A stretch of 64,000 bases of DNA, from contig NZ_FNIY01000002.1 of the NCBI RefSeq assembly GCF_900104355.1, forward strand, positions 248,001-312,000, read 5' to 3'. The stretch is from Phyllobacterium sp. OV277 (GTDB taxonomy: Bacteria > Pseudomonadota > Alphaproteobacteria > Rhizobiales > Rhizobiaceae). Shown here in pieces: positions 1 to 64,000 of this stretch (position 1 is the stretch's first letter; each line of letters opens with the position of its first letter). The position numbers were made by a program, and so were the translations under genes. The notes below the pieces were generated by a model. It had not been told where the DNA came from. It saw nothing but the letters and a program-made list of their open reading frames with translations, and did not search any database.

Positions 1-258
1 CAGCCCGGTGACCATGTAAAAACAGGTGGTCTTGCCAGCGCCGTTCGGACCCAGAATACCAACAGCTTCACCGGCGCGCACGCCGAAGGAAACGCCATTG
101 ACCACCTGACGGCCATTATAGCTCTTGGTGATGCCGCGCGCGACGAGCGTGCCCTTCATCCGATCCGTAGCAGTTGGATCAGCGGCCCGCATTTCCTGAG
201 AAATGCGAGCGTCTGGCGATACGGGAGTCTGGGTGGATCGACGCGAGAACAGGGACAC
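1..258 (-). CDS. lptB: LPS export ABC transporter ATP-binding protein LptB (partial, N-terminal part)
   Basis: ATPase of the LptB2FGC complex that extracts lipopolysaccharide from the inner membrane and feeds it into the Lpt bridge. Only the first 86 codons are inside the window; the gene runs off the left edge. The translation contains [17 protein letters not shown] and the Walker A motif GPNGAGKTT at about residue 70, as expected for an ABC ATPase of this type. It lies directly downstream of lptC and lptA on the same strand, the usual Lpt gene order. The start is uncertain. GTG at 256-258 sits 13 bases after the lptA stop and gives an N-terminal extension (SLFSRRS...) of the kind I recall from rhizobial LptB. 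In-frame ATGs at 190-192 and 157-159 are alternatives. Confidence 0.85.
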
Positions 259-271
259 TTATACCGCCGGT

Positions 272-904
272 CTAGTTTTTCGGAGCACTTTTCGGTGCGA
301 CAACGATAGAGACACGGCCAGTCTGGCCATTCTTGCAGCTTTCAAGCTGGGCCTGTCCGCTCTTCATCTGCACGGTCAGCTTGCAGCCGACACCGACATT
401 GTCGCCCTGAGACAGAACAACCTTGCTACCGGTCAGGACCAGAACCTGGGTCTTCATGTCAAACGTACCGTGATCGCCCGTGGCAACCTGATCCTCTGAC
501 TTGACGTAGACCTTGTCATTGACCTCGATATGATCAATGTCCTGGGCACCGGCTCCTGCAGGCGAAGCAGGGTTGGTTTCCGTCTTTTTCGCAGCTTTGT
601 CGGCTGCTTTTTCCGCCTCGGTCTTCTCAGGCTTCTTCACGTAATAAACGACCATCGAGCCGGCCTTCATCAACGTGGTGCCCTGTACAACCGATACATT
701 GCCAGTAAAAGTTGCTGTACCGACATCATTGTGAACATCGAGCCGATCAGAATCGATCTGGATGGGCTGATCGCTCGAAAGCTTCATACCGTTTGGAGCA
801 ACGGCCTTGCTCGCATCCTGTGCTGCGACAGGACCAATCATGGAGGTTGCCAAAATACCCAATGCAACAGTCGATATGCTGATCAGTCTTGTCCCGCGCG
901 ACAT
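272..904 (-). CDS. lptA: LptA, periplasmic LPS-bridge protein (OstA-like)
   Basis: Periplasmic beta-jellyroll protein that forms the Lpt bridge carrying lipopolysaccharide between LptC and LptD. The 210-residue product starts with a signal peptide (hydrophobic residues about 7-27, cleavage likely after VAA at 28), followed by an OstA-type domain with the characteristic start LSSDQPIQIDSDRLDVHND. A lysine/alanine-rich stretch at about residues 90-121 (KKPEKTEAEKAADKAAKK and following) interrupts the jellyroll. I read it as a surface loop insertion. The gene lies between lptC and lptB on the same strand, 44 bases after lptC, so the three are probably co-transcribed. Confidence 0.9.
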   Translation of the reverse strand: MSRGTRLISISTVALGILATSMIGPVAAQDASKAVAPNGMKLSSDQPIQIDSDRLDVHNDVGTATFTGNVSVVQGTTLMKAGSMVVYYVKKPEKTEAEKAADKAAKKTETNPASPAGAGAQDIDHIEVNDKVYVKSEDQVATGDHGTFDMKTQVLVLTGSKVVLSQGDNVGVGCKLTVQMKSGQAQLESCKNGQTGRVSIVVAPKSAPKN

Positions 905-948
905 TGTCTCAATCTCCTAAATCCGGGATATCCCCATGAGGCCCACAA

Positions 949-1686
949 TCACTGTTGTGATTTGGCTTCCTTGCGACCTTCTTGCAGCTTTGCGGGCTGA
1001 ATGACAAGCCTGACACCCTTTTCAAAGACCATTACTTTGCCGCTCTGAGTAATTTTCATGCTGTCTGCGACAATACTGGCACTGCTATTCTCGATCCTGA
1101 CCGGCTGATCGGTCGACATCGTGTTCGCTTCTATATTGATATCGGCGGATTTCAACTGTGCCTTCATACCATCTGAAGTTGTCAGCGTTATGTCGTTGTC
1201 CAGCTTCAGCTGACGGTTGGCATTGTCATAAAGACCTGACTTGGCATGCACCTGCGCACGCAATTCCGCGCCAACAGGAATTTCAGCATTGATATTCTCA
1301 AGCGTGATCAGGGAGCTGTTACCGACATCCTGAAGCGCGCGTTCCGCACCCATCTTGTAGGGGAGCTTGTCCTTGGTGAAGCCATCAAGCTTCGGATTGG
1401 TCATGACAAGCTTGCCGTCCTGAATGCCGGCACTGTCCAACGAGATATTGCTTGGAATATTGGTCGTGGAAAAGAAAGTGAACCAGGAAAACACACCGGC
1501 GCCAACCAATGCGATCGTCGGCAGCGCGAACTTCAGGAAGCGCACACGCCTGGAATGACGCTCCGCCGCACGAAAAACGTGCGATTCCTTTTCGGTGGCA
1601 GCAAATTGCCGCGCAACTTCCGCATGCTGCGCAGCAGCGGCTGTTGCATCACCGTTAGGATGCGTATGTTTAAGTTCAATGGACAT
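949..1686 (-). CDS. lptC: LptC, inner-membrane LPS-bridge protein
   Basis: Bitopic inner-membrane protein that accepts lipopolysaccharide from LptBFG and passes it to LptA. The 245-residue product has a cytoplasmic N-terminus, one membrane segment at about residues 51-72 (FLKFALPTIALVGAGVFSWF) and a periplasmic LptC domain with phrases such as DITLTTSDGMKAQLKSADINIEA and VRIENSSASIVADSM. It is first of the visible lptC-lptA-lptB group and is divergent from sppA. In many Hyphomicrobiales an RNase D gene precedes lptC. That is recalled knowledge; here nothing like it lies upstream, and an RNase D gene is instead found at 43.4-44.0 kb. Confidence 0.9.
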   Translation of the reverse strand: MSIELKHTHPNGDATAAAAQHAEVARQFAATEKESHVFRAAERHSRRVRFLKFALPTIALVGAGVFSWFTFFSTTNIPSNISLDSAGIQDGKLVMTNPKLDGFTKDKLPYKMGAERALQDVGNSSLITLENINAEIPVGAELRAQVHAKSGLYDNANRQLKLDNDITLTTSDGMKAQLKSADINIEANTMSTDQPVRIENSSASIVADSMKITQSGKVMVFEKGVRLVIQPAKLQEGRKEAKSQQ

Positions 1687-1945
1687 AAGTTGGTTATACT
1701 ACCGATTGATATCTACTGGCGCTGCGTTAGTTGAACGCCAATGTGGTTATTTTTCGATGAAACGAACGAGCGCCCATGGCAAAAGTCGCATCTGATCGAA
1801 CAAGTATGCCGTCATCTGCCCATATACAAGGTGCGCGGCGAATTGCCTATATCGTTCAGTACACCAGACTCAAGGCTCTGGACATCCTCAGAATGTTGCC
1901 GCAGAAGAATGCTTGCATTCAATTGGACAGGAAACGGACAAGACG
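1687..1945. promoter_or_regulatory. Divergent intergenic region lptC / sppA
   Basis: This 259-base gap separates two divergent genes and must hold both promoters. I could not pick out a convincing -35/-10 pair. Short open frames across it have no recognisable protein signature. The only clear signal is a purine-rich ribosome site (ACAGGAAACGGA) just before the sppA start. Confidence 0.4.
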
Positions 1946-2932
1946 ATGGCAAACACCGCTGACGCAATTATCGACAGGCGTCGTCTCCGGCGCAAGCTGA
2001 CATTCTGGCGCGTTCTTGCCCTGCTTGTGGTGGCACTTGCATTGATCGGGCTCTACGGTTTTCTCTCCGGCTCCGACCGCCTTTCGGGCAAAACTGCCCC
2101 GCATATCGCCAAAGTTCGCATCGAGGGAACCATTTTCGAGAATGACGAACTCATCAAGCGCCTTGGTGAAGTTGCTGATTCTGCTGCGGTAAAAGGCGTC
2201 ATCCTCTCGGTGGATTCGCCCGGCGGCACCACTGCTGGTGGAGAAGCCATTTACGAAGCGGTCCGCAAGATCGCAGCGAAAAAGCCCGTGGTCGCGCAGG
2301 TGGGTACCCTTGCCGCTTCGGCGGGTTACATGATTGCCAGCGGTTCGGATCATATCGTCGCACGCCAGTCTTCCATCGTCGGGTCTATCGGCGTACTTTT
2401 TCAATATCCTGACATTTCCGAATTGCTGACAAAGATCGGCGTCAAAGTCGAAACGATCAAATCCAGCCCGCTCAAGGCTGAGCCAAACTTTTTCAATCCC
2501 GCAAGCGATGAAGCCAAAGCGATGATCCATCGCATGATCATGGATTCCTATGACTGGTTTGTCGGAATTGTGCAGGAGCGGCGCAAATTTACCCGTGAGC
2601 AGACGCTTGCGCTCGCCGACGGCTCTGTTTTCACTGGCAGACAGGCACTTGCCAACAAGCTCATCGATGAGCTTGGCGGCGAAGACAAGTCTGTTGCATG
2701 GCTGAAAACCAAGGGTGTGGACGAGAAATTACCCGTAGTTGAATGGAAACCCGTTCAAAAAACCGCTTTTAGTTCGCTTCTGTCGCAATCAGCATTGAAA
2801 ATGCTGGCGGAATATCTCGGCATTCCGCAGGAAAGCACTGGCTTGCTCAAGGATTTGACCGGTGATCGTATCTTCCTTGACGGGCTCGTTTCAGTTTGGC
2901 ACGTTGACGGCAGGCCTGTCGGGGCGCAATAG
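1946..2932 (+). CDS. sppA: Signal peptide peptidase SppA (S49 family, short form)
   Basis: Membrane-anchored serine peptidase that degrades cleaved signal peptides. The 328-residue length is that of the short, single-domain SppA. One membrane segment lies at about residues 21-40 (WRVLALLVVALALIGLYGFL). The catalytic serine is S125 in TLAASAGYMIASGSD and the general-base lysine is K177 in SSPLKAEPN. The 52-residue spacing matches the Ser-Lys dyad of Bacillus SppA. The start at 1946 was chosen because it follows a purine-rich site; an upstream in-frame ATG at 1913 would only add MHSIGQETDKT. It is followed by ihfB and lapA on the same strand, a common Hyphomicrobiales arrangement. Confidence 0.92.
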   Translation: MANTADAIIDRRRLRRKLTFWRVLALLVVALALIGLYGFLSGSDRLSGKTAPHIAKVRIEGTIFENDELIKRLGEVADSAAVKGVILSVDSPGGTTAGGEAIYEAVRKIAAKKPVVAQVGTLAASAGYMIASGSDHIVARQSSIVGSIGVLFQYPDISELLTKIGVKVETIKSSPLKAEPNFFNPASDEAKAMIHRMIMDSYDWFVGIVQERRKFTREQTLALADGSVFTGRQALANKLIDELGGEDKSVAWLKTKGVDEKLPVVEWKPVQKTAFSSLLSQSALKMLAEYLGIPQESTGLLKDLTGDRIFLDGLVSVWHVDGRPVGAQ

Positions 2933-3009
2933 GATATTTAAGCTTACAGGATCAGTGACATAGTCATAATGGCGATGTTGTCTGAACTTGAACCAGAAGG
3001 GATTATGCC

Positions 3010-3291
3010 GTGATCAAATCAGAGCTCGTCCAGATCATTGCCAACCGCAATCCGCACCTGTTTCAACGTGATGTCGAAAATATCGTCGGCGCCATATTTG
3101 ACGAGATCACCGATGCTCTGGCGGAGGGAAACCGGGTCGAGCTGCGTGGCTTCGGTGCGTTCTCGGTGAAAAACCGTCCCGCCCGCAGCGGCCGCAATCC
3201 CCGTACCGGCGACAGTGTCGAGGTCGAAGAAAAATGGGTGCCATTTTTCAAGACCGGCAAGGAATTGCGCGACAGGCTGAACGCCGACTGA
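3010..3291 (+). CDS. ihfB: Integration host factor subunit beta
   Basis: One half of the IHF heterodimer, which bends DNA sharply at specific sites in transcription, replication and recombination. The 93-residue product shows the full HU/IHF fold: [16 protein letters not shown] at the N-terminus, the intercalating arm with [13 protein letters not shown], and [15 protein letters not shown] at the end. The start is GTG at 3010; a nearby ATG at 3005 opens an out-of-frame two-codon frame (ATG CCG TGA) that overlaps it. The upstream purine-rich stretch CCAGAAGGG is the likely ribosome site. The partner IhfA is not in the window. Confidence 0.95.
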
Positions 3292-3360
3292 GCGCAGTGA
3301 CAAGCCGGGGCGGCTCCATTGCCTGACTATTTGTAAAGTGCCGTCACCCTGGAGAGAGAA

Positions 3361-3690
3361 ATGATCAATCGCGTTGTTGTCGTCCTCATTCTTGTGCCGC
3401 TTGCCGTCATTCTGATTGCCTTGTCGGTGGCCAATCGCGGGCTGGTGACCTTCACGATTGATCCCTTCAATCCGGGAAATCCCGGGCTTTCCTATTCGGC
3501 CCCCCTGTTCGTCTGGCTGTTTCTTGCACTCATCATCGGCCTGATCCTTGGCAGTTTTGCCACCTGGTTCAATCAGGGCAAGCATCGCAAGCTGGCGCGC
3601 CAACGCAAACAGGAAGCGGAACTCCTGCGCATAGAAGCGCGGAAATCAGCCGCCACCCAGTCAACACCCAATCTCCCATCGCTGCATTAA
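3361..3690 (+). CDS. lapA: LapA-family inner-membrane protein (DUF1049)
   Basis: Small membrane protein of 109 residues with two membrane segments (about residues 5-24 and 47-69) and a charged coiled C-terminal region (KHRKLARQRKQEAELLRIEA). This is the layout of lipopolysaccharide assembly protein A, formerly DUF1049. In E. coli, LapA with LapB controls LpxC levels; that role here is inferred from family only, and no lapB neighbour is present. A strong ribosome site GGAGAGA precedes the ATG. ihfB ends 69 bases upstream and the two are likely co-transcribed. Confidence 0.8.
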   Translation: MINRVVVVLILVPLAVILIALSVANRGLVTFTIDPFNPGNPGLSYSAPLFVWLFLALIIGLILGSFATWFNQGKHRKLARQRKQEAELLRIEARKSAATQSTPNLPSLH

Positions 3691-3711
3691 ACAGCATACT
3701 TTCAAGGATTT

Positions 3712-4689
3712 ATGATGAAACTGGTCTCACCGGCTGAGGTCGACGGGCTGTTGAACTGGCCGGATATGATCAATGCCATCGAAACGGCGTTCCGGCAGGG
3801 CGTGATCCAGCCTGTCCGCCATCACCATACGGTTGACCGCCCTGACGGCGCTGCATCGACACTTTTGCTGATGCCCGCCTGGTCGGATTTCGATGCACTT
3901 GGCGATTCCACGAAAGGCTATATGGGCGTCAAGATCGTCACCGTCTCCCCTGACAATGGCGCCATCGCCAAACCTGCCGTCATGGGTGTCTATCTCCTGC
4001 TCGACGGCAAAACTGGTGAACCCAAAGCTCTGATTGATGGTCAACGATTGACCACGTGGCGCACCGCGGGTGCTTCCGCCCTTGCCGCCCGCTATCTTGC
4101 CCGCGAAGATGCATCCAAACTCGTTATCCTCGGCGCAGGCGCGCTATCAGGCTTCCTTGCCCGTGCGCACAGTTCTGTGAGGCCGATCCGCGAGATTTCC
4201 ATCTGGAACCGCAATTTCGACAATGCGCAGAAAGTGGCTGCGGAGCTTGTTGCCGAAGGGTTCAATGCCAAAGCAGTCACCGATAAGGATGCAGCCATTG
4301 GCGATGCCGACATTATCGCGGCAGGAACGCTTTCTACCGAGCCACTCATTCTTGGCAGACACCTGAAAAAGGGCGCTCATGTCGACCTTATCGGTGCTTT
4401 CACCCCTGCCATGCGCGAAAGCGATGATGAATGCGTCAAGCTTGCGCGGGTGTTTGTCGACACGAAAGAAGGCGCGCTGAAAGAAGGCGGCGATATTGTC
4501 CAGCCAATCAAAGCGGGTGTGATCAGCGAAAGCCATGTAATCGGCGACCTGTTCGATCTCACGCGCGGCAAGGTCAAAGGGCGCCAATCACCTGACGAAA
4601 TCACCTTGTTCAAGTCCGTAGGTGCTGCCTTGGAAGACCTTGCGGCGGGTATTCTGGTCTATGAAAAGGCGATTGCTGCCTCGATTTGA
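3712..4689 (+). CDS. Ornithine cyclodeaminase / mu-crystallin family protein
   Basis: NAD(P)-dependent protein of the ornithine cyclodeaminase/mu-crystallin family, 325 residues, the usual length. Members convert L-ornithine to proline plus ammonia or act as alanine, ketimine or pyrroline-carboxylate reductases, so the substrate cannot be fixed from sequence. The dinucleotide-binding loop is LVILGAGALSGFLARAHSSV near residue 140. A conserved family phrase, LIDGQRLTTWRTAGASALAA, lies just before it. Two consecutive ATGs (3712 and 3715) follow AAGGA; the second has the better spacing. Confidence 0.8.
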   Translation: MMKLVSPAEVDGLLNWPDMINAIETAFRQGVIQPVRHHHTVDRPDGAASTLLLMPAWSDFDALGDSTKGYMGVKIVTVSPDNGAIAKPAVMGVYLLLDGKTGEPKALIDGQRLTTWRTAGASALAARYLAREDASKLVILGAGALSGFLARAHSSVRPIREISIWNRNFDNAQKVAAELVAEGFNAKAVTDKDAAIGDADIIAAGTLSTEPLILGRHLKKGAHVDLIGAFTPAMRESDDECVKLARVFVDTKEGALKEGGDIVQPIKAGVISESHVIGDLFDLTRGKVKGRQSPDEITLFKSVGAALEDLAAGILVYEKAIAASI

Positions 4690-4773
4690 GTGTTTTAGCT
4701 TTCGCCTTTCCTCGTCTTGGCATAGGAAACCACCATTGGATCAAAGGCCAAGGGAACACGAGGGCATAGTCGT

Positions 4774-5925
4774 TTGAAATCGTCTGGTGGAAAAATCAGG
4801 AAAGCCGGGGGTACTGGCCCCCGGGGTATTGACCCCCGGGGCGCAAGCCCCAAGGGTGCGAGCCCTAAGGGCGTAGGACCGAAGGCCGCTCCCTACAAGC
4901 AGCAGGCCACCAAGCCGCGTCCGCAATTTGCCAAGCCTGCTCCTGCGCCGGAAATTGACACCCGCGTCAAGGCCGCGCCGCGTTCAGAGCCCCTGCCGAA
5001 GCGTGTCTTGACCCGCCGCACCGGTACGCGCCCGACCGAAAAGACCGGCTTGATCCTCGAAACACTGCCATCAGACGATTATGCGCTGCTTGATAGCGGC
5101 AACGGCCTGAAGCTTGAACAATACGGTCCCTACCGCATTATCCGGCCAGAAGGTCAGGCCATCTGGCTCCCGGCATGGAGTAAGGCCGAGTGGGACAAGG
5201 CGGATGCTGTCTTCACGGGCAATACGGATGAAGAGGGCGTTGGACGCTGGTACTTTCCACATGTGCCGCTCGGCGAGACCTGGCCAATGGCCTATGAGGG
5301 TATCCCGTTCTTCGGCCGCTTCACCTCATTTCGCCATGTCGGTGTGTTTCCCGAACAGGGAACACACTGGTCGCATATGGACCAAACTATCCGCAACGCC
5401 AAGCGTCCGGTAAAAGTGCTCAATCTCTTTGGGTATACCGGCGTCGCCTCACTCGTTGCCGCGCGTGCCGGTGCAGAGGTAACGCATGTCGATGCCTCGA
5501 AGAAAGCGATTGTCTGGGCGCGGGAAAATCAGGAAATGGCGGGGCTGTCCAGCAAGCCTATTCGCTGGATTTGCGAAGACGCGATGAAGTTCGTTGCCCG
5601 CGAAGAGCGGCGCGGCAGCGGTTATGACATCATCCTGCTTGATCCACCCGCCTATGGCCGTGGCCCGAATGGCGAGGTCTGGCAGCTTTTCGACAACCTG
5701 CCTGATATGGTCGATCTTTGCCGGTCGATCCTCACACCCAACCCGCTCGGCGTTGTTCTGACAGCCTATTCCATCCGGGCATCATTCTTTGCGATCCACG
5801 AGCTGATGCGCGATGCATTCACAGGCCTTGGCGGCGAAGTACAATCGGGCGAACTGATCCTGCGCGAACGCTCGTCGGGTCGCGCGCTCTCCACTTCCCT
5901 GTTCAGCCGCTGGGGTGCCAAATGA
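4774..5925 (+). CDS. Class I SAM-dependent rRNA methyltransferase (RlmI/PF10672-like) with repeat-rich basic N-terminus
   Basis: Predicted 23S rRNA cytosine or guanine methyltransferase of 383 residues. The C-terminal part has motif I VKVLNLFGYTGVASLVAARAGA and the catalytic motif DPPAYGRGPNGEVW, typical of the RlmI/RlmL family in alphaproteobacteria. The first 60 residues are different: basic, low-complexity and built on five tandem 15-bp units (4816-4890) that encode GPRGI, DPRGA, SPKGA, SPKGV and GPKAA. The start is probably TTG at 4774, 10 bases after GAGG; no in-frame ATG exists between the upstream stop at 4723 and this point. Its stop overlaps the start of the next gene (ATGA). Confidence 0.85.
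   Translation: MKSSGGKIRKAGGTGPRGIDPRGASPKGASPKGVGPKAAPYKQQATKPRPQFAKPAPAPEIDTRVKAAPRSEPLPKRVLTRRTGTRPTEKTGLILETLPSDDYALLDSGNGLKLEQYGPYRIIRPEGQAIWLPAWSKAEWDKADAVFTGNTDEEGVGRWYFPHVPLGETWPMAYEGIPFFGRFTSFRHVGVFPEQGTHWSHMDQTIRNAKRPVKVLNLFGYTGVASLVAARAGAEVTHVDASKKAIVWARENQEMAGLSSKPIRWICEDAMKFVAREERRGSGYDIILLDPPAYGRGPNGEVWQLFDNLPDMVDLCRSILTPNPLGVVLTAYSIRASFFAIHELMRDAFTGLGGEVQSGELILRERSSGRALSTSLFSRWGAK
4816..4890 (+). repeat. Five tandem 15-bp units inside a methyltransferase gene
   Basis: Five imperfect 15-bp units run head to tail and keep the reading frame, giving pentapeptides of the form xP(R/K)Gx. GC-rich CCCCGGGG-like cores make each unit locally palindromic. This is the kind of array that can gain or lose units by slippage. 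It sits in the disordered basic tail of the encoded protein, outside the catalytic domain. Confidence 0.85.
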
Positions 5926-6800
5926 CAAGACATGATGACCGCCAGCACGGCAGCTCTATTTCAAGCCCCGGCAGGGTCAAGGAAGTCACCAGCCTGACCA
6001 ATCCGATCGTCAAGGATTTGCGCTCACTGGCGCTGAAGAAGTTTCGCGATCAACAGGGCGTTTTCCTTGCCGAGGGCCTGAAACTGGTTATCGATGCGCT
6101 TGATCTCGGCTGGGTTATCAAGACACTCGTCTATTCCAAGGCTGGCAAGGGCAATTCCCTCGTCGAGCAGGTGGCAGCCCGCACCGTCGCCAAAGGCGGC
6201 GATGTGCTTGAAGTCAATGAAAAGGTGATTTCCGCAATCACCCGCCGCGACAACCCGCAAATGGTTGTCGGTGTTTTCGAGCAGAAGTTGCAGCCCTTGT
6301 CCGCGATCAAACCGCAGGGCAACGAAGTTTACGTGGCTCTCGACCGGGTGCGCGACCCCGGCAATCTCGGCACGATCATCCGTACCGCCGATGCCGTAGG
6401 CGCCAAGGGGATCATTCTGATCGGCGATACGACGGACCCGTTTTCACTGGAAACCGTGCGTGCCACCATGGGTTCCCTATTTGCCGTGCCACTGGCGCGC
6501 GCGACGGAAGCCGAATTCCTTGCCTGGCGTAAGGGTTTCTCCGGTCTCATCGTCGGCACGCATCTCAAGGGTGCCGTGGATTACCGGACGATCCCCTATA
6601 AGGGAAAACCCGTCATATTGCTGATGGGCAACGAACAGCAGGGTCTCCCCGACGCGTTGGCATCGACCTGCGACAAGCTTGCCCGTATTCCGCAGGAAGG
6701 CCGAGCGGATTCGCTCAACCTTGCCATCGCCACCGGCGTCATGCTGTTCGAGATCCGCCGTGAGGCGTTGACGCTCATCGGCGACAAACAGGATAAATGA
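5922..6800 (+). CDS. TrmH/SpoU-family RNA 2'-O-methyltransferase
   Basis: SPOUT-class methyltransferase that adds a methyl group to the ribose 2'-OH of a specific rRNA or tRNA nucleotide. The 292-residue product has an N-terminal substrate-binding domain ([20 protein letters not shown]) and the knotted catalytic domain with motif 1 [21 protein letters not shown], motif 2 [12 protein letters not shown] and motif 3 [15 protein letters not shown]. The start at 5922 overlaps the stop of the preceding methyltransferase (ATGA), which implies translational coupling. An open frame continues upstream to 5718 but lies inside the previous gene. lspA begins 4 bases after the stop, so three genes form one unit. 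Confidence 0.9.
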
Positions 6801-6804
6801 CCCC

Positions 6805-7308
6805 ATGAAGAACAAATCCTTCTTCAGCCTGCTCGCCATCGTGGTTTTTGCCGTGGCCAGTGACCAGATCATCAAATATCTCGTTGAGACCGGAATGGAC
6901 TATCAGCAGCAGATCGACGTGCTGCCATTTCTTGCACTTTTCCGCGTTCACAATAATGGCATCGCATTTTCAATGCTCAGCGGCATGCATGACCTTGCCC
7001 TTGTTGGCATGACTGTCATTGTCATCGCCTTTGTCAGCTATCTCTGGTGGACCACCGCCGCGGCGCGATGGATTTCGCGCATCGGCTTTGCGCTGATCAT
7101 CGGTGGCGCTATCGGCAACCTGATTGACCGCAGCCTGCTTGGTTATGTCGTTGATTATATTCTTTTCCACCTGCCATCCTGGTCGTTTGCCGTCTTCAAT
7201 CTGGCTGACGCTTATATTTCTGTCGGCGCAGCGCTTGTTGTGCTTGAAGAAATATTTGTGTGGCTGCGAGAGCGCAAAACACCGAAGGGGCAGACTGGGG
7301 AAAACTGA
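6805..7308 (+). CDS. lspA: Lipoprotein signal peptidase (signal peptidase II)
   Basis: Inner-membrane aspartyl protease that removes signal peptides from prolipoproteins after lipid attachment. The 167-residue product has four hydrophobic segments. The two catalytic aspartates are D117 in GYVVDYI and D135 in FNLADAY, and the conserved GAIGNLIDR stretch precedes the first. It follows the SpoU methyltransferase gene with a 4-base gap. Two lipoproteins encoded in this window (41733 and 62463) would be among its substrates. Confidence 0.95.
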
Positions 7309-7414
7309 TCATAAACCAGTATTTGCAGCGTTCTGGACGTCATGTGCTCGTCATCCAATTGTTGTATTCAGGCATCTAGTGATTGCCGATCAACCATGAT
7401 GAGAGCGAATCGTT

Positions 7415-8305
7415 ATGAGCTTCGCCTTGCTTGAACCTGCGTCTATCTCTAAAGATCAGCACACGATGTCGCAGGTTGATTCAACACGCTCGCCGTTTAC
7501 GGCGCCACACCTGGTCTCGGTGCTTGGACGCATTGGGACGATGGAAGTGTGTCTTGCCCAGACCGAGGACGAAATTGTCTCGGCTCAGCAGCTGCGTTTC
7601 AAAGTATTTTTCGATGAGTTAGGTGCCAAAGGTTCGGCTTCGCTGGAACAGCGTGATGCGGATCGTTTCGATCCGGTATGCGACCATCTTCTGGTTTATG
7701 ACACCTCGATTGTCGGGCCAAAGCACAAGCAGATCGTCGGTACATATCGCCTGATGCGTTCGGAAGTTGCCCATAAGACCGGTGGCTTTTACACGACGAG
7801 CGAATACACCATCGACAATCTTGTGGCCGCCAAACCGCAAATGCACTTTCTTGAGTTGGGACGTTCCTGTGTTTTGCCGGAGTATCGCTCGAAGCGCACG
7901 GTCGAACTGCTCTGGCAGGGGATCTGGAGCTATTGCCGCTATCACTCGATTGACGTGATGTTCGGCTGCGCATCTTTCCAGGGAACTGTCCCGGCGGCAC
8001 ATGCATTGCCGCTGTCGTTCCTCTATCACAATTGCCGCGCAACTGCAGATTGGGATGTCCAGGCTCTGCCTTCGCTGTACCAGCCAATGGATCTCGTCCC
8101 AAGCGAAGCGGTTAATCCAAAGGTCGCATTGTTTGCCATGCCGCCATTGATCAAAGGTTATCTGCGTCTCGGTGCCATGATCGGCGACGGTGCGGTAGTC
8201 GACTATGATTTTGGCACGACTGATGTGCTGATTATCCTGCCGGTCAGCCGGATTTCCAGCCGCTACGTCAGCCATTACATCTCAAACGCCAAGCGTTTCG
8301 ACTGA
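7415..8305 (+). CDS. olsB: GNAT-family N-acyltransferase, probable L-ornithine N-acyltransferase OlsB
   Basis: Likely first enzyme of ornithine-lipid synthesis: transfer of a 3-hydroxyacyl chain from acyl carrier protein to the alpha-amino group of ornithine. The 296-residue product carries the autoinducer-synthase-like acyltransferase core: EDEIVSAQQLRFKVFFDELGA, DRFDPVCDHLLVYD, FLELGRSCVLPEYRSKRTVELLW and FGCASFQGT. These phrases resemble Brucella and Sinorhizobium OlsB as I remember them. A different acyl-acceptor cannot be excluded. The second ornithine-lipid gene, olsA, is not in the window. mutS follows after a hairpin-bearing gap. Confidence 0.75.
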   Translation: MSFALLEPASISKDQHTMSQVDSTRSPFTAPHLVSVLGRIGTMEVCLAQTEDEIVSAQQLRFKVFFDELGAKGSASLEQRDADRFDPVCDHLLVYDTSIVGPKHKQIVGTYRLMRSEVAHKTGGFYTTSEYTIDNLVAAKPQMHFLELGRSCVLPEYRSKRTVELLWQGIWSYCRYHSIDVMFGCASFQGTVPAAHALPLSFLYHNCRATADWDVQALPSLYQPMDLVPSEAVNPKVALFAMPPLIKGYLRLGAMIGDGAVVDYDFGTTDVLIILPVSRISSRYVSHYISNAKRFD

Positions 8306-8330
8306 AATTTGCCCTTCCCTGCGTGCTGGA

Positions 8331-8368
8331 ACAACATCATCTGTGGAGAAAACCACTGATGATGTTGT
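8331..8368. terminator. Hairpin between olsB and mutS
   Basis: Arms of 16 bases (8331-8346 and 8353-8368) pair at 15 positions around the loop AGAAAA. There is no run of T on either side, so it may be a factor-dependent terminator, an mRNA-stabilising hairpin at the 3' end of olsB, or both. It lies 26 bases after the olsB stop. Confidence 0.55.
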
Positions 8369-8443
8369 CGCACGGTGTGTAAAGTTTTCGATAGCGCATA
8401 GATTGGTCTTCTGATCGGAATCGGTCAAATTCAGGAGAACGTC

Positions 8444-11173
8444 TTGGCCGACATGCCATTCACAGCGGAAACACCATCCTATGAAGCTGACCTCTCGGCG
8501 CGCCCAACGCCGATGATGGAGCAATATATCGAGATCAAGGCGACCAACCCCGATAGCCTATTGTTTTACCGGATGGGGGATTTCTACGAGCTGTTCTTCG
8601 ATGATGCCGTGCAGGCATCGCGTGCGCTCGGAATCACGCTAACCAAACGTGGCAAGCATCTGGGCAACGATATTCCCATGTGCGGCGTTCCTGTGCATGC
8701 GGCGGATGACTATCTGCAAAAGCTGATTATGCGCGGCTTCCGGGTCGCGGTTTGCGAACAGGTGGAAGACCCAGCCGAGGCTCGCAAACGCGGCTCGAAA
8801 TCCGTGGTGAAGCGCGATGTCGTGCGTCTGGTCACACCGGGCACCATCACTGAAGAAAAGCTGCTTGATCCTTCCGAAGCCAATTATCTGATGACGCTGG
8901 GACGGGTCAAAGGTGCGGCACAGGGCCAGTTTGCGCTTGCCTGGATCGATATCTCGACCGGAACATTTCGGGTGGCCGAAACAGATCCGTCGCGGCTTCT
9001 GGCTGATATTCTGCGGGTCGACCCGCGTGAGTTAATCGTTGCCGACCCGGTTTTCCATGATCCGGAACTACGCCCGACATTCGATGTGATCGGCCGTTCC
9101 GTCAGTCCGCAGCCACCGAGCCTTTTCGACAGTGCCACGGCAGAAAACCGCATTCAGCGCTATTTCGATGTGGCGACACTCGACGGTTTCGGCAACTTCT
9201 CCCGTGCCGAACTCTCAGCGATATCAGGCGCTATCGCCTATGTGGAAAAGACCCAGATTGCCGAACGCCCGCCGCTGATGCGGCCGGAGCGGGAATCCGA
9301 AGGCTCCACGCTGTTCATTGACCCGGCTACCCGCGCCAATCTGGAAATGTTGCGCACATTATCCGGCCAACGCGATGGCAGCCTGCTGAAATCCATAGAC
9401 CGGACGGTTACCGGCGGCGGTGCGCGGCTTCTTGCCGAACGCCTGACCTCGCCCCTCACCAATCCCGATGCCATCGCCGAGCGGCTTGATTCCGTATCCT
9501 GTTTTCTGGCGGGCCAATCGCTTGCCGATCTGACCCGCGAGGCCTTGAAGGGCGTCCCTGATATGCCGCGTGCCCTGTCGCGGCTTGCGGTTGGACGTGG
9601 CGGCCCGCGTGATCTGGGTGCGCTGGCGCGTGGGCTGGAAGCGGCGGCCGAGATTGCCACTTTCCTTGGAAGAGAAGTGCTTCCGGCGGAACTTTCTGCA
9701 GTTCGCAACTGCCTTGGCGCTTTACCGGTGGATTTTGCCACCCATCTTGAGCATGCGCTTGATGATGAGTTGCCTTTGCTCAAGCGCGATGGCGGTTTTG
9801 TCCGCCCCGGATACAATGCGGAACTCGATGAAATGCGTGCGCTGCGCGATCATTCGCGCCGCATCATTGCCGGCTTGCAAGCCGACTATATGGATCTGAC
9901 CGGTATCCGCTCGCTCAAGATCAAACACAATAATGTGCTCGGCTATTTCATCGAGGTAACAGCCAACAATTCATCTGTCATGACGGATACGGATGAAGCC
10001 AAAGGCAAATTCATTCACCGGCAGACCATCGCCAATGCCATGCGTTTCACCACCACCGAACTCGCAGAGCTTGAAACCAAGATTGCCAATGCGGCGGAAC
10101 GGGCCTTGGCGATTGAACTTGGGATTTTCGAGACGCTCGTCACGGAAACCGTTGCCAATGCGGATGCGATCCGCGCCGGTGCAGCAGCACTGGCGACGCT
10201 CGATGTTTCCGTATCGCTTGCCGCGCTTGCCGAAGAGCAGGGCTATTGCCGCCCGCTTGTTGATGACAGTCTGGCCTTCGAAATTGTTGCCGGTCGCCAT
10301 CCCGTTGTCGAACAGTCCCTGCGCCGTCAGGCCGCCAATCCGTTTGTGGCCAATGATTGTAATCTTTCACCGGAAGGAACGGCCAAGGGCGCTATCTGGC
10401 TTTTGACCGGGCCGAATATGGGTGGTAAATCGACATTCCTGCGCCAGAATGCGTTGATTGCCATATTGGCGCAGATGGGTTCCTTTGTTCCGGCGGGCTC
10501 CGCCCATATCGGCATTGTCGACCGGCTGTTCTCGCGCGTCGGCGCTTCGGATGATCTGGCACGCGGTCGCTCGACATTCATGGTAGAAATGGTGGAAACC
10601 GCTGCCATTCTCAATCAGGCCAGTGATCATTCGCTGGTTATTCTCGATGAGATCGGGCGCGGAACAGCCACGTTTGACGGTCTTTCCATCGCTTGGGCGG
10701 CGGTGGAATATCTGCACGAAAAAAACCAGTGCCGGGCGATTTTCGCCACGCATTTCCACGAAATGACTTCGCTTTCGGAAAAACTGCCGCGGCTGAGCAA
10801 CGTCACTATGCGTGTCAAGGAATGGGATGGCGATGTTGTCTTCCTGCATGAAGTGGCCAAGGGCGCTGCTGACAGGTCCTATGGCGTGCAGGTGGCACGG
10901 CTTGCGGGGCTGCCCGAAGCGGTGGTTAATCGCGCCCGCGACGTTCTGCATCAGCTTGAGGCTGGAGAGACTTCAGGGAAGGCGGACAAGCTGATTGATG
11001 ATCTGCCCTTGTTCTCGGTTGAGGTGAAACGCGAGGTGAAAGCACCCGCCAAGGGTAAGGACAGCGCTTTGCTGGCCGCGCTTTCAACAGTAAACCCGGA
11101 TGAAATGACCCCGCGTGAAGCGCTCGACGCCCTCTACCGGTTGAAAGGCCTTGCCACAAACCCGACATCCTGA
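8444..11173 (+). CDS. mutS: DNA mismatch repair protein MutS
   Basis: Mismatch-recognising ATPase that starts methyl-independent mismatch repair with MutL. The 909-residue product has the mismatch-binding phenylalanine in the N-terminal [17 protein letters not shown] (F-x-E), the connector and lever domains, and the ATPase domain with Walker [15 protein letters not shown], Walker [18 protein letters not shown], and the composite-site histidine in [10 protein letters not shown]. The start is taken as TTG at 8444 because AGGAG lies 7 bases upstream; an ATG at 8453 is spaced too far from it. glnD follows after about 110 bases. Confidence 0.96.
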
Positions 11174-11244
11174 GCGCATAGGGGCACGCCTGACCCTAGC
11201 GGATACACTGTCTTCAAAGGTAAGCATTTCGTTTATAGCAAATA

Positions 11245-11258
11245 CACGCTATAGCGTG
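11245..11258. other. 14-bp perfect palindrome upstream of glnD
   Basis: CACGCTATAGCGTG is a perfect palindrome 26 bases before the glnD start codon. It may be a regulator site or a small hairpin in the leader. No regulator is known to me for this sequence. Confidence 0.35.
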
Positions 11259-11284
11259 CGGCCATCATTCATAAAGTCGTGTTC

Positions 11285-14095
11285 ATGAGCGCAGACCTGA
11301 AACTGGAACAGATCGTCAGTCCGGCCAAACTTCATCGTCAATTTGAAGATCTGGTCAAGGCGGCAAAGAAACAAGGCGCCGCTTCCGTCAATCGCAATGA
11401 CGTGCTGCTGCTCCTGAAAGAAACACTCGGTTCGGGTCGCAAGACTGCTGAAGAGATGTTGAAAAAGGACGGCGGCGGCACACGCTGCTCCGTGCGCTTG
11501 TCCTATCTGATGGATCAGATCATTTCGGCACTCTACGAGTTTGCCATCACCCACATCTACCATTCGACCAACCCCTCCTCGGCGGAGCGTATGACCGTGG
11601 TTGCCGTGGGTGGCTATGGTCGCGGCGGCCTGGCTCCGGGTTCGGACATCGATCTTCTATTCCTTCTCCCCTATAAGCAGACGCCGTGGGGCGAGCAGGT
11701 GGTCGAGTATATTCTCTATATGCTTTGGGATATGGGCCTGAAGGTCGGCCATGCCACCCGCAATATTGACGAATCCATTCGCCAGTCACTTGCTGATATG
11801 ACCATCCGCACCAGCATTCTCGAAGCGCGCTATGTCTGCGGCAACGACGAGCTTTTCACCACATTGGTCCGCCGGTTTGATACGGAAGTCGTCAAGGGTA
11901 CGGGACCCGCTTTCATTGAAGCCAAGCTCACCGAGCGCAATGAACGCCACCGCAAGGCGGGTGCCACGCGCTATCTGGTCGAGCCGAACGTCAAGGAAGG
12001 CAAAGGCGGTCAGCGCGATCTGCACACGCTTTTCTGGATTGCCAAATATTATTACCACGTCAAAACCAGCGACGAACTGGTCAAGCTCGGCGTGCTGTCA
12101 AAGGCCGAACACAATATTTTCCGCAAGGCCGAAGACCTGCTCTGGGCCGTGCGCTGCCATATGCATTTCTATACGGGCAAGGCGGAAGAGCGGCTATCTT
12201 TCGATATTCAGAGCGAGATTGCCCAACGGCTCGGCTATACGGCCCATCCCGGCCAGCGCGACGTCGAGCGCTTCATGAAGCATTACTTCCTTGTAGCCAA
12301 GGAAGTGGGCGACCTGACCCGCATCATCTGCGCGGCGCTGGAAGAAGAGCAGGCTAAACACGTTCCGGGTTTCAACCGGATTTTCCTCACCTTTTCCCGG
12401 CGCAAACGCAAGCTTCCGGGAACATCGGATTTTGTCGTCGACAATCACCGCATCACCATCGCCAATGACGGCGTGTTCCATAAAGACCCCGTTAATCTCA
12501 TCCGCCTGTTTCATCTGGCGGATCTGCATGGCCTTGAACTTCACCCCGATGCGATGCAGCTCGTTACCCGTTCGCTCTCGCTGATCAAGGCGGAGTTGCG
12601 CGAAAACCCTGAGGCCAATAGCCTGTTCCTCGAAATCCTGACTTCCGAGCGCAATCCGGAATTGATCCTGCGCCGCATGAATGAGTCAGGCGTGCTGGGC
12701 AAGTTCATCCCGGATTTCGGCAAGGTCGTCGCGATGATGCAGTTCAACATGTATCATCACTATACGGTTGACGAGCATCTGCTGCGCTGTATCGCTGTGC
12801 TTTCGGAAATCGAGCATGGCGATCTTGGTCAGGAACATCCGCTGGCCAACCAGATTATGCCGGGTATGAAGAAAGACCGGAAGCTGCTCTACGTCGCGCT
12901 GCTGCTGCACGATATCGCCAAGGGCCGGCCCGAAGATCATTCCCATGCGGGTGCCCGCATTGCCAAGCGTATCTGCCCGCGTCTGGGCCTGTCCAAGTCC
13001 GATACGGAAACCGTCTCATGGCTTGTGGAACAGCACCTGACCATGAGTATGGTGGCACAGTCGCGTGATCTCAATGACCGCAAGACCATTGAGGATTTTG
13101 CCGAGATTGTTCAAACGCTCGACCGGATGAAGCTTCTCCTGATCCTTACCGTTTGCGATATCAAGGCGGTTGGACCGGGCGTATGGAACGGCTGGAAGGG
13201 CCAGTTGCTGCGCACCCTCTTCTATGAAACGGAACTGATGCTGACCGGCGGCTTCTCGGAAGTATCGCGCAAGGAGCGCACCGACCACGCCCGTGCGCAG
13301 CTTGAGCATTCCCTTTCGTCATGGCCGCAGGTGGAGCGCCAGTCCTATCTTGCCCTGCACTATCAGAACTATCTGCTGACGGTCAGCCTCGATGATCAGG
13401 TGCGTCACGCCAATTTCGTGCGCGAGTCCGATAATACCGAAAAGACGCTGGCAACCATGGTGAAAACCCATGATTTTGAAGGCGTGACCGAAATCACCGT
13501 GCTGTCGCCGGATCATCCGCGCCTGCTGTCGATCATCGCCGGTGCCTGTGCCGCAGCCGGCGCCAACATTGTCGATGCGCAAATCTTCACCACTAGCGAT
13601 GGCCGGGCACTTGATACAATCCTCATCAGCCGCGAATTCCCGACCGATGATGATGAGCGCCGCCGTGCCATGCGGGTTGGCCGCCTGATCGAAGATGTGC
13701 TTTCGGGCAAATCCTATCTGCCTGAAATGCTGGCATCGCGGACCAAGCCCAAGCGTGCAGTCAAGGCATTCCGCATCACGCCGCGTGTCGAAATCAACAA
13801 CAAACTGTCGAACAAGTTTACCGTTATCGAAGTGGAGGGTCTGGATCGTCCGGGTCTGCTCTCCGAGATAACAGGTGTCATTTCCGATCTGTCCCTCGAC
13901 ATTGCATCGGCCCATGTGACGACGTTCGGCGAAAAGGTCATCGACGTGTTCTACGTCACCGATCTCGTTGGCCATCAGATCACCAATGCGGCCCGGCAGA
14001 ACCGTATCCGCAAAAAGATGCTCGCTTTGTTCGGCGAAGGCGATATCACCACGGCACAGCCGCAGCGGCACAACATCCTGATGTCGGCAGAATAG
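11285..14095 (+). CDS. glnD: Bifunctional uridylyltransferase / uridylyl-removing enzyme
   Basis: Nitrogen sensor that uridylylates PII proteins when glutamine is low and removes UMP when it is high. The product (936 residues from ATG at 11285) shows the nucleotidyltransferase motif [20 protein letters not shown], the HD hydrolase motif [15 protein letters not shown], and two C-terminal ACT domains, [20 protein letters not shown] and [19 protein letters not shown], that bind glutamine. It closely resembles Brucella GlnD by memory, with the most divergence in the first 70 residues. A GTG at 11279 is an alternative start; no strong ribosome site is visible for either. murJ follows at 37 bases. 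Confidence 0.95.
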
Positions 14096-14132
14096 GTTCA
14101 GCACCCATGTTTATTCGAAAACTGGAACAGGT

Positions 14133-15731
14133 ATGAGTCTGGTCAAAAAATTCGCGACGGTGGCCTCCGGCACCCTGATGAGCCGTGTTTTCGGGCTGAC
14201 GCGCGAAATGCTGATGGCAGCAGCGCTCGGCACCGGCCCCGTCGCAGATGCCTTCAATGCTGCGTTCCGGTTTCCCAACACCTTTCGCCGCCTGTTTGCT
14301 GAGGGCGCATTCAATGCCGCCTTCGTGCCGCTGTTTGCCAAGGAGATTGAGGCGAACGGCATGGAGGGCGCCAAGCGCTTTTCCGAAGAGGTCTTCGGTG
14401 TACTTTTTACGGTCCTGATGGCGCTGACCATTTTGATGGAATTGTCGATGCCGCTGATCGTGCGGACCGTGATCGCGCCGGGCTTTCTCGATGATCCGGT
14501 CAAGTTCGGCAACACGGTGTCGATGGCAATCATCATGTTTCCCTATCTCGCCTGCATGTCGCTGGCGGCGATGATGAGCGGTATGCTGAATTCGCTGCAT
14601 CGCTATTTTGCCGCCGCAGTTGCGCCGGTGTTTCTCAATGTCATCCTGATCGGCGTTCTCGCCTATGCCTGGTATAAGGGCCATGATGGTATCAAGATCG
14701 GCTATGGCCTGTCCTGGGGCGTTATGGCAGCCGGTCTGGTGCAATTGGCCATCGTCTGGTTTGCCGTGCGTAATGCGGGCATTTCGATCGGCTTCCGGTT
14801 GCCGCACTTCACGCCGAATGTGCGGCGTCTGCTGGTGCTTGCCCTCCCCGCCGCAATTACCGGCGGCATTACCCAGATCAATCTTCTGGTGAACACGAAT
14901 ATCGCCTCCGCCCGGGACGGCGCGGTGACATCACTCGCCAATGCCGACCGGGTTTATCAGTTGCCGCTTGGTGTTGTGGGTATTGCCGTTGCAACCGTGC
15001 TGCTGCCCGAGCTTGCCCGCGCATTACGCTCCGGCAATCTGAAGGAAGCCGGAAGCCTGCAGAACCGCTCCGTCGAATTCATCCTGTTCCTGACACTGCC
15101 AGCTGCCGCCGCGCTTCTTGTCATGTCGGAGCCGATTATCCGGCTCCTGCTTGAGCGCGGTGAATTCACCGTCGAGTCGACGCGGCGCGTCTCCAACATT
15201 CTTGCGGTTTATGGCCTTGGCCTGCCCGCCTTTGTTCTGATCAAGGCTTTCATTCCCGGTTTCTTTGCCCGCGAAGACACCAAGACACCGATGATCTTTG
15301 CGGCAGTTTCCGTGGTCATCAATGTTGCCATGGCTCTCACGCTGTTTCCGTTGATGGCGGAAACCGGCATTGCCACCGCTGAAGTGACCGCCGGTTGGGT
15401 CAATGCCATTCTGCTCTTCGCAACGCTGGTGTGGCGTGGTCATTGGGGCCGCGATATTCCGCTGCTCACGCGTATTCCGCGCCTGATCTTTTCGGCTGCG
15501 GCGATGGGATTTGCGCTTTATTATGCGATCCAATGGGCAGCACCTTACCTTGCTTCCCATACGCCCGTTCATGTTCAGGCACCTGTTGTCTTTGGGTTGA
15601 TCCTGCTTTCCATGATCATCTATTTCGCGCTGGCTTTCGCAACAGGTGGTGCGAGCTTCGGCATGATCCGCCGCAATGTCAAACGGGGCGCAAAGACACC
15701 TGTAGCGCCACCGGAGGACCCTGCCGCATGA
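14133..15731 (+). CDS. murJ: Lipid II flippase MurJ (MviN)
   Basis: Polytopic inner-membrane protein of the MOP superfamily that flips lipid II to the periplasm for peptidoglycan assembly. The 532-residue product has about 14 hydrophobic segments and the MurJ signatures MSRVFGLTREMLMAAALGTG, FRFPNTFRRLFAEGAFNAAF and RRVSNILAVYGLGLPAF. It lies in the glnD-murJ-trpS order usual for this group. Its stop codon overlaps the start of the following VOC gene (ATGA). Confidence 0.94.
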   Translation: MSLVKKFATVASGTLMSRVFGLTREMLMAAALGTGPVADAFNAAFRFPNTFRRLFAEGAFNAAFVPLFAKEIEANGMEGAKRFSEEVFGVLFTVLMALTILMELSMPLIVRTVIAPGFLDDPVKFGNTVSMAIIMFPYLACMSLAAMMSGMLNSLHRYFAAAVAPVFLNVILIGVLAYAWYKGHDGIKIGYGLSWGVMAAGLVQLAIVWFAVRNAGISIGFRLPHFTPNVRRLLVLALPAAITGGITQINLLVNTNIASARDGAVTSLANADRVYQLPLGVVGIAVATVLLPELARALRSGNLKEAGSLQNRSVEFILFLTLPAAAALLVMSEPIIRLLLERGEFTVESTRRVSNILAVYGLGLPAFVLIKAFIPGFFAREDTKTPMIFAAVSVVINVAMALTLFPLMAETGIATAEVTAGWVNAILLFATLVWRGHWGRDIPLLTRIPRLIFSAAAMGFALYYAIQWAAPYLASHTPVHVQAPVVFGLILLSMIIYFALAFATGGASFGMIRRNVKRGAKTPVAPPEDPAA

Positions 15732-16114
15732 GCCGTCATATCGGGATGATCACCCTTGTCGTGCGCGATTATGACGAGGCGATTGAATGGTACACTGGGG
15801 TGTTAGGATTTTCGCTTGTCAGCGATACCGCACTGTCCCCCACGAAGCGCTGGGTTGTCGTCGCGCCTGAGCAAGATGGAGCAAAGCTCCTGCTGGCGCA
15901 GGCTGACACGGAAATGCAAATATCCAGCATCGGCAATCAGACAGGCGGACGGGTAGCGCTGTTTCTCTATACGGATGACTTCGCACGGGATCATGCGGCA
16001 ATGCTGAAATCAGGCGTGCGTTTTCTCGAAGACCCGCGTCACGAAGCCTATGGCAGCGTTGCCGTGTTTGAAGATCTCTATGGCAACACATGGGACCTCC
16101 TCGAACTCAAATGA
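15728..16114 (+). CDS. VOC (glyoxalase/dioxygenase fold) family protein
   Basis: Small metal-binding-fold protein of 128 residues. The sequence HIGMITLVVRDYDEAIEWYTGVLGFSLV at the start and YGSVAVFEDLYGNTWDLLE at the end are the two halves of a vicinal-oxygen-chelate domain. The likely metal ligands are the first histidine and the final glutamate. The actual substrate is unknown: families with this form include glyoxalase-like and antibiotic-resistance-like proteins. The start at 15728 overlaps the murJ stop, so it is probably translated with murJ. A longer open frame upstream lies inside murJ and is not used. Confidence 0.8.
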   Translation: MSRHIGMITLVVRDYDEAIEWYTGVLGFSLVSDTALSPTKRWVVVAPEQDGAKLLLAQADTEMQISSIGNQTGGRVALFLYTDDFARDHAAMLKSGVRFLEDPRHEAYGSVAVFEDLYGNTWDLLELK

Positions 16115-16223
16115 ACCAGCACGTTTCGATAGGGCTTGAATAGAGCGCCCTGCTCTGCCAAAACCTCCTCTCCATTGACATCGGGTCCGAAGACCCGATC
16201 CCCGAACGATCTAAGGACTGACC

Positions 16224-17303
16224 ATGAGCACGTTTGAGCCGCTCGTCTTTTCCGGTGTCCAGCCAACCGGTAATCTGCATCTCGGAAATTATCTGGGAGC
16301 CGTGCGGCGTTGGGTTGCCTTGCAGGAAAATAACAATTGCATTTACTGCGTCGTTGACCAGCACGCGATCACACAGGCGGTTTCCGTCTGGGGCGGACCG
16401 GCCGAGTTGCAGCGCAATACACGCGAAGTCACTGCGGCTTTTCTGGCTGCTGGTATCGACGCGGAAAAGCACATTGTCTTCAACCAGAGCCGGGTACGCC
16501 AGCACGCGGAACTCGCATGGGTGTTCAATTGCATCGCGCGCATGGGCTGGCTGAACCGCATGACCCAGTTCAAGGACAAGGCGGGCAAGGACCGCGAAAA
16601 CGCTTCCGTTGGCCTCTTCGCCTATCCCAACCTGATGGCTGCCGATATTCTCGTTTACCGCGCAACGCATGTGCCTGTCGGTGAAGATCAGAAACAGCAT
16701 CTGGAACTGACACGCGACATTGCCCAAAAATTCAACACGGATTTCTCCGACCGCATTGCCGAACTTGGTCTTGGCGTCGAGACCCAATCGGGCGATGAAA
16801 CCATCCAGAGTTTCTTCCCGCTGACGGAGCCTGTCATTGGCGGTCCAGCTGCGCGGGTGATGAGCTTGCGCGATGGCACAAAGAAAATGTCGAAATCCGA
16901 TCCGTCCGATCTGTCGCGCATCAACCTGACGGATGATGAAGACACAATCTCGAAGAAAATCCGCAAGGCTAAGACCGATTCCGAGCCGTTGCCATCGGAT
17001 ATTGAAGGTCTGAAAGAGCGGCCGGAAGCAGACAATCTTGTCGGCATCTATGCGGCGCTCACCGATACGGACAAGGAAAATGTCATCCGCGATTTCGGCG
17101 GCCAGCAGTTCTCCGTGTTCAAGCCCGCTTTGGCCGATCTGGCCGTGGCAAAGCTTGCACCGATTGCCAGCGAGATGCGCCGCCTTTCCGCCGATACTGC
17201 CTATATCGACTCCGTCCTAAAAAACGGCGGCGAACAGGCAAGTGTGTTGGCGGAGAAGACGATGCGCAATGTGCGTGATATTGTCGGATTTCTTCAGGAT
17301 TAG
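16224..17303 (+). CDS. trpS: Tryptophanyl-tRNA synthetase
   Basis: Class I aminoacyl-tRNA synthetase that charges tRNA-Trp. The 359-residue product has the HIGH-type motif [12 protein letters not shown] near residue 15 and the KMSKS motif in [16 protein letters not shown]. The length is normal for a bacterial TrpS. A purine-rich site AAGGA lies 6 bases before the ATG. The gene is followed by a universal stress protein gene after 27 bases, a pairing I recall from Brucella-type genomes. Confidence 0.96.
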
Positions 17304-17330
17304 GATCAACAGTCAGGGCAGGTTGAACAG

Positions 17331-17819
17331 ATGGTATCAAGACGTCTCAGCCGCGAAGCTGGTCACCGCCGCAAGTTTCTGGCGGTTATTGACGAAACGC
17401 CTGAATGCGAGCGGGCAGTCGCCTATGCCTCGCGCCGCGCCAAGACCACGAATGGCGTGCTGGTTCTGCTTTTTGTCATTGATTCCGCTGACTTCCAGCA
17501 GTTTCTCGGTGTTGAGCAGATTATGCGAGCAGAAGCCGAAGAGCGGGCGCACTCGACGCTGAACAAGTTTGCCGCATCCGTGCGGGAAACCATCAACATT
17601 GAGTCCGAGCTTGTTGTGCGTGAGGGAATCACTTCCGAACAGATCCAGAAGCTCATCGAGGAAGATCAGGATATCGCCATTCTGGTTCTGGCTGCTGGTT
17701 CCGGCAAGGACGGTCCCGGCCCGCTGGTTCAGGCTCTGGCCGGACGCGAATCCTTTTCTATTCCGGTGACTGTCGTGCCTTATAATCTCTCAAACGAGGA
17801 TATTGACGCAATCACATGA
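17331..17819 (+). CDS. Universal stress protein (UspA family)
   Basis: Cytoplasmic UspA-fold protein of 162 residues. KFLAVIDETPECERAVAYASRRA at the N-terminus and VLAAGSGKDGPGPLVQALAG then FSIPVTVVP at the C-terminus match the family core; the glycine-rich loop suggests nucleotide binding of the ATP-binding UspA subgroup. Stress role is inferred from family. It lies 27 bases after trpS and may share its transcript. The next gene, nfuA, has its own promoter. Confidence 0.85.
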   Translation: MVSRRLSREAGHRRKFLAVIDETPECERAVAYASRRAKTTNGVLVLLFVIDSADFQQFLGVEQIMRAEAEERAHSTLNKFAASVRETINIESELVVREGITSEQIQKLIEEDQDIAILVLAAGSGKDGPGPLVQALAGRESFSIPVTVVPYNLSNEDIDAIT

Positions 17820-17849
17820 TTGCATCTTGAAACCGTGATACAATCCGCC

Positions 17850-17878
17850 TTGAAGAGACTGGCTGAAAGGCCTATATG
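17850..17878 (+). promoter_or_regulatory. Promoter of nfuA
   Basis: The -35 box TTGAAG (17850-17855) and -10 box TATATG (17873-17878) are separated by exactly 17 bases. The wider forms CTTGAA and CTATAT fit the alphaproteobacterial housekeeping consensus. Transcription would start near 17884, about 35 bases before the nfuA ATG and inside the operator described next. Confidence 0.65.
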
Positions 17879-17879
17879 C

Positions 17880-17896
17880 TTTTGAACTGTTCTAAA
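17880..17896. promoter_or_regulatory. Irr-type (iron-control element) operator over the nfuA transcription start
   Basis: The 17-base site TTTTGAACTGTTCTAAA is palindromic at all but three positions (TTTxGAACxGTTCxAAA). This agrees with the Irr box of Hyphomicrobiales as I recall it (TTTAGAA...TTCTAAA). It overlaps the predicted start of transcription, where a bound regulator would block RNA polymerase. NfuA handles iron-sulfur clusters, so repression during iron limitation makes sense. The irr gene is not in the window. Confidence 0.6.
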
Positions 17897-17918
17897 CTAG
17901 ACACGCGAGACATCCGCC

Positions 17919-18497
17919 ATGTTCATCCAGACTGAAGCCACGCCCAATCCGGCGACGTTGAAATTCCTGCCTGGCAAGGTTGTGCTTGAGGAAGGCACGG
18001 CTGACTTCCGCGATGCGGCGACCGCTTCCGAAGCATCGCTGCTGGCTGCCAAGATTTTTGCTGTTCCCGGCGTTACCGGTGTGTTCTTCGGCTATGATTT
18101 TGTAACTGTCACCAAGGCTGAGGGCCCCGAATGGCAGCATTTGAAGCCGGCCATTCTCGGCGCGATCATGGAACACTTCATGTCCGGCGCCCCTGTCATG
18201 GCCAGTGCGACATCCGTTGCGGCCACGGCCCAGCTGGAAGGCGAAGGCGAGTTTTTCAACACGGCGGATACCGAGATCGTCGACACGATCAAGGAATTGC
18301 TGGAGACCCGCGTGCGCCCGGCTGTTGCGCAGGATGGCGGCGATATCACGTTTCGGGGCTTTGAGAACGGCACCGTTTACCTGCACATGAAGGGCGCCTG
18401 CTCCGGCTGCCCATCCTCAACGGCAACGTTGAAGCATGGTATCCAGAACCTCTTGAAGCATTTTGTGCCTGAGGTTCAGCAGGTCGAAGCCATCTGA
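17919..18497 (+). CDS. nfuA: NfuA-type iron-sulfur cluster scaffold/carrier protein
   Basis: Carries a [4Fe-4S] cluster to client enzymes. The 192-residue product has an N-terminal Nfu domain (FIQTEATPNPATLKFLPGK to about residue 90) and a C-terminal NifU-like domain with the cluster-binding pair C161-x-x-C164 in KGACSGCPSSTATLKHG. Length and domain order match alphaproteobacterial NifU-like proteins. It has its own promoter with a probable iron-responsive operator and ends in a strong intrinsic terminator, so it is a single-gene unit. Confidence 0.93.
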   Translation: MFIQTEATPNPATLKFLPGKVVLEEGTADFRDAATASEASLLAAKIFAVPGVTGVFFGYDFVTVTKAEGPEWQHLKPAILGAIMEHFMSGAPVMASATSVAATAQLEGEGEFFNTADTEIVDTIKELLETRVRPAVAQDGGDITFRGFENGTVYLHMKGACSGCPSSTATLKHGIQNLLKHFVPEVQQVEAI

Positions 18498-18518
18498 TTG
18501 CTTCTACATGATCATGAC

Positions 18519-18545
18519 AAAGGCCGCTTGATGCGGCCTTTTTGT
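18519..18545 (+). terminator. Intrinsic terminator after nfuA
   Basis: Stem AAAGGCCGC / GCGGCCTTT with loop TTGAT, followed by a T-rich tail (TTTTTG). It lies 22 bases after the nfuA stop and just before the convergent toxin gene. Confidence 0.9.
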
Positions 18546-18549
18546 TGTC

Positions 18550-18969
18550 TCACGCTAGCCAGGGATTGATGATATCCAATCCGCAATCCGCAAAATCCTT
18601 TATATTCCGCGTCGCAAGCTTTGCGCCTCTGGATTGCGCAATCGCCGCAATCTGCGCATCAAACTGGTTGATGGTTTTGCCAGCCCTGCGTCGCTCCAAA
18701 AAGATTTCGGGATAGGTTTCAGCAGCAGAACCGTCAAAAGGCAGAATACGACCGGCAAAATCTTCGTTGAACATAGACTGGGCGGTGTCCAACAATGCCG
18801 CTTTGCGCTTTCCATCTGAAAGCAGCGACAGGCCGTATAAAATTTCCGCTTGCGTGATCGTGGTTATAAACAGCGATGCAACGGGCTGCTCGCCAAGCCA
18901 TTGCGCAACCCGTGCATCCGGCTCCAGCTTCATCATTTCCGAGATGATATTTGTATCGAGGATAATCAT
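18550..18969 (-). CDS. vapC: PIN-domain toxin ribonuclease (VapC/FitB type)
   Basis: Predicted Mg-dependent endoribonuclease toxin of 139 residues. The acidic residues of the PIN active site are in place: D5 in MIILDTN, E42 in TQAEILYG, D104 in INQFDAQIAAIA and the downstream TRNIKDF block. The opening MIILDTNIISEMMK and the phrase LPFDGSAAE resemble FitB-type proteins. The start overlaps the end of the antitoxin gene (ATGA), the standard coupling in such pairs. Known targets of VapC toxins are initiator tRNA, other tRNAs or 23S rRNA; the target here is unknown. Confidence 0.9.
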   Translation of the reverse strand: MIILDTNIISEMMKLEPDARVAQWLGEQPVASLFITTITQAEILYGLSLLSDGKRKAALLDTAQSMFNEDFAGRILPFDGSAAETYPEIFLERRRAGKTINQFDAQIAAIAQSRGAKLATRNIKDFADCGLDIINPWLA

Positions 18970-19214
18970 TCGTTGAAATCAACAGGATTACGGGCGGCTT
19001 CGCGTGGGGCAATCGGCAGATCGACACCACCCCATGCCTTGAAGCGCCCGTGAATTGCGTCAGCCAGATTGACGGGCGCAAATGGCTCGCGTGAAAGCGC
19101 CGCGCGCAGGATATCGCGCGCCTCATCCTCCATCGACTTCCCATGCTGCGCCGCCTGAATACGCAGCCGTGTTTTCAACTGGTCATCAAGATTGCGAATT
19201 GTCATGCTGGCCAT
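18966..19214 (-). CDS. FitA/Arc-type ribbon-helix-helix antitoxin
   Basis: Antitoxin of 82 residues from ATG at 19214. The N-terminus ASMTIRNLDDQLKTRLRIQAAQHGKSMEDEARDILR is an Arc/FitA-type DNA-binding domain, and the C-terminal part (residues about 45-82) would wrap the toxin. The start was chosen because GGAG lies 6 bases upstream; ATG at 19224-19226 or TTG at 19227-19229 are possible but less well placed. A near-perfect 35-bp palindrome lies 28 bases upstream and is the likely autoregulatory operator. Confidence 0.88.
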   Translation of the reverse strand: MASMTIRNLDDQLKTRLRIQAAQHGKSMEDEARDILRAALSREPFAPVNLADAIHGRFKAWGGVDLPIAPREAARNPVDFNE

Positions 19215-19242
19215 TATGATCTCCATCAATCATTGAATACAT

Positions 19243-19277
19243 ATTAATCAATGATTGCATTGCATTCAATGATTAAT
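19243..19277. promoter_or_regulatory. Palindromic operator of the toxin-antitoxin pair
   Basis: A 35-base region centred at 19260 is palindromic at 15 of 17 positions in each arm (left arm begins ATTAATCA, right arm ends TGATTAAT). Further related AATCATTGA units continue toward the antitoxin start. The AT-rich, repeated half-sites suit cooperative binding by a ribbon-helix-helix antitoxin or toxin-antitoxin complex. Confidence 0.65.
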
Positions 19278-19304
19278 CACTAGCCGTGATAGTGCTGAAA
19301 CGCA

Positions 19305-19330
19305 AACAGCCCCGCATGGCAGGGCTGTTC
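19305..19330 (-). terminator. Terminator of the xylFHG transporter operon
   Basis: Stem AACAGCCC / GGGCTGTT with a 9-base loop lies 21 bases beyond the xylG stop on the minus strand. It is followed by TGCGTTT, a weak T-rich tail. Confidence 0.65.
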
Positions 19331-19350
19331 AAACGTTTAAATCGGCTGAA

Positions 19351-20130
19351 TCAGTTGACCGCGCCGGGACCGGGAATAGCTCCGGGCGGGCATTTGCCCA
19401 GAATGATCATCCCGAGCACTTCATCCTCGGTGACATCCCCCACCTTGGCGGTGCCGACCACCTGACCGTTTTTCATCACAGCCACGCGATCAGCCAGATG
19501 AAACACGTCGTGAATGTCATGGCTGATCAGGAAAATGCCGATGCCTTCGCTCTTCAACTGCTTGATCAGTTCACCCACTTGCGCGGTTTCCTGTGGTCCT
19601 AGCGCAGCCGTCGGCTCGTCCATGATCAGGATACGGGCATTGAAGAGGATTGCCCGCGCGATGGCCACCGACTGGCGCTGACCACCTGACAGGGCTTTCA
19701 CCGGGTCCTTGAAACGCTGGAAACGCGGATTGAGGCGGCCCATCACTTCTCGGGCACTGTGTTCCATGGCCACATCGTCAAGTGTGCCCCAAGGCGTCAT
19801 CAATTCGCGCCCAAGATAAAGATTGGCGGCTGTATCGACATTGTCGGCCAGAGCCAGCGTCTGATAGATCGTCTCAATACCATAGGCCTTGGCATCACGC
19901 GGATTGCCAATGGATGCTTCTTCGCCATTGACCTTGATTGTGCCGCTGTCGCGCTTGTAGGCACCGGACAGAATCTTGATCAGTGTGGATTTCCCGGCAC
20001 CGTTGTGGCCGAGAAGAGCCACGACTTCGCCGGGAAAAAGATTGACGGAAGCACCATCGACCGCGCGGATACCACCGAACGCTATCGAGATATTGTCCAT
20101 GTCGATGAGAGGTGTCTGTGTATTGGTCAT
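19351..20130 (-). CDS. xylG: Xylose-type sugar ABC transporter ATP-binding protein (single domain)
   Basis: ATPase of the D-xylose importer, 259 residues. Walker A is GHNGAGKST, the signature [14 protein letters not shown], and Walker [12 protein letters not shown]. It contains only one ABC domain, unlike E. coli XylG or RbsA, which are tandem fusions of about 500 residues; two copies would dimerise. Single-domain forms are known in the rhizobial CUT2 class (for example FrcA). The start at 20130 follows GGAGGAG; the open frame extends further upstream but overlaps xylH. It is the last gene of xylF-xylH-xylG, 13 bases after xylH. Confidence 0.88.
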
Positions 20131-20143
20131 GATTTCTCCTCCA

Positions 20144-21451
20144 TCAAGCCGTGCGGCGGCGATAGATCGTGTCGAGCCAGACAGCGACCACCAGAACAAG
20201 ACCGACGACAATATTCTGCAAGGGCGTATCAAGCCCGAGCAACACCATGCCTGAACTCAGTGACTGCATGAGCAGCGCACCGATCATGGCACCGGCAATC
20301 GTGCCGACACCACCGGCGAGTGACGTTCCGCCAATGACAGCGGCGGCAATGGTGAGAAGCTCGTCCAGTGTGCCCTGTGCGTTGGTTGCCGCATTGAGGC
20401 GGGCTGTGGAAATCGCGCCTGCGATGGCGCAGAGGATACCCATGATGATGAAAATCTTCATAGTAACCCAGCGCGTGTTGATGCCCGCAAGGTCAGCGGC
20501 TTCCGGATTGCCGCCCATGGCGAAGACATAGCGGCCAAAGCGGGTGCGCGTCGTCACGAAAGTCATGATGATGCCCGTTGCCACTGCAATCAGAACCGGA
20601 ATGGCAATGCCATGCGAGATAAACAGGCCACCATCGGGAATGGTAATGTTGTTGGCTTCCGCATATTTGCGCACGATGCCAATGGGCCAGTAATAGGCAT
20701 TGGCAATGGCGATCGCCCCGAGCACCAAAGCGCAGCTGATGGCTGTCATGAACACTTCGGCCCAGACAGGACGCCGTGGAAAGTTGAACCGTTTGCGCTG
20801 ACGGCGGCTGTTGACCACCATGATGATGATGGCGACACAGGCAACAATGCCAACGATCCAGCTCCACATGGAACCGATCGAACCTTCAGGGCCACCGCCC
20901 ATCAGGCGGAAGGTGGAATCCATCGGCGCAACCGTCCGGCCAGAAGTGACCCACCACGCAGCGCCGCGCCAGACGAGGAGACCACCAAGGGTGACGATAA
21001 AGGCGGGAACGCCGAGAAATGCGATGATAAAACCCTGAAAACCGCCGATGACAGCGCCGGTGACAATGCCGATGCCAAGCGCGATGATCCATGTGGCGGG
21101 GTGCTCGAAGCCGATAAGCTTTGGCAGCATTTCCGTCTGCATCACACCCATGATCATGCCGACAAAGCCCAGCAGCGAACCCACCGACAGATCGATGTTA
21201 CGCGTGACGATGATCAACACCATACCCGTTGCCATGACGGCCACGGATGAAGTCTGCACGGACAGATTCCACAGATTGCGCGGCGTGAGAAACTGTCCGC
21301 CGGAGAGAACCTGAAATGCAATCCAGATAACGACCAGCGCGCCGATCATACCGAGAAGACGGGTATCAAGCTCGGTCGCTTTGAAGAAACGGGCGACAAG
21401 GCCAAGTTCGGAGGCGCGGGCCCGGTCAATACTGACTGCCGGATCACTCAT
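20144..21451 (-). CDS. xylH: Xylose ABC transporter permease
   Basis: Inner-membrane permease of the CUT2 family, 435 residues with ten or more hydrophobic segments. Typical phrases are [39 protein letters not shown] and [24 protein letters not shown]. The length is greater than that of RbsC-type permeases and equals that of XylH-type proteins, which have an extra N-terminal segment. It lies between xylF and xylG; a hairpin in the 86-base xylF-xylH gap may reduce read-through from xylF. Confidence 0.9.
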
Positions 21452-21484
21452 TTTTCTCTCCCCATTCTAAGGTTCTTTTTAAAA

Positions 21485-21511
21485 CGCCGCCGATCCTGTG
21501 GATCAGCGGCG
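21485..21511 (-). terminator. Attenuating hairpin between xylF and xylH
   Basis: Stem CGCCGC(C)GATCC / GGATC(A)GCGGCG with loop TGT, one mismatched pair, followed on the minus strand by TTTTAAAAAG. It lies between the binding-protein gene and the permease gene. Such hairpins commonly let the binding protein be made in excess. Confidence 0.65.
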
Positions 21512-21537
21512 CTCAATTTTAACAGATTATCTCAGGT

Positions 21538-22578
21538 TTACTTGCAGGCCGCGACAGCGCCAGCCTTGACGCCCTGGCAGACAACGTCCTTCTTCACCCA
21601 ACCGGCGTCGATGATGACGTTGAGGTTGTCCTTGGTGACCGGAACCGGTGTCAGGAACACGGCATTGACTTCCACCTTGTTCGCACCGCCAGCAAACTTC
21701 TGGACTTTCGGGATTTCAGTCATCTTCTTGCCATCAGCAAGCGCCGCAGCAATACCGGCAGCTTCCTTGCCAAGTTCACGCGAGTCTTTCCAGATCGTAA
21801 CGGTCTGGGTGCCAAGCGCGATGCGGTTCAGCGCAGCAAAATCAGCATCCTGTCCGGAGACGGGAACCGTACCGGCAAGACCCTGCGCCTGCAAAGCAGC
21901 GATAGCACCGCCAGCAGTGCCGTCATTGGCCGCAACGACAGCGTCGATCTTGTTGTCGTTTTTGGTCAGGAACTGTTCCATGTTCTTCTGCGCATTGGCT
22001 GGCAGCCAGCCATCGGTATAGGCTTCGCCGACATTCTTGATCTTGCCTGATGCAATGGCGTCCTTGAGGACTTCCTGTGCGCCCGAGAAGAGGAAATCGG
22101 CGTTCGGATCAGCGGAACTACCCTTGATGAAGGCATAGTTGCCTTCCGGCTTCACGGCGAGAACGCCGCGTGCCTGCATACGGCCTACTTCCTTGTTGTC
22201 GAAGGTGATGTAGAACGCATCCTTGTTTTCGATCAGGCGATCGTAGCCAACGACCGGAATGCCTTCAGCAACGGCCTTTTCAACGGCTGGTCCAATCGCG
22301 CTCGAATCCTGAGCCAGAATGATCAGCGCATTGGCGCCCTGTGAGATCAGGCTTTCAACATCGGTCAGCTGCTTGGAAGCGGAAGACTGCGCATCGGCCG
22401 AAATATACTTGTCACCATTGGCTTCCAGCGCCTTCTTGATGGCAGCTTCGTCAGTCTTCCAGCGCTCTTCCTGAAAATTTGACCAGGACACGCCAATGAT
22501 TTTGTCCTTTGCCAGCGCAGGGCCAGCCAAAGAGACAGCAAGAGCAACGCCCGCCAAAGCGGTTGCGTATTTTTTCAT
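21538..22578 (-). CDS. xylF: D-xylose ABC transporter substrate-binding protein
   Basis: Periplasmic binding protein of 346 residues. A signal peptide covers about residues 1-23 ([22 protein letters not shown]). The mature start [23 protein letters not shown] and phrases [20 protein letters not shown] and [20 protein letters not shown] are those of XylF rather than ribose- or galactose-binding proteins. The start at 22578 follows GGGAGGAT. It is first in xylFHG and divergent from xylR. Confidence 0.93.
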
Positions 22579-22789
22579 GATAATCCTCCCAGTGCACATG
22601 GCACGTTAATCCCGTCAGATATCCAGCCTTTCACCTCCGGCCAGATATCCAAACCTCTTTATTTCGAGGCTCGAAAAAAATAGTGACTTAATTTGATTTC
22701 CATGTCAACATAGAATCTGATCTGCTAAGTTATTGCATTGCAACAATATTTTTGCATCGCATCAAAAAAAGATTTCGGGAGGAGATCCT
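22579..22789. promoter_or_regulatory. Divergent control region xylF / xylR with repeated motifs
   Basis: This gap carries promoters for transport (minus) and regulator/catabolism (plus). Two copies of TTGCAT(T/C)GCA start at 22733 and 22752, 19 bases apart, just upstream of the xylR ribosome site. Two copies of CAGATATCCA start at 22616 and 22642 on the xylF side. Either pair could be the XylR operator; I cannot tell which. An ACTTA...TAAGT inverted pair spans 22686-22731. Confidence 0.5.
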
Positions 22790-24037
22790 TTGTTGATTGA
22801 TGAGATAGCCAGACCCGATGATGTTCGGCGCCAGAATCGCAGGCTCGTGCTGGCCGCATTGCGTGGCCATGACCTTTTGTCACGCACGGATATTGTTGCC
22901 CAAACGGGCCTCAGCGCGTCCACGGTTTCGGCCATCACAACAGCGCTGATCGCCGAGGGAATCATCAATGAAAGCCGTGACGGCGATGTCACTGCCAACC
23001 GTCGTGGCCGACCACAGGTCGCGCTGACACTCAATCCTGAGATTGCCACCATCGCGACCGTTGAATTGGCGCTTAATCTCGCCCACGCGGTGCTGTTCGA
23101 CTACAAGGGACAGGTGATCGGCGAAGAAATCCGGCGCATTCCGACACTGGATGCAACCACTGGCGATCTGACACGGGCAATCTGCGAAATGCTTGACGGG
23201 CTGCTATCGGCCATGCCTGACAGTGCAGGCAAGCTCATGCATATTTCGATGGGTGTGCAGGGTGTGACCGATGCAGCCAGCGCGACTATGCTGTGGTCAC
23301 CAATTACACCGGACAATAATGTGGCTTTCGGCGAAGTCCTTTCAGCGCGATACGGTGTCAGCGTTTCAGTTGCCAATGATTGCAGCATGATTGCCGAAGC
23401 GCTGCGTTGGACCGATCCGGAACATTATACGGAAGATTTCGCCGCCATCCTGCTTTCGCACGGTATCGGCATGGGCCTTTACCTCAAAGGCAAGCCCTTT
23501 CTTGGCGTGCAGTCTTCAGGGGCTGAATTTGGTCACATGCTGCATGTGCCCAACGGTGCACTTTGCCGCTGCGGCCGGCATGGCTGTATCGAAGCTTATG
23601 CCAGTGATTACGCCATCTTGCGCCGGACAGCTGGCGAAGATGAACGATCTCAGCCCGCGCAGGACGTGGATTCTGTCACGTTTGACGACGTGGCAAATCG
23701 CGCCCGCGCCCGTGATGGGGTGGAGCGCGAGGCGTTTCGCAAGGCCGGAGAGGCTATCGGCTCCGGCTTGCGCAGCCTCTTCTCATTGATTGATCCCATC
23801 CCCATCGCGCTCGTTGGACCGGGTGCGGGTGTTTTCGATCTCATTGAAGCCGATCTTCGCGAGATGGTATCCGGCACAACCGGCTGGGGTGGCAAGCCTG
23901 ACCTGACCATCCGCTGCTATCCTGACGAGCATCCTCTCATCCTGCAGGGGTGCATGATGACATCTTTGCTGCATCTTGATACCCAGCTTTTCGCTCCCGG
24001 CGACCTGCGTGAAACGCCGCTTCGACGCGTGATCTAG
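22790..24037 (+). CDS. xylR: ROK-family transcriptional regulator of xylose genes
   Basis: Repressor/sugar sensor of 415 residues. The N-terminal winged helix lies at about residues 15-75 (LVLAALRGHDLLSRTDIVAQTGLSAST), and the ROK domain carries the zinc motif CRCGRHGCIEAYA and HISMGVQGVTD. The start is TTG at 22790 or 22793, placed just after GGGAGGAG; the open frame reaches back to a TTG at 22733, which has no ribosome site. It is followed by xylB and xylA and divergent from xylFHG, so xylose is the likely effector. Confidence 0.88.
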   Translation: MLIDEIARPDDVRRQNRRLVLAALRGHDLLSRTDIVAQTGLSASTVSAITTALIAEGIINESRDGDVTANRRGRPQVALTLNPEIATIATVELALNLAHAVLFDYKGQVIGEEIRRIPTLDATTGDLTRAICEMLDGLLSAMPDSAGKLMHISMGVQGVTDAASATMLWSPITPDNNVAFGEVLSARYGVSVSVANDCSMIAEALRWTDPEHYTEDFAAILLSHGIGMGLYLKGKPFLGVQSSGAEFGHMLHVPNGALCRCGRHGCIEAYASDYAILRRTAGEDERSQPAQDVDSVTFDDVANRARARDGVEREAFRKAGEAIGSGLRSLFSLIDPIPIALVGPGAGVFDLIEADLREMVSGTTGWGGKPDLTIRCYPDEHPLILQGCMMTSLLHLDTQLFAPGDLRETPLRRVI

Positions 24038-24061
24038 TTTTCATATTTCAAAGGATTTTCC

Positions 24062-25516
24062 ATGTATCTCGGTCTCGATTTAGGCACATCCGGCGTCAAG
24101 GCGCTGTTGATTGACGACAAACAATTGGTCATCGGCTCCGGCACGGGAACGCTGGAGGTTTCACGGCCGCATTCCGGCTGGTCGGAACAGGACCCCGCCC
24201 ATTGGATACGCGCGACGGAAGAGGCGATTGCAGCGCTCAAGGCCAGCCATCCCAAGGAACTTGCAGCGGTCAGAGGGATCGGCCTGTCCGGGCAGATGCA
24301 TGGCGCAACGCTCCTCGACGGCGATGACAAGGTGCTGCGGCCCTGCATGTTGTGGAACGATACCCGCAGTCACAAGGAAGCAGCGGAACTTGACGGCAAT
24401 CCCATCTTCCGCGCGCTGAGCGGCAATATTGTTTTTCCCGGCTTCACCGCACCGAAAGTGGTGTGGGTCAAGAACAACGAGCCGGAGATTTTTGCCAAAA
24501 CCCGGCGGATATTGTTGCCGAAGGATTATTTGCGGCTTTGGCTGACGGGCGAGCATGTCTCTGAAATGTCCGATGCAGCGGGCACGTCGTGGCTCGATGT
24601 CGGCAAACGTGCATGGTCGGAAGAATTGCTCGCCGCATCCGGGCTGGATAAAAGCCATATGCCGTCTCTCGTCGAGGGAACAGAGGTTTCCGGCACGCTA
24701 AAAGCCGATCTCGCATCCCGCTGGGGTATGAGCAATCAGGTGGTTGTTGCCGGTGGTGCCGGTGACAATGCAGCCTCTGCCTGCGGTATGGGAACGGTTG
24801 CCGAAGGTCATGCCTTTGTCTCACTTGGCACTTCAGGCGTGCTTTTTGCTGCCAACAACGCCTATCTGCCCAATCCTGAAAGCGCGGTTCACACCTTCTG
24901 CCATGCCCTTCCCGGCACATGGCATCAGATGGGTGTGATCCTGTCGGCGACCGACGCGCTCAACTGGTACGCGGGCATTACAGCGCGCAAGCCGGCTGAA
25001 TTGACAGATGAGCTGGGCGATAAACTGCGTGCCCCATCAGGCGTTACCTTCCTGCCCTATCTCTCCGGTGAGCGCACGCCCCTTAACGACTCGGCCATTC
25101 GCGGCTCGTTTCAGGGGCTTGAACACTCCAGCGACCGTGCAAGCCTGACACAGGCCGTTCTCGAAGGTGTTGCCTTTGCCTTCCGTGATTGCCTGCAGGC
25201 ACTTGCCAGTGCCGGCACCAAGCTTGATCGCGTCACCGCCGTTGGCGGTGGATCACGTTCCGCCTATTGGCTGAAGACCATTGCAACAGCACTCGACATT
25301 CCAGTCGACGTTCCCGCTGACGGCGATTTCGGCGCGGCGTTCGGCGCGGCAAGGCTTGGCCTGATCGCTGCGGAAAGGGCCGATCCGCGCAGCATTTGCG
25401 CTCAGCCCGCAACAGAAAAAACCATCGAGCCCGACAAGACGCTCACATCCGAGTTCGACGCCGCCTATCGGCGCTATCACAGCCTCTATCCAGCATTAAA
25501 GGGAGTTCAATCATGA
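24062..25516 (+). CDS. xylB: Xylulokinase
   Basis: Phosphorylates D-xylulose to xylulose 5-phosphate. The 484-residue product is an FGGY kinase with the N-terminal phosphate loop [19 protein letters not shown], the substrate motif [13 protein letters not shown] and the C-terminal ATP-binding [20 protein letters not shown]. Its stop overlaps the xylA start (ATGA), so the two are translationally coupled. Order xylR-xylB-xylA, with the transporter divergent, gives a complete uptake and isomerase route. Confidence 0.95.
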
Positions 25517-26823
25517 GCAGCGGATTTTTTGGTGATATCAAACCAGTCAAATATGAAGGGCCGGACAGCACCAATCCGCTTGCCTATCGCTTTTACAACC
25601 CGGATGAATTGATCAATGGCAAGCGTATGGAAGATCACCTGCGCTTTGCCGTCGCCTATTGGCATTCCTTCACATGGCCGGGCGGCGATCCCTTCGGCGG
25701 TCAGACCTTTGAACGCCCATGGTTCAATGACACAATGGCAGGGGCAAAACTGAAGGCCGACGTGGCTTTTGAAATGTTCTCGCTGCTTGGTGCGCCCTAT
25801 TTCTGCTTCCACGATGCCGACGTGCGCCCGGAAGGCGACACGCTCGCCGAGAGCAACAAACGTCTCTACGAGATTGCCGACTATTTTGCCGGCAAGATGG
25901 AAGCAACAGGCACGAAGCTCCTCTGGGGCACGGCTAACCTTTTCTCCAACCGCCGCTATATGTCCGGTGCCGCGACCAATCCTGATCCTGATGTGTTTGC
26001 CTATGCGGCAGCCACCGTCAAAACCTGTATCGACGTGACGCAGAAGCTTAAGGGCGAGAACTACGTGCTGTGGGGTGGCCGTGAGGGCTACGAGACTCTG
26101 CTCAACACCGATATGAAGCGTGAACTGGACCAGATGGGCCGTTTCTTAAGCCTCGTTGTCGACTACAAGCATAAGATCGGTTTCAAGGGTGCCATCCTGA
26201 TCGAGCCGAAGCCGCAGGAGCCGACAAAGCATCAGTATGACTATGATGCGGCAACAGTTTATGGCTTCCTCAAGCGCTTCGGTCTTGAGAATGAAGTAAA
26301 GGTCAATCTTGAACAGGGTCACGCCATTCTGGCGGGTCACTCGTTCGAACACGAGCTGGCAACTGCTGCGGCACTTGGAATTTTTGGTTCCATCGACATG
26401 AATCGCAATGACTACCAGTCCGGCTGGGATACGGACCAGTTCCCTAACAATGTACCCGAAGTGGCGCTGGCCTATTACGAAATCCTGAAAGCCGGTGGCT
26501 TCACGACGGGCGGCACCAATTTCGACTCGAAACTGCGCCGTCAGTCGCTCGACCCGCAGGATCTGATCATTGCGCATATTGGAGGCATGGATACCTGCGC
26601 CCGCGGCTTGAAAGCAGCAGCCAAGATGGTCGAAGACAAGGCCCTGACTGGCTTTGTCGAGGAACGTTATGCCGGTTGGTCAAAGCCAGATGCACAGGCG
26701 ATGCTGTCAGGCAAACTATCGCTTGATGATATCGCTGCCCATGTCGAAGAAAAGAAAATCCAGCCGCAACCGCGTTCCGGTCGGCAGGAATATCTGGAGA
26801 ATGTCGTCAATCGGTATGTTTGA
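25513..26823 (+). CDS. xylA: Xylose isomerase
   Basis: Interconverts D-xylose and D-xylulose. The 436-residue product is the long (class II) form. Catalytic and metal-binding blocks are visible: [14 protein letters not shown] (active histidine), [48 protein letters not shown] and [20 protein letters not shown]. The start at 25513 has the GGGAG site inside xylB and overlaps the xylB stop. A long inverted repeat follows the stop and may end transcription. Confidence 0.97.
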
Positions 26824-26829
26824 TGGCTT

Positions 26830-27008
26830 GGGGGTGTTTTCACCCCCCTCTGCCCTGTCGGGCATCTCCCCCACAAGGGGGGAGATCAGCTGTATTACTG
26901 CCTTAGCACAATCTGAAACTGTTCCTGTTGTGCAAAGGCGTTCATGTCAAAGTGATCTCCCCCCTTGTGGGGGAGATGTCCGACAGGACAGAGGGGGGTG
27001 AAAGCCCC
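26830..27008. repeat. Long inverted repeat between xylA and a convergent SDR gene
   Basis: Two arms of about 55 bases (26830-26888 and 26953-27008) are near-identical inverted copies, differing at a few positions. Each arm itself contains the small palindromes CTCCCCCACAAGGGGGGAG and CCTGTCGGG-like blocks. The spacer is about 64 bases. The sequence type (CACCCCCCTCTG...CTCCCCCACAAGGGG) is frequent in rhizobial genomes as I recall. Placed between convergent genes, it probably acts as a two-way terminator. Confidence 0.85.
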
Positions 27009-27021
27009 AACCAATACAAAC

Positions 27022-27771
27022 CTAAACGTGCTGACCACCATTGATATGGATTTCCGAACCCGTCACATAGGACGACGCCTCGGAGCACAGAAAATAGATC
27101 GTCTCAGCCACTTCAGCGGTTTTGCCAAGGCGGCGCAGCGGCAGTTGTTCTACTAATTTGTCCGTACCCGGTGACAGGATCGCCGTATCAATCTCTCCGG
27201 GTGCTATCGCGTTGACACGAATGCCATGCGGGCCAAAATCCGATGCCATTTCGCGTGTGAGCGAGGCGAGCGCGGCTTTCGATGTTGCATAGGCGGTACC
27301 GGCGAAGGGATGGACGCGGCTTCCGGCAATGGAGGTGACATTGACAACCGATCCCTGCCCCGCTTCCAACTCCTTGAAGAGACCACGCGCCAGCATGATG
27401 GGGGCGAAGAAGTTCACCTGAAACACCGTCGACCATGTGTGCATCGGTGTTTCGATGGAATCGAGGCGGTTTCCACCGGAGTTCTTGGGTGAAATACCGG
27501 CATTGTTGATCAGCGCGTGCAGTTTGCCACCTTCAACCTCAAGCCTTTTGCGAATTTCCAGAACGGCGTGATCCACATCGGCAGGGTCGGCGAGATCGAC
27601 CTTGATATGATCATCAGGGCCTGCGGGCCAGGGACAATCATCGGAAAAATCCTGACGCGAGCAGGTGATGACACGCCATCCGGCGCGGGAAAACCGTTTG
27701 ACTGTTGCGTGGCCGATGCCACGGCTTGCGCCAGTCAGGACAAGGACCTTGCGTGCTTCATCGCTACTCAT
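27022..27771 (-). CDS. Short-chain dehydrogenase/reductase
   Basis: NAD(P)-dependent oxidoreductase of 249 residues. The cofactor loop is LVLTGASRGIGHATVKRFSR, followed by NNAGIS and the catalytic tetrad with S in VTSIAGS and Y-x-x-x-K in TAYATSKAALASLTREM. The C-terminal VTGSEIHINGGQHV is a standard ending. Substrate unknown. The start at 27771 follows GGAG; the longer open frame upstream lacks support. It is divergent from glpK and converges on the xylA inverted repeat. Confidence 0.88.
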   Translation of the reverse strand: MSSDEARKVLVLTGASRGIGHATVKRFSRAGWRVITCSRQDFSDDCPWPAGPDDHIKVDLADPADVDHAVLEIRKRLEVEGGKLHALINNAGISPKNSGGNRLDSIETPMHTWSTVFQVNFFAPIMLARGLFKELEAGQGSVVNVTSIAGSRVHPFAGTAYATSKAALASLTREMASDFGPHGIRVNAIAPGEIDTAILSPGTDKLVEQLPLRRLGKTAEVAETIYFLCSEASSYVTGSEIHINGGQHV

Positions 27772-27941
27772 GGGAAAACTCCGTTTGCATGAGCCATAGA
27801 GCAAGCGTCTGATAAAGGGAACTGCTGCCGTTTTCATTTTGGCGTGTGTGATCAGGTTCTGCGAAATTCACGGATATTCCATCGCTGCGGTTGATCCACC
27901 GGAGCGAAGCAAATATCGTGGCCGAAATTTGAGGGGGAAGC

Positions 27942-29432
27942 ATGAACGGATATATCCTCGCGATCGATCAGGGCACCACATCGAGCCGCGCCATCATCTT
28001 TGACAAGAACCGCAAGGTGGTTGGAAAAAGTCAGCAGGAATTTACCCAGATTTATCCCCAGTCCGGCTGGGTCGAGCATGATCCGGAAGAAATCTGGCAG
28101 TCTGTGCTCAGCACCTGCGAGGTGGCCATAGAGAATGCCAAGATTCAGGCTGGCGATGTTGCCGCCATCGGCATTACCAACCAGCGGGAAACCGTCATCG
28201 TCTGGGACAAGGCAACGGGAAAACCCATCCACAATGCGATTGTCTGGCAGGACCGGCGCACCGCGTCCCTCTGCCAGAAACTGAAGAAGCAGGGGCTGGA
28301 AAAGAAGTTTACCAAAAAGACCGGCCTGCTGCTCGATCCCTATTTTTCCGGCACCAAGCTTGCGTGGATTCTCGACAAGGTGCCCGGCGCGCGCAAACGC
28401 GCGGCAAATGGTGAGCTGCTGTTCGGCACGGTTGATAGCTTCCTGATCTGGCGTCTTACCGGCGGCAAGGTTCATGCCACTGACGCCACCAACGCCTCAC
28501 GCACTCTGCTGTTCAATATTGCGACCAATGAATGGGACGATGAGTTGCTGGAAATCCTGCGCATTCCGCGCGCAATGCTACCCGATGTCAAGGATTGCGC
28601 GGCCAATTACGGTTCCGCCGAAGCATCGCTGCTGGGTGCCGATATTCCTATTCTCGGTGTGGCCGGTGACCAGCACGCGGCAACCATCGGTCAGGCATGT
28701 TTTGAGCCCGGCATGTTCAAATCCACCTATGGCACCGGCTGCTTTGCCATCCTCAACACCGGCAGCGACATGGTGCTCTCAAAGAACCGGCTATTGACGA
28801 CGATTGCCTATCGGCTGAACGGCAAGACAACCTATGCGCTTGAGGGGTCGATTTTCATTGCCGGAGCGGCGGTGCAGTGGCTGCGTGATGGATTGAAAAT
28901 CATTGGTTCGGCACCTGAAACCGGAAAGCTCGCCGATCAGGCCGATCCTAGCCAGAATGTCTATCTCGTGCCTGCCTTCGTCGGCCTTGGCGCGCCGCAT
29001 TGGGATGCCGAAGCACGCGGGGCGATCTATGGCCTTACGCGCAATTCCGGCCCGGCGGAATTTGCCCGCGCGGCGTTGGAATCCGTTGCCTACCAGACCC
29101 GCGACCTGCTCGATGCCATGCGCAAGGACTGGAAATCATCGGATACGAAAACAGTGCTGCGTGTCGATGGCGGCATGGTCGCGTCGGACTGGACCATGCA
29201 GCGTCTTGCCGACATTCTCGACGCGCCTGTTGATCGCCCGACGATCCTCGAAACCACCGCGCTTGGCGCCGCATGGCTTGCCGGATCAAAGGCCGGGATA
29301 TGGCCGAACCGGCGCGAGTTCGCGAAAACATGGGAACGCGATATGCGCTTTACCCCCGAGATGGATGAGAAGACCCGCAAGGCAAAAATCGCCGGCTGGA
29401 AAATCGCCGTCAAACGGACCCTGACGCACTAG
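27942..29432 (+). CDS. glpK: Glycerol kinase
   Basis: Phosphorylates glycerol to glycerol 3-phosphate. The 496-residue product has the FGGY kinase N-terminal loop [16 protein letters not shown], the family phrase [14 protein letters not shown], and [20 protein letters not shown] and [15 protein letters not shown], all strong GlpK markers. The glycerol facilitator and glpD are not adjacent. It ends in TAG, sharing the palindrome CTAG with the convergent SRPBCC gene, so both stop codons use the same four bases. Confidence 0.95.
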
Positions 29433-29923
29433 GCTGCAAGAGGTGCGGCCATCTCTTCTTTTCGTTGGTAGGCAAGCCTGCGCCAGTTTCTGGATGCATA
29501 GGCATGGGCTTGCCGCAGGGATACCCAGAGGCCCAGTTGCTTAAGTGGACGCAGTGCTCCGGCGGCACCGAATCGCGTTGTCCGTTCAACGCGGGTCCTG
29601 CCACCGGGTAGAGGCGTCAGAGTGAATGTATCTTCGAGATATCCAACCCAGTCTCGACACCAGACCGTGCTTTCCTGCATTTTGTACTGCAACTGCCTGT
29701 TTTCATCGAGAATGAGAATGCGCTGATTAATCGTACCGCGATCCGTCGTGCACTGCCGGGTATTGCCAACCGCCGCCCTGTCTTCCAGCACGCGGCAACT
29801 CATGGGCTTCGGAACACCAAACCGGAACAGGAATGGCCGCGTATTGTCCATCTTGGCATGAAGAAAATGCGGCCAGATATGCTGCGGCTCGCAATCAAAT
29901 ACCCATTCGGACCGGATTATCAT
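29429..29923 (-). CDS. SRPBCC (polyketide cyclase-like) protein
   Basis: Protein of 164 residues with the START/Bet v1-like pattern: [22 protein letters not shown] at the start, a middle strand [23 protein letters not shown], and a C-terminal helix. Such proteins bind hydrophobic ligands or act in stress responses; no catalytic residues can be assigned. It is divergent from an ArsR-type regulator with an operator between them. The ArsR-SRPBCC pairing is a known arrangement, in which the regulator often controls the SRPBCC gene. Confidence 0.75.
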
Positions 29924-29950
29924 CTCTGTTCTCCATCAAACAATTCATTT

Positions 29951-30011
29951 AGTTAATTACCTTATTGATTTATTGTTGTCCGTCAACAGTTAGTTGAAAA
30001 ACTAATTAACT
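29951..30011. promoter_or_regulatory. Nested inverted repeats between the SRPBCC and ArsR genes
   Basis: Outer arms AGTTAATTA (29951-29959) and TAATTAACT (30003-30011) are perfect; an inner pair TAGTT / AACTA lies at 29991-30004 and GTTG / CAAC near 29974-29986. The whole divergent region is very AT-rich. This fits an ArsR-family operator controlling both genes. Confidence 0.55.
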
Positions 30012-30027
30012 TATTGTATGAAGGGAT

Positions 30028-30345
30028 ATGACCGTTCAACTCATCTTCGAAGCTCTCGCATCGCCCGTAAGGCGAAAGATTCTTGCTTACGTGGCCCACA
30101 CCGAGCTTAATGCCGGGGACATTGCCGCGCGCTTCAATATGACAAAGCCATCCATTTCGCAGCATTTGTCATTGCTGGAGAATGCCGGACTTGTATCCAG
30201 CGAGAAGCGCGGCAAATATGTCTATTACCGGCAGGTATCCGATACGCTGGCGAGCACTTTGACCGGGTTTGTTCAGGATATCTGTCCGATCGGACGACCT
30301 CTACGCCGGGAAAGTGCAGAGCTGGAAGAACAAAAGCAACCCTAG
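30028..30345 (+). CDS. ArsR-family transcriptional regulator
   Basis: Winged-helix regulator of 105 residues. The sequence FEALASPVRRKILAYVAHTELNAGDIAARFNMTKPSISQHLSLLENAGLVSSEKRGKYVYYR is the complete ArsR DNA-binding domain. The metal-binding ELCVCDL box of true ArsR proteins is absent, so it is probably not a metal sensor; it is closer to the SdpR-like or PagR-like type. One cysteine lies in DICPIGRP near the C-terminus. It is divergent from the SRPBCC gene. Confidence 0.88.
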   Translation: MTVQLIFEALASPVRRKILAYVAHTELNAGDIAARFNMTKPSISQHLSLLENAGLVSSEKRGKYVYYRQVSDTLASTLTGFVQDICPIGRPLRRESAELEEQKQP

Positions 30346-30372
30346 TGGATCAGCACCTGAACCGGCTGCGGT

Positions 30373-31143
30373 TCAGGCAAAACTTGATGTTTTCAGAAAT
30401 TCGGCGAGGCGCTCGCTCTTGGGTTTATGAAACATATCGCGTGGATTGCCTTCCTCGCCGATAAGTCCCTGATTCATGAAAATCACCCGGTTGGACACCT
30501 CATAGGCGAAGCGCATCTCGTGAGTGACGAGCAACATGCTCATTCCATCCTGTGCCAGGGATTTGATTACCTGCAGCACCTCGTTCACCAACTCCGGGTC
30601 CAGCGCCGAGGTGACTTCGTCAAAGAGCATCAAGCGGGGATTCATCGCGATGGCCCGGGCAATGGCAACACGCTGCTGCTGGCCCCCGGATAATTGTCCG
30701 GGAAAATGATCGGCACGGGAAAGCAGTCCGACGCGGTCCAGCCACTTTTCGGAAACGGTGCGCGCTGCATCCTTCTCCATTTTCTTTACCTTGACCAAAC
30801 CCAGCATCACATTGCCAACAGCGCTCATATGCGGGAACAGGTTGAACTGCTGAAAAGCCATGCCCGTCAGGGCGCGCTGGCGGGCGATTTCCTTTTCCCG
30901 CTTGCGCCGGCGCTGTGCTCCGGCCATTTCGTAACCGATCTCCTCACCATCAATGCTGATAGAGCCGCCTTGAAACTCTTCCAGCATATTGATACAGCGC
31001 AACATGGTGGTTTTGCCGGACCCGCTTGATCCGATGATGCTCACCACATCCCCCTGCTTCATGGTGCAGTCGACGCCTTTCAGAACCTCGACATTACCGT
31101 AGCTCTTGTGCAGGCCCCGGATTTCAAGAAGGTTTTCTGACAT
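30373..31143 (-). CDS. Polar amino acid ABC transporter ATP-binding protein
   Basis: ATPase of a PAAT-family importer, 256 residues. Walker A is [13 protein letters not shown], the signature [16 protein letters not shown], Walker [17 protein letters not shown]. An insertion ([17 protein letters not shown]) between Walker A and the Q-loop is seen in a subset of HisP/GlnQ proteins. It is the last gene of the binding protein-permease-permease-ATPase operon and follows the second permease by 12 bases. Confidence 0.92.
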
Positions 31144-31155
31144 CCCGGAATCCCC

Positions 31156-31818
31156 TTAGGATGGAACCATGATCTTGCGCTCGACATAACGGCCTAAACG
31201 CTCGATGGCATAGTTGATGATGAAATAGAGAAAGCCTGCGAAAAAATAGAATTCGAGGCTCATGAAGGTTCTGGAAATCAGTTCCTGCGTGCGGAGCAGC
31301 AACTCGGCGACCCCGATGATCGACAACAATGTCGACGCCTTGACCATTTCAGCGGCGGTGTTCACCCAGGCGGGCACGACCTGTCGCAAAGCCTGCGGTC
31401 CAAGCACGTAGGCGAAGGTCTGGGGGAACGTCAGCCCGATAGCCTTGGCCGCCTCGGTTTGCCCCTTTGGGATGGCTTGCAGGGCGCCGCGAACAATCTC
31501 GCCCACATGGGAGCTGCAGAAGACGGCAAGCGCAAGAATCCCTGCCTGAAAAGGCCCGAGATCAAGGCCCACGGTTCCAAGCACGTAATAGCTGGCCAGA
31601 ACCAGAACGAGAACCGGCGTTCCTCGAATAAAATCCGTGTAGCCACGCACAATCCACCGCAATGGCGCCTTGCTGTAGGTCAGCGCCAGACCAACGAAGA
31701 CCCCGAGCACAGTGCCGCAGCAGATCGCCAGAAACGAAATGGAAAGCGTGACACCGATGCCTTTGAGGATGGGCCAGCGGGCGAGCCAGAGAACGTCGAG
31801 AAAGTGCGCCATATCCAT
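31156..31818 (-). CDS. Polar amino acid ABC transporter permease 2
   Basis: Inner-membrane permease of the HisM/GlnP family, 220 residues with about five hydrophobic segments. Typical phrases: GIGVTLSISFLAICCGTVLGVFVG, YTDFIRGTPVLVLVLASYY, and the coupling loop AIPKGQTEAAKAIGLTFPQTF. The start at 31818 follows GAGG by 7 bases and lies 4 bases after the first permease's stop. A longer open frame upstream overlaps the preceding gene. Confidence 0.9.
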   Translation of the reverse strand: MDMAHFLDVLWLARWPILKGIGVTLSISFLAICCGTVLGVFVGLALTYSKAPLRWIVRGYTDFIRGTPVLVLVLASYYVLGTVGLDLGPFQAGILALAVFCSSHVGEIVRGALQAIPKGQTEAAKAIGLTFPQTFAYVLGPQALRQVVPAWVNTAAEMVKASTLLSIIGVAELLLRTQELISRTFMSLEFYFFAGFLYFIINYAIERLGRYVERKIMVPS

Positions 31819-31822
31819 CACA

Positions 31823-32485
31823 TCACCTCGGCAGGGCCAGACGGCGTTCCAAGGCACGCATCAGCGCGGCGAGGGTCGAGCAGGTAAAGACATAGAGGCA
31901 GCTTGCGACCATCCAGGTCTCGATGACCCGAAAGGTTTCGACATTGATCTTGCGGGTCTCGAATGTCAGCTCCGGCACGGCAATCGCCGCAGCAAGCGAT
32001 GTATCCTTGAACAGCGAGATGATTGTGCTGCTCAGGGATGGCAGGATGTTGCGAAACATCAGCGGCGCGATGATCGATGTCCGTATCTGTGTTTCCGTCA
32101 AACCGATAGCCAAACCGGCCTCTCGCAATCCCGGCGGGATCGACAAGAGACCTGACCGAAACACCTCCGCCAGATAGGCACCCGAATAGACTGCCAGCGT
32201 GAACACGAAACTTTCGATCTTGCCGAGACGAACACCCAATTGGGGAAGGGCGAAATATGTAAACAGAACGAGCACAAGGATTGGCGTATTGCGGATGATG
32301 GAAACGTAGATTGCCGCCGGCCGTTTCACCAATCTGTTTTTGGCCATCAGGGCAAAGGCTACCCCCAGTCCGATGACCGCGCCCATGAGAATTGCGCCAA
32401 AGGCAAGGACAAGGCTGAGCCCCAGCCCCAATAGCAGATCATCAAAGCTGCGCCAGACGGCAGCAAAATTCAGCGTGTAACCCAT
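31823..32485 (-). CDS. Polar amino acid ABC transporter permease 1
   Basis: Inner-membrane permease of the HisQ/GlnP family, also 220 residues. Family phrases: GLGLSLVLAFGAILMGAVIGLG, YVSIIRNTPILVLVLFTYFALP and the coupling loop SIPPGLREAGLAIGLTETQ. Start at 32485, after GGTGGCGG. It follows the binding-protein gene across a hairpin. Confidence 0.9.
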   Translation of the reverse strand: MGYTLNFAAVWRSFDDLLLGLGLSLVLAFGAILMGAVIGLGVAFALMAKNRLVKRPAAIYVSIIRNTPILVLVLFTYFALPQLGVRLGKIESFVFTLAVYSGAYLAEVFRSGLLSIPPGLREAGLAIGLTETQIRTSIIAPLMFRNILPSLSSTIISLFKDTSLAAAIAVPELTFETRKINVETFRVIETWMVASCLYVFTCSTLAALMRALERRLALPR

Positions 32486-32512
32486 GGATATCCGCCACCA
32501 GAAACAAAAGAA

Positions 32513-32540
32513 GGCGGCCCTGCACCAAACAGGGACCGCC
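32513..32540 (-). terminator. Attenuating hairpin between binding-protein and permease genes
   Basis: Stem GGCGGCCCTG / CAGGGACCGCC with one bulged base and loop CACCAAA. On the minus strand it is followed by TTCTTTTGTTT. It lies just after the binding-protein stop and probably gives partial termination. Confidence 0.65.
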
Positions 32541-32547
32541 GGAGCAA

Positions 32548-33393
32548 TTATTTGTATTCGACGGGAAAGCCGATCTGTGGAGGCGCAAGATCCTTGCCGA
32601 ACCACGTCTTGAACGATTTCGCAAAGGAATCAAATTCAACACCAGTCATGGCTTCGTGCAGCGCCGTATTGACGAAGTTCAACCAATCCTGATCGCCGCG
32701 TTTCACACCGCAGGCGTAGGTTTGCGGGTTCCAGCCATAACCGGCATCCTTGTACCGGCCCTGGTTCTGGGTCATGTACCACGCCAGTGACGATTGATCC
32801 GTGGCAACCGCATCCGCGCGGCCGGATTCAAGTGCCTGATAGATCAGATCGACGGAGTCATACTGATCGACCTTGGCCTCTGGCAGGGCTGCATGCACCA
32901 TGGACTCGGCATACACATTCTGCAGCACCGAAATTGTCACCGAAGACCCCGCCGCCTTGAGCGCCGCATAGTCGGCATATTTGCCATCGGCCTTCAGCAT
33001 GAGGCCGACACCTTCCCGGTAATAGGGGATGGTGAACGCAATCTGCTGCGCTCTTTCGCCCGTCACCGTCATGAACTGGCAGGTGATATCAACCTTGTTC
33101 GTGGTGATATTCGGAATCCGCGCGTCGGATGACTGGTTGACGAACTCCACCTTGTCAGGATCGTTGAACAGCGCCTTTGCAATGATATGACCCATATCAA
33201 CGTCAAAGCCCTGCAATGTGTCATCGGCACTCTTGAAATGCCAAGGAGCATTGGTGCTGCCTGTACCCAGAACCAGATGGCCGCGAGCCAATACTTCATC
33301 AAGTTTGCTTTTGTTGTCCTGAGCGAGCGCTTGCCCCGACAGTTGTGCAAGAAATACGGCCGCAGCGGCCGTTGCGTAAAATAATCTGGACAT
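32548..33393 (-). CDS. Amino acid ABC transporter substrate-binding protein (SBP_bac_3)
   Basis: Periplasmic binding protein of 281 residues. Signal peptide about residues 1-24 (ending SGQALA). The mature protein has the family-3 pattern: LVLGTGSTNAPWHFKSADDTLQGFDVDMG, DARIPNITTNKVDITCQFMTVT (the TSxR ligand segment is altered here to TTN and CQF), and a C-terminal YACGVKRGDQDW. The ligand is a polar amino acid or similar compound; not fixed. First gene of the operon, with an 11-bp inverted repeat upstream. Confidence 0.9.
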   Translation of the reverse strand: MSRLFYATAAAAVFLAQLSGQALAQDNKSKLDEVLARGHLVLGTGSTNAPWHFKSADDTLQGFDVDMGHIIAKALFNDPDKVEFVNQSSDARIPNITTNKVDITCQFMTVTGERAQQIAFTIPYYREGVGLMLKADGKYADYAALKAAGSSVTISVLQNVYAESMVHAALPEAKVDQYDSVDLIYQALESGRADAVATDQSSLAWYMTQNQGRYKDAGYGWNPQTYACGVKRGDQDWLNFVNTALHEAMTGVEFDSFAKSFKTWFGKDLAPPQIGFPVEYK

Positions 33394-33431
33394 TTTTAGT
33401 TCCCCTATCCGTCGAGCGAATATTGTGCTTG

Positions 33432-33467
33432 ATCCATTATTATGGAATATAATATTTAATAATGGAT
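33432..33467. promoter_or_regulatory. Inverted repeat upstream of the amino acid transporter operon
   Basis: Perfect 11-base arms ATCCATTATTA (33432-33442) and TAATAATGGAT (33457-33467), 14 AT-rich bases apart, lie 39-74 bases upstream of the binding-protein start. Half-sites are 25 bases apart centre to centre. This looks like a dimeric regulator's operator; the regulator is not obvious in the window. Confidence 0.5.
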
Positions 33468-33621
33468 TTCGTGATAGGATAACAAGCCCTGTAACTTGTC
33501 AAGCGGGATTTCGCGCATGGAAAACCGGCACACGCCTGAGGTGGCGTGCGCTGGACTGGTCGGGAATGCGTAATCTCTGGCAACGATAGCGGGATGGGAG
33601 ACGTCGTGCCTGATCCGGGGA

Positions 33622-35814
33622 TCAGTTTCCCATGATCAGGTCAAACAAGGTGGTCTTGCGACTTTTCTGGCCATTGCCACCGACTGTACCCGGTGGCGTT
33701 GGGTGCGTCGAACCGGTCTGGTCCTCGAGCCCTACCGATGGAACAGGCGCACCCGGATTGAGCTGCGCTGACGGAACACCTTCTGCGGCGGGAACGGAAT
33801 CAGGCAGAGCATCATTCCCGTCTATAACGGTTTCATTCATGCGATAACTGCCGGGCAATTCAGCAACCGGCACGCCCTTATGCGCGGCAACCATGAACTC
33901 TTTCCACGCCAATGCAGGCAGACCGCCGCCGGTGACTTTCTTTGTCGGCTTGCCATCATCATTGCCGAACCAAACACCGGTGGTCAGGTTCGATGTATAG
34001 CCAATGAACCATGCATCGCGGAAATTCTGGCTGGTGCCGGTTTTGCCTGCTGCTGGCCAACCAAATTTTGCCTTGGTCGCCGTACCGCTTTCGACAGTCT
34101 GGCGCAGCATCGCATTCATCATGCCGACATTGCGCTCGCTGATCACCTGATCCTGTTTGGGGCTCTTATATTCGTAAAGCACCTTGCCCTCATTGGTGGT
34201 GATACGGCGGATGATATGAACCGGTGCCTTGTAGCCGCCATTGGCAAAGGGCACGAAAGAATCGGTGAGTTCCAGAAGGGTAACTTCCGAGGTTCCCAGC
34301 GCAAGCGAGGCATTGGCGTTAAGGTTCGAGACAATACCAAGCCGATGCGCGGTATCCACGACCGTGCTCGGGCCGACTTCCATAACCAGCTGCGCGGAAA
34401 CCGAATTCAGCGAACGAGCCAGCGCCTCTGCCAATGTGACCTTGCCGAAATATTTGCCGTTGTAATTACCGGGCGTCCAGTTGCCGATGCGGATCGGCGC
34501 GTCGACACGCACGGATTCGGGCGTGCGTCCCTGCTCCAGTGCCGAGAGATAGACAAATGGTTTGAACGTGGAGCCCGGCTGGCGTTTGGCTTCGCTGGCC
34601 CGGTCGAACTGGCTGTTGGCGTAGTCATAGCCGCCTACCAGTGCGCGGACAGCCCCCGTACCATCGACGGAAACAAGCGCGCCTTGTGAAACATTCAGCT
34701 TTTCGCCGTTTTTCTGGATGAGGTCACGGATTGAGGCCTCACCAAGCTTTTGCAAGCCAAGATCAACCGTCGTGTCGATGATCACGTCAGCGCGCACATC
34801 ACCGATAAGGTCAGGCAGTTCTTCCATCACCCGGTCGGCAACATAGTGTTCCGAACCGCTCCAATAGGCGGCAGCACGGGTCGCGGGCTGCTTCATGGCA
34901 AAGGTCAGTTCCTTGTCGCCAATCATGCCCTGATCGCGCATGGCAGCGAGCACAAGCTGCGAGCGCTCGGCGGCAGCTTTGGGATCGCGGGCTGGGGACA
35001 GGCGCGAAGGTGCTTTCAGGAGCCCAGCGATGACAGCCGCTTCGGACAGACTGACGTCATGGGCCGATTTGTTGAAATAGCGCCGTGAGGCAGCGGCAAC
35101 GCCATAGGAGCCGGAACCAAGATAAACCCGGTTCAGATACATCTCCAGAATCTGATCTTTCGAGTATTTATGCTCAAGCCACAGCGCAAGCAGCACTTCC
35201 TGTACCTTGCGCTCCAATGTGCGGTCCGGGGTCAGAAACAGGTTTTTTGCCAACTGCTGCGTGATGGTCGAGCCGCCCTGCACCAACCGTCCGGAGACCA
35301 CATTTGTCGCCATGGCGCGGGCAAAACCGATGGGATCAACACCAAAATGCGAATAAAAACGCCGGTCTTCAATGGCAACCACGGCCTGCGGCAGATAAGG
35401 CGACATCTGATGAAGTCCAATGGCTTCGCCGCCCGTGGCGCCGCGATTGGCAATCAGATCACCTTCAACCGAAACGATTTTCACATTGGGCGGACGATCA
35501 GGGATCGACCATGTGGTCGTCTGGGGCATTTTTGCAGCAAAATAGATGACAGTGCCTGCCACTGCGATACCGCCCCAGATACACAGAACAAACGACCAAT
35601 AGACGAGACGCCGCAAAAGGCCGAAGAAGCCGCGACGCTGCCCGCGCCCAGAACGGCTGCGCTTTGATCTGGCGGATTTGCGCGGCGACGTCTTGCGCTT
35701 CTGGCTCCGCACGGGTCTGTCCTCCGGGTCAGCACGCATGTCATCGTCATCCGAACGGCGGTTCGAACTGAACCCCGGCTCGATGCGTTGTCTGCCCTTG
35801 TCGCGTGATGCCAT
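33622..35814 (-). CDS. Class A penicillin-binding protein (bifunctional transglycosylase/transpeptidase)
   Basis: Peptidoglycan synthase of 730 residues. After a basic cytoplasmic tail (KRKTSPRKSARSKRSRSGRG) and one membrane segment near residues 75-100, the glycosyltransferase domain shows EDRRFYSHFGVD, GGSTITQQLAKN and MYLNRVYLGSGSYG. The transpeptidase domain has the catalytic serine in GSTFK, the SLN motif in RSLNSVS and the KTG motif in AAGKTGTSQNFRDAWF. All active-site motifs are intact. Start at ATG 35814; a TTG at 35847 is in frame. The ribosome site is weak. Confidence 0.93.
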   Translation of the reverse strand: MASRDKGRQRIEPGFSSNRRSDDDDMRADPEDRPVRSQKRKTSPRKSARSKRSRSGRGQRRGFFGLLRRLVYWSFVLCIWGGIAVAGTVIYFAAKMPQTTTWSIPDRPPNVKIVSVEGDLIANRGATGGEAIGLHQMSPYLPQAVVAIEDRRFYSHFGVDPIGFARAMATNVVSGRLVQGGSTITQQLAKNLFLTPDRTLERKVQEVLLALWLEHKYSKDQILEMYLNRVYLGSGSYGVAAASRRYFNKSAHDVSLSEAAVIAGLLKAPSRLSPARDPKAAAERSQLVLAAMRDQGMIGDKELTFAMKQPATRAAAYWSGSEHYVADRVMEELPDLIGDVRADVIIDTTVDLGLQKLGEASIRDLIQKNGEKLNVSQGALVSVDGTGAVRALVGGYDYANSQFDRASEAKRQPGSTFKPFVYLSALEQGRTPESVRVDAPIRIGNWTPGNYNGKYFGKVTLAEALARSLNSVSAQLVMEVGPSTVVDTAHRLGIVSNLNANASLALGTSEVTLLELTDSFVPFANGGYKAPVHIIRRITTNEGKVLYEYKSPKQDQVISERNVGMMNAMLRQTVESGTATKAKFGWPAAGKTGTSQNFRDAWFIGYTSNLTTGVWFGNDDGKPTKKVTGGGLPALAWKEFMVAAHKGVPVAELPGSYRMNETVIDGNDALPDSVPAAEGVPSAQLNPGAPVPSVGLEDQTGSTHPTPPGTVGGNGQKSRKTTLFDLIMGN

Positions 35815-35907
35815 TGACTGAAATACCCGCCCCAACCGGTGCCGCAAAATCCTTTGCGACCCGTTGCAGGGTAAATGCGGCGATTTAAGGTGGGGTTAAA
35901 ACCGCGT

Positions 35908-36309
35908 TCACTTTTCCGGAACAACGACCGGCTCGCCTTTTCTGACGATATATGTTGCAAGTTCCGACGTTTTGCCGCTGCTGACGTTCTTCGCCACATG
36001 GGCAACACCATCGGGAATAAACAGCGCCTCGCCCGCCTTGAGCGTTACAGGCGGTCTGCCTTCAAGCTGGTACTCCATTATTCCTTCAAGCACATAAGCA
36101 ACCTCAACGCCGGGATGGGAGTGTTTTATGGAGACGGCACCCGGTTCGAAATCGACCCGCACCTGACTGAATTCGCGCCCGGCAACACCGAGATCATTCT
36201 GCAGAACATCAGTCCGTTGGACCGCCTGTTGCTGTGCGTGTGCCAGAGACAGCGGCATGCCGATCCCGAAAGCCAGCACTGCAGCAGCCATGATACGCGT
36301 TGTTTTCAT
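35908..36309 (-). CDS. Periplasmic cupin-domain protein
   Basis: Small secreted protein of 133 residues. Signal peptide about residues 1-24 (ending LAHA, mature start QQQAVQRT). A single cupin domain follows: PGAVSIKHSHPGVEVAYVLEG carries the usual histidine-histidine-glutamate metal ligands, and AGEALFIPDGVAHVAKN the distal histidine. Function unknown; related proteins are often annotated as cupin or quercetinase-like. The start at 36309 follows AAAGGATG. It is divergent from the EF-hand gene. Confidence 0.8.
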   Translation of the reverse strand: MKTTRIMAAAVLAFGIGMPLSLAHAQQQAVQRTDVLQNDLGVAGREFSQVRVDFEPGAVSIKHSHPGVEVAYVLEGIMEYQLEGRPPVTLKAGEALFIPDGVAHVAKNVSSGKTSELATYIVRKGEPVVVPEK

Positions 36310-36492
36310 GTCATCATCCTTTCGCACATTAAAATGGCGGGTGAACTTCCCATTCATCCGACATCAGGATTTGAACGCAGACATGTATCCGGGATGTTTC
36401 GGCTTGGAGGATTTTTGTAACACCATGTATTTGCCCTAAGGATATATCGGTATGTACGTTCCGCAGCCGGGGCATATCGAACCAATTGTTTT

Positions 36493-36510
36493 CATTACGA
36501 AATCGTAATG
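36493..36510. promoter_or_regulatory. 18-bp palindrome between cupin and EF-hand genes
   Basis: CATTACGA AA TCGTAATG is symmetric apart from the central AA. It lies 87 bases before the EF-hand start and about 185 bases from the cupin start. Both flanking genes encode exported proteins, so shared control is possible. The rest of the roughly 290-base gap shows nothing else I recognise. Confidence 0.45.
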
Positions 36511-36596
36511 CCACCAGTCATCTCCCGTTCATTTTCGCAACGTTAAGTTGTCTTCACGGAGCGAAACAATCCGCTCGCGCTACAAAGGAGACGACC

Positions 36597-37121
36597 ATGA
36601 AACGCATTACTCTTCTCGTCCTTTCGGGCACCTTCCTCACGGTATTTGCTGCCGGTGGAGCATTCGCCCAGACCGAGACCCCTGCAAAGGACCCTGCCCC
36701 GGTAGCAACGGACGCAGCAGCGAATGCCGGCCATTCAAAACGCGCAAAAATCGATGCCAATGATGATGGCGTGGTTGATCTTGCCGAATTCACCAACATG
36801 GATCGCCTGAAGCAGGCCGATACCAATGGCGACGGCACGCTCTCCAAGGATGAAATCGATGCCATGGCGTTGAAGCAGTTGGTGGAAAAGCGGGCGCGCC
36901 GCATTACCAACCGTCTTGATGTCAATGGCGACGGGGTGGTGACAATCGCCGAAGTTGAAAAACAGAAGGCAAAGCGATTTGCGCTATTGGATCGCAACGA
37001 GGATGGAAAGCTCGAAAAGAGCGAATTGCGGCACGGTTGGAAGCATCACAAAGGCCGCGAACATGACGGGCACAAGCATCGTCATCATGCCGATAGTGAG
37101 AAGCCAGCTCCCAAGGAATAA
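36597..37121 (+). CDS. Secreted four-EF-hand protein with histidine-rich tail
   Basis: Exported protein of 174 residues. A signal peptide ends near residue 24 (AFAQ). Four canonical EF-hand calcium loops follow: DANDDGVVDLAE (53-64), DTNGDGTLSKDE (75-86), DVNGDGVVTIAE (108-119) and DRNEDGKLEKSE (132-143). All have aspartate at position 1 and glutamate at position 12, so all four should bind calcium. The last 25 residues are rich in histidine and lysine (eight histidines), suggesting an additional metal-binding or surface-binding tail. Start at 36597 after AAAGGAG. Role unknown; calcium-dependent surface or periplasmic function is an inference. Confidence 0.88.
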   Translation: MKRITLLVLSGTFLTVFAAGGAFAQTETPAKDPAPVATDAAANAGHSKRAKIDANDDGVVDLAEFTNMDRLKQADTNGDGTLSKDEIDAMALKQLVEKRARRITNRLDVNGDGVVTIAEVEKQKAKRFALLDRNEDGKLEKSELRHGWKHHKGREHDGHKHRHHADSEKPAPKE

Positions 37122-37132
37122 TTGACAAGCTG

Positions 37133-37162
37133 ATGACGGTCGCCCCAGTAGGCGACCGTCAT
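37133..37162. terminator. Two-way hairpin between convergent EF-hand and O-methyltransferase genes
   Basis: Perfect 12-base arms ATGACGGTCGCC and GGCGACCGTCAT with loop CCAGTA. It lies 12 bases after the EF-hand stop and 11 bases from the methyltransferase stop. No T-run on either side, yet position and stability suggest it ends both transcripts. Confidence 0.7.
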
Positions 37163-37172
37163 TAGGCTGGTA

Positions 37173-37838
37173 TCAGCCAAGCCGCATCGATAGCTCAACA
37201 TCCTCACCAAACGGCGTAGAAAGATACCCGTTCGCAGGCGAGCGCACATAAGCAAGATAGTCGGGGCTATAATCGGCGTTATCAGCGACGATGAATGCTC
37301 CCGGCCGCAGACGGCTCTCCACCAGATTGAGGATTTCCGGATAAAGTGCCTTGGCACCATCGAGCAGAAGCAGGTCGACTGTTTCAGGAAGATCAGCGCT
37401 CAGCGTCTGCAAGGCATCGCCCTCCCGGATTTCCACCAGATCGATGAGACCACCATCGGTCAGATTCTTGCGCGCCCGCACCACTTTTGAGGGTTCGAAC
37501 TCACTGGTGATCAGGTGGCCACCGCCATTGTCCCGCAAGGCTGCGGCCAGATGCAGGGTTGAGATACCGAACGAAGTTCCAAATTCCACGACCGTGCGTA
37601 CATTGCCGCTTCGTGTCAGCATATAGAGCAACACCCCGGTCTCCCGCGAGACCGCAAGCGGAAGATCCTTGAGGCGGCCATAAAAATCGAGGTAATCGGT
37701 CTTGCTGCGCATAAGGCGCGACCGCTCCGCAGAAGAGAGCGCGGCCACCGCAGGGCTCGCCTGCACGGACTGGCTGTCGGCCTCTTCGAACAAGCGATCC
37801 AGCAGCGGCGCAAGCGGGGTTGATGTCAGGGTGGTCAT
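37173..37838 (-). CDS. O-methyltransferase-like SAM-dependent methyltransferase
   Basis: Class I methyltransferase of 221 residues. SAM-binding motif I is VRTVVEFGTSFGISTLHLAAAL; the acidic loop TSEFEPSKVVRARKNL and the post-motif VDLLLLDGAKALYPEIL resemble the caffeoyl-CoA/catechol O-methyltransferase group. Substrate unknown. It is divergent from a TetR-type regulator with a good operator between them, a classic self-contained regulated enzyme module. Confidence 0.82.
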   Translation of the reverse strand: MTTLTSTPLAPLLDRLFEEADSQSVQASPAVAALSSAERSRLMRSKTDYLDFYGRLKDLPLAVSRETGVLLYMLTRSGNVRTVVEFGTSFGISTLHLAAALRDNGGGHLITSEFEPSKVVRARKNLTDGGLIDLVEIREGDALQTLSADLPETVDLLLLDGAKALYPEILNLVESRLRPGAFIVADNADYSPDYLAYVRSPANGYLSTPFGEDVELSMRLG

Positions 37839-37884
37839 AGACAGTCTCCGGTTTGAATTGAGCGCTTACTTGCGCCGGATCAAA

Positions 37885-37906
37885 AATACGACTAATTCGT
37901 CATATT
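37885..37906. promoter_or_regulatory. TetR-type operator between O-methyltransferase and regulator genes
   Basis: A 22-base site with arms AATACGAC and GTCATATT around TAATTC; 18 of 22 positions are symmetric, and the core ACGAxTAxTCGT is tight. It sits in the 94-base divergent gap. TetR proteins bind palindromes of this size. Confidence 0.6.
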
Positions 37907-37932
37907 CGCTATTCGCATTGCCGGAGGCCGCC

Positions 37933-38565
37933 ATGACGGATCGACCAAGAGCCCAGATTTCCTCAAGAAAACAGCCCAAACAGGCACGCTCGGCTGACCT
38001 TGTTGCCGCGATTTTGGATGCAGCTGTTCAGGTTTTGGAAAAGGAAGGTGCCCAGCGTTTCACCACCGCGAGGGTGGCTGAGAAAGCCGGTGTCAGCGTC
38101 GGCTCGCTCTATCAATATTTTCCGAACAAGGCAGCAATCCTCTTCCGGCTTCAAGGTGACGAATGGCGGCAGACAAGCGATTTGATGCGCAACATTCTCG
38201 AAAACGTTGCGCAGCCGCCTTTTGAACGGCTCCGCATATTGGTTCACGCCTTCATTCGCTCCGAATGCGCTGAGGCGGCGATCCGTATGGCACTCCACGA
38301 TGCCGCCCCTCTCTATCGCGATGCACCGGAATCCCGGGAAGCGCGTGCCTCGGGAGCCCGTACCTTCGCAATCTTCATGCGGGAGATACTACCCGGGGCT
38401 TCGCCAGAGGTCCTCGCCTTGGCCGTTGATCTGATCGCAACGACATTCAGCAGCGTGGGAAAACAGTTTTCGGAAAGCCCACGAACACCGGATGAAATCG
38501 AAGCCTATGCGGAGGCCATGGCCGATATGTTTTGCGCATATCTCAAGGACCTCGGCAGCCGCTGA
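37933..38565 (+). CDS. TetR-family transcriptional regulator
   Basis: Regulator of 210 residues. The N-terminal helix-turn-helix is complete: LVAAILDAAVQVLEKEGAQRFTTARVAEKAGVSVGSLYQYFPNKAAILFRL, the second helix pair being the DNA-reading part. The C-terminal part resembles the AcrR-type C-terminal domain with DLIATTFSSVGKQF. Start at 37933, 5 bases after GGAGG. It probably represses the divergent O-methyltransferase gene and itself. Confidence 0.9.
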   Translation: MTDRPRAQISSRKQPKQARSADLVAAILDAAVQVLEKEGAQRFTTARVAEKAGVSVGSLYQYFPNKAAILFRLQGDEWRQTSDLMRNILENVAQPPFERLRILVHAFIRSECAEAAIRMALHDAAPLYRDAPESREARASGARTFAIFMREILPGASPEVLALAVDLIATTFSSVGKQFSESPRTPDEIEAYAEAMADMFCAYLKDLGSR

Positions 38566-38584
38566 AATTGATGCTGGAACCGGG

Positions 38585-39676
38585 CTAGAGCCTCAGCGGC
38601 ATGGAAAGCAAAGCGCGGAATCTTCCGGTCTCATCGTGCCCCGCATTGCACGAGCCAACACCGGGAAACCGGGTTTCCAAGCGATGGGCAACGTTGGCAA
38701 GACCGATACCCATGCCCTGGATTTTAGCCGGCCCCGCCGTACTGGACTTGGCACTGTCATTTTCCACCGTGAGATACAGAACCTGCCCGCTGCTTGTGGC
38801 GCTGATGGTTATCTCGACCATACCCGGCGTGGTACCCACACCATGTTTGATGGCGTTTTCGATCAATGGTTGAAGTATGAGATTTGGAACAAGCGCGTCT
38901 TCAAGCTCCGCTGCAACATTGATGCGCACCTTCATTCGATCAGAGAAGCGTTCGCCTTCAATGTTCAGGTACTCGGCCTGCAAGGCCAGTTCCTCGCCCA
39001 GCCGAACGTCATTCATTGGGTCAATTTCAAGGGTGGTGCGCAGGAATGAGGAAAGCGACAACACCATACGCCCAGCACTTTTGGTTGCGCCCTCTTCTAT
39101 CAGCCCGGCTATGGAATTGAGCGTATTGAAGAGAAAGTGCGGATTGACCTGATAGCGCAGCGCGCGCATTTGCGCCGAAAGGGCTTCCTCCCGTGAGGCC
39201 GCCAGCAACCTTTCGTTTTCACGCATCTCATAGGCATAGAGGATGGATATGAACAGACATGACCAGCCGAAAAACAGCGACATATCGTAAACGAGTGTAT
39301 AGCCAAAATCAGTGAAGTTGAATTTTGCCACCTCGGGCCAGGCGCTCACCACATAGACAAGGTGATCGCAGAGCGAATGCATGGCGCCACCCATTATGGC
39401 CAGTGAAAAGCACGCGAATATTTTTACGGCCAAGTTGGCGTTTCTCAATCTGAATAAGACGAATGTGATTGAGAATGTTATGAGCAAACTGAACAATGAC
39501 AAGATGAGCTTGGCAATGATCGAGTTGATCTGCGTCAGGCCCAGAATCTGGAACAGCGTATTGCTGATGACAAACTCACTGGCCCAATAAAATATACCCA
39601 GGCGGAATGTTGTTCGCCGTATGTCTGTGACATACGAACCATCATTCACCGCGACCCTTTCTTGGACATATTCCAT
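38585..39676 (-). CDS. LytS/YehU-type sensor histidine kinase (orphan)
   Basis: Membrane sensor kinase of 363 residues. Four hydrophobic segments lie between residues about 27 and 150. The His_kinase domain follows: the phosphoacceptor H180 in RYQVNPHFLFNTLNSIAGLIEEG, the N-box N274 in LIENAIKHGVGT, and the G-box GMGIGLANVAHRLETRFPG. This is the LytS class, which normally works with a LytTR response regulator. None is adjacent: the neighbours are a TetR regulator and a tiny membrane protein. Start at 39676; a longer frame upstream is open but lacks support. The last codons converge on the TetR gene with a 19-base gap. Confidence 0.88.
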   Translation of the reverse strand: MEYVQERVAVNDGSYVTDIRRTTFRLGIFYWASEFVISNTLFQILGLTQINSIIAKLILSLFSLLITFSITFVLFRLRNANLAVKIFACFSLAIMGGAMHSLCDHLVYVVSAWPEVAKFNFTDFGYTLVYDMSLFFGWSCLFISILYAYEMRENERLLAASREEALSAQMRALRYQVNPHFLFNTLNSIAGLIEEGATKSAGRMVLSLSSFLRTTLEIDPMNDVRLGEELALQAEYLNIEGERFSDRMKVRINVAAELEDALVPNLILQPLIENAIKHGVGTTPGMVEITISATSSGQVLYLTVENDSAKSSTAGPAKIQGMGIGLANVAHRLETRFPGVGSCNAGHDETGRFRALLSMPLRL

Positions 39677-39858
39677 AGCGCTCTTATCCCCCAAACAACC
39701 GCATCTGTCGAGGAACACGTAACGACGTGAGCCAACGGGATTGGGGAGACGAGAAAACCCAAATTCTCTATTGTTTTCAGAGCACCAGCGCTGCCTGGGC
39801 TTGTTAACGAAAGAAACGGACGCTATGCCCATCCGGTAACAAAGAGAAAGGCAATTCC

Positions 39859-40047
39859 ATGAACATGATGTCCCTGCCAGCTATCCTCGGCATATCGGCT
39901 GGAGCCGCTATCGTGACCACATTCTCCAAAAAGAATCGCGAGAAAACAGCAGCAAAAAGGGCATTGTTATTTGTTGGCGGCTTTGCGGCCACTCTGGTGG
40001 TGCTTCTCGCTCTCAACTTCGGCATCTATTATTCCAAGACTGCCTGA
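39859..40047 (+). CDS. Hypothetical 62-residue membrane protein
   Basis: Unrecognised protein with two hydrophobic segments (about residues 5-20 and 36-57) flanking a basic loop SKKNREKTAAKRA. It has a plausible ribosome site (AAAGG, 7 bases before ATG) and a strong terminator 23 bases after its stop, which argues that it is real. It is divergent from the LytS-type kinase gene. Both ends would face the same side of the membrane. No function can be assigned. Confidence 0.6.
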   Translation: MNMMSLPAILGISAGAAIVTTFSKKNREKTAAKRALLFVGGFAATLVVLLALNFGIYYSKTA

Positions 40048-40070
40048 AGCCTTTCTTAGAGCTTTGATAG

Positions 40071-40101
40071 AAACGCCGCCCTTACCGGCGGCGTTTGACT
40101 T
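40071..40101. terminator. Two-way intrinsic terminator
   Basis: Perfect 10-base stem AAACGCCGCC / GGCGGCGTTT with loop CTTACC. T-rich on the plus side (GACTTTTCG) and A-rich at its left flank. It separates the small membrane protein gene from the convergent FkbM-type gene. Confidence 0.85.
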
Positions 40102-40114
40102 TTCGTAACAGCGA

Positions 40115-41047
40115 TCAGATAGGCTGTGCCAGAAAATCGATGTGATCACCGTCAAATGTGTTCACATCATTCATGATTGCAGCAATGTCAGTTCCCCGAT
40201 GAAGCAGGTTTCCTTCCGGGGTAATGACCGAAACCTTGTAGCCAAGCGAAAACAGAAACCCCAGATAGTCTTCCGGTTTGACACTCGATATCCATCCGAT
40301 CAAGCTGGGATTGAATTCACTGATAATCAGCGGACGGAAACGCCGGAGTGTCCGGATCATCCCGTTCAGTGCCTTGTACTCCGCCCCTTCAATATCGATC
40401 TTGACGAAATCCACCCTGTCCCATTCATGCAGGACATCATCCAGACGCACACATGGCACGAGCCGCTTGATTTCAAGCGACTGGCCGGAAAAAACTGTCG
40501 CCGTTGTTCCATTTGATGATGACCCGCTCAACGAGAGGACATCCGTTCTGTCGCTCACCGCTGTCAGCAGAATTTCGATCTGGGTGAAGGCATTGGCGTC
40601 ACGGCTTGCGGCAAGCAACCGGCCATTTTCCACATTCGGCTCAACAGAAAGAACGCGCCCCGTATGGCCCACCAGGGACGCGGACAGCATTGAGAAATAT
40701 CCGATATTGGCGCCAATATCGACCACGCGCATACCCGGCTTCACACACTCCTGGAAAATGCGGGTGACATTCGGCTCATAGGCGCCGGAGACGATATGTT
40801 CGCCGACATCACCGTCGTTGCGATCCGCAAAGACCCAGGTGTTATTGATGAACACTTTCTCCAAACCCGTCTGCGCCGGGGGATCGAGCATGCGACGGCC
40901 CTGAAACTCAAGGGAGTTCAGATATTTCCTCACGACAGTTTCAAGCGGCAAACCAACAAATGTGTAGTGGTCTTTCTCCACTTCGTTCATCAGGCGTCCA
41001 AGTATCAACCGGAAACAGTAGTCAATGTCTGCCGCTGTCGCTTCCAT
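40115..41047 (-). CDS. FkbM-family SAM-dependent methyltransferase
   Basis: Protein of 310 residues with a FkbM methyltransferase domain: SAM motif VVDIGANIGYFSMLSASLVG near residue 110 and the acidic motif VDFVKIDIEGAEYKALNGM. The first 95 residues (starting MEATAADIDYCFRLILGRL) resemble a DUF4214-like segment common in proteins acting on cell-surface glycans. FkbM enzymes in rhizobia often methylate sugars of polysaccharides or glycolipids; that role here is inferred. Ribosome site AAGGAGG lies 12 bases before ATG, a bit far. Confidence 0.82.
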   Translation of the reverse strand: MEATAADIDYCFRLILGRLMNEVEKDHYTFVGLPLETVVRKYLNSLEFQGRRMLDPPAQTGLEKVFINNTWVFADRNDGDVGEHIVSGAYEPNVTRIFQECVKPGMRVVDIGANIGYFSMLSASLVGHTGRVLSVEPNVENGRLLAASRDANAFTQIEILLTAVSDRTDVLSLSGSSSNGTTATVFSGQSLEIKRLVPCVRLDDVLHEWDRVDFVKIDIEGAEYKALNGMIRTLRRFRPLIISEFNPSLIGWISSVKPEDYLGFLFSLGYKVSVITPEGNLLHRGTDIAAIMNDVNTFDGDHIDFLAQPI

Positions 41048-41236
41048 AGGCTGGCCGTCCTCCTTTTAACTTTACGCATCACCTTATGACGTCATGTATA
41101 CAAAATTAGATTGCAGAAAATCGAATATCACAAGATTTTTTTCATTCGCCTATTTGAAAAAATACTTTGAGCGGTTTTTGCCGCTTGGCAGTTTAACTTT
41201 ATGCCATCGACGTAAATCATTGGAAATCGACAGAAG

Positions 41237-41260
41237 TGCCAATCAATGCTTTGATTGGCA
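41237..41260. other. Perfect hairpin in the gap upstream of the ompA remnant
   Basis: Arms TGCCAATCA (41237-41245) and TGATTGGCA (41252-41260) with loop ATGCTT; a third partial copy GCCAATCAATTG follows at 41274. The 41048-41338 gap is AT-rich and otherwise shows no gene. It may be an operator or the end of a mobile palindrome. Confidence 0.45.
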
Positions 41261-41338
41261 TATCCGGCCGATCGCCAATCAATTGAAGTAAAATAAGAAG
41301 CCGATAGAACGGCCTCATTCATACCGGGGACAAATCCG

Positions 41339-41440
41339 ATGAAACTATCAGGTGCTGGAATGATGGCACCTATTGCCAGCAATGACAACGAGGAAAGCCG
41401 CGCCAAGAACCGCCGGGTCGTTCTGGTCAAGCTGAATTAA
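41339..41440 (+). pseudogene. C-terminal remnant of an OmpA-family protein
   Basis: The 33-codon frame reads MKLSGAGMMAPIASNDNEES then RAKNRRVVLVKLN and a stop. This is the conserved end of the OmpA peptidoglycan-binding domain (typically ASNDTEEGRAKNRRVELVK). The stop codon of the frame upstream (41294-41296) leaves no room for the rest of the domain. I therefore read it as the leftover 3' end of a deleted ompA-like gene, not a working gene. A weak hairpin after the stop may be its old terminator. Confidence 0.65.
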
Positions 41441-41550
41441 ACGGAATTCAATCGGGCCGCGCCTGAAAAGGTGCGGCTCACGGTTGAGAAGTCTGCGACA
41501 GACGGTTAGGCTATGAGGAGAAGCTGCATCAATGCAGTGCGTGGTGCGTG

Positions 41551-41675
41551 GTTCGACAAGCTCACCATGAGGGAGATGGGTGATGAAAGGCTGATCGCAG
41601 AGATTGCACTTCGCCAAGTTTGCAGAACTTGACTCCCTTTCATCACCCATCTCCCTCATGGTGAGCTTGTCGAAC
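41551..41675. repeat. 40-bp perfect inverted repeat (CTCACCATGAGG-type element)
   Basis: Left arm 41551-41590 begins GTTCGACAAGCTCACCATGA; right arm 41636-41675 is its exact reverse complement. The spacer is 45 bases. Shorter, diverged copies of the same core occur at 59493-59530 and 62136-62172. It lies between the ompA remnant and a lipoprotein gene and would fold into a very stable hairpin in RNA. Confidence 0.9.
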
Positions 41676-41732
41676 GACGAGCCCGTGAACCACTCACTAT
41701 AGCCTGCAGCGCCCCCTATACTGGAGTAGATA

Positions 41733-41930
41733 ATGCGGTTTGTCGTTCTTGCCTGTGCGTTGATGATCCTGAACGGTTGCGGTGGCGGCGCCATTGCACG
41801 GCTGAACCCATCACCAGACTCCGAAGCGCAATACCGTCTTGGCGGGTGTCAGCTGCGAGGGCAGGGAACCTGCAAGGAACAGCTTGATCCGGCGGCCACG
41901 CCAGCGCCGACGGGCACGCCAGCCAGCTGA
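41733..41930 (+). CDS. Small lipoprotein of unknown function
   Basis: Protein of 65 residues with a type II signal peptide: RFVVLACALMILNGC, where LNGC is the lipobox, so the mature protein would start at C16. The mature 50 residues contain GGCQLRGQGTCKEQLDP and a proline/threonine-rich tail. Ribosome site GGAG lies 7 bases before ATG. No family recognised. It sits just after the 40-bp inverted repeat. Confidence 0.7.
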   Translation: MRFVVLACALMILNGCGGGAIARLNPSPDSEAQYRLGGCQLRGQGTCKEQLDPAATPAPTGTPAS

Positions 41931-42010
41931 AATTGCTCTTCGATCCGAATTAATACATTGGCGCATTCTGTCGATTCTTGGCGCGCGAAAAGATTATTAT
42001 TCTTGTGCCC

Positions 42011-42037
42011 TTGAAAATTAAACGCAGCAGTTATATT
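42011..42037 (+). promoter_or_regulatory. Candidate promoter of the small RNA
   Basis: TTGAAA (42011-42016) and TATATT (42032-42037) with a 15-base spacer, slightly short. A start near 42043 would put the first hairpin at the very 5' end of the RNA. Confidence 0.4.
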
Positions 42038-42042
42038 TTAGT

Positions 42043-42144
42043 GTTGCGTAACGAGCGGTTCTCCTCCCATTTTTTCGCTCGTTGCGTGTTCCCCTCTGGA
42101 CGCATTTGCGTTCACAATTCGCCGGGCTCTTGCCCGGCTTTTTT
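42043..42144 (+). ncRNA. Candidate CUCCUCCC-loop small RNA (cuckoo / alpha-r14-like)
   Basis: A gap of 365 bases without a gene contains three stem-loops in about 100 bases. Hairpin 1 pairs CGTAACGAGCG (42047-42057) with CGCTCGTTGCG (42076-42086), and its 18-base loop contains CTCCTCCC (42061-42068). Hairpin 2 pairs GGACGC (42098-42103) with GCGTTC (42108-42113) after a C-rich single strand. Hairpin 3 is an intrinsic terminator. Exposed anti-Shine-Dalgarno CCUCCUCCC motifs in hairpin loops define the alphaproteobacterial cuckoo RNAs, which include the rhizobial alpha-r14 family. It would act in trans on mRNA ribosome-binding sites; the targets are not known. Confidence 0.6.
42121..42144 (+). 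terminator. Intrinsic terminator of the small RNA
   Basis: Perfect 7-base stem GCCGGGC / GCCCGGC with loop TCTT, followed by TTTTTTG. It lies about 190 bases after the lipoprotein stop, too far to be simply that gene's terminator unless the RNA is its 3' UTR. Confidence 0.9.
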
Positions 42145-42295
42145 GTATCTTGATCCGGCAAGATGATATTTCGAGCCAATTGGCCATCCGGATCGCTCAT
42201 TCGCAGCGCATTTTTGCTACCATCACCTGAATTTTACTTCCCGTTTTGAATTATCGCGTATCAAAGAGAGTAAAATCGGGGGGGACGGGCTAATC

Positions 42296-43423
42296 ATGAA
42301 CGCTGGCGAGAAAATGCGTGTCGACTGGGTCGATATTGCCAAAGGCATCTGCATTATCTTTGTCGTGATGATGCACTCGGTGCTCGGCGTCGAGAGCGCC
42401 GCTGGAGCGCGTGGTTGGATGCACCCGGTCGTGTCTTTTGCCCAACCATTCCGCATGCCTGATTTCTTTCTAATCTCAGGTCTGTTTCTCGGGCTGGTAA
42501 TCGACCGGTCATGGCGGCGCTATGCCGATCGAAAGATTGTGCATTTCATCTATTTTTATCTGCTCTGGCTGACGATCCAGTTTCTGTTCAAGGCACCGGG
42601 TATCATCGCCGAAAGCGGTGTTGGCGGTGCTGTCAGCGCTTATCTGCTTGCCCTTGTCCAACCGTTCGGCACACTCTGGTTCATTTATCTCCTGCCGATA
42701 TTCTTTGTCGTCACGCGCCTCGTCAAATCCGTCAATGTCTGGATCATTCTGCTCATTGCCGCTGCTCTCGAAACATTCCCTATCCACACTGGTTGGCTTG
42801 TGCTTGACGAGTTCTGTAGCCGCTACGTCTTTTTCTTTGCCGGATATGCCTTTGCGCCGGTGATTTTTGATCTGGCGCAATGGTTGAGACAACGGCCATG
42901 GACAGCGCTTCTCATTCTTGGCGTATGGGCACTCGTTAATGGCTGGCTGGTGTTTCATCCGGCGTCGGCACCCTTTGCTGACTGGATACCGGAAGAGGCC
43001 TATACGTCAGGCGGGCTTGGCGGGTGGAGCAATGTGCCCATCATCTCACTGCTGGCAGGTTTTGCCGGGGCATTGGCCATCGTTTCGATTTCGGCTTTGA
43101 TCGCCAGACTTGGCTCGATACCCGCAGCACAATGGTTTGTCCGCGCCCTGCGTTGGCTAGGCGCTCATTCCATTGTCGTCTATCTGGCCTTCTTCCTGCC
43201 GATGGCGATAGCACGAACGGTTCTGCTGCGATCAGGCTTCATTACGGATATCGGCACGATTTCTCTGCTCACCGTCATCAGCGGCGTATTGGGACCGGTT
43301 ATCCTTTATGGACTGGTCCAGTGGACAGGCTATGGCCAGTTCCTGTTCAAGCGCCCGCAATGGGCCCATATAGACAGCGCGCCCACACCACATGGCAGGG
43401 GCGCGCTCGCATCGGCCGAATGA
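42296..43423 (+). CDS. Acyltransferase-3 family membrane protein
   Basis: Polytopic protein of 375 residues with about ten membrane segments. The opening RVDWVDIAKGICIIFVVMMHSVLG carries the essential-type histidine of acyltransferase family 3, and FRMPDFFLISGLFLG is the second conserved block. Members acylate sugars of surface polysaccharides, Nod factors (NodX-like) or lipids. It may modify a surface glycan together with other genes such as the FkbM methyltransferase nearby, but that is only inference. It ends 4 bases before the convergent RNase D gene. A G-rich stretch precedes the ATG. Confidence 0.85.
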   Translation: MNAGEKMRVDWVDIAKGICIIFVVMMHSVLGVESAAGARGWMHPVVSFAQPFRMPDFFLISGLFLGLVIDRSWRRYADRKIVHFIYFYLLWLTIQFLFKAPGIIAESGVGGAVSAYLLALVQPFGTLWFIYLLPIFFVVTRLVKSVNVWIILLIAAALETFPIHTGWLVLDEFCSRYVFFFAGYAFAPVIFDLAQWLRQRPWTALLILGVWALVNGWLVFHPASAPFADWIPEEAYTSGGLGGWSNVPIISLLAGFAGALAIVSISALIARLGSIPAAQWFVRALRWLGAHSIVVYLAFFLPMAIARTVLLRSGFITDIGTISLLTVISGVLGPVILYGLVQWTGYGQFLFKRPQWAHIDSAPTPHGRGALASAE

Positions 43424-43427
43424 GTTA

Positions 43428-44048
43428 TCAGCTGTGGGCGAAAATATCCTGTTCGTCCCAACCCATCAAATCAAGCTTGGAGCGGGTTGGCAGGAACTGG
43501 AAACAGGCAGCAGCCTCTTCCGCGCGTCCATCACGCTTCAGCCGCTCGATGAGGATTGCGCTCAAGCGATGCAGATAAAGCACGTCCGACGCCGCATATT
43601 CGAGCTGTGCCTGTGACAATTCAGGGGCAGCCCAGTCTGACGATTGCTGCTGCTTGGATAGGTTCACGTCAAGCAATTCGCTGCAAATCTCTTTCAGGCC
43701 ATGCCGGTCCGTATAGGTGCGGGTCAGGCGCGAGGCAATCTTGGTGCAGAAAACCGGCTTCGGCATGACACCGAAGGCGTGATAGAGGACTGCAAGGTCA
43801 AAACGGCCAAAATGGAAAATCTTGGTGATGGCGTCATCACCAAGAAGTTTCACCAGATTGGGGGCTGATGTCTGTCCCTTGTCGATCTGGATGACATCCG
43901 CCGAGCCATCGCCGGGCGAAATCTGCACAACGCATAGCCGGTCACGATGCGGGTTGAGCCCCAGCGTTTCCGTATCAATTGCGACAGCATTGACCTGATA
44001 ATTGGCAAGGTCGGGCAGATCATTGCGGTGAAAGCGGATGGTCATCAA
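43428..44048 (-). CDS. rnd: Ribonuclease D (exonuclease domain only)
   Basis: 3'-5' exoribonuclease of the DEDDy family, 206 residues. Catalytic residues are in place: D25 and E27 in AVAIDTETLGL, D84 in HFGRFDLAVLYH, and Y151 with D155 in EYAASDVLYLHRL. It lacks the HRDC domains of the longer E. coli RNase D, as in the short alphaproteobacterial form. Role in tRNA 3' maturation or RNA decay is inferred. In other Hyphomicrobiales, such a gene precedes lptC; here it lies 42 kb away, next to a peptidase gene on the same strand (14-base gap). Confidence 0.9.
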   Translation of the reverse strand: MMTIRFHRNDLPDLANYQVNAVAIDTETLGLNPHRDRLCVVQISPGDGSADVIQIDKGQTSAPNLVKLLGDDAITKIFHFGRFDLAVLYHAFGVMPKPVFCTKIASRLTRTYTDRHGLKEICSELLDVNLSKQQQSSDWAAPELSQAQLEYAASDVLYLHRLSAILIERLKRDGRAEEAAACFQFLPTRSKLDLMGWDEQDIFAHS

Positions 44049-44062
44049 AATCTCTCCGGTTT

Positions 44063-45451
44063 TTATTTCGCCAGCACGTCAAGAATGCGTGCCCACGAGC
44101 GCTGCCCCTTGTGGAAGGAATTCAGCTCATATTTTTCATTGGGGGAATGGATGCGGTCGTCCTCAAGGCCAAAGCCAACGAGCAGCGATTCCATGCCGAG
44201 CATATGCTGGAAATCGCCAACAATCGGAATGGAACCACCCATGGCAATGAGAACAGCGGGCTTCGGCCATTCATCACTCAGCGCGGTCTTCGCCTTGGCC
44301 AGAAGCGGCGAGTCATAGGAAAGCTGAATTGCCGGCGATCCACCATGTTCATGGAATTCCACGGAGCAGTCAGCAGGAATACGCGCCTTTACGAAGGCGC
44401 GGAAAGCCTCGCGGATTTTTGCCGGGTTCTGCTTGTGAACAAGGCGGAATGACACTTTTGCGGAGGCTTGAGCCGCAATCACTGTCTTAAATCCCTGTCC
44501 GGTATAGCCACCGATAACGCCGTTGATCTCGGCAGTTGGGCGTGCCCAAACCAGTTCAAGAATGGAGCGGCCCTTCTCGCCTGATGGAATGGAAAGGCCG
44601 ATAGGACCAAGGAAGTTTTCAGGCGTGCAATCAAGCCCCTTCCATGTCTGCAATATCTGCGTTGGCGTCTCTTCAACCCCATCGTAGAAACCCGGAACCG
44701 TCACGGCCCCTGTCTCATCATGCAGATCAGCCAGAATCTTCGTGAGAATATGGATCGGGTTGGCAGCGGCGCCACCAAACGAGCCGGAATGCAAATCGCG
44801 ATCCGCAGCCTTCACAACAATTTCTTCACCGACCAGACCACGCAGACCAACGGAAATTGCCGGGGTTTGCATATCCCACATGCCCGTATCGCAAACGAGC
44901 GCAAAATCGGCCTTGAGTTCGTCCTTATGAGCATTCAGGAAAGGTTTTAGCGACGGTGAGCCAGACTCTTCCTCTCCTTCGAACAGAATGGAGATCTTTA
45001 CCGGCAGCTTACCGTGTACTTCCTTGTAAGCGCGGCAAGCTTCGACAAAGGTCATCAACTGCCCCTTATCATCGGCCGTGCCACGACCGGTCAGAATCTT
45101 GCGGCCATTGCCCATATCTTTGATCTCAGGTGCAAACGGATCGTTTTCCCACAACTCAAGCGGGTCAACAGGCTGCACATCATAGTGACCATAGAAGAGA
45201 ACATGCGGCGCATCGGCGCTTGGTCCTTCGTGGTGAGCCACGACCATGGGATGCCCCGGCGTGTCGCGCACGCTGGCGTCAAAACCAATGGTCTTCAAAT
45301 CGGCAACCAGCCATTCGGCAGCCTTGCGGCATTCGGCCTTGAATGCTGGATCGGTCGAGATGGACTTGATCTTCAACAGTTCGAATAGCCGTTCCAGACT
45401 TTTATCGAGATTGGTATCAAGGGCGTTCAAGACAGGTTCAAGCGCTGACAT
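44063..45451 (-). CDS. M20-family dipeptidase / metallopeptidase
   Basis: Zinc peptidase of 462 residues. The metal-binding blocks are VLFYGHYDVQPVDPLELWENDPFAPEI, GRGTADDKGQLMTF and ILFEGEEESGSPSL (catalytic glutamates), with the dimerisation domain around GLRGLVGEEIVVKAADRDLHSGSFGGAA. This is the M20 dipeptidase group seen widely in alphaproteobacteria, acting on dipeptides or acylated amino acids. The next gene downstream is rnd. No clear promoter picked out. Confidence 0.9.
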   Translation of the reverse strand: MSALEPVLNALDTNLDKSLERLFELLKIKSISTDPAFKAECRKAAEWLVADLKTIGFDASVRDTPGHPMVVAHHEGPSADAPHVLFYGHYDVQPVDPLELWENDPFAPEIKDMGNGRKILTGRGTADDKGQLMTFVEACRAYKEVHGKLPVKISILFEGEEESGSPSLKPFLNAHKDELKADFALVCDTGMWDMQTPAISVGLRGLVGEEIVVKAADRDLHSGSFGGAAANPIHILTKILADLHDETGAVTVPGFYDGVEETPTQILQTWKGLDCTPENFLGPIGLSIPSGEKGRSILELVWARPTAEINGVIGGYTGQGFKTVIAAQASAKVSFRLVHKQNPAKIREAFRAFVKARIPADCSVEFHEHGGSPAIQLSYDSPLLAKAKTALSDEWPKPAVLIAMGGSIPIVGDFQHMLGMESLLVGFGLEDDRIHSPNEKYELNSFHKGQRSWARILDVLAK

Positions 45452-45829
45452 GGTATTTCCTGAATTTGTTGGACCGGGACTTGTGAAGGGAATTCTTCTT
45501 AGCCCATTTTCGGGAAAACGGCAGAAAAAAATGGACCCAGAAAAGAAATGGCCGCCGTGGCGGGGGGACCACAGGCGACCAGATCACTACACTCAGATGC
45601 GACAACCCGGAGAGGGGGGATGAGGTTGCCGCAAGACCGGGGAAGGCGGGGGACGAGCCTTAAATCCCGGACATCGATCTAACGTCGACAAGTTGGATTT
45701 GGGTCTCAAACCGTGGCATTTCAAGGGCACGGAACATTACATCTTTGTAACAAACGCGTGATGAGCAGGTGATATGTTCATGACACGGGATTTCCGGCAT
45801 AACGTTCCCTCAAACGAGGGGCGAATCTC
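45452..45829. other. Intergenic gap without a recognisable gene
   Basis: These 378 bases separate the divergent M20 peptidase and YdeI-family genes. There is a G-rich stretch around 45600-45660 and no clear hairpin, repeat or promoter. I see nothing else in it. Confidence 0.5.
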
Positions 45830-46435
45830 ATGCCGAAAGCCGCGACGGACTTGCCAGTGCTTTTCTTCCCGACAGGCGCAGATTGGGAAGTATGGCTGGC
45901 GATCAATCATGAAATCTCTCAAGGCGCTTGGCTCAAATTCGGCAAGAAGTCAGCCGAGATAAAAACCCTGTCCAGACAGGAGGCAATTGATGGTGCGCTT
46001 TGCCATGGCTGGATCGATGGCCAAGCCGACAAGTTTGACGAGCACTATTGGCTCGTCCGCTTCACGCGGCGCAAGAGCACGAGCCCTTGGTCCGACATTA
46101 ATCGGAAGCGCGCCAATGAACTCATCGACCAGAACCGTATTAAACCTGCTGGTCTTTTGGAAATCGAGCGGGCAAAATCCGATGGGCGTTGGGACAAGGC
46201 CTATCTGCCACAAAGCAAGGCAACCGTGCCCGACGATTTGCAGGCCGCCCTTGACGCAAATGCCGAGGCAACAAAGATGTTCCAGCTGCTGACCAGCGTC
46301 AATCGGTATGCCATCATTTACCGCGTCAATGATGCGAAGAAGCCGGAGACAAGAGCACAGCGCATCGAAAAGTTCGTGGCGATGCTGGCGCGCGGTGAAA
46401 CCATTCACCCGCAAAAGACCAAGCCAGCCGGGTGA
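45830..46435 (+). CDS. YdeI/OmpD-associated family protein
   Basis: Protein of 201 residues. WLAINHEISQGAWLKFGKKS, EAIDGALCHGWIDGQADKFDEHYW, RFTRRKSTSPWSDINRKRANEL and the ending KKPETRAQRIEKFVAMLARGE are all conserved in the bacteriocin-protection, YdeI/OmpD-associated family. Biochemical activity is unknown. It is transcribed toward polA, which begins 113 bases later. The start has no strong ribosome site. Confidence 0.8.
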   Translation: MPKAATDLPVLFFPTGADWEVWLAINHEISQGAWLKFGKKSAEIKTLSRQEAIDGALCHGWIDGQADKFDEHYWLVRFTRRKSTSPWSDINRKRANELIDQNRIKPAGLLEIERAKSDGRWDKAYLPQSKATVPDDLQAALDANAEATKMFQLLTSVNRYAIIYRVNDAKKPETRAQRIEKFVAMLARGETIHPQKTKPAG

Positions 46436-46548
46436 GAACCCTCGACTCCTGAATTCTGTCAGGATGAGTCGGTTATCAGCGCATCTTTCAGTGCATGGGA
46501 AAGACAGATCATTTCCTTTTTCGGGATGTTCATTTAATCGTAGGCACC

Positions 46549-49482
46549 ATGAAAAAAGGTGATCATCTCTTTCTCGTCGACGGCTCCGGCTATATCTTCC
46601 GTGCCTATCATGCGCTGCCGCCCCTCACCCGCAAATCGGATGGCCTGCCTGTCGGTGCCGTGTCCGGTTTCTGCAACATGCTGTGGAAGCTGCTGCGGGA
46701 AGCCAGGGATACATCCGTGGGCGTAACGCCGACGCATTTTGCCGTCATCTTCGACTATTCGTCGAACACATTCCGCAAGGATATTTACCCCGAGTATAAG
46801 GCCAATCGCTCGGCACCGCCGGAAGATCTTATTCCGCAGTTCGGACTGATTCGTCAGGCAACCAAGGCCTTCAACCTGCCCTGCATCGAAAAAGAAGGCT
46901 ACGAGGCGGATGATCTGATCGCCACCTATGCGCGTATGGCTGAAGCCGTTGGTGCGGAAGTCACCATCATCTCATCAGACAAGGATCTGATGCAGCTCGT
47001 TACCCCCATGGTGTCCATGTATGACAGCATGAAGGACAAGCAGATCGGTATCCCTGACGTTATCGAGAAATGGGGCGTGCCACCGGAAAAGATGATCGAC
47101 CTGCAGGCGCTGACAGGCGATTCGACCGATAATGTGCCGGGTATTCCCGGCATTGGTCCAAAGACCGCTGCGCAGCTGCTGGAAGAGTTTGGCGATCTCG
47201 ATACGCTGCTTGCCCGCGCAAGCGAAATCAAACAGCAGAAGCGCCGTGAGAACATCATTGAGTTTACCGAAATCGCCCGCATCTCGCGCCAGCTTGTGAC
47301 GTTGAAAACCGATACACCCATCGATGTCGGGCTTGAAGATTTTGTGCTGGAACCGCAGGACGGGCCAAAGCTCGTCGCGTTCCTCAAAGCCATGGAGTTC
47401 ACCTCCCTCACCCGCCGCGCCGCCGAAGCCACCGGCGTTGATGCGTCCCTGATTGAGGCATCGCAGGTGGGGGTTGATACGGTTGCCGAGGCGCATGGCC
47501 CGGATGTTGAAATTTTCACCGGTGCGACGACATCGGCTGCATCTGACGACAAGCCACAGGATAAATCGGACACGGGCGCAATGCTGCCCGCCGATCTGGT
47601 CAAGGCGCGCACGGACGAGGCCCTGGCCTCCAAGATCGACACATCAGGTTATACCTGCATTCGCGATCTTGCGACGTTGCAGGCTTGGGTCAACGAGGCG
47701 ATGGAAGCGGGAATCGTTGCCTTCGATACGGAGACAACATCGCTTGATCCTATGCAGACCGAGCTTGTCGGCGTCTCCCTCGCTATCCGGCCCGGACATG
47801 CCTCCTATATTCCACTCAATCACAAATCGGGAACCGGTGATCTTCTGGGTGGTGGCACTGTCGAAGGACAGATCCCGCTTGATGATGCCTTGCGCGCGTT
47901 GAAACCGCTGCTTGAGAACCGCTCGGTGCTCAAGATCGCGCATAATATGAAGTATGACTGGCTGGTCATGCACCGCTACGGCATCGATGCACATCCCTTC
48001 GATGATACGATGCTGATTTCCTATGTGCTTGATGCGGGTGAAGGCACCCACGGGATGGATGCCCTGTCCGAGCGCTGGCTGGGTCATACACCCATTGCCT
48101 ACAAGGATGTGGCGGGTAGCGGTAAGTCATCGGTTACGTTTGACATGGTCAATATTGATCGCGCCACCGCCTATGCGGCTGAGGATGCCGATGTAACGCT
48201 GCGCCTGTGGCGCCTGCTCAAACCGCGACTGGTCGAGGATGGTCTTGTCTCGGTCTATGAGCGGTTGGAGCGTCCTCTCGTTGCCGTGCTGGCGCGGATG
48301 GAAGAGCGCGGCATATCCGTCGACCGGCAAATCCTCTCGCGACTGTCGGGCGATCTTGCCCAGGCAGCGGCCGCCATCGAACACGAGATTTACCAGCTTG
48401 CCGGGGAAAAGCTCAATATCGGCTCACCCAAGCAGCTTGGCGATATTCTCTTTGGCAAGATGAGCCTTCCCGGTGGATCGAAAACCAAAACAGGACAATG
48501 GTCCACTTCGGCACAGGTGCTGGAGGACCTTGCTGCGGAAGGGCACGAACTGCCGCGCAAGATTGTCGACTGGCGTCAGCTGACCAAACTCAAATCCACC
48601 TACACCGATGCCCTGCCCGGCTATATCCACCCGGATACCAAGCGGGTGCATACATCCTACGCCATGGCGGCGACTTCTACCGGACGGCTTTCCTCATCGG
48701 AACCGAACCTGCAGAACATTCCTGTGCGCACCAGCGAAGGCCGCAAGATTCGCACGGCGTTTATTGCTGCGCCGGGCAACAAGCTGATATCGGCCGACTA
48801 CAGCCAGATCGAATTGCGGGTTCTGGCGCATGTCGCCGAGATTCCCCAGCTTACCCAGGCCTTTGCCGACGGGATCGACATTCACGCGATGACAGCATCG
48901 GAAATGTTTGGCGTTCCCGTCAAGGACATGCCATCGGAAGTGCGGCGACGTGCGAAAGCGATCAACTTCGGCATCATCTATGGTATTTCCGCCTTTGGCC
49001 TTGCCAATCAGCTTTCCATTCCGCGCGAAGAAGCCGGTCAATATATCCGCACCTATTTCGAGCGGTTTCCCGGCATCAAGGACTATATGGAGGCAACCAA
49101 GGCCTATGCCCGCCAGAACGGCTATGTCGAGACGATTTTTGGACGCCGCGCGCATTATCCTGAGATTCGCTCATCCAACCCGCAGGTTCGCGCTTTCAAT
49201 GAACGCGCATCAATCAACGCGCCGATTCAGGGTTCAGCGGCTGATATTATCCGCCGCGCTATGGTGCGGATGGAGCCGGCATTGAATGATGCAAATCTTT
49301 CGGCACGTATGCTGTTGCAGGTGCATGACGAATTGATTTTCGAAACCGCGGAAGCGGAAGTCGAAGCAACCATTCCCGTTGTCCGCGAGATCATGGAAAA
49401 CGCCGCCATGCCGGCGATTTCCCTGTCTGTACCGCTACGGGTTGATGCCCGCGCCGCGAATAATTGGGACGAAGCGCATTAA
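46549..49482 (+). CDS. polA: DNA polymerase I
   Basis: Repair and Okazaki-fragment-processing polymerase of 977 residues with all three domains. The 5' nuclease opens HLFLVDGSGYIFRAYHAL with EADDLIATYAR and PGIPGIGPKTAAQLLEEFG. The 3'-5' exonuclease domain has VAFDTETTSLDPM, so proofreading residues appear intact. The polymerase has motif A SADYSQIELRVLAH, motif B RRRAKAINFGIIYGIS and motif C LQVHDELIFE. Start at 46549; the open frame extends to 46495 without a better ribosome site. A palindrome follows the stop. Confidence 0.96.
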   Translation: MKKGDHLFLVDGSGYIFRAYHALPPLTRKSDGLPVGAVSGFCNMLWKLLREARDTSVGVTPTHFAVIFDYSSNTFRKDIYPEYKANRSAPPEDLIPQFGLIRQATKAFNLPCIEKEGYEADDLIATYARMAEAVGAEVTIISSDKDLMQLVTPMVSMYDSMKDKQIGIPDVIEKWGVPPEKMIDLQALTGDSTDNVPGIPGIGPKTAAQLLEEFGDLDTLLARASEIKQQKRRENIIEFTEIARISRQLVTLKTDTPIDVGLEDFVLEPQDGPKLVAFLKAMEFTSLTRRAAEATGVDASLIEASQVGVDTVAEAHGPDVEIFTGATTSAASDDKPQDKSDTGAMLPADLVKARTDEALASKIDTSGYTCIRDLATLQAWVNEAMEAGIVAFDTETTSLDPMQTELVGVSLAIRPGHASYIPLNHKSGTGDLLGGGTVEGQIPLDDALRALKPLLENRSVLKIAHNMKYDWLVMHRYGIDAHPFDDTMLISYVLDAGEGTHGMDALSERWLGHTPIAYKDVAGSGKSSVTFDMVNIDRATAYAAEDADVTLRLWRLLKPRLVEDGLVSVYERLERPLVAVLARMEERGISVDRQILSRLSGDLAQAAAAIEHEIYQLAGEKLNIGSPKQLGDILFGKMSLPGGSKTKTGQWSTSAQVLEDLAAEGHELPRKIVDWRQLTKLKSTYTDALPGYIHPDTKRVHTSYAMAATSTGRLSSSEPNLQNIPVRTSEGRKIRTAFIAAPGNKLISADYSQIELRVLAHVAEIPQLTQAFADGIDIHAMTASEMFGVPVKDMPSEVRRRAKAINFGIIYGISAFGLANQLSIPREEAGQYIRTYFERFPGIKDYMEATKAYARQNGYVETIFGRRAHYPEIRSSNPQVRAFNERASINAPIQGSAADIIRRAMVRMEPALNDANLSARMLLQVHDELIFETAEAEVEATIPVVREIMENAAMPAISLSVPLRVDARAANNWDEAH

Positions 49483-49520
49483 GCTGGGTTTCTAACGAAC
49501 TGAAAGTGGGCTTGGCACCC

Positions 49521-49542
49521 ACCCTCCCCACGTGGGGAGGGT
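49521..49542. repeat. 22-bp perfect palindrome between polA and the FGGY kinase gene
   Basis: ACCCTCCCCAC and its exact complement GTGGGGAGGGT meet without a loop. It is located between convergent genes, 39 bases after polA and 22 bases beyond the kinase stop, and may act as a two-way terminator. The sequence resembles dispersed CCCTCCCCA-type repeats in rhizobia. Confidence 0.8.
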
Positions 49543-49563
49543 AAGATGGTGCTATCTTAATCC

Positions 49564-51147
49564 TTACTGCAACCTGTCCAGCACTTTGCGCTGGGCGTGC
49601 ATTTCCAGAAAAATACGGTAATCCCGGTCAAAGCGTGTCCGAGCCTTCGGTTCTGGCTGGCGGGGACGCCCGCCCTGTTTCATGGCCATGCAAGCGGCGG
49701 GTAGATCAGGATAAAGCCCGGCTGCCGTTGCGGCGACCATCGCCGTTCCAAGCAACACCGCATCTTCAGCAGCCGATGTAATGACAGTGCATCCCGTCGC
49801 GTCGGCGTAAAGCTCCATCAGCAATGGGTTCTTGGTGTGCCCGCCGGTGACATGCATCGTATCAATGGCATAGCCGCGCTCGTTCAGCGCGTCGAGAACA
49901 TGGCGCACACCGAGCGCAATGCCGACGGAAGTGCGCCAATAGAGACGGCACAAACTGTCAAACGACGCATCGAGTGTCAGACCGCTGATCACGCCCACCG
50001 CATGCGGGTCGGCGAGCGGGGACCGGTTGCCATGAAAATCCGGCAGGACGTGCAGGCGGCCCGCAAGATCAAGCCCTTCCTTTTCCCGCAGCTCCATAAC
50101 ACGATCGGTGATTTTCTTGTGCAGGGCGGCATTGGGTTCTCCAGCAGCACCATGCCAGCGAATAATATGATCGAGCAGCGCCCCAGAAACGGACTGCCCG
50201 CCTTCACTCAGCCAGCAATCCGGCAGCGCGGCACCATAATAAGGCCCCCAGACGCCATTGAAGGAAATCGGCTCCTGCGACAGAGCCATCAGACAGCTTG
50301 AGGTTCCGGCAATCAAAGCCAGATGCCGGTCAATCTCCGAGAGGTCACCGGCAAAGCCACCGAGAACACCAAGCGCTCCGGCATAAGCGTCGATCAGACC
50401 TGCGCCGACGTGGCAGCGCGTGGTCAACCCCAGAGCCTTTGCCGCTTCCGGTGTCAACGTGCCGACGTCGGTGCCGACAGGACTTGCCCGCACAGGCAGA
50501 TTACCGCGCTCGACCATATCATCAAGACCAACCGCTTTGAGATAGTCGGTCTGCCAACCCGGCTCTTCATGCGCAAGATAAGTCCATTTGCAGGTGATCG
50601 TGCATTGCGAGCGCGCCAATGATCCCGATGCTTTCCAGCTGAGGAAGTCGGCAAGGTCGAAGAAATAGCCTGACTTGTTCCATGTTTCAGGCAGATGCCG
50701 CTTCAGCCACATCAATTTCGGCGTCTGCATTTCCGGCGACATGACGCCGCCGAGATATTTGAGCACGTCGTGGCCCGTCGCCGTGCATTCATCCGATTCG
50801 TCAAGAGCACGGTGATCCAGCCAGACGATCGTGTCCCAGCGATTATCGCCGTCGGTCGAGACGGTCAGCGGCTTGCCGTCCGTATCGCGCACCACCAGCG
50901 AACAGGTGGCGTCAAAGCTGATACCCGTAACATCCGATGGATTGACCTTTGCCGCCGCTATCGCGCCCTGCACGGCTATACAGACGGACTTCCATATATC
51001 TTCCGAATTGTGCTCGGCATGGTCAGGCAGTGGACGATTCATCAAAATGGGGTGCTCAACCCGCCCCAGCAGATTGCCTTTTGTGTCAAGAATACCCGCC
51101 CGGGCGCTTCCTGTTCCCACATCCACAGCACATACGAAATCTGGCAT
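49564..51147 (-). CDS. FGGY-family pentulokinase (ribulokinase/xylulokinase-like)
   Basis: Sugar kinase of 527 residues. The N-terminal phosphate loop is CAVDVGTGSARAGILDTKG, with VWLDHRALDESDECTATG and a C-terminal ATP region MHVTGGHTKNPLLMELYADATG. The length and these phrases match the ribulokinase subgroup (YDR109C/FGGY type) rather than glycerol kinase. As last gene of the polyol operon it may phosphorylate D-ribulose or D-xylulose formed by oxidation of pentitols such as arabitol. Start at 51147 after GGAAGG; the open frame continues upstream into the gap but not convincingly. Confidence 0.85.
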   Translation of the reverse strand: MPDFVCAVDVGTGSARAGILDTKGNLLGRVEHPILMNRPLPDHAEHNSEDIWKSVCIAVQGAIAAAKVNPSDVTGISFDATCSLVVRDTDGKPLTVSTDGDNRWDTIVWLDHRALDESDECTATGHDVLKYLGGVMSPEMQTPKLMWLKRHLPETWNKSGYFFDLADFLSWKASGSLARSQCTITCKWTYLAHEEPGWQTDYLKAVGLDDMVERGNLPVRASPVGTDVGTLTPEAAKALGLTTRCHVGAGLIDAYAGALGVLGGFAGDLSEIDRHLALIAGTSSCLMALSQEPISFNGVWGPYYGAALPDCWLSEGGQSVSGALLDHIIRWHGAAGEPNAALHKKITDRVMELREKEGLDLAGRLHVLPDFHGNRSPLADPHAVGVISGLTLDASFDSLCRLYWRTSVGIALGVRHVLDALNERGYAIDTMHVTGGHTKNPLLMELYADATGCTVITSAAEDAVLLGTAMVAATAAGLYPDLPAACMAMKQGGRPRQPEPKARTRFDRDYRIFLEMHAQRKVLDRLQ

Positions 51148-51181
51148 TCGAACCTTCCGGCTTGTCGTGAACCGGAACGCT

Positions 51182-51862
51182 CTATTGAACGTCTGTTCGG
51201 GCTTGCAATATCGATAGCAAACCTGGCAATTCCAGCATGTCGCCGAATATAAGGTCTGGCTCGAGAGACGCAAGCGCAGCTTCCAGCCTACCACCGCGTG
51301 CATGGGTTCCGCCCGTGAAGGCAAAGACTTTCATTCCGGCACGTTTGGCCGCTTCAATGCCCGCAGGACTGTCTTCAATGACCACGCACTCCTCAGGCTG
51401 TGTATTCATGGATTTGGCCGCGTGCAGGAACAGATCGGGCGCGGGTTTGCCATGTTTCACCATTGTCGCGCTGAAAATATTCGGTTCGAGCAGATCAAGA
51501 AGCCCGGTCAATTTGAGCGAGAGCCGAATGCGCTCCGGCTGGCTCGATGAGGCGACGCAGCGGGGCAGAGCAAGATGATTCAATGTCTCGGCGATGCCGG
51601 GAATAGGCTTCAGGTCCTCGCGGAACCGCGCATAGAGATTGGCGCGCATATCCTCCAGATCCGCATCGCTGGCGGCAAAACCATAATCCTCATGCAGAAT
51701 CTTGCTGATCGTCGTCATGCTGCGCCCGAGAAACATCTCGTATGCTTCATCTTCGGACAATGACGTACCGCTTTTCGCGATCATGTCGAGCAATACGGCA
51801 ATGGAGATCGGCTCGCTGTCGACCAGCACTCCATCACAATCGAAGATGACGAGCTTTGTCAT
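51182..51862 (-). CDS. HAD-superfamily sugar phosphatase/phosphomutase-like hydrolase
   Basis: Phosphatase of 226 residues, HAD subfamily IA. Nucleophile motif LVIFDCDGVLVDSEPI (two aspartates), motif II CVASSSQPERIRLSL, motif III lysine in KHGKPAPDLFLHAA and motif IV VVIEDSPAGIEAAKRAG. It resembles YfbT- or beta-phosphoglucomutase-type proteins, probably acting on a sugar or polyol phosphate. It lies 4 bases after mtlK on the same strand, so it is part of the polyol operon. Exact substrate unknown. Confidence 0.87.
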   Translation of the reverse strand: MTKLVIFDCDGVLVDSEPISIAVLLDMIAKSGTSLSEDEAYEMFLGRSMTTISKILHEDYGFAASDADLEDMRANLYARFREDLKPIPGIAETLNHLALPRCVASSSQPERIRLSLKLTGLLDLLEPNIFSATMVKHGKPAPDLFLHAAKSMNTQPEECVVIEDSPAGIEAAKRAGMKVFAFTGGTHARGGRLEAALASLEPDLIFGDMLELPGLLSILQARTDVQ

Positions 51863-51866
51863 GGCG

Positions 51867-53345
51867 TCAAAGCTTATCAGCGAGATAGAGCGTCAGCGTC
51901 TCGCGCGTGCCCTTTTCCCAAAGGGTTTTGAGAATACGGGAAAAGGATTCCACGAAAACGGGTGATGTTCCGACGTCGCCAAAAATATCTGACATTGCCA
52001 GAAATGCCTTGGGATCGCTCTTCGCTTTCACTGCTACCGTCTTCAATCGTTCCGCATTGGCATCAAGATAATTCGTCGGCTTGCCACTATCGGTCGTTCC
52101 CTCGCAGAACCGGCACCAGAGCGCCGAAACCAGCGAAAGACCAGTAATGCTCTGCCCCGCCTTTAGCCGGTCCGCCGTTGTCGGCAGAATGAATTTCGGC
52201 TGGCGGTTGGAACCGTCTTGGCACAGGCGCTGGATCGTGTCGCCAATCTTTGGATTGGAAAAACGCCGGTCGATCAGATCGTAATATTCCTCGAAGGTAA
52301 TTCCGGGAACCGGCGGCAGCACCGGTATGATTTCTTCACGTTCCAGTTTGCCGAGAAAACCACGGATCAACGGCTCTTCCATCGCCTCGTGGACGAAATG
52401 GATATCCATCAGCGCAGCCGGATAGGCGATGGTTGCATGGCCACCGTTGAGGATGCGGATTTTCATCAGCTCATAGGGCGCAACGTCCTGCACAAAGGTA
52501 ACGCCGACCTTTTCCAGTGCCGGACGGCCCGCGGGGAAATGGTCCTCAAGCACCCATTGCTTGAACGGCTCACAGAAAACCGGCCAATTGTCCTCGACAC
52601 CGAAATCGTCCGCAAGCATTCCGCGCTCGCGGTCTGATGTCGCCGGTGTAATGCGGTCAACCATGCTGTTGGGGAAAGCGACATTGTCCTTCACCCATTT
52701 GGCAAGGTCCGTATCGACAAGCGCCGCAAGGCCGCTGATGGCATCACTGGTCACATGGCCATTACCCGGAATGTTGTCGCAGGACATAACCGTGAAAGGT
52801 GCTGTGCCCTCAGTGCGGCGACGGATCAGGCCAGCCAGTATGAGACCGAAAACCGTCTTGGGATCATTGATATTGGCGGCATCGGCAACAATTGCCGGAT
52901 GCTGCGGGTTGAATACGCCGGATGCCGGATCGATGAAATAGCCGCCTTCGGTGATGGTCAGCGATACGATGCGGATTTTCGGATCGGCAAGGCGCGCAAT
53001 AGTGTTTTCTGTTTCACCCGGCTTCAGATAATCGATCATCGATCCGGTGACATGCGCCGTGCGGTGACCGCTGTCCTGTTCGACCACTGTCGTCAGCCAG
53101 TCCTGTTCTTTCAGCTTCTGGCGCATTGTCTCATCGGAAGCCAGAACCCCGGCACCGACGATGGCCCAATCATGATCGCTGCCCGCATTGAAAAGATCGT
53201 CGAGATAGACGGCCTGATGGGCGCGATGGAAATTGCCAATGCCGAAATGCACGATACCGGCGGTCAAATCGGCCTTGTTGTAGCCGGGTACGGCGACATT
53301 GGCAGGAAGCTGCGATAGCGCGCTTCCGGAGAGTTTAACAGTCAT
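51867..53345 (-). CDS. mtlK: Mannitol 2-dehydrogenase (long-chain polyol dehydrogenase)
   Basis: Oxidises D-mannitol to D-fructose (or a related polyol) with NAD. The 492-residue product has the cofactor-binding start IVHFGIGNFHRAHQAVYLDDL and the catalytic-lysine block LMKIRILNGGHATIAYPA, as in the polyol-specific long-chain dehydrogenases (PSLDR). The AAC-like ending is normal. It lies 64 bases after smoS and before the HAD phosphatase gene. In Rhodobacter the mtlK gene has the same position after smoS, as recalled. Confidence 0.92.
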   Translation of the reverse strand: MTVKLSGSALSQLPANVAVPGYNKADLTAGIVHFGIGNFHRAHQAVYLDDLFNAGSDHDWAIVGAGVLASDETMRQKLKEQDWLTTVVEQDSGHRTAHVTGSMIDYLKPGETENTIARLADPKIRIVSLTITEGGYFIDPASGVFNPQHPAIVADAANINDPKTVFGLILAGLIRRRTEGTAPFTVMSCDNIPGNGHVTSDAISGLAALVDTDLAKWVKDNVAFPNSMVDRITPATSDRERGMLADDFGVEDNWPVFCEPFKQWVLEDHFPAGRPALEKVGVTFVQDVAPYELMKIRILNGGHATIAYPAALMDIHFVHEAMEEPLIRGFLGKLEREEIIPVLPPVPGITFEEYYDLIDRRFSNPKIGDTIQRLCQDGSNRQPKFILPTTADRLKAGQSITGLSLVSALWCRFCEGTTDSGKPTNYLDANAERLKTVAVKAKSDPKAFLAMSDIFGDVGTSPVFVESFSRILKTLWEKGTRETLTLYLADKL

Positions 53346-53409
53346 CGGGCCTAACCCCTTTTTCTCAAATGAAGATGCGACTGCGCCCGCTTTCAGGGCG
53401 CAATTCCGC

Positions 53410-54186
53410 CTAGTTCATCCAGTTGCCGCCATCGACATTATATGTCTGGGCAACCACGTAATCGCTGTCACTGCTGGCAAGGAAAACCGCCATGCCGGTG
53501 AGATCTTCCGCTGTGCCCATGCGGCCATAGGGAACCGCCTCGCCAACCAGACGCTTCTTCTCGCCGAGCGGCCGGTTTTCATATTTGGCAAAGAGCGCAT
53601 CGACACCTGCCCAATGCTCACCATCGACAACACCGGGTGCAATCGCGTTGACATTGATCTTGTGCTTGATGAGGTCCTGCCCGGTCGACTGGGTGAGGCT
53701 GATAACGGCAGCCTTTGTTGCGCAATAGATTGCAACCAGCGCTTCGCCGCGACGGCCAGCCTGACTTGCCATATTGATGATCTTGCCGCCTTTGCCGCGT
53801 GCAATCATCGCTTTCGCCACAGCCTGAAGCGTGAAGAGCGTGCCGGAGAAGTTCACGGCAAAAAGCTTGTCATAGCTCGCACGAGTGATCTCGACCGTCG
53901 GCGACATATCGAACAACGCCGCATTGTTGATCAGGATGTCGATCCCGCCAAACTTGTCGACGGTTTCCTTGACGGCGGCATCAATGGACGCCTGATCCGT
54001 TACATCAAGTCGCACCGCATAGGCACCGTTACCGAGTTCCGATGCGGTTTCCTGTGCCCGCTTCAAATCGATATCGGCAATCACCACATGGGCGGCGCCT
54101 TCCTTAAGATAGGCTTCCGCGAAGGCACGGCCGATGCCCCGCGCTGATCCCGTGATAAACGCCGTCTTACCTGCCAGTCTGCTCAT
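53410..54186 (-). CDS. smoS: Sorbitol (L-iditol 2-) dehydrogenase, SDR family
   Basis: Oxidises sorbitol to fructose (and galactitol to tagatose in relatives) with NAD. The 258-residue product has cofactor loop AFITGSARGIGRAFAEAYLKEG, catalytic S in INMASQAGRRGEALVAIYCATKAA (S, Y, K) and the ending VVAQTYNVDGGNWM. It closely matches Rhodobacter SmoS as I remember it. It follows smoK by a single base, and mtlK follows, giving two oxidative routes into fructose. Confidence 0.93.
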   Translation of the reverse strand: MSRLAGKTAFITGSARGIGRAFAEAYLKEGAAHVVIADIDLKRAQETASELGNGAYAVRLDVTDQASIDAAVKETVDKFGGIDILINNAALFDMSPTVEITRASYDKLFAVNFSGTLFTLQAVAKAMIARGKGGKIINMASQAGRRGEALVAIYCATKAAVISLTQSTGQDLIKHKINVNAIAPGVVDGEHWAGVDALFAKYENRPLGEKKRLVGEAVPYGRMGTAEDLTGMAVFLASSDSDYVVAQTYNVDGGNWMN

Positions 54187-54187
54187 T

Positions 54188-55186
54188 TCAAATCACCTGT
54201 CCGTCCGCGCCAAATCGATGAAGCCGCGCCGGATCAGGCGTGAGGAAAATCGGCTGGCCATGTTTTGTGTCAAAATCACCATCGGTACGCACGGTCACCT
54301 GACCGATGCCGTCGACCTGGGTATGAATGAAGGTGTCGGAACCGAGATGCTCGGTGACACCCACCTTGCCTTTCCACGCGCCTTCCGTCGTCGAAATGCG
54401 GATATGTTCGGGGCGAACGCCAAGCGTCGTCACATTGTGCTTGGCCGCTTCGGCGCCTTCAATGAGGTTCATGCGCGGCGAACCGATAAAGCCCGCAACA
54501 AACACATTCTTCGGGCTGCGATAAAGCTCCATCGGCGAGCCCACCTGTTCAATGCGTCCGGCATTCAGCACGACGATCTTGTCAGCCATGGTCATGGCTT
54601 CCACCTGATCGTGGGTCACGTAAATCATTGTCGTCTTCAACTGATGATGCAGATCGCTGATCTCCAGCCGCATATTGCCACGCAGCGCCGCATCAAGATT
54701 GGACAGCGGCTCGTCAAACAGAAACGCCTTGGGCTGGCGGACGATCGCCCGGCCAATGGCAACACGCTGGCGCTGACCGCCCGACAATTGTCCCGGACGG
54801 CGGTCAAGATAATTGGTGAGGTTGAGGATATGCGCCGCGTCCTTGACCTTCTTGTCGATGGCGGACTTTTCCTGCCCATCCATTTTCAGAGGGAAGGCGA
54901 TGTTTCCGTAGACGGTCATATGCGGATAGAGCGCATAGGACTGGAACACCATGGACAGGCCGCGCTTGGCCGGAGCCTCGCTCGACATGTCTTTGCCGTC
55001 GATGATGATGCGCCCGCCGCTCAGGTCCTCAAGACCGGCAATCATGCGCAGGAGCGTGGACTTGCCGCAGCCGGACGGACCGACAAACACAACAAACTCA
55101 CCATCATTGATTTCAAGATCGATTTCAGGAATGACCGAAGTGGTTCCAAATGACTTCGATACTTTTTCGAGTGTAATGCTTCCCAT
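54188..55186 (-). CDS. smoK: Polyol ABC transporter ATP-binding protein
   Basis: ATPase of the CUT1 sugar-alcohol importer, 332 residues. Walker A is [12 protein letters not shown], the signature [17 protein letters not shown], Walker [17 protein letters not shown], and the C-terminal part (about 235-332) is the MalK-type TOBE regulatory domain. The N-terminus [13 protein letters not shown] is typical of UgpC/SmoK. It lies between smoG and smoS, all on the minus strand. Confidence 0.93.
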
Positions 55187-55228
55187 AATATTTTTCCAAT
55201 CTCTTTTGGCTACGCCAAAGGCCGAAAT

Positions 55229-56059
55229 CTATTTCACAGCGCCAAACGTCAGACCGCGCACCAGTTGCTTTTGCGAGAACCAGCCCATGATCAGGATGGG
55301 GGCAATCGCCATGGTGGATGCGGCGGATAGCTTGGCCCAGAACAAACCTTCGGGGCTTGAGTAGGACGCGATAAACTGCGTGAGCGGCGCTGCATTGGAA
55401 GTCGTCAGGTTCAGCGTCCAGAACGCTTCGTTCCATGCCAGAATGATGTTGAGCAGCATGGTGGAGGCGATACCGGGCACAGCCATCGGCGTGAGCACAT
55501 AGACGATTTCCTTCATCAGCGATGCGCCATCCATGCGCGCCGCTTCGAGAATTTCGCCGGGAATTTCCTTGAAGTAAGTGTAGAGCATCCAGACGATGAT
55601 CGGCAGATTGATCAGGGTCAGCACCCCAACGAGGCCAATACGCGTATCAAGCAATCCCCAGTCGCGGAAGATGAGATAGAGCGGCACCAGCACACCGACC
55701 GAAGGCATCATCTTGGTGGACAGCATCCACATCAAAATGTCCTTGGTGCGCTTTGTCGGCGAGAACGCCATCGCCCAGGCCGCCGGAATGGCGAGCGCCA
55801 AACCAATCAGCGTCGATCCGACCGAGATCACCACGGAATTGCTGAAATGCTTGAAGTAGTTGGAGCGGCTCTGCACCTCGTGGTAATTTTCCAGCGTCCA
55901 GTCGAAGAACAGGAATTGCGGCGGCGTTGCGATGGCCGTGCCTTCCGTCTTGAAGCTGGTCAGGAACGTCCACAGGATCGGGAAGAAGATCAGAAAGCCG
56001 ATCGTCCAGCCGATAACCGTAAAGATGACCTTGCTGCGTGTTGTCGTTGAGCGGGCCAT
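55229..56059 (-). CDS. smoG: Polyol ABC transporter permease SmoG
   Basis: Inner-membrane permease of the CUT1/MalG type, 276 residues with six hydrophobic segments. The coupling loop is EIPGEILEAARMDGASLMKEIVYVLTP (EAA motif), and the middle phrase MLSTKMMPSVGVLVPLYLIFRD is characteristic for polyol transporters. Start at 56059 follows GAGAGG located in the last codons of smoF; the two genes are separated by 4 bases. Sorbitol/mannitol specificity is inferred from the operon. Confidence 0.92.
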   Translation of the reverse strand: MARSTTTRSKVIFTVIGWTIGFLIFFPILWTFLTSFKTEGTAIATPPQFLFFDWTLENYHEVQSRSNYFKHFSNSVVISVGSTLIGLALAIPAAWAMAFSPTKRTKDILMWMLSTKMMPSVGVLVPLYLIFRDWGLLDTRIGLVGVLTLINLPIIVWMLYTYFKEIPGEILEAARMDGASLMKEIVYVLTPMAVPGIASTMLLNIILAWNEAFWTLNLTTSNAAPLTQFIASYSSPEGLFWAKLSAASTMAIAPILIMGWFSQKQLVRGLTFGAVK

Positions 56060-56063
56060 GATT

Positions 56064-56936
56064 CTACCTCTCCAGGTTCTTGCCGATAAGGCGAATGAGG
56101 AAGAAGGCAACGATATTGGCAAGGACCACCGCGACGATACCGCCAGCGGAAGCGCCACCCACATCGAACTGCAAAAGTGCCTGCATATAGATGAGATACG
56201 GAATGTTGGTCGTCTGGATGCCCGGTCCGCCATTGGTCGTCACCAAAATTTCGGCAAAGACGCTGAGCAGGAAGATTGTCTGGATCAAAATGACAACCGT
56301 GATTGCCCGCGACAGATGCGGCAGCACCAGATAGATGAAGCGTGAGATCGCCCCGGCACCGTCCATTTCAGCCGCTTCCTTCTGCTCGCCATCAAGCGAT
56401 TGCAGGGCGGTCAACAGAATGAGCGTGGCGAAGGGCAGCCATTGCCAGGCGACAATGAGAATGATCGAGAACATCGGCAGCTGGGCGAACCAGTCGATTG
56501 GCTGGAAGCCGAACAGCCGGGCAATCCATGCAAAGAGCCCATTGACCGGATGCATCAGCATGTTCTTCCACACCAGCGCCGACACCGTCGGCATGACGAA
56601 GAACGGCGCGATGACCAGAAGCCGGACGATACCCTGTCCGAAGAATGGCTGATCCAGCACCAGCGCCAACAGAATGCCGCCAATGACTGTAATGAGCAGC
56701 GTACCGCCCACCAGAACCAGCGTATTGCCAAGCGCGGTGAAGAACGCCGGATCAGTCAGAAAGTACTGGTAGTTGAGAAAGCCGATAAATTCCTCGGTTC
56801 CCGGCATCAACAGATTGTAGCGCAGGAACGAGAAATAGAGGGTCATGACAAGCGGCACGATCATCCACAGAAAGAGCAGGATGACAGCGGGCGACATCAT
56901 GATACGGGCTGTTGCACGTGTCTGAAGCGTAGCCAT
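56064..56936 (-). CDS. smoF: Polyol ABC transporter permease SmoF
   Basis: Inner-membrane permease of the CUT1/MalF type, 290 residues with six hydrophobic segments. Coupling loop LQSLDGEQKEAAEMDGAGAISRFIYLVLPHL. N-terminal ARIMMSPAVILLFLWMIVPLVMTLYFS and the block PGTEEFIGFLNYQYFLTDPAF resemble SmoF/MtlF. It is separated from smoE by a 107-base gap with a strong hairpin. Confidence 0.92.
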   Translation of the reverse strand: MATLQTRATARIMMSPAVILLFLWMIVPLVMTLYFSFLRYNLLMPGTEEFIGFLNYQYFLTDPAFFTALGNTLVLVGGTLLITVIGGILLALVLDQPFFGQGIVRLLVIAPFFVMPTVSALVWKNMLMHPVNGLFAWIARLFGFQPIDWFAQLPMFSIILIVAWQWLPFATLILLTALQSLDGEQKEAAEMDGAGAISRFIYLVLPHLSRAITVVILIQTIFLLSVFAEILVTTNGGPGIQTTNIPYLIYMQALLQFDVGGASAGGIVAVVLANIVAFFLIRLIGKNLER

Positions 56937-56992
56937 GGTCAGGTTCCGATACAGTTTGTGAAAACCGAGAATCCAAATACCCTAAAGGAGGC

Positions 56993-57030
56993 CCGGACGG
57001 CTCCTGACATTCGCGTCAGGAGCCGTCCGG
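56993..57030 (-). terminator. 16-bp stem hairpin between smoE and smoF
   Basis: Arms 56993-57008 (CCGGACGGCTCCTGAC) and 57015-57030 are perfectly complementary around loop ATTCGC. On the minus strand it follows the smoE stop by 13 bases. No clear T-run follows, so it likely stabilises smoE mRNA or gives partial termination. Confidence 0.75.
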
Positions 57031-57043
57031 AGCCAGGAGGATT

Positions 57044-58366
57044 CTACTTGATATAGCCGCCCTTTGTCATCTCACGTGTTGTGAGAGCCTGAGCGCCCTG
57101 CAAAGCCTGATCCACAGTCATGGAACCGGCAAGCGCAGCGGAGAACTGCTGACCCACGGCGGTGCCCAGCCCCTGGAATTCAGGGATGGCAACAAACTGG
57201 CCACCCGTATAGGGCACCGGCTTGATGGTTGGCTTGCTGGTGTTCGCGGCGGTCATCGCATCGAGCGTGATCTTGGCGAAAGGCGCGGCCTTCTGATATT
57301 CCGGGTTGGCATAGAGCGAGGAGCGCGTGCCCGGAGGAACGTTCGCCCAGCCTTCCTTGCTGGCGACGAGTTCCGTATAGGCTTTATCGGTCGCCCAGGA
57401 GATAAACTTCTGCGCAGCTGCCGCCTTCTTGGTGCCAGCCGGAACACCGAGGTTCCATGCCCACAGCCAGTTGCCGTGGTTTTCAACACCGCCAGTCGGG
57501 AAGAGCGCATAGCCCACCTTGTCGGCAACCTTGGATTCCTTCGGGTTGGTTACGAAGGAAGCAGCCACCGTCGCATCGATCCAGATGCCGCACTTGCCTG
57601 TTTGAAACAGCGCAAGGTTTTCATTGAAGCCGTTGGAGGATGCGCCGGGAGGTCCGGCTTCCTTCATCAGGTCCACATAGAATTTCAGCGCCTGCTTCCA
57701 TTCCGGCTGGTCGAACTGCGGATGCCACTTTTCATCAAACCAGCGCGCACCGAACGAATTGGCCGTTGCGGTCAGAAGCGCCATGTTCTCGCCCCAGCCC
57801 GCCTTGCCGCGCAGGCAGATGCCATAAGTCTCGGTGGACTTGTCAGTCATCTTCTTCGCAGCGTCAGCGATCTGGTCCCAGGTTGGCTTTTCCGGAATGG
57901 TCACGCCAGCTTTTTCGGCCAGATCCTTGCGGTACATGACCATGGCGCTTTCACCATAGAATGGCGAGGCGTAGAGCTTGCCATCAACCGAAACCGCATC
58001 GCGGATCGCAGGCAACAGATCGTCCTTGTTGTAATCCTTGGCAAGGCCATCAAGCGGCAACAGCCAGCCCTGCTTGGCCCAGATCGGCACTTCATAGGTG
58101 CCGATGGTCATGATGTCGTACTGGCCGCCCTTGGTGGCGATATCAGTGGTGACACGCTGGCGCAGCACGTTTTCTTCGAGCGTTACCCATTCCAGCTTGA
58201 TGTCAGGATTTTTCTTGGTGAAATCATCGGTCAATTTTTGCATGCGAACCATGTCGCCATTATTGACCGTGGCAATGGTCAGCGTTTCAGCCGATGACGC
58301 GCTTGCGGCAAAACTCGCCACAGCCAAAGCCGACACAGCGCCGAGCAGAAGCGTTCTCGTTAACAT
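57044..58366 (-). CDS. smoE: Polyol ABC transporter substrate-binding protein
   Basis: Periplasmic binding protein of 440 residues, family SBP_bac_1. Signal peptide about residues 1-25 (ending ASASSAE). Mature protein begins TLTIATVNNGDMVRMQKLTDDFTKKNPDI; later GWLLPLDGLAKDYNKDDLLPAIRDAV, PFYGESAMVMYRKDLAEKAG and FPTGGVENHGNWLWAWNLGV match sorbitol/mannitol-binding proteins. Start at 58366 follows GGGAGGA. First gene of smoEFGK, with a promoter and repeated operator half-sites upstream. Confidence 0.93.
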   Translation of the reverse strand: MLTRTLLLGAVSALAVASFAASASSAETLTIATVNNGDMVRMQKLTDDFTKKNPDIKLEWVTLEENVLRQRVTTDIATKGGQYDIMTIGTYEVPIWAKQGWLLPLDGLAKDYNKDDLLPAIRDAVSVDGKLYASPFYGESAMVMYRKDLAEKAGVTIPEKPTWDQIADAAKKMTDKSTETYGICLRGKAGWGENMALLTATANSFGARWFDEKWHPQFDQPEWKQALKFYVDLMKEAGPPGASSNGFNENLALFQTGKCGIWIDATVAASFVTNPKESKVADKVGYALFPTGGVENHGNWLWAWNLGVPAGTKKAAAAQKFISWATDKAYTELVASKEGWANVPPGTRSSLYANPEYQKAAPFAKITLDAMTAANTSKPTIKPVPYTGGQFVAIPEFQGLGTAVGQQFSAALAGSMTVDQALQGAQALTTREMTKGGYIK

Positions 58367-58385
58367 CTCATTCCTCCCGTGAATG

Positions 58386-58467
58386 TTATGAGCAAATGCT
58401 TGTCTTATGAGCAAATACTCACACAAACACAAAACAAGTCAAGTGATAATCGTTGCTGCGTCGCAAC
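58386..58467 (-). promoter_or_regulatory. smoE promoter with SorC-type operator sites
   Basis: Read on the minus strand, TTGACT (58437-58442) and AGTATT (58414-58419) are 17 bases apart. Two copies of ATTTGCTCATAA (58405-58416 and 58386-58397), 19 bases apart, overlap and follow the -10 box. A further inverted pair GTTGC / GCAAC lies at 58452-58467, upstream of -35. This layout suits a SorC-family regulator encoded next door. Confidence 0.6.
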
Positions 58468-58504
58468 ATCAAGCCCTCATATAGTCGTACAACTTTAGTC
58501 TATG

Positions 58505-59455
58505 TTAGTTGAGAAGCGCTTCTGCGGTTCGCTCATCCGTGATCAAGCCATTGATAAGGTTGCCTTTTATCGCAGCAACAATACCCGGAAGCTTCTTCGC
58601 ACCCTTGGCGATGGCAATCACCGTTGCCGTCTCCCGCGAGGGGATGTGCGCGCTGGCCACGCGGTCATTGGTGAGGCCCTGAATGGCCACTCCATCGCGA
58701 TCAAACGCCCGTCCGACGATCTCGCACACGGCGCCCGCCTGCCGCAAAGCCAGCAATTCAGCGCGGGAAATGAAGCCGTCAACATAGAGCGGCGCATCAT
58801 CTTCAAGGTCGCCAATGCCGAGAAAAGCCACATCGGCCTGCGCCGACAATTCGAGCACCGGACGGATCATCGCCTGCGCATGCAATAGCTCGCGCTCCTG
58901 CGGCGAGGAGGCGATAACCGGCAGCGGCATCGGGAATGAGCGCGCCTTGATCTTGTCGGCAATATTGAAAATGACGTTATAAAACGCCGCCGAACCATCG
59001 GGCGAAATATTGCCGGTGAGCGACACGACCTTGTGTTGCGGACAGTCGATGGGCGACAGCAGTTCAATCGCCGCTTTCAGCGTGCGGCCCGTGCCAATGC
59101 CCAGAATGATCGGCGCTTCGGATTTCAGCCAGCGGGTCATCTCAGCTGCCGCCGCATCGGCCACACCCAGCGTGGTCGAGGACGATCCCGGATCAGTCGG
59201 CACCACCTCGACCATTTTCAGATCAAAGTGCTTTTTCAACTTCTCCGCGAGGTCAAGGCAATTGGCGATGGGATGATCCAGCGTCACCTTTACCAGCCCC
59301 TCCGACATGGCCAGCGACACCATGCGCTGCGCCGACTGGCGCGAAATGCCAAGTTTTGCCGCGATTTCGTCCTGCGTATTGCCCGCAACATAATAAAGCC
59401 AGCCGGCCCGTGCCGCATCATCCAGCCGTGATGGCGTAACCTCGGGCTTGCTCAT
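58505..59455 (-). CDS. smoC: SorC/DeoR-type transcriptional regulator of the polyol operon
   Basis: Regulator of 316 residues. The N-terminal helix-turn-helix is LYYVAGNTQDEIAAKLGISRQSAQRMVSLAMSEGL, and the C-terminal sugar-phosphate-binding domain contains GIGTGRTLKAAIELL, VVSLTGNISPDGSAAF and AFLGIGDLEDDAPLYVDG. This is the SorC family, whose members sense phosphorylated sugars or polyols. Its start overlaps the end of the SelW-like gene (ATGA), and smoE follows after a 138-base control region. It probably regulates smoEFGK-smoS-mtlK. Confidence 0.9.
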   Translation of the reverse strand: MSKPEVTPSRLDDAARAGWLYYVAGNTQDEIAAKLGISRQSAQRMVSLAMSEGLVKVTLDHPIANCLDLAEKLKKHFDLKMVEVVPTDPGSSSTTLGVADAAAAEMTRWLKSEAPIILGIGTGRTLKAAIELLSPIDCPQHKVVSLTGNISPDGSAAFYNVIFNIADKIKARSFPMPLPVIASSPQERELLHAQAMIRPVLELSAQADVAFLGIGDLEDDAPLYVDGFISRAELLALRQAGAVCEIVGRAFDRDGVAIQGLTNDRVASAHIPSRETATVIAIAKGAKKLPGIVAAIKGNLINGLITDERTAEALLN

Positions 59456-59826
59456 TTCTCGGCCTGTTTGGAAAAGCCGGTGGCAGCATCTGCGCGTGGT
59501 TCGACGGGCTCACCATGAGAGAGAGTGGTGCTTGCCTCAACGGCCTTATGTCCATCGGAATGGCCAAGATCGCGCTCGGGCCAAACGATATCGCGCACCT
59601 TCTGCTTGAGCACCTTTGCCTCGGGAAACCCGCCATCGCGCTTGCGTTCCCAAATGAGATCACCCTCGACGCGGATTTCAAAAACCCCGCCGGTGCCGGG
59701 GATCAACGCCACTTCGCCCAGATCGGCGCCAAAGGTGGAGAGCAGTTCCTGCGCCATCCAGGCGGAGCGGAGGAGCCAGCTGCATTGGGTGCAATAAAGG
59801 ATGGTAATGCGCGGTTTGACTGTCAT
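59452..59826 (-). CDS. Rdx/SelW-family (SelT/SelW/SelH) redox protein, C-terminus extended by a repeat
   Basis: Thioredoxin-like Rdx protein of 124 residues. The redox motif is C12-x-x-C15 in LYCTQCSWLLRSAWMAQELL, followed by VALIPGTGGVFEIRVEGDLIWERKRDGGFPEAKVLKQKVRDIV, the full family core. The core should end near residue 95; the last 30 residues include TLSHGEPVEPRA, which is simply the translation of the dispersed repeat at 59493-59530. The repeat has therefore extended the reading frame up to the start of the SorC regulator gene. Function of Rdx proteins in bacteria is unclear. Confidence 0.8.
   Translation of the reverse strand: MTVKPRITILYCTQCSWLLRSAWMAQELLSTFGADLGEVALIPGTGGVFEIRVEGDLIWERKRDGGFPEAKVLKQKVRDIVWPERDLGHSDGHKAVEASTTLSHGEPVEPRADAATGFSKQAEK
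59493..59530. repeat. Dispersed CTCACCATGAGAG-type repeat inside the SelW-like gene
   Basis: GCGTGGTTCGACGGGCTCAC followed by CATGAGAGAGAGTGGTG matches the arm of the 40-bp inverted repeat at 41551 and the copy at 62136-62172, with a few changes. It occupies the last part of the coding sequence. Confidence 0.8.
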
Positions 59827-59905
59827 ACCGGCTTCTTAGCATTTCCACATCGGTATGTAAGCTCCCCCGTTTATGCGGAGAGCCGCTGCGATTTCGTACA
59901 ACTCT

Positions 59906-60021
59906 CCCCCCGTCATCCTCGGGCTTGACCCGAGGACCCATAATTCAAAAGTGCTGAATAGATGGTTTTATCTGGCTTCCTTAGCCGTGGGTCCTCGGGT
60001 CAAGCCCGAGGATGACGGGGG
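59906..60021. repeat. Inverted pair 1 of CCTCGGG-type palindromic repeat
   Basis: Left arm 59906-59940 and right arm 59988-60021 are perfect inverted copies over about 34 bases. Each arm contains its own hairpin CTCGGGCTTGACCCGAG. The spacer is 47 bases. It lies in a 675-base gap between the SelW-like and GIY-YIG genes. Confidence 0.9.
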
Positions 60022-60113
60022 TTAGGTGGATTGCAGGGAGCTCTATTCTGCAACGTTGGCGATTATCTTTGCAGCCCAATCCTCTCCCTCATCCTGAGCC
60101 TGTCGAAGGGCCA
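59985..60113. repeat. Composite repeat, copy A
   Basis: Starts with the right arm of pair 1, continues with a unique module (GGTGGATTGCAGGGAG, TTCTGCAACGTTGG, CGATTATC) and ends in CTCTCCCTCATCCTGAGCCT GTCGAAGGG. The same order of modules is found at 62044-62172 with about three quarters of the positions identical by eye. This indicates one repeated unit of roughly 125 bases. Confidence 0.75.
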
Positions 60114-60197
60114 GCGATGTTACTGCAACCACCTATTTTCAAAAAATCATGCCAACTTATCCAACACCATCCCACCTCGCTTATTCTACTCGTGTCC

Positions 60198-60308
60198 TTT
60201 CCGGCGGGAATGCTCCGGAAACTTTCGAAGTCAGGAAAGGATCGGTGATTTCATCTGCGGGGAGAACCCAACCGCAGGGGAAAAGGTTTTATCTCACAAG
60301 GATAAAAC
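60198..60308. other. Three consecutive hairpins in a gene-free stretch
   Basis: Hairpins TTTCCGG / CCGGAAA (60198-60221), CTGCGG / CCGCAG (60255-60277) and GTTTTATC / GATAAAAC (60286-60308) occur in 110 bases. The open frames crossing this region look unlike proteins. It could be a structured RNA, a decayed gene or part of another repeat. There is no clear terminator or promoter. Confidence 0.35.
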
Positions 60309-60502
60309 CAGTCATCGGGGCGGGTGGTCCGGGAGTTTTCTTACCTCAAATTAGAAAACGCCGGGGAACGCACTCACTACACTACCTCTACCAAGACTTC
60401 CGCGTTCCCTTAAGGACCGCCCGTCTTTCCCACCTTCAATAGCCAGACGCAAAAGCGGGCGTGGCAAGGGGGAGGTATGTGGTTCTTTCTCAGAGATGGA
60501 AT

Positions 60503-60787
60503 TTACCCAAGCGTCACATACAGATCGTCCCAATCGGGATTGATGCTTTCGATCAGCTCGATCTTCCATTGGCGATACCAGCGCTTCAAAGATTTCTCCC
60601 GCTGAATCGCATCCCCAATCCGCATATGCTCCTCATACCAGACAAGCCGTGTGCAACCATATTTCCACGCAAAACCGGGCGTATGCCCCTCGCGGTGCTG
60701 ATAAATGCGCCCCTCAAGATCAGACGTCACGCCGATATAAAGCGTTCCCCGCTTATGATTTGTCAAAATGTAAACATAACCAGCCAC
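60503..60787 (-). CDS. Small GIY-YIG endonuclease-domain protein (UPF0213-like)
   Basis: Protein of 94 residues consisting of one GIY-YIG domain: the motif residues in AGYVYILTNHKRGTLYIGVTSDLEGRIYQHREG, the arginine in GRIYQH, and the glutamate-bearing helix AIQREKSLKRWYRQWKIELIE. Active-site residues appear intact. Related small proteins (YhbQ/UPF0213) have weak nuclease activity in vitro. It lies alone in a repeat-rich zone. Start at 60787, stop at 60503. Confidence 0.88.
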   Translation of the reverse strand: MAGYVYILTNHKRGTLYIGVTSDLEGRIYQHREGHTPGFAWKYGCTRLVWYEEHMRIGDAIQREKSLKRWYRQWKIELIESINPDWDDLYVTLG

Positions 60788-60974
60788 GCCAAACCGCCTT
60801 GGCGGATTTTGGGTGTGGCTGATGGTTTCGTAAATTCGACGAAAGGTGGAGATGATGGGAATATTTTATCGGCTTGTCCTCGCCGTGTACTCCTCCCTGC
60901 AAATTGTGGTGCATCTCTCTCCGTCTTCCTCGGACACCTCCTTCGCCGCGAAACCGCAGTGCACCTCCTTCGCC

Positions 60975-61090
60975 GTCATCCTCGGGCTTGACCCGAGGAC
61001 CCACGACTGAGGAGCACCTCATTTGCACGAAATGCTTCGCATTCCAGAAGTTTCTATAGGTGGTCCTCGGGTCAAGCCCGAGGATGACGG
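60975..61090. repeat. Inverted pair 2 of CCTCGGG-type palindromic repeat
   Basis: Left arm 60975-61004 (CGTCATCCTCGGGCTTGACC then CGAGGACCCA) and right arm 61061-61090. The 56-base spacer contains AGCACCTCATTTGCACGAAA and ATTCCAGAAGTTTC, which reappears in inverted orientation inside pair 3. It lies within the 331-base gap between the GIY-YIG and hypothetical genes; a further stretch of short GTCATCCTCGG-like fragments precedes it. Confidence 0.88.
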
Positions 61091-61118
61091 TGGGGGGAGA
61101 AGAGTGAAACGCACCACC

Positions 61119-61385
61119 TCACCCCGCTTCCCGGCGCTGCAACTCGCGGCGCACGCGCCGCCAGATGCCCTGCTGGACCGTGTCACAGTGACGCCAGGCA
61201 CGATCTTCCTCGATATAAGCGCGATAGGCGGCGCGCGGTCCATGCTCCGCAATCAACTGGTCAACCATCCCGTCGATTTTCTCCTTCGGGATCAACCGCG
61301 GCTTTATGGAAAACTCCCACTCATGGAACAAAAAAGTACCCCAGATGGGAGAGGTGAAAATGAACCACTTAAAAAAACAAAACAC
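61119..61385 (-). CDS. Conserved hypothetical small protein
   Basis: The open frame encodes 88 residues, but only the part from about residue 30 (RLIPKEKIDGMVDQLIAEHG then PRAAYRAYIEEDRAWRHCDT) looks protein-like; it reminds me of small proteins conserved in rhizobia. The first 30 residues are hydrophobic and oddly rich in F and W. The true start may be ATG at 61266-61268 or TTG at 61293-61295, with AAGGAG between them. It is divergent from the XRE-family gene. No function assigned. Confidence 0.5.
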   Translation of the reverse strand: MFCFFKWFIFTSPIWGTFLFHEWEFSIKPRLIPKEKIDGMVDQLIAEHGPRAAYRAYIEEDRAWRHCDTVQQGIWRRVRRELQRREAG

Positions 61386-61454
61386 AATTATAACCTATAA
61401 CGAAATGTGGTAGTATAATCGCTCGTATTGTACATCGACCCGTGGCATTTGCCA

Positions 61455-61467
61455 GAACATTTTGTTC
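61455..61467. promoter_or_regulatory. Small palindrome just before the XRE gene start
   Basis: GAACA TTT TGTTC ends 2 bases before the predicted ATG. A repressor bound here would block its own translation start region or transcript; autoregulation is typical for XRE repressors. It is not the alphaproteobacterial LexA site, which has direct GTTC repeats with a 7-base spacer. Confidence 0.4.
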
Positions 61468-61469
61468 CG

Positions 61470-61805
61470 ATGGAACAGTTTGCATCGAACCTGAAAAAAC
61501 GCGCAGCCGAACTCGGCATTTCCAACTCGGAAGCTGGCCGCCGGGCGGGTTTGAGTGAAAGAAGATACGGAAATTATATCGCTAATAGCCGCGAACCCGA
61601 TCTTGCAACGGTGGTTCGCATTGCCAAAGTCCTGGAAACGACACCGAACAAACTGTTGTCATTTGGGGAGGATATGAATGACCCCGAGCCAATTGAGCGG
61701 CAACGTATCCGGGCTGCCATCAGGGTACTGCTACCCGACGATCTTGAGACCGTAGCGATCATGGTCGAGGCTCTGGCAAGCAAGCGCTACAAGAGCGTGG
61801 AATAG
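61470..61805 (+). CDS. XRE-family helix-turn-helix regulator
   Basis: Phage-repressor-like DNA-binding protein of 111 residues from ATG at 61470. The helix-turn-helix is LKKRAAELGISNSEAGRRAGLSERRYGNYIANSREPDLATVVRIAKVLETTPNKLLSFG (about residues 8-65). The C-terminal third (PIERQRIRAAIRVLLPDDLETVAIMVEALAS) could mediate dimerisation. There is no strong ribosome site; a TTG at 61428 is an in-frame alternative. No phage genes are nearby, so it may be a leftover of an older element or a standalone regulator. Confidence 0.8.
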   Translation: MEQFASNLKKRAAELGISNSEAGRRAGLSERRYGNYIANSREPDLATVVRIAKVLETTPNKLLSFGEDMNDPEPIERQRIRAAIRVLLPDDLETVAIMVEALASKRYKSVE

Positions 61806-61890
61806 GCAAAGAGGGAAACGTATGCCACCCCAAACGCCTCTGTCCGCCATCCTCTCCACCACCTCCGTCATCCTCGGGCACCTCCTTCGC

Positions 61891-62078
61891 CGTCATCCTC
61901 GGGCTTGACCCGAGGACCCACGACTGAGTCGCGGTGCAGCTTCCACAATCTGGATGCGATTCAGTTCACGCCACACAGTGCAGATCATCAAGACCGAAAT
62001 TTTCTGGAATACGTAGTACTTGGTGCAAATGAAGTGCTTCTTTGCCGTGGGTCCTCGGGTCGAGCCCGAGGATGACGG
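61891..62078. repeat. Inverted pair 3 of CCTCGGG-type palindromic repeat
   Basis: Left arm 61891-61920 and right arm 62048-62078, with one mismatch in the core (TCGAG for TCAAG). The 127-base spacer contains TTTCTGGAATACGTAGTACT and GGTGCAAATGAAGTGCTTC, which is the reverse complement of a diverged copy of the pair 2 spacer. The gap 61806-62196 holds this repeat and nothing coding. Confidence 0.88.
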
Positions 62079-62172
62079 AGGGGGGGTGGATTACAGGGAG
62101 CCACGTTCTGCAAGGTTGGTGATTAGCGTTACAGCACCACTCTCCCTCATGGTGAGCTTGTCGAACCACGCA
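62044..62172. repeat. Composite repeat, copy B, ending in the CTCCCTCATGGTGAGC element
   Basis: Right arm of pair 3, then GGTGGATTACAGGGAG, TTCTGCAAGGTTGGTGATTA, and finally ACCACTCTCCCTCATGGTGA GCTTGTCGAACCACGCA (62136-62172). Same module order as copy A at 59985-60113; the terminal module is the CTCACCATGAGG type rather than the CATCCTGAGCCTGTCGAAGG type. Confidence 0.8.
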
Positions 62173-62196
62173 CAACAAGCCCCCACCAAACCAAAT

Positions 62197-62361
62197 TCAG
62201 CTGCGGGTCATCTCGCGGGCGATGCGGGTAAAATCGGCCTGCTTGATGCCGATATCGGCGCGGTCTGCCGGGCTCATGGCATTCAGCAAAGCCATGGCAT
62301 TGCGGAAATCCTGATCCTTGCGGCGACGCCCGCGCGTGGTGAAATCAAAAATGAAGCTCAT
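62197..62361 (-). CDS. DUF1127-like small protein
   Basis: Protein of 54 residues from ATG at 62361: MSFIFDFTTRGRRRKDQDF then RNAMALLNAMSPADRADIGI and KQADFTRIAREMTRS. The arginine-rich start followed by L-x-x-M-x-x-x-D-x-x-DIGI-x-x-x-D is the DUF1127 pattern. Small DUF1127 proteins in alphaproteobacteria affect RNA turnover and phosphate or carbon metabolism. Ribosome site weak; a longer frame begins at 62406. A 17-bp palindrome lies upstream. Confidence 0.7.
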   Translation of the reverse strand: MSFIFDFTTRGRRRKDQDFRNAMALLNAMSPADRADIGIKQADFTRIAREMTRS

Positions 62362-62432
62362 TGGTGGTATCCGTGTCTCTGTTTTCTGGACACAGGATAG
62401 TTCCACACACTCGGATTGTGCAGTGCAATATC

Positions 62433-62449
62433 TGCATGGGACCCATGCA
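62433..62449. promoter_or_regulatory. 17-bp perfect palindrome upstream of the DUF1127 gene
   Basis: TGCATGGG A CCCATGCA, 72 bases before the DUF1127 start and 14 bases beyond the lipoprotein stop. It could be an operator or a short terminator stem; no T-run follows on the minus strand. Confidence 0.45.
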
Positions 62450-62462
62450 ATAGCTCAATTCC

Positions 62463-62660
62463 TTACCAACCCACCTGCTCGGCCTCGTCGACCGTCAGCG
62501 GTTTGATACCCGGCGTTAATGGCTCGGGTTTTTCGTCCTGCATGACAGGGGATGCCGGTGTGGGTTGCCGCACGGTGGTGCAGGCAGCAACGCAGATAAG
62601 AAGCGTGCCGAAGGCAAACACCCGCGCCGTAGCGCGGGTGAGACTGAAAGCAGCTGCCAT
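62463..62660 (-). CDS. Small lipoprotein downstream of lepA
   Basis: Protein of 65 residues. Signal peptide with lipobox: TRATARVFAFGTLLICVAAC, the cysteine being residue 27. The mature part CTTVRQPTPASPVMQDEKPE PLTPGIKPLTVDEAEQVGW is proline-rich and ends abruptly. No family recognised. It follows lepA by 35 bases on the same strand and may be co-transcribed. The start at 62660 has only a weak ribosome site; the open frame upstream is antisense-free but overlaps lepA in another frame. Confidence 0.65.
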   Translation of the reverse strand: MAAAFSLTRATARVFAFGTLLICVAACTTVRQPTPASPVMQDEKPEPLTPGIKPLTVDEAEQVGW

Positions 62661-62695
62661 GTCTGAAAAAACGGGTTTCACGTTTTCGAAACGGC

Positions 62696-64000
62696 TCAGT
62701 TGTCGCTCATTTTCAGGGCTTGAATAAAGGCTTCCTGCGGGATTTCGACCTTGCCGAACTGGCGCATGCGCTTTTTGCCTTCCTTCTGCTTTTCCAGAAG
62801 CTTGCGCTTGCGCGAGACGTCGCCGCCGTAGCACTTTGCCGTCACGTCCTTGCGCAGGGCCGAGATGGTTTCGCGCGCGATCACCGTGCCGCCAATGGCC
62901 GCCTGAATCGGGATCTTGAACATGTGCTTGGGGATGAGATCTTTCAGCTTTTCGCACAGATCACGCCCGCGCTTTTCGGCGGCGGCGCGGTGCACCATCA
63001 TGGACAGCGCATCGACAGGCTCGCCATTCACCAGCACCGACATTTTGACGAGGTTGCCCTCGCGGTAATCGGACAGGTGATAGTCGAAAGAGGCATAGCC
63101 CTGACTGATGGATTTCAGCCGGTCGTAGAAATCGAACACCACTTCGTTGAGCGGCAGATCGTAAGTGACCATGGCGCGCTTGCCGACATAGTTGAGATCG
63201 ACCTGAATGCCGCGGCGGTCCTGACACAATTTCAGGATCGAACCGAGATAATCATCGGGGGTGAGGATCGTCGCGCGAATCCACGGCTCCTCGATGGTGG
63301 CGATCTTCATCACCTCCGGCATATCAGCGGGGTTGTGCAACTCCTTCTGCGTGCCATCGGTCATGTTGAGCTTGTAGACAACGCTTGGGGCGGTGGCGAT
63401 AAGATCAAGGTTGAACTCGCGCTCCAGCCGCTCCTGAATGATTTCGAGATGCAGCAGCCCAAGGAAGCCGCAGCGGAAACCGAAGCCGAGCGCCGCAGAG
63501 CTTTCCATTTCGAAGGAGAACGAGGCATCGTTGAGGCGCAGGCGGCCCATGGCGGCGCGCAAATCTTCAAAGTCAGCCGCATCAACCGGGAAGAGGCCGC
63601 AGAACACCACGGGTTGTGCCGGCTTGAAACCGGGCAGGATGCTATCGGTCGGGCGCTTGTCCTCGGTGATGGTATCGCCGACGCGGGTGTCGGCCACTTC
63701 CTTGATCGAGGCGGTGATGAAGCCGAATTCGCCGGGTCCAAGCTCGTCCACAGCCAGCATTTTTGGCGTGAACACGCCGGTGCGTTCAACCGGATATTTC
63801 GCGCCGGTGCCCATCATGCGGATGGTCTGGCCCTTTTTAAGAACGCCATCAATGATGCGCACGAGAACGATAACGCCGAGATAGGCATCGTACCAGCTAT
63901 CGACAAGCATGGCTTTCAGCGGCTTGGTGCGGTCGCCTTCGCGCGGCGGCGGCAGCTGGTTGACGATCGCCTCAAGCACATCAGGAATGCCAAGGCCCGT
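62696..64000 (-). CDS. lepA: Elongation factor 4 (LepA), 3' part
   Basis: Ribosome-associated GTPase that affects translation initiation and back-translocation. The window holds the last 434 codons; the N-terminal G domain (about 165 residues) lies beyond the right edge. Visible: end of the G domain [18 protein letters not shown], domain II ([22 protein letters not shown]), the EF-G-like domains with [20 protein letters not shown], and the LepA-specific C-terminal domain [25 protein letters not shown]. No defects visible. Confidence 0.96.

Follow-up and report, generated by a model that had tools for sequence, protein, structure and literature searches.

The locus and the predicted RNA

Within the 64-kb stretch of Phyllobacterium sp. 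OV277 DNA analysed here (the window), a small RNA gene lies between a small lipoprotein gene and an acyltransferase gene that starts at 42296, all in the same direction. The acyltransferase (PF01757) is 90% identical to its counterparts in Phyllobacterium myrsinacearum and P. calauticae. The features of the RNA gene are given in Table 1. At 41547-41679 there is an inverted repeat whose arms, 44 nt each and 45 nt apart, are 98% complementary; a 22-nt piece of it was found in one of 296 loci, L002, which is the window's own stretch.

Table 1. Features of the RNA gene and its upstream region, in window coordinates.
Feature	Position	Strand	Description	Basis
Block upstream of the promoter	41980..42009	+	GCGCGCGAAAAGATTATTATT in the window; related sequence among Phyllobacterium orthologues	by eye, 18-locus alignment, spacer otherwise diverged
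Promoter	42010..42039	+	CTTGAA (42010-42015), N16, TATATTTT (42032-42039); RpoH-like -35, no LsrB box	alignment; counts in 20 copies; consensus from an excerpt of PMC8844928
Predicted transcript	about 42045 to 42144	+	~100 nt	
AbcR-type sRNA (alpha-r15, RF02345)	42046..42142	+	model positions 1-112 of 112	56.2 bits; gathering 40
Hairpin 1	42046..42087	+	stem 42046-42058 with 42075-42087; loop 42059-42074	fold; paired changes
Motif M1, CUCCCA	42064..42069	+	in loop 1, inside CUCCUCCCA	exact; invariant in 18/18 aligned sequences
Motif M2, GUUCCC	42088..42093	+	in the single-stranded linker between hairpins 1 and 2, inside UGUUCCCCUCUGGA	exact; invariant in 18/18 aligned sequences
Hairpin 2	42097..42114	+	7 pairs	fold; paired bases invariant
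Hairpin 3 and T-run	42121..42144	+	intrinsic terminator; 7-bp all-GC stem, then T6	

The initial annotation had proposed three stem-loops in about 100 bases, and folding of 42043-42146 bore this out: the minimum free energy was -46 kcal/mol as compared with -24.1 (sd 3.0) for shuffled sequences (z -7.4), and none of 200 shuffles was as stable. The three stem-loops fall inside 42046-42138, the last being the intrinsic terminator already described. Hairpin 1 presents in its 16-nt loop the sequence CUCCUCCC (42061-42068), and its stem is larger than the 11 bp with one G-U first given: it has 13 bp, and three of the pairs are G-U in the window sequence. The sequence CTCCTCCC occurs three times in the 64 kb (both strands), and only the occurrence in hairpin 1 is near a stem of more than 7 bp. 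A second exposed motif, M2, had been overlooked; the linker sequence that contains it, 3' of hairpin 1, continues as far as hairpin 2 and overlaps its start. The window has one occurrence of the joint pattern CTCCTCCCA-N4-24-TGTTCCCCTCTGGA, which 100 shuffles never gave.

In an alignment of sequences from 18 loci (17 distinct), no variation is seen in M1, M2, the linker or the base-paired positions of hairpins 2 and 3, and the spacer outside the promoter and the RNA has diverged. None of these close relatives has lost the loop or the stem, and the initial view stands: the RNA gene is conserved among relatives, carries an anti-Shine-Dalgarno loop and ends in a terminator of its own. Hairpins 2 and 3, being invariant, give no covariation evidence. 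For hairpin 1, two pairs are changed on both sides among the 17 distinct sequences; 3 of 500 column shuffles reached the covariation score and 43 of 500 reached the count of pairs changed on both sides. Across the whole structure 99.8% of cells were paired, as compared with 32-48% when the partners were slid. The covariation of hairpin 1 is modest, and counts as support rather than proof.

Assignment to the alpha-r15 (AbcR) family

The RNA had been taken for a cuckoo (alpha-r14) RNA, perhaps a divergent one, and a covariance-model search had been proposed as a check. In such a scan of the 64-kb window it was the alpha-r15 model (RF02345) that matched, with an E-value of 8.9e-9; the ar14 model gave no match at 42046-42142, neither at its gathering score nor at E<=1. 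As a positive control, the ar14 model matched five places elsewhere in the same genome with 67.8-114.7 bits, and none in the window. These cuckoo/NfeR1-type copies, all above the cut-off, lie in genome G000 at C15:222282, C13:1068435, C10:39663, C10:91145 and C22:92425 (L143-L147). The one copy that was read directly carries CCUCCUCCC three times, and an excerpt of PMC10746234 describes alpha-r14 RNAs as having three hairpins, each bearing CCUCCUCCC. Here the motif stands in one of three hairpins, and with eight of its nine bases. The presence of CUCCUCCC in a hairpin loop speaks for a cuckoo RNA, but the lack of an ar14 match, the shortage of motif hairpins and the five ar14 copies elsewhere in the genome led us to reject this assignment, which retains next to no probability; a CUCCUCCC loop by itself is no marker of a cuckoo RNA. 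The two traits taken for divergence, a motif that differs at one of nine bases and a second hairpin that lacks it, are both there and amount to the ordinary alpha-r15 layout. When the scan was relaxed to E<=1, three other matches appeared (SorX, ylbH and rpsL_pseudo), which were judged to be chance, with scores far under gathering.

The layout is that of alpha-r15, with three stem-loops ending in a terminator, M1 in loop 1 and M2 in the linker. The same placing of CUCCCA (M1) in the first hairpin and GUUCCC (M2) between hairpins 1 and 2 was defined and tested in Brucella abortus (excerpt of PMC5461406). AbcR RNAs are part of alpha-r15 (excerpt of PMC7143759), a family for which multiple copies per genome are stated (excerpt of PMC3712013). 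Consistent with this, the window copy is one of two RF02345 copies in its own genome, and at least two matches were found in each of 20 genomes of the genus. None of 14 control genomes matched. Among 121 genomes sampled from the taxonomic family, 91 matched at E<=0.001, 80 of them above the cut-off, and 30 were without a match under stricter filters. Judged by model match and layout together, the window RNA is almost certainly an alpha-r15/AbcR RNA. The initial annotation was thus right that this is a member of a rhizobial family of sRNAs that presumably block ribosome-binding sites, the family being alpha-r15 and not alpha-r14. The AbcR family is already known from related bacteria, and the window copy has a genomic place and a promoter of its own.

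The position between two genes of the same direction would also suit a cis-acting element, either the leader of the acyltransferase mRNA or the 3' end of the small lipoprotein gene. Such an element is highly improbable here given the terminator-like hairpin ahead of the acyltransferase start, the RNA's own conserved promoter and the occurrence of its family relatives in other genomic contexts.

Copies across the genus and at the acyltransferase locus

The 20 genus genomes contain 63 alpha-r15 matches, one of them below the cut-off, with two to six per genome. Twenty copies lie upstream of the acyltransferase gene and another 20 by lsrB, msrP or a Fic-like gene, each class with one copy per genome; 23 lie elsewhere. 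The second copy of the window's own genome, on a different contig from the window copy, has MsrP on one side and a Fic-like gene on the other, beyond which come a LysR regulator and the thioredoxin reductase TrxB. None of the best 25 NCBIfam models reached its cut-off on the LysR gene; we take the gene to be lsrB because it is adjoined by TrxB, as in the conserved order TrxB-LsrB/VtlR given in an excerpt of PMC7486931. The Fic-like gene (L142:6078-7127) stands between lsrB and the AbcR copy in this genome, and of the 63 copies only that at L001 is flanked by one.

A surplus copy, redundant or decaying and with no function of its own, is conceivable in genomes with two to six matches each. Retention at the locus in 20/20 genus genomes, with motifs and hairpins intact in 18/18 aligned sequences whose flanking spacer has diverged, makes this reading of the window copy very unlikely.

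Among 80 named acyltransferase loci, the RNA was found directly upstream in 17, of which 15 are titled Phyllobacterium or Candidatus Phyllobacterium and two 'Rhizobiales bacterium' (L044, L047). RF02345 matched all four RNA-bearing loci that were scanned, with 53.8-60 bits. The other 63 loci lack the sRNA-like TGTTCCCC core, and in the first 13 of these in the list covariance models at the gathering threshold found alpha-r15 in none. The neighbouring ar7 RNA was present in all 13, so the locus appears to be the same one, minus the AbcR gene. Three of the 13 are records titled Phyllobacterium (salinisoli, phragmitis and leguminum), and the window-type copy is therefore not present in every record of that name; the contigs listed with a match for the 20 genus genomes include none of these three.

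The ar7 RNA (RF02342) itself lies in the window at 45546-45690 on the minus strand, with 68.9 bits. It scores 89.5-112.9 bits in the 13 AbcR-less relatives; of the four AbcR-bearing loci scanned, two reach gathering, L033 (75.8) and L037 (60.7), and two fall short of it, L046 and L053. ar7 may be drifting in this genus. Three large Phyllobacterium plasmid records (0.52-1.59 Mb) also contain alpha-r15-like sequences, at positions where no feature is annotated. One relative of the Rhizobiales acyltransferase, at 61% identity, comes from a record titled Bacillus subtilis SK6B4 (L065), which is probably mislabelled or contaminated.

Promoters of the two conserved copies

A promoter had been proposed just before the first hairpin, and the site stands: it can be read as TTGAAA-N17-TATTTT (42011-42039) and is conserved. 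By composition it is unremarkable, shuffles of the region giving 0.7 such sites on average, and the case for a promoter therefore rests on conservation. The block that precedes it is a possible UP element or activator site.

Promoter and box counts were made in the 80 nt upstream of each copy. The copies upstream of the acyltransferase (window type) have CTTGA[A/T]-N16 in 20/20 cases (CTTGAA in 19, CTTGAT in one), and the LsrB box GCAT-N3-TG-N3-T in 0/20. In the lsrB-type copies the box was found in 19/20, 60-62 nt before the RNA, and CTTGA[A/T] in 0/20. The remaining 23 alpha-r15 copies of the genus have the LsrB box in three cases and CTTGA[A/T] in two. Ten of them (L118, L119, L123, L125, L133, L135, L138, L154, L163 and L178) share, by eye, an upstream TGCGTC[A/G]AT, which is neither the LsrB box nor CTTGAA and points perhaps to a third regulator.

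In Sinorhizobium meliloti the two siblings are told apart by their promoters, an LsrB box for AbcR1 and CTTGAA-N16-CCTATAT, which RpoH1 reads, for AbcR2 (excerpt of PMC8844928). An excerpt of another paper reports that loss of lsrB was without effect on either AbcR RNA of S. meliloti (PMC7486931), so that LsrB control of AbcR in that species is disputed in print between these two sources. The window copy does not adjoin lsrB, as AbcR1 does, and is of the type without the box. As for AbcR2, CTTGAA-N16 is present in 19 of the 20 window-type copies and the -10, which reads TATATTTT in the window copy and TCTA[T/C]TTT in most of the others, is partly like the consensus.

The genome encodes RpoH, with one of two TIGR02392 matches above the cut-off. 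The second match, below the cut-off, is in a frame of 675 aa, which we take to be the size expected of a housekeeping sigma factor. We give even odds to RpoH as the main sigma factor of the window copy. The same AbcR RNA might instead be made from a non-stress promoter by housekeeping sigma-70, free of LsrB yet not under heat-shock control. CTTGA is common to the RpoH1 and sigma-70 consensus (excerpt of PMC8844928), a spacing of 17 to the TATTTT hexamer fits sigma-70 loosely, and RpoD is listed beside RpoH1/2 for S. meliloti AbcR2 (table in PMC7143759, excerpt). The -10 sequence TATATTTT is a poor fit to the RpoH1 (CCTATAT) and the sigma-70 (CTATAT) consensus alike. The sixth base of the -35 argues against sigma-70: it is A in 19/20 and T in 1/20 of the window-type copies, and never the C of CTTGAC. 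We regard the sigma-70 promoter as a real possibility that falls somewhat short of an even chance.

Origin of the window copy

A DNA search with 42006-42142 gave matches in 57 of 394 genomes of the taxonomic family. Eight of the 57 are of the same genus, with 84-100% identity from query base 1-31 through to the end. Matches from other genera (71-88%) start at query base 48 at the earliest, past the promoter. Of 22 other-genus loci (L305-L326), 21 yielded 23 readable copies; none of the 23 has CTTGA[A/T]-N16-NNTA[T/C] within 130 nt before M2, and so no source outside the genus was found among them. An LsrB box is present in seven of these 23 copies. A lead towards an abcR2-like origin comes from L003-L032, which gave 49 motif matches: in L012 and in L026 a second copy is preceded by CTTGAA-N17-CCATATCT.

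Predicted targets

For 84 genes of three solute-binding families, the start regions (-40 to +15) were set against those of two other groups from this genome, 90 control ORFs and 30 LysR genes. The binding-protein genes were 84 of 91 places (30 of 33, 24 of 24 and 30 of 34) and the LysR genes 30 of 75. The controls were picked mechanically as the longest non-overlapping frames of at least 200 aa, unchecked as genes; the start-codon rule favours Shine-Dalgarno sites, and was applied alike to all sets. The binding-protein set is impure, at least one PF13407 member (L257) looking like a LacI-type regulator.

An exact complement of M1 or M2 was found in 19/84 binding-protein genes as compared with 2/90 controls (Fisher p 2.3e-5) and 1/30 LysR genes. 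The M1 site TGGGAG accounted for 10/84, 1/90 and 0/30, and the M2 site GGGAAC for 9/84, 1/90 and 1/30, respectively. By family, exact sites were present in 1/30 SBP_bac_5 genes, 9/24 SBP_bac_3 genes (eight with M2) and 9/30 Peripla_BP_4 genes (eight with M1). Whole-motif duplex energies also separated the sets. For M2 the AUC was 0.693, and none of 200 shuffles of M2 did as well; for M1 it was 0.706, yet 15 of 200 shuffles were at least as good, and M1 as a specific target signal is unsupported beyond base composition.

Pairing with the 16S tail is likewise better for the binding-protein genes than for the controls (p 0.03), and part of the target signal is stronger Shine-Dalgarno pairing. After subtraction of the 16S-tail pairing, an excess over controls persists for M1 (p 1e-5) and M2 (p 0.003). 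It thus seems that M2 is directed at transporter mRNAs, like AbcR RNAs elsewhere, and that M1 is too, though less clearly. Predicted targets include the genes at L217 and L207 for M2 and those at L251 and L195 for M1. Silencing of ABC-transporter mRNAs by the window RNA is very probable. M1 and M2 are common to the window and lsrB-linked copies, so the predicted targets may be those of either sibling or of both.

Discussion

We propose that the window gene encodes a trans-acting AbcR sRNA of about 100 nt that would expose two C-rich motifs, one in loop 1 (M1) and one in the linker (M2). Assisted by Hfq, for which the genome has one gene match, the RNA would base-pair around the ribosome-binding sites of mRNAs that encode ABC-transporter periplasmic binding proteins and other uptake functions; translation would be blocked and the mRNA exposed to decay. 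The window copy, as the sibling without the LsrB box, may well be read by RpoH (stress) polymerase in the manner of S. meliloti AbcR2. To this reading as a whole, an AbcR silencer of uptake mRNAs, perhaps RpoH-read, that is sibling to the lsrB-linked copy, we assign a probability of roughly 85%.

A stronger claim is offered tentatively, at rather less than even odds: that an AbcR sibling with full motifs has been fixed at a place of Phyllobacterium's own under a heat-shock-type promoter, and that stress alone may silence uptake there, without LsrB. The paired arrangement holds in 20/20 genus genomes: one copy is near lsrB (box in 19/20), and the other, dispersed, has both motifs in full but lacks the LsrB box. 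The two offer a clean natural comparison on why a cell should retain a pair of RNAs whose binding motifs are identical; what sets the siblings apart may be the timing of their production. An AbcR sibling is hereby placed in a plant-associated genus, our literature search having found no paper on an AbcR sRNA in Phyllobacterium.

Comparison with known systems

The alpha-r14/cuckoo RNAs (NfeR1, SmelA075; RF02344) resemble the window RNA in having a C-rich anti-Shine-Dalgarno loop, and NfeR1 is reported to target transporter mRNAs (excerpts of PMC8844928 and PMC10746234). They differ in their three CCUCCUCCC hairpins, in place of which the window RNA has a single loop of this kind, whose motif falls short by one base, and M2 in the linker.

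In Brucella abortus, AbcR1 and AbcR2 lie at separate places, only one of them (AbcR2) being under VtlR/LsrB, and both carry CUCCCA and GUUCCC, as the window RNA does (excerpts of PMC5461406 and PMC7486931). None of five loci titled Brucella or Ochrobactrum (L050, L055, L059, L060 and L061) has alpha-r15 above gathering within 5 kb of the corresponding acyltransferase. Going by these five loci, the VtlR-independent copy of B. abortus would occupy a different locus from the window copy.

In their proposed wiring the window copy and its sibling resemble AbcR2/AbcR1 of S. meliloti (SmelC411/SmelC412; RF02345), which share with the window RNA their size, three stem-loops and two anti-Shine-Dalgarno motifs, and in which one sibling has an LsrB box and the other an RpoH-type promoter (excerpts of PMC8844928 and PMC7143759). 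M1 is altered to CUCCCC in S. meliloti AbcR2 (excerpt of PMC5461406), whereas the window RNA keeps CUCCCA. The S. meliloti genes stand in tandem beside lsrB, whereas the Phyllobacterium siblings are on different contigs. If our reading is true, the LsrB/RpoH split of the tandem S. meliloti copies exists in Phyllobacterium in dispersed form, either through relocation of abcR2 or as the same wiring evolved separately.
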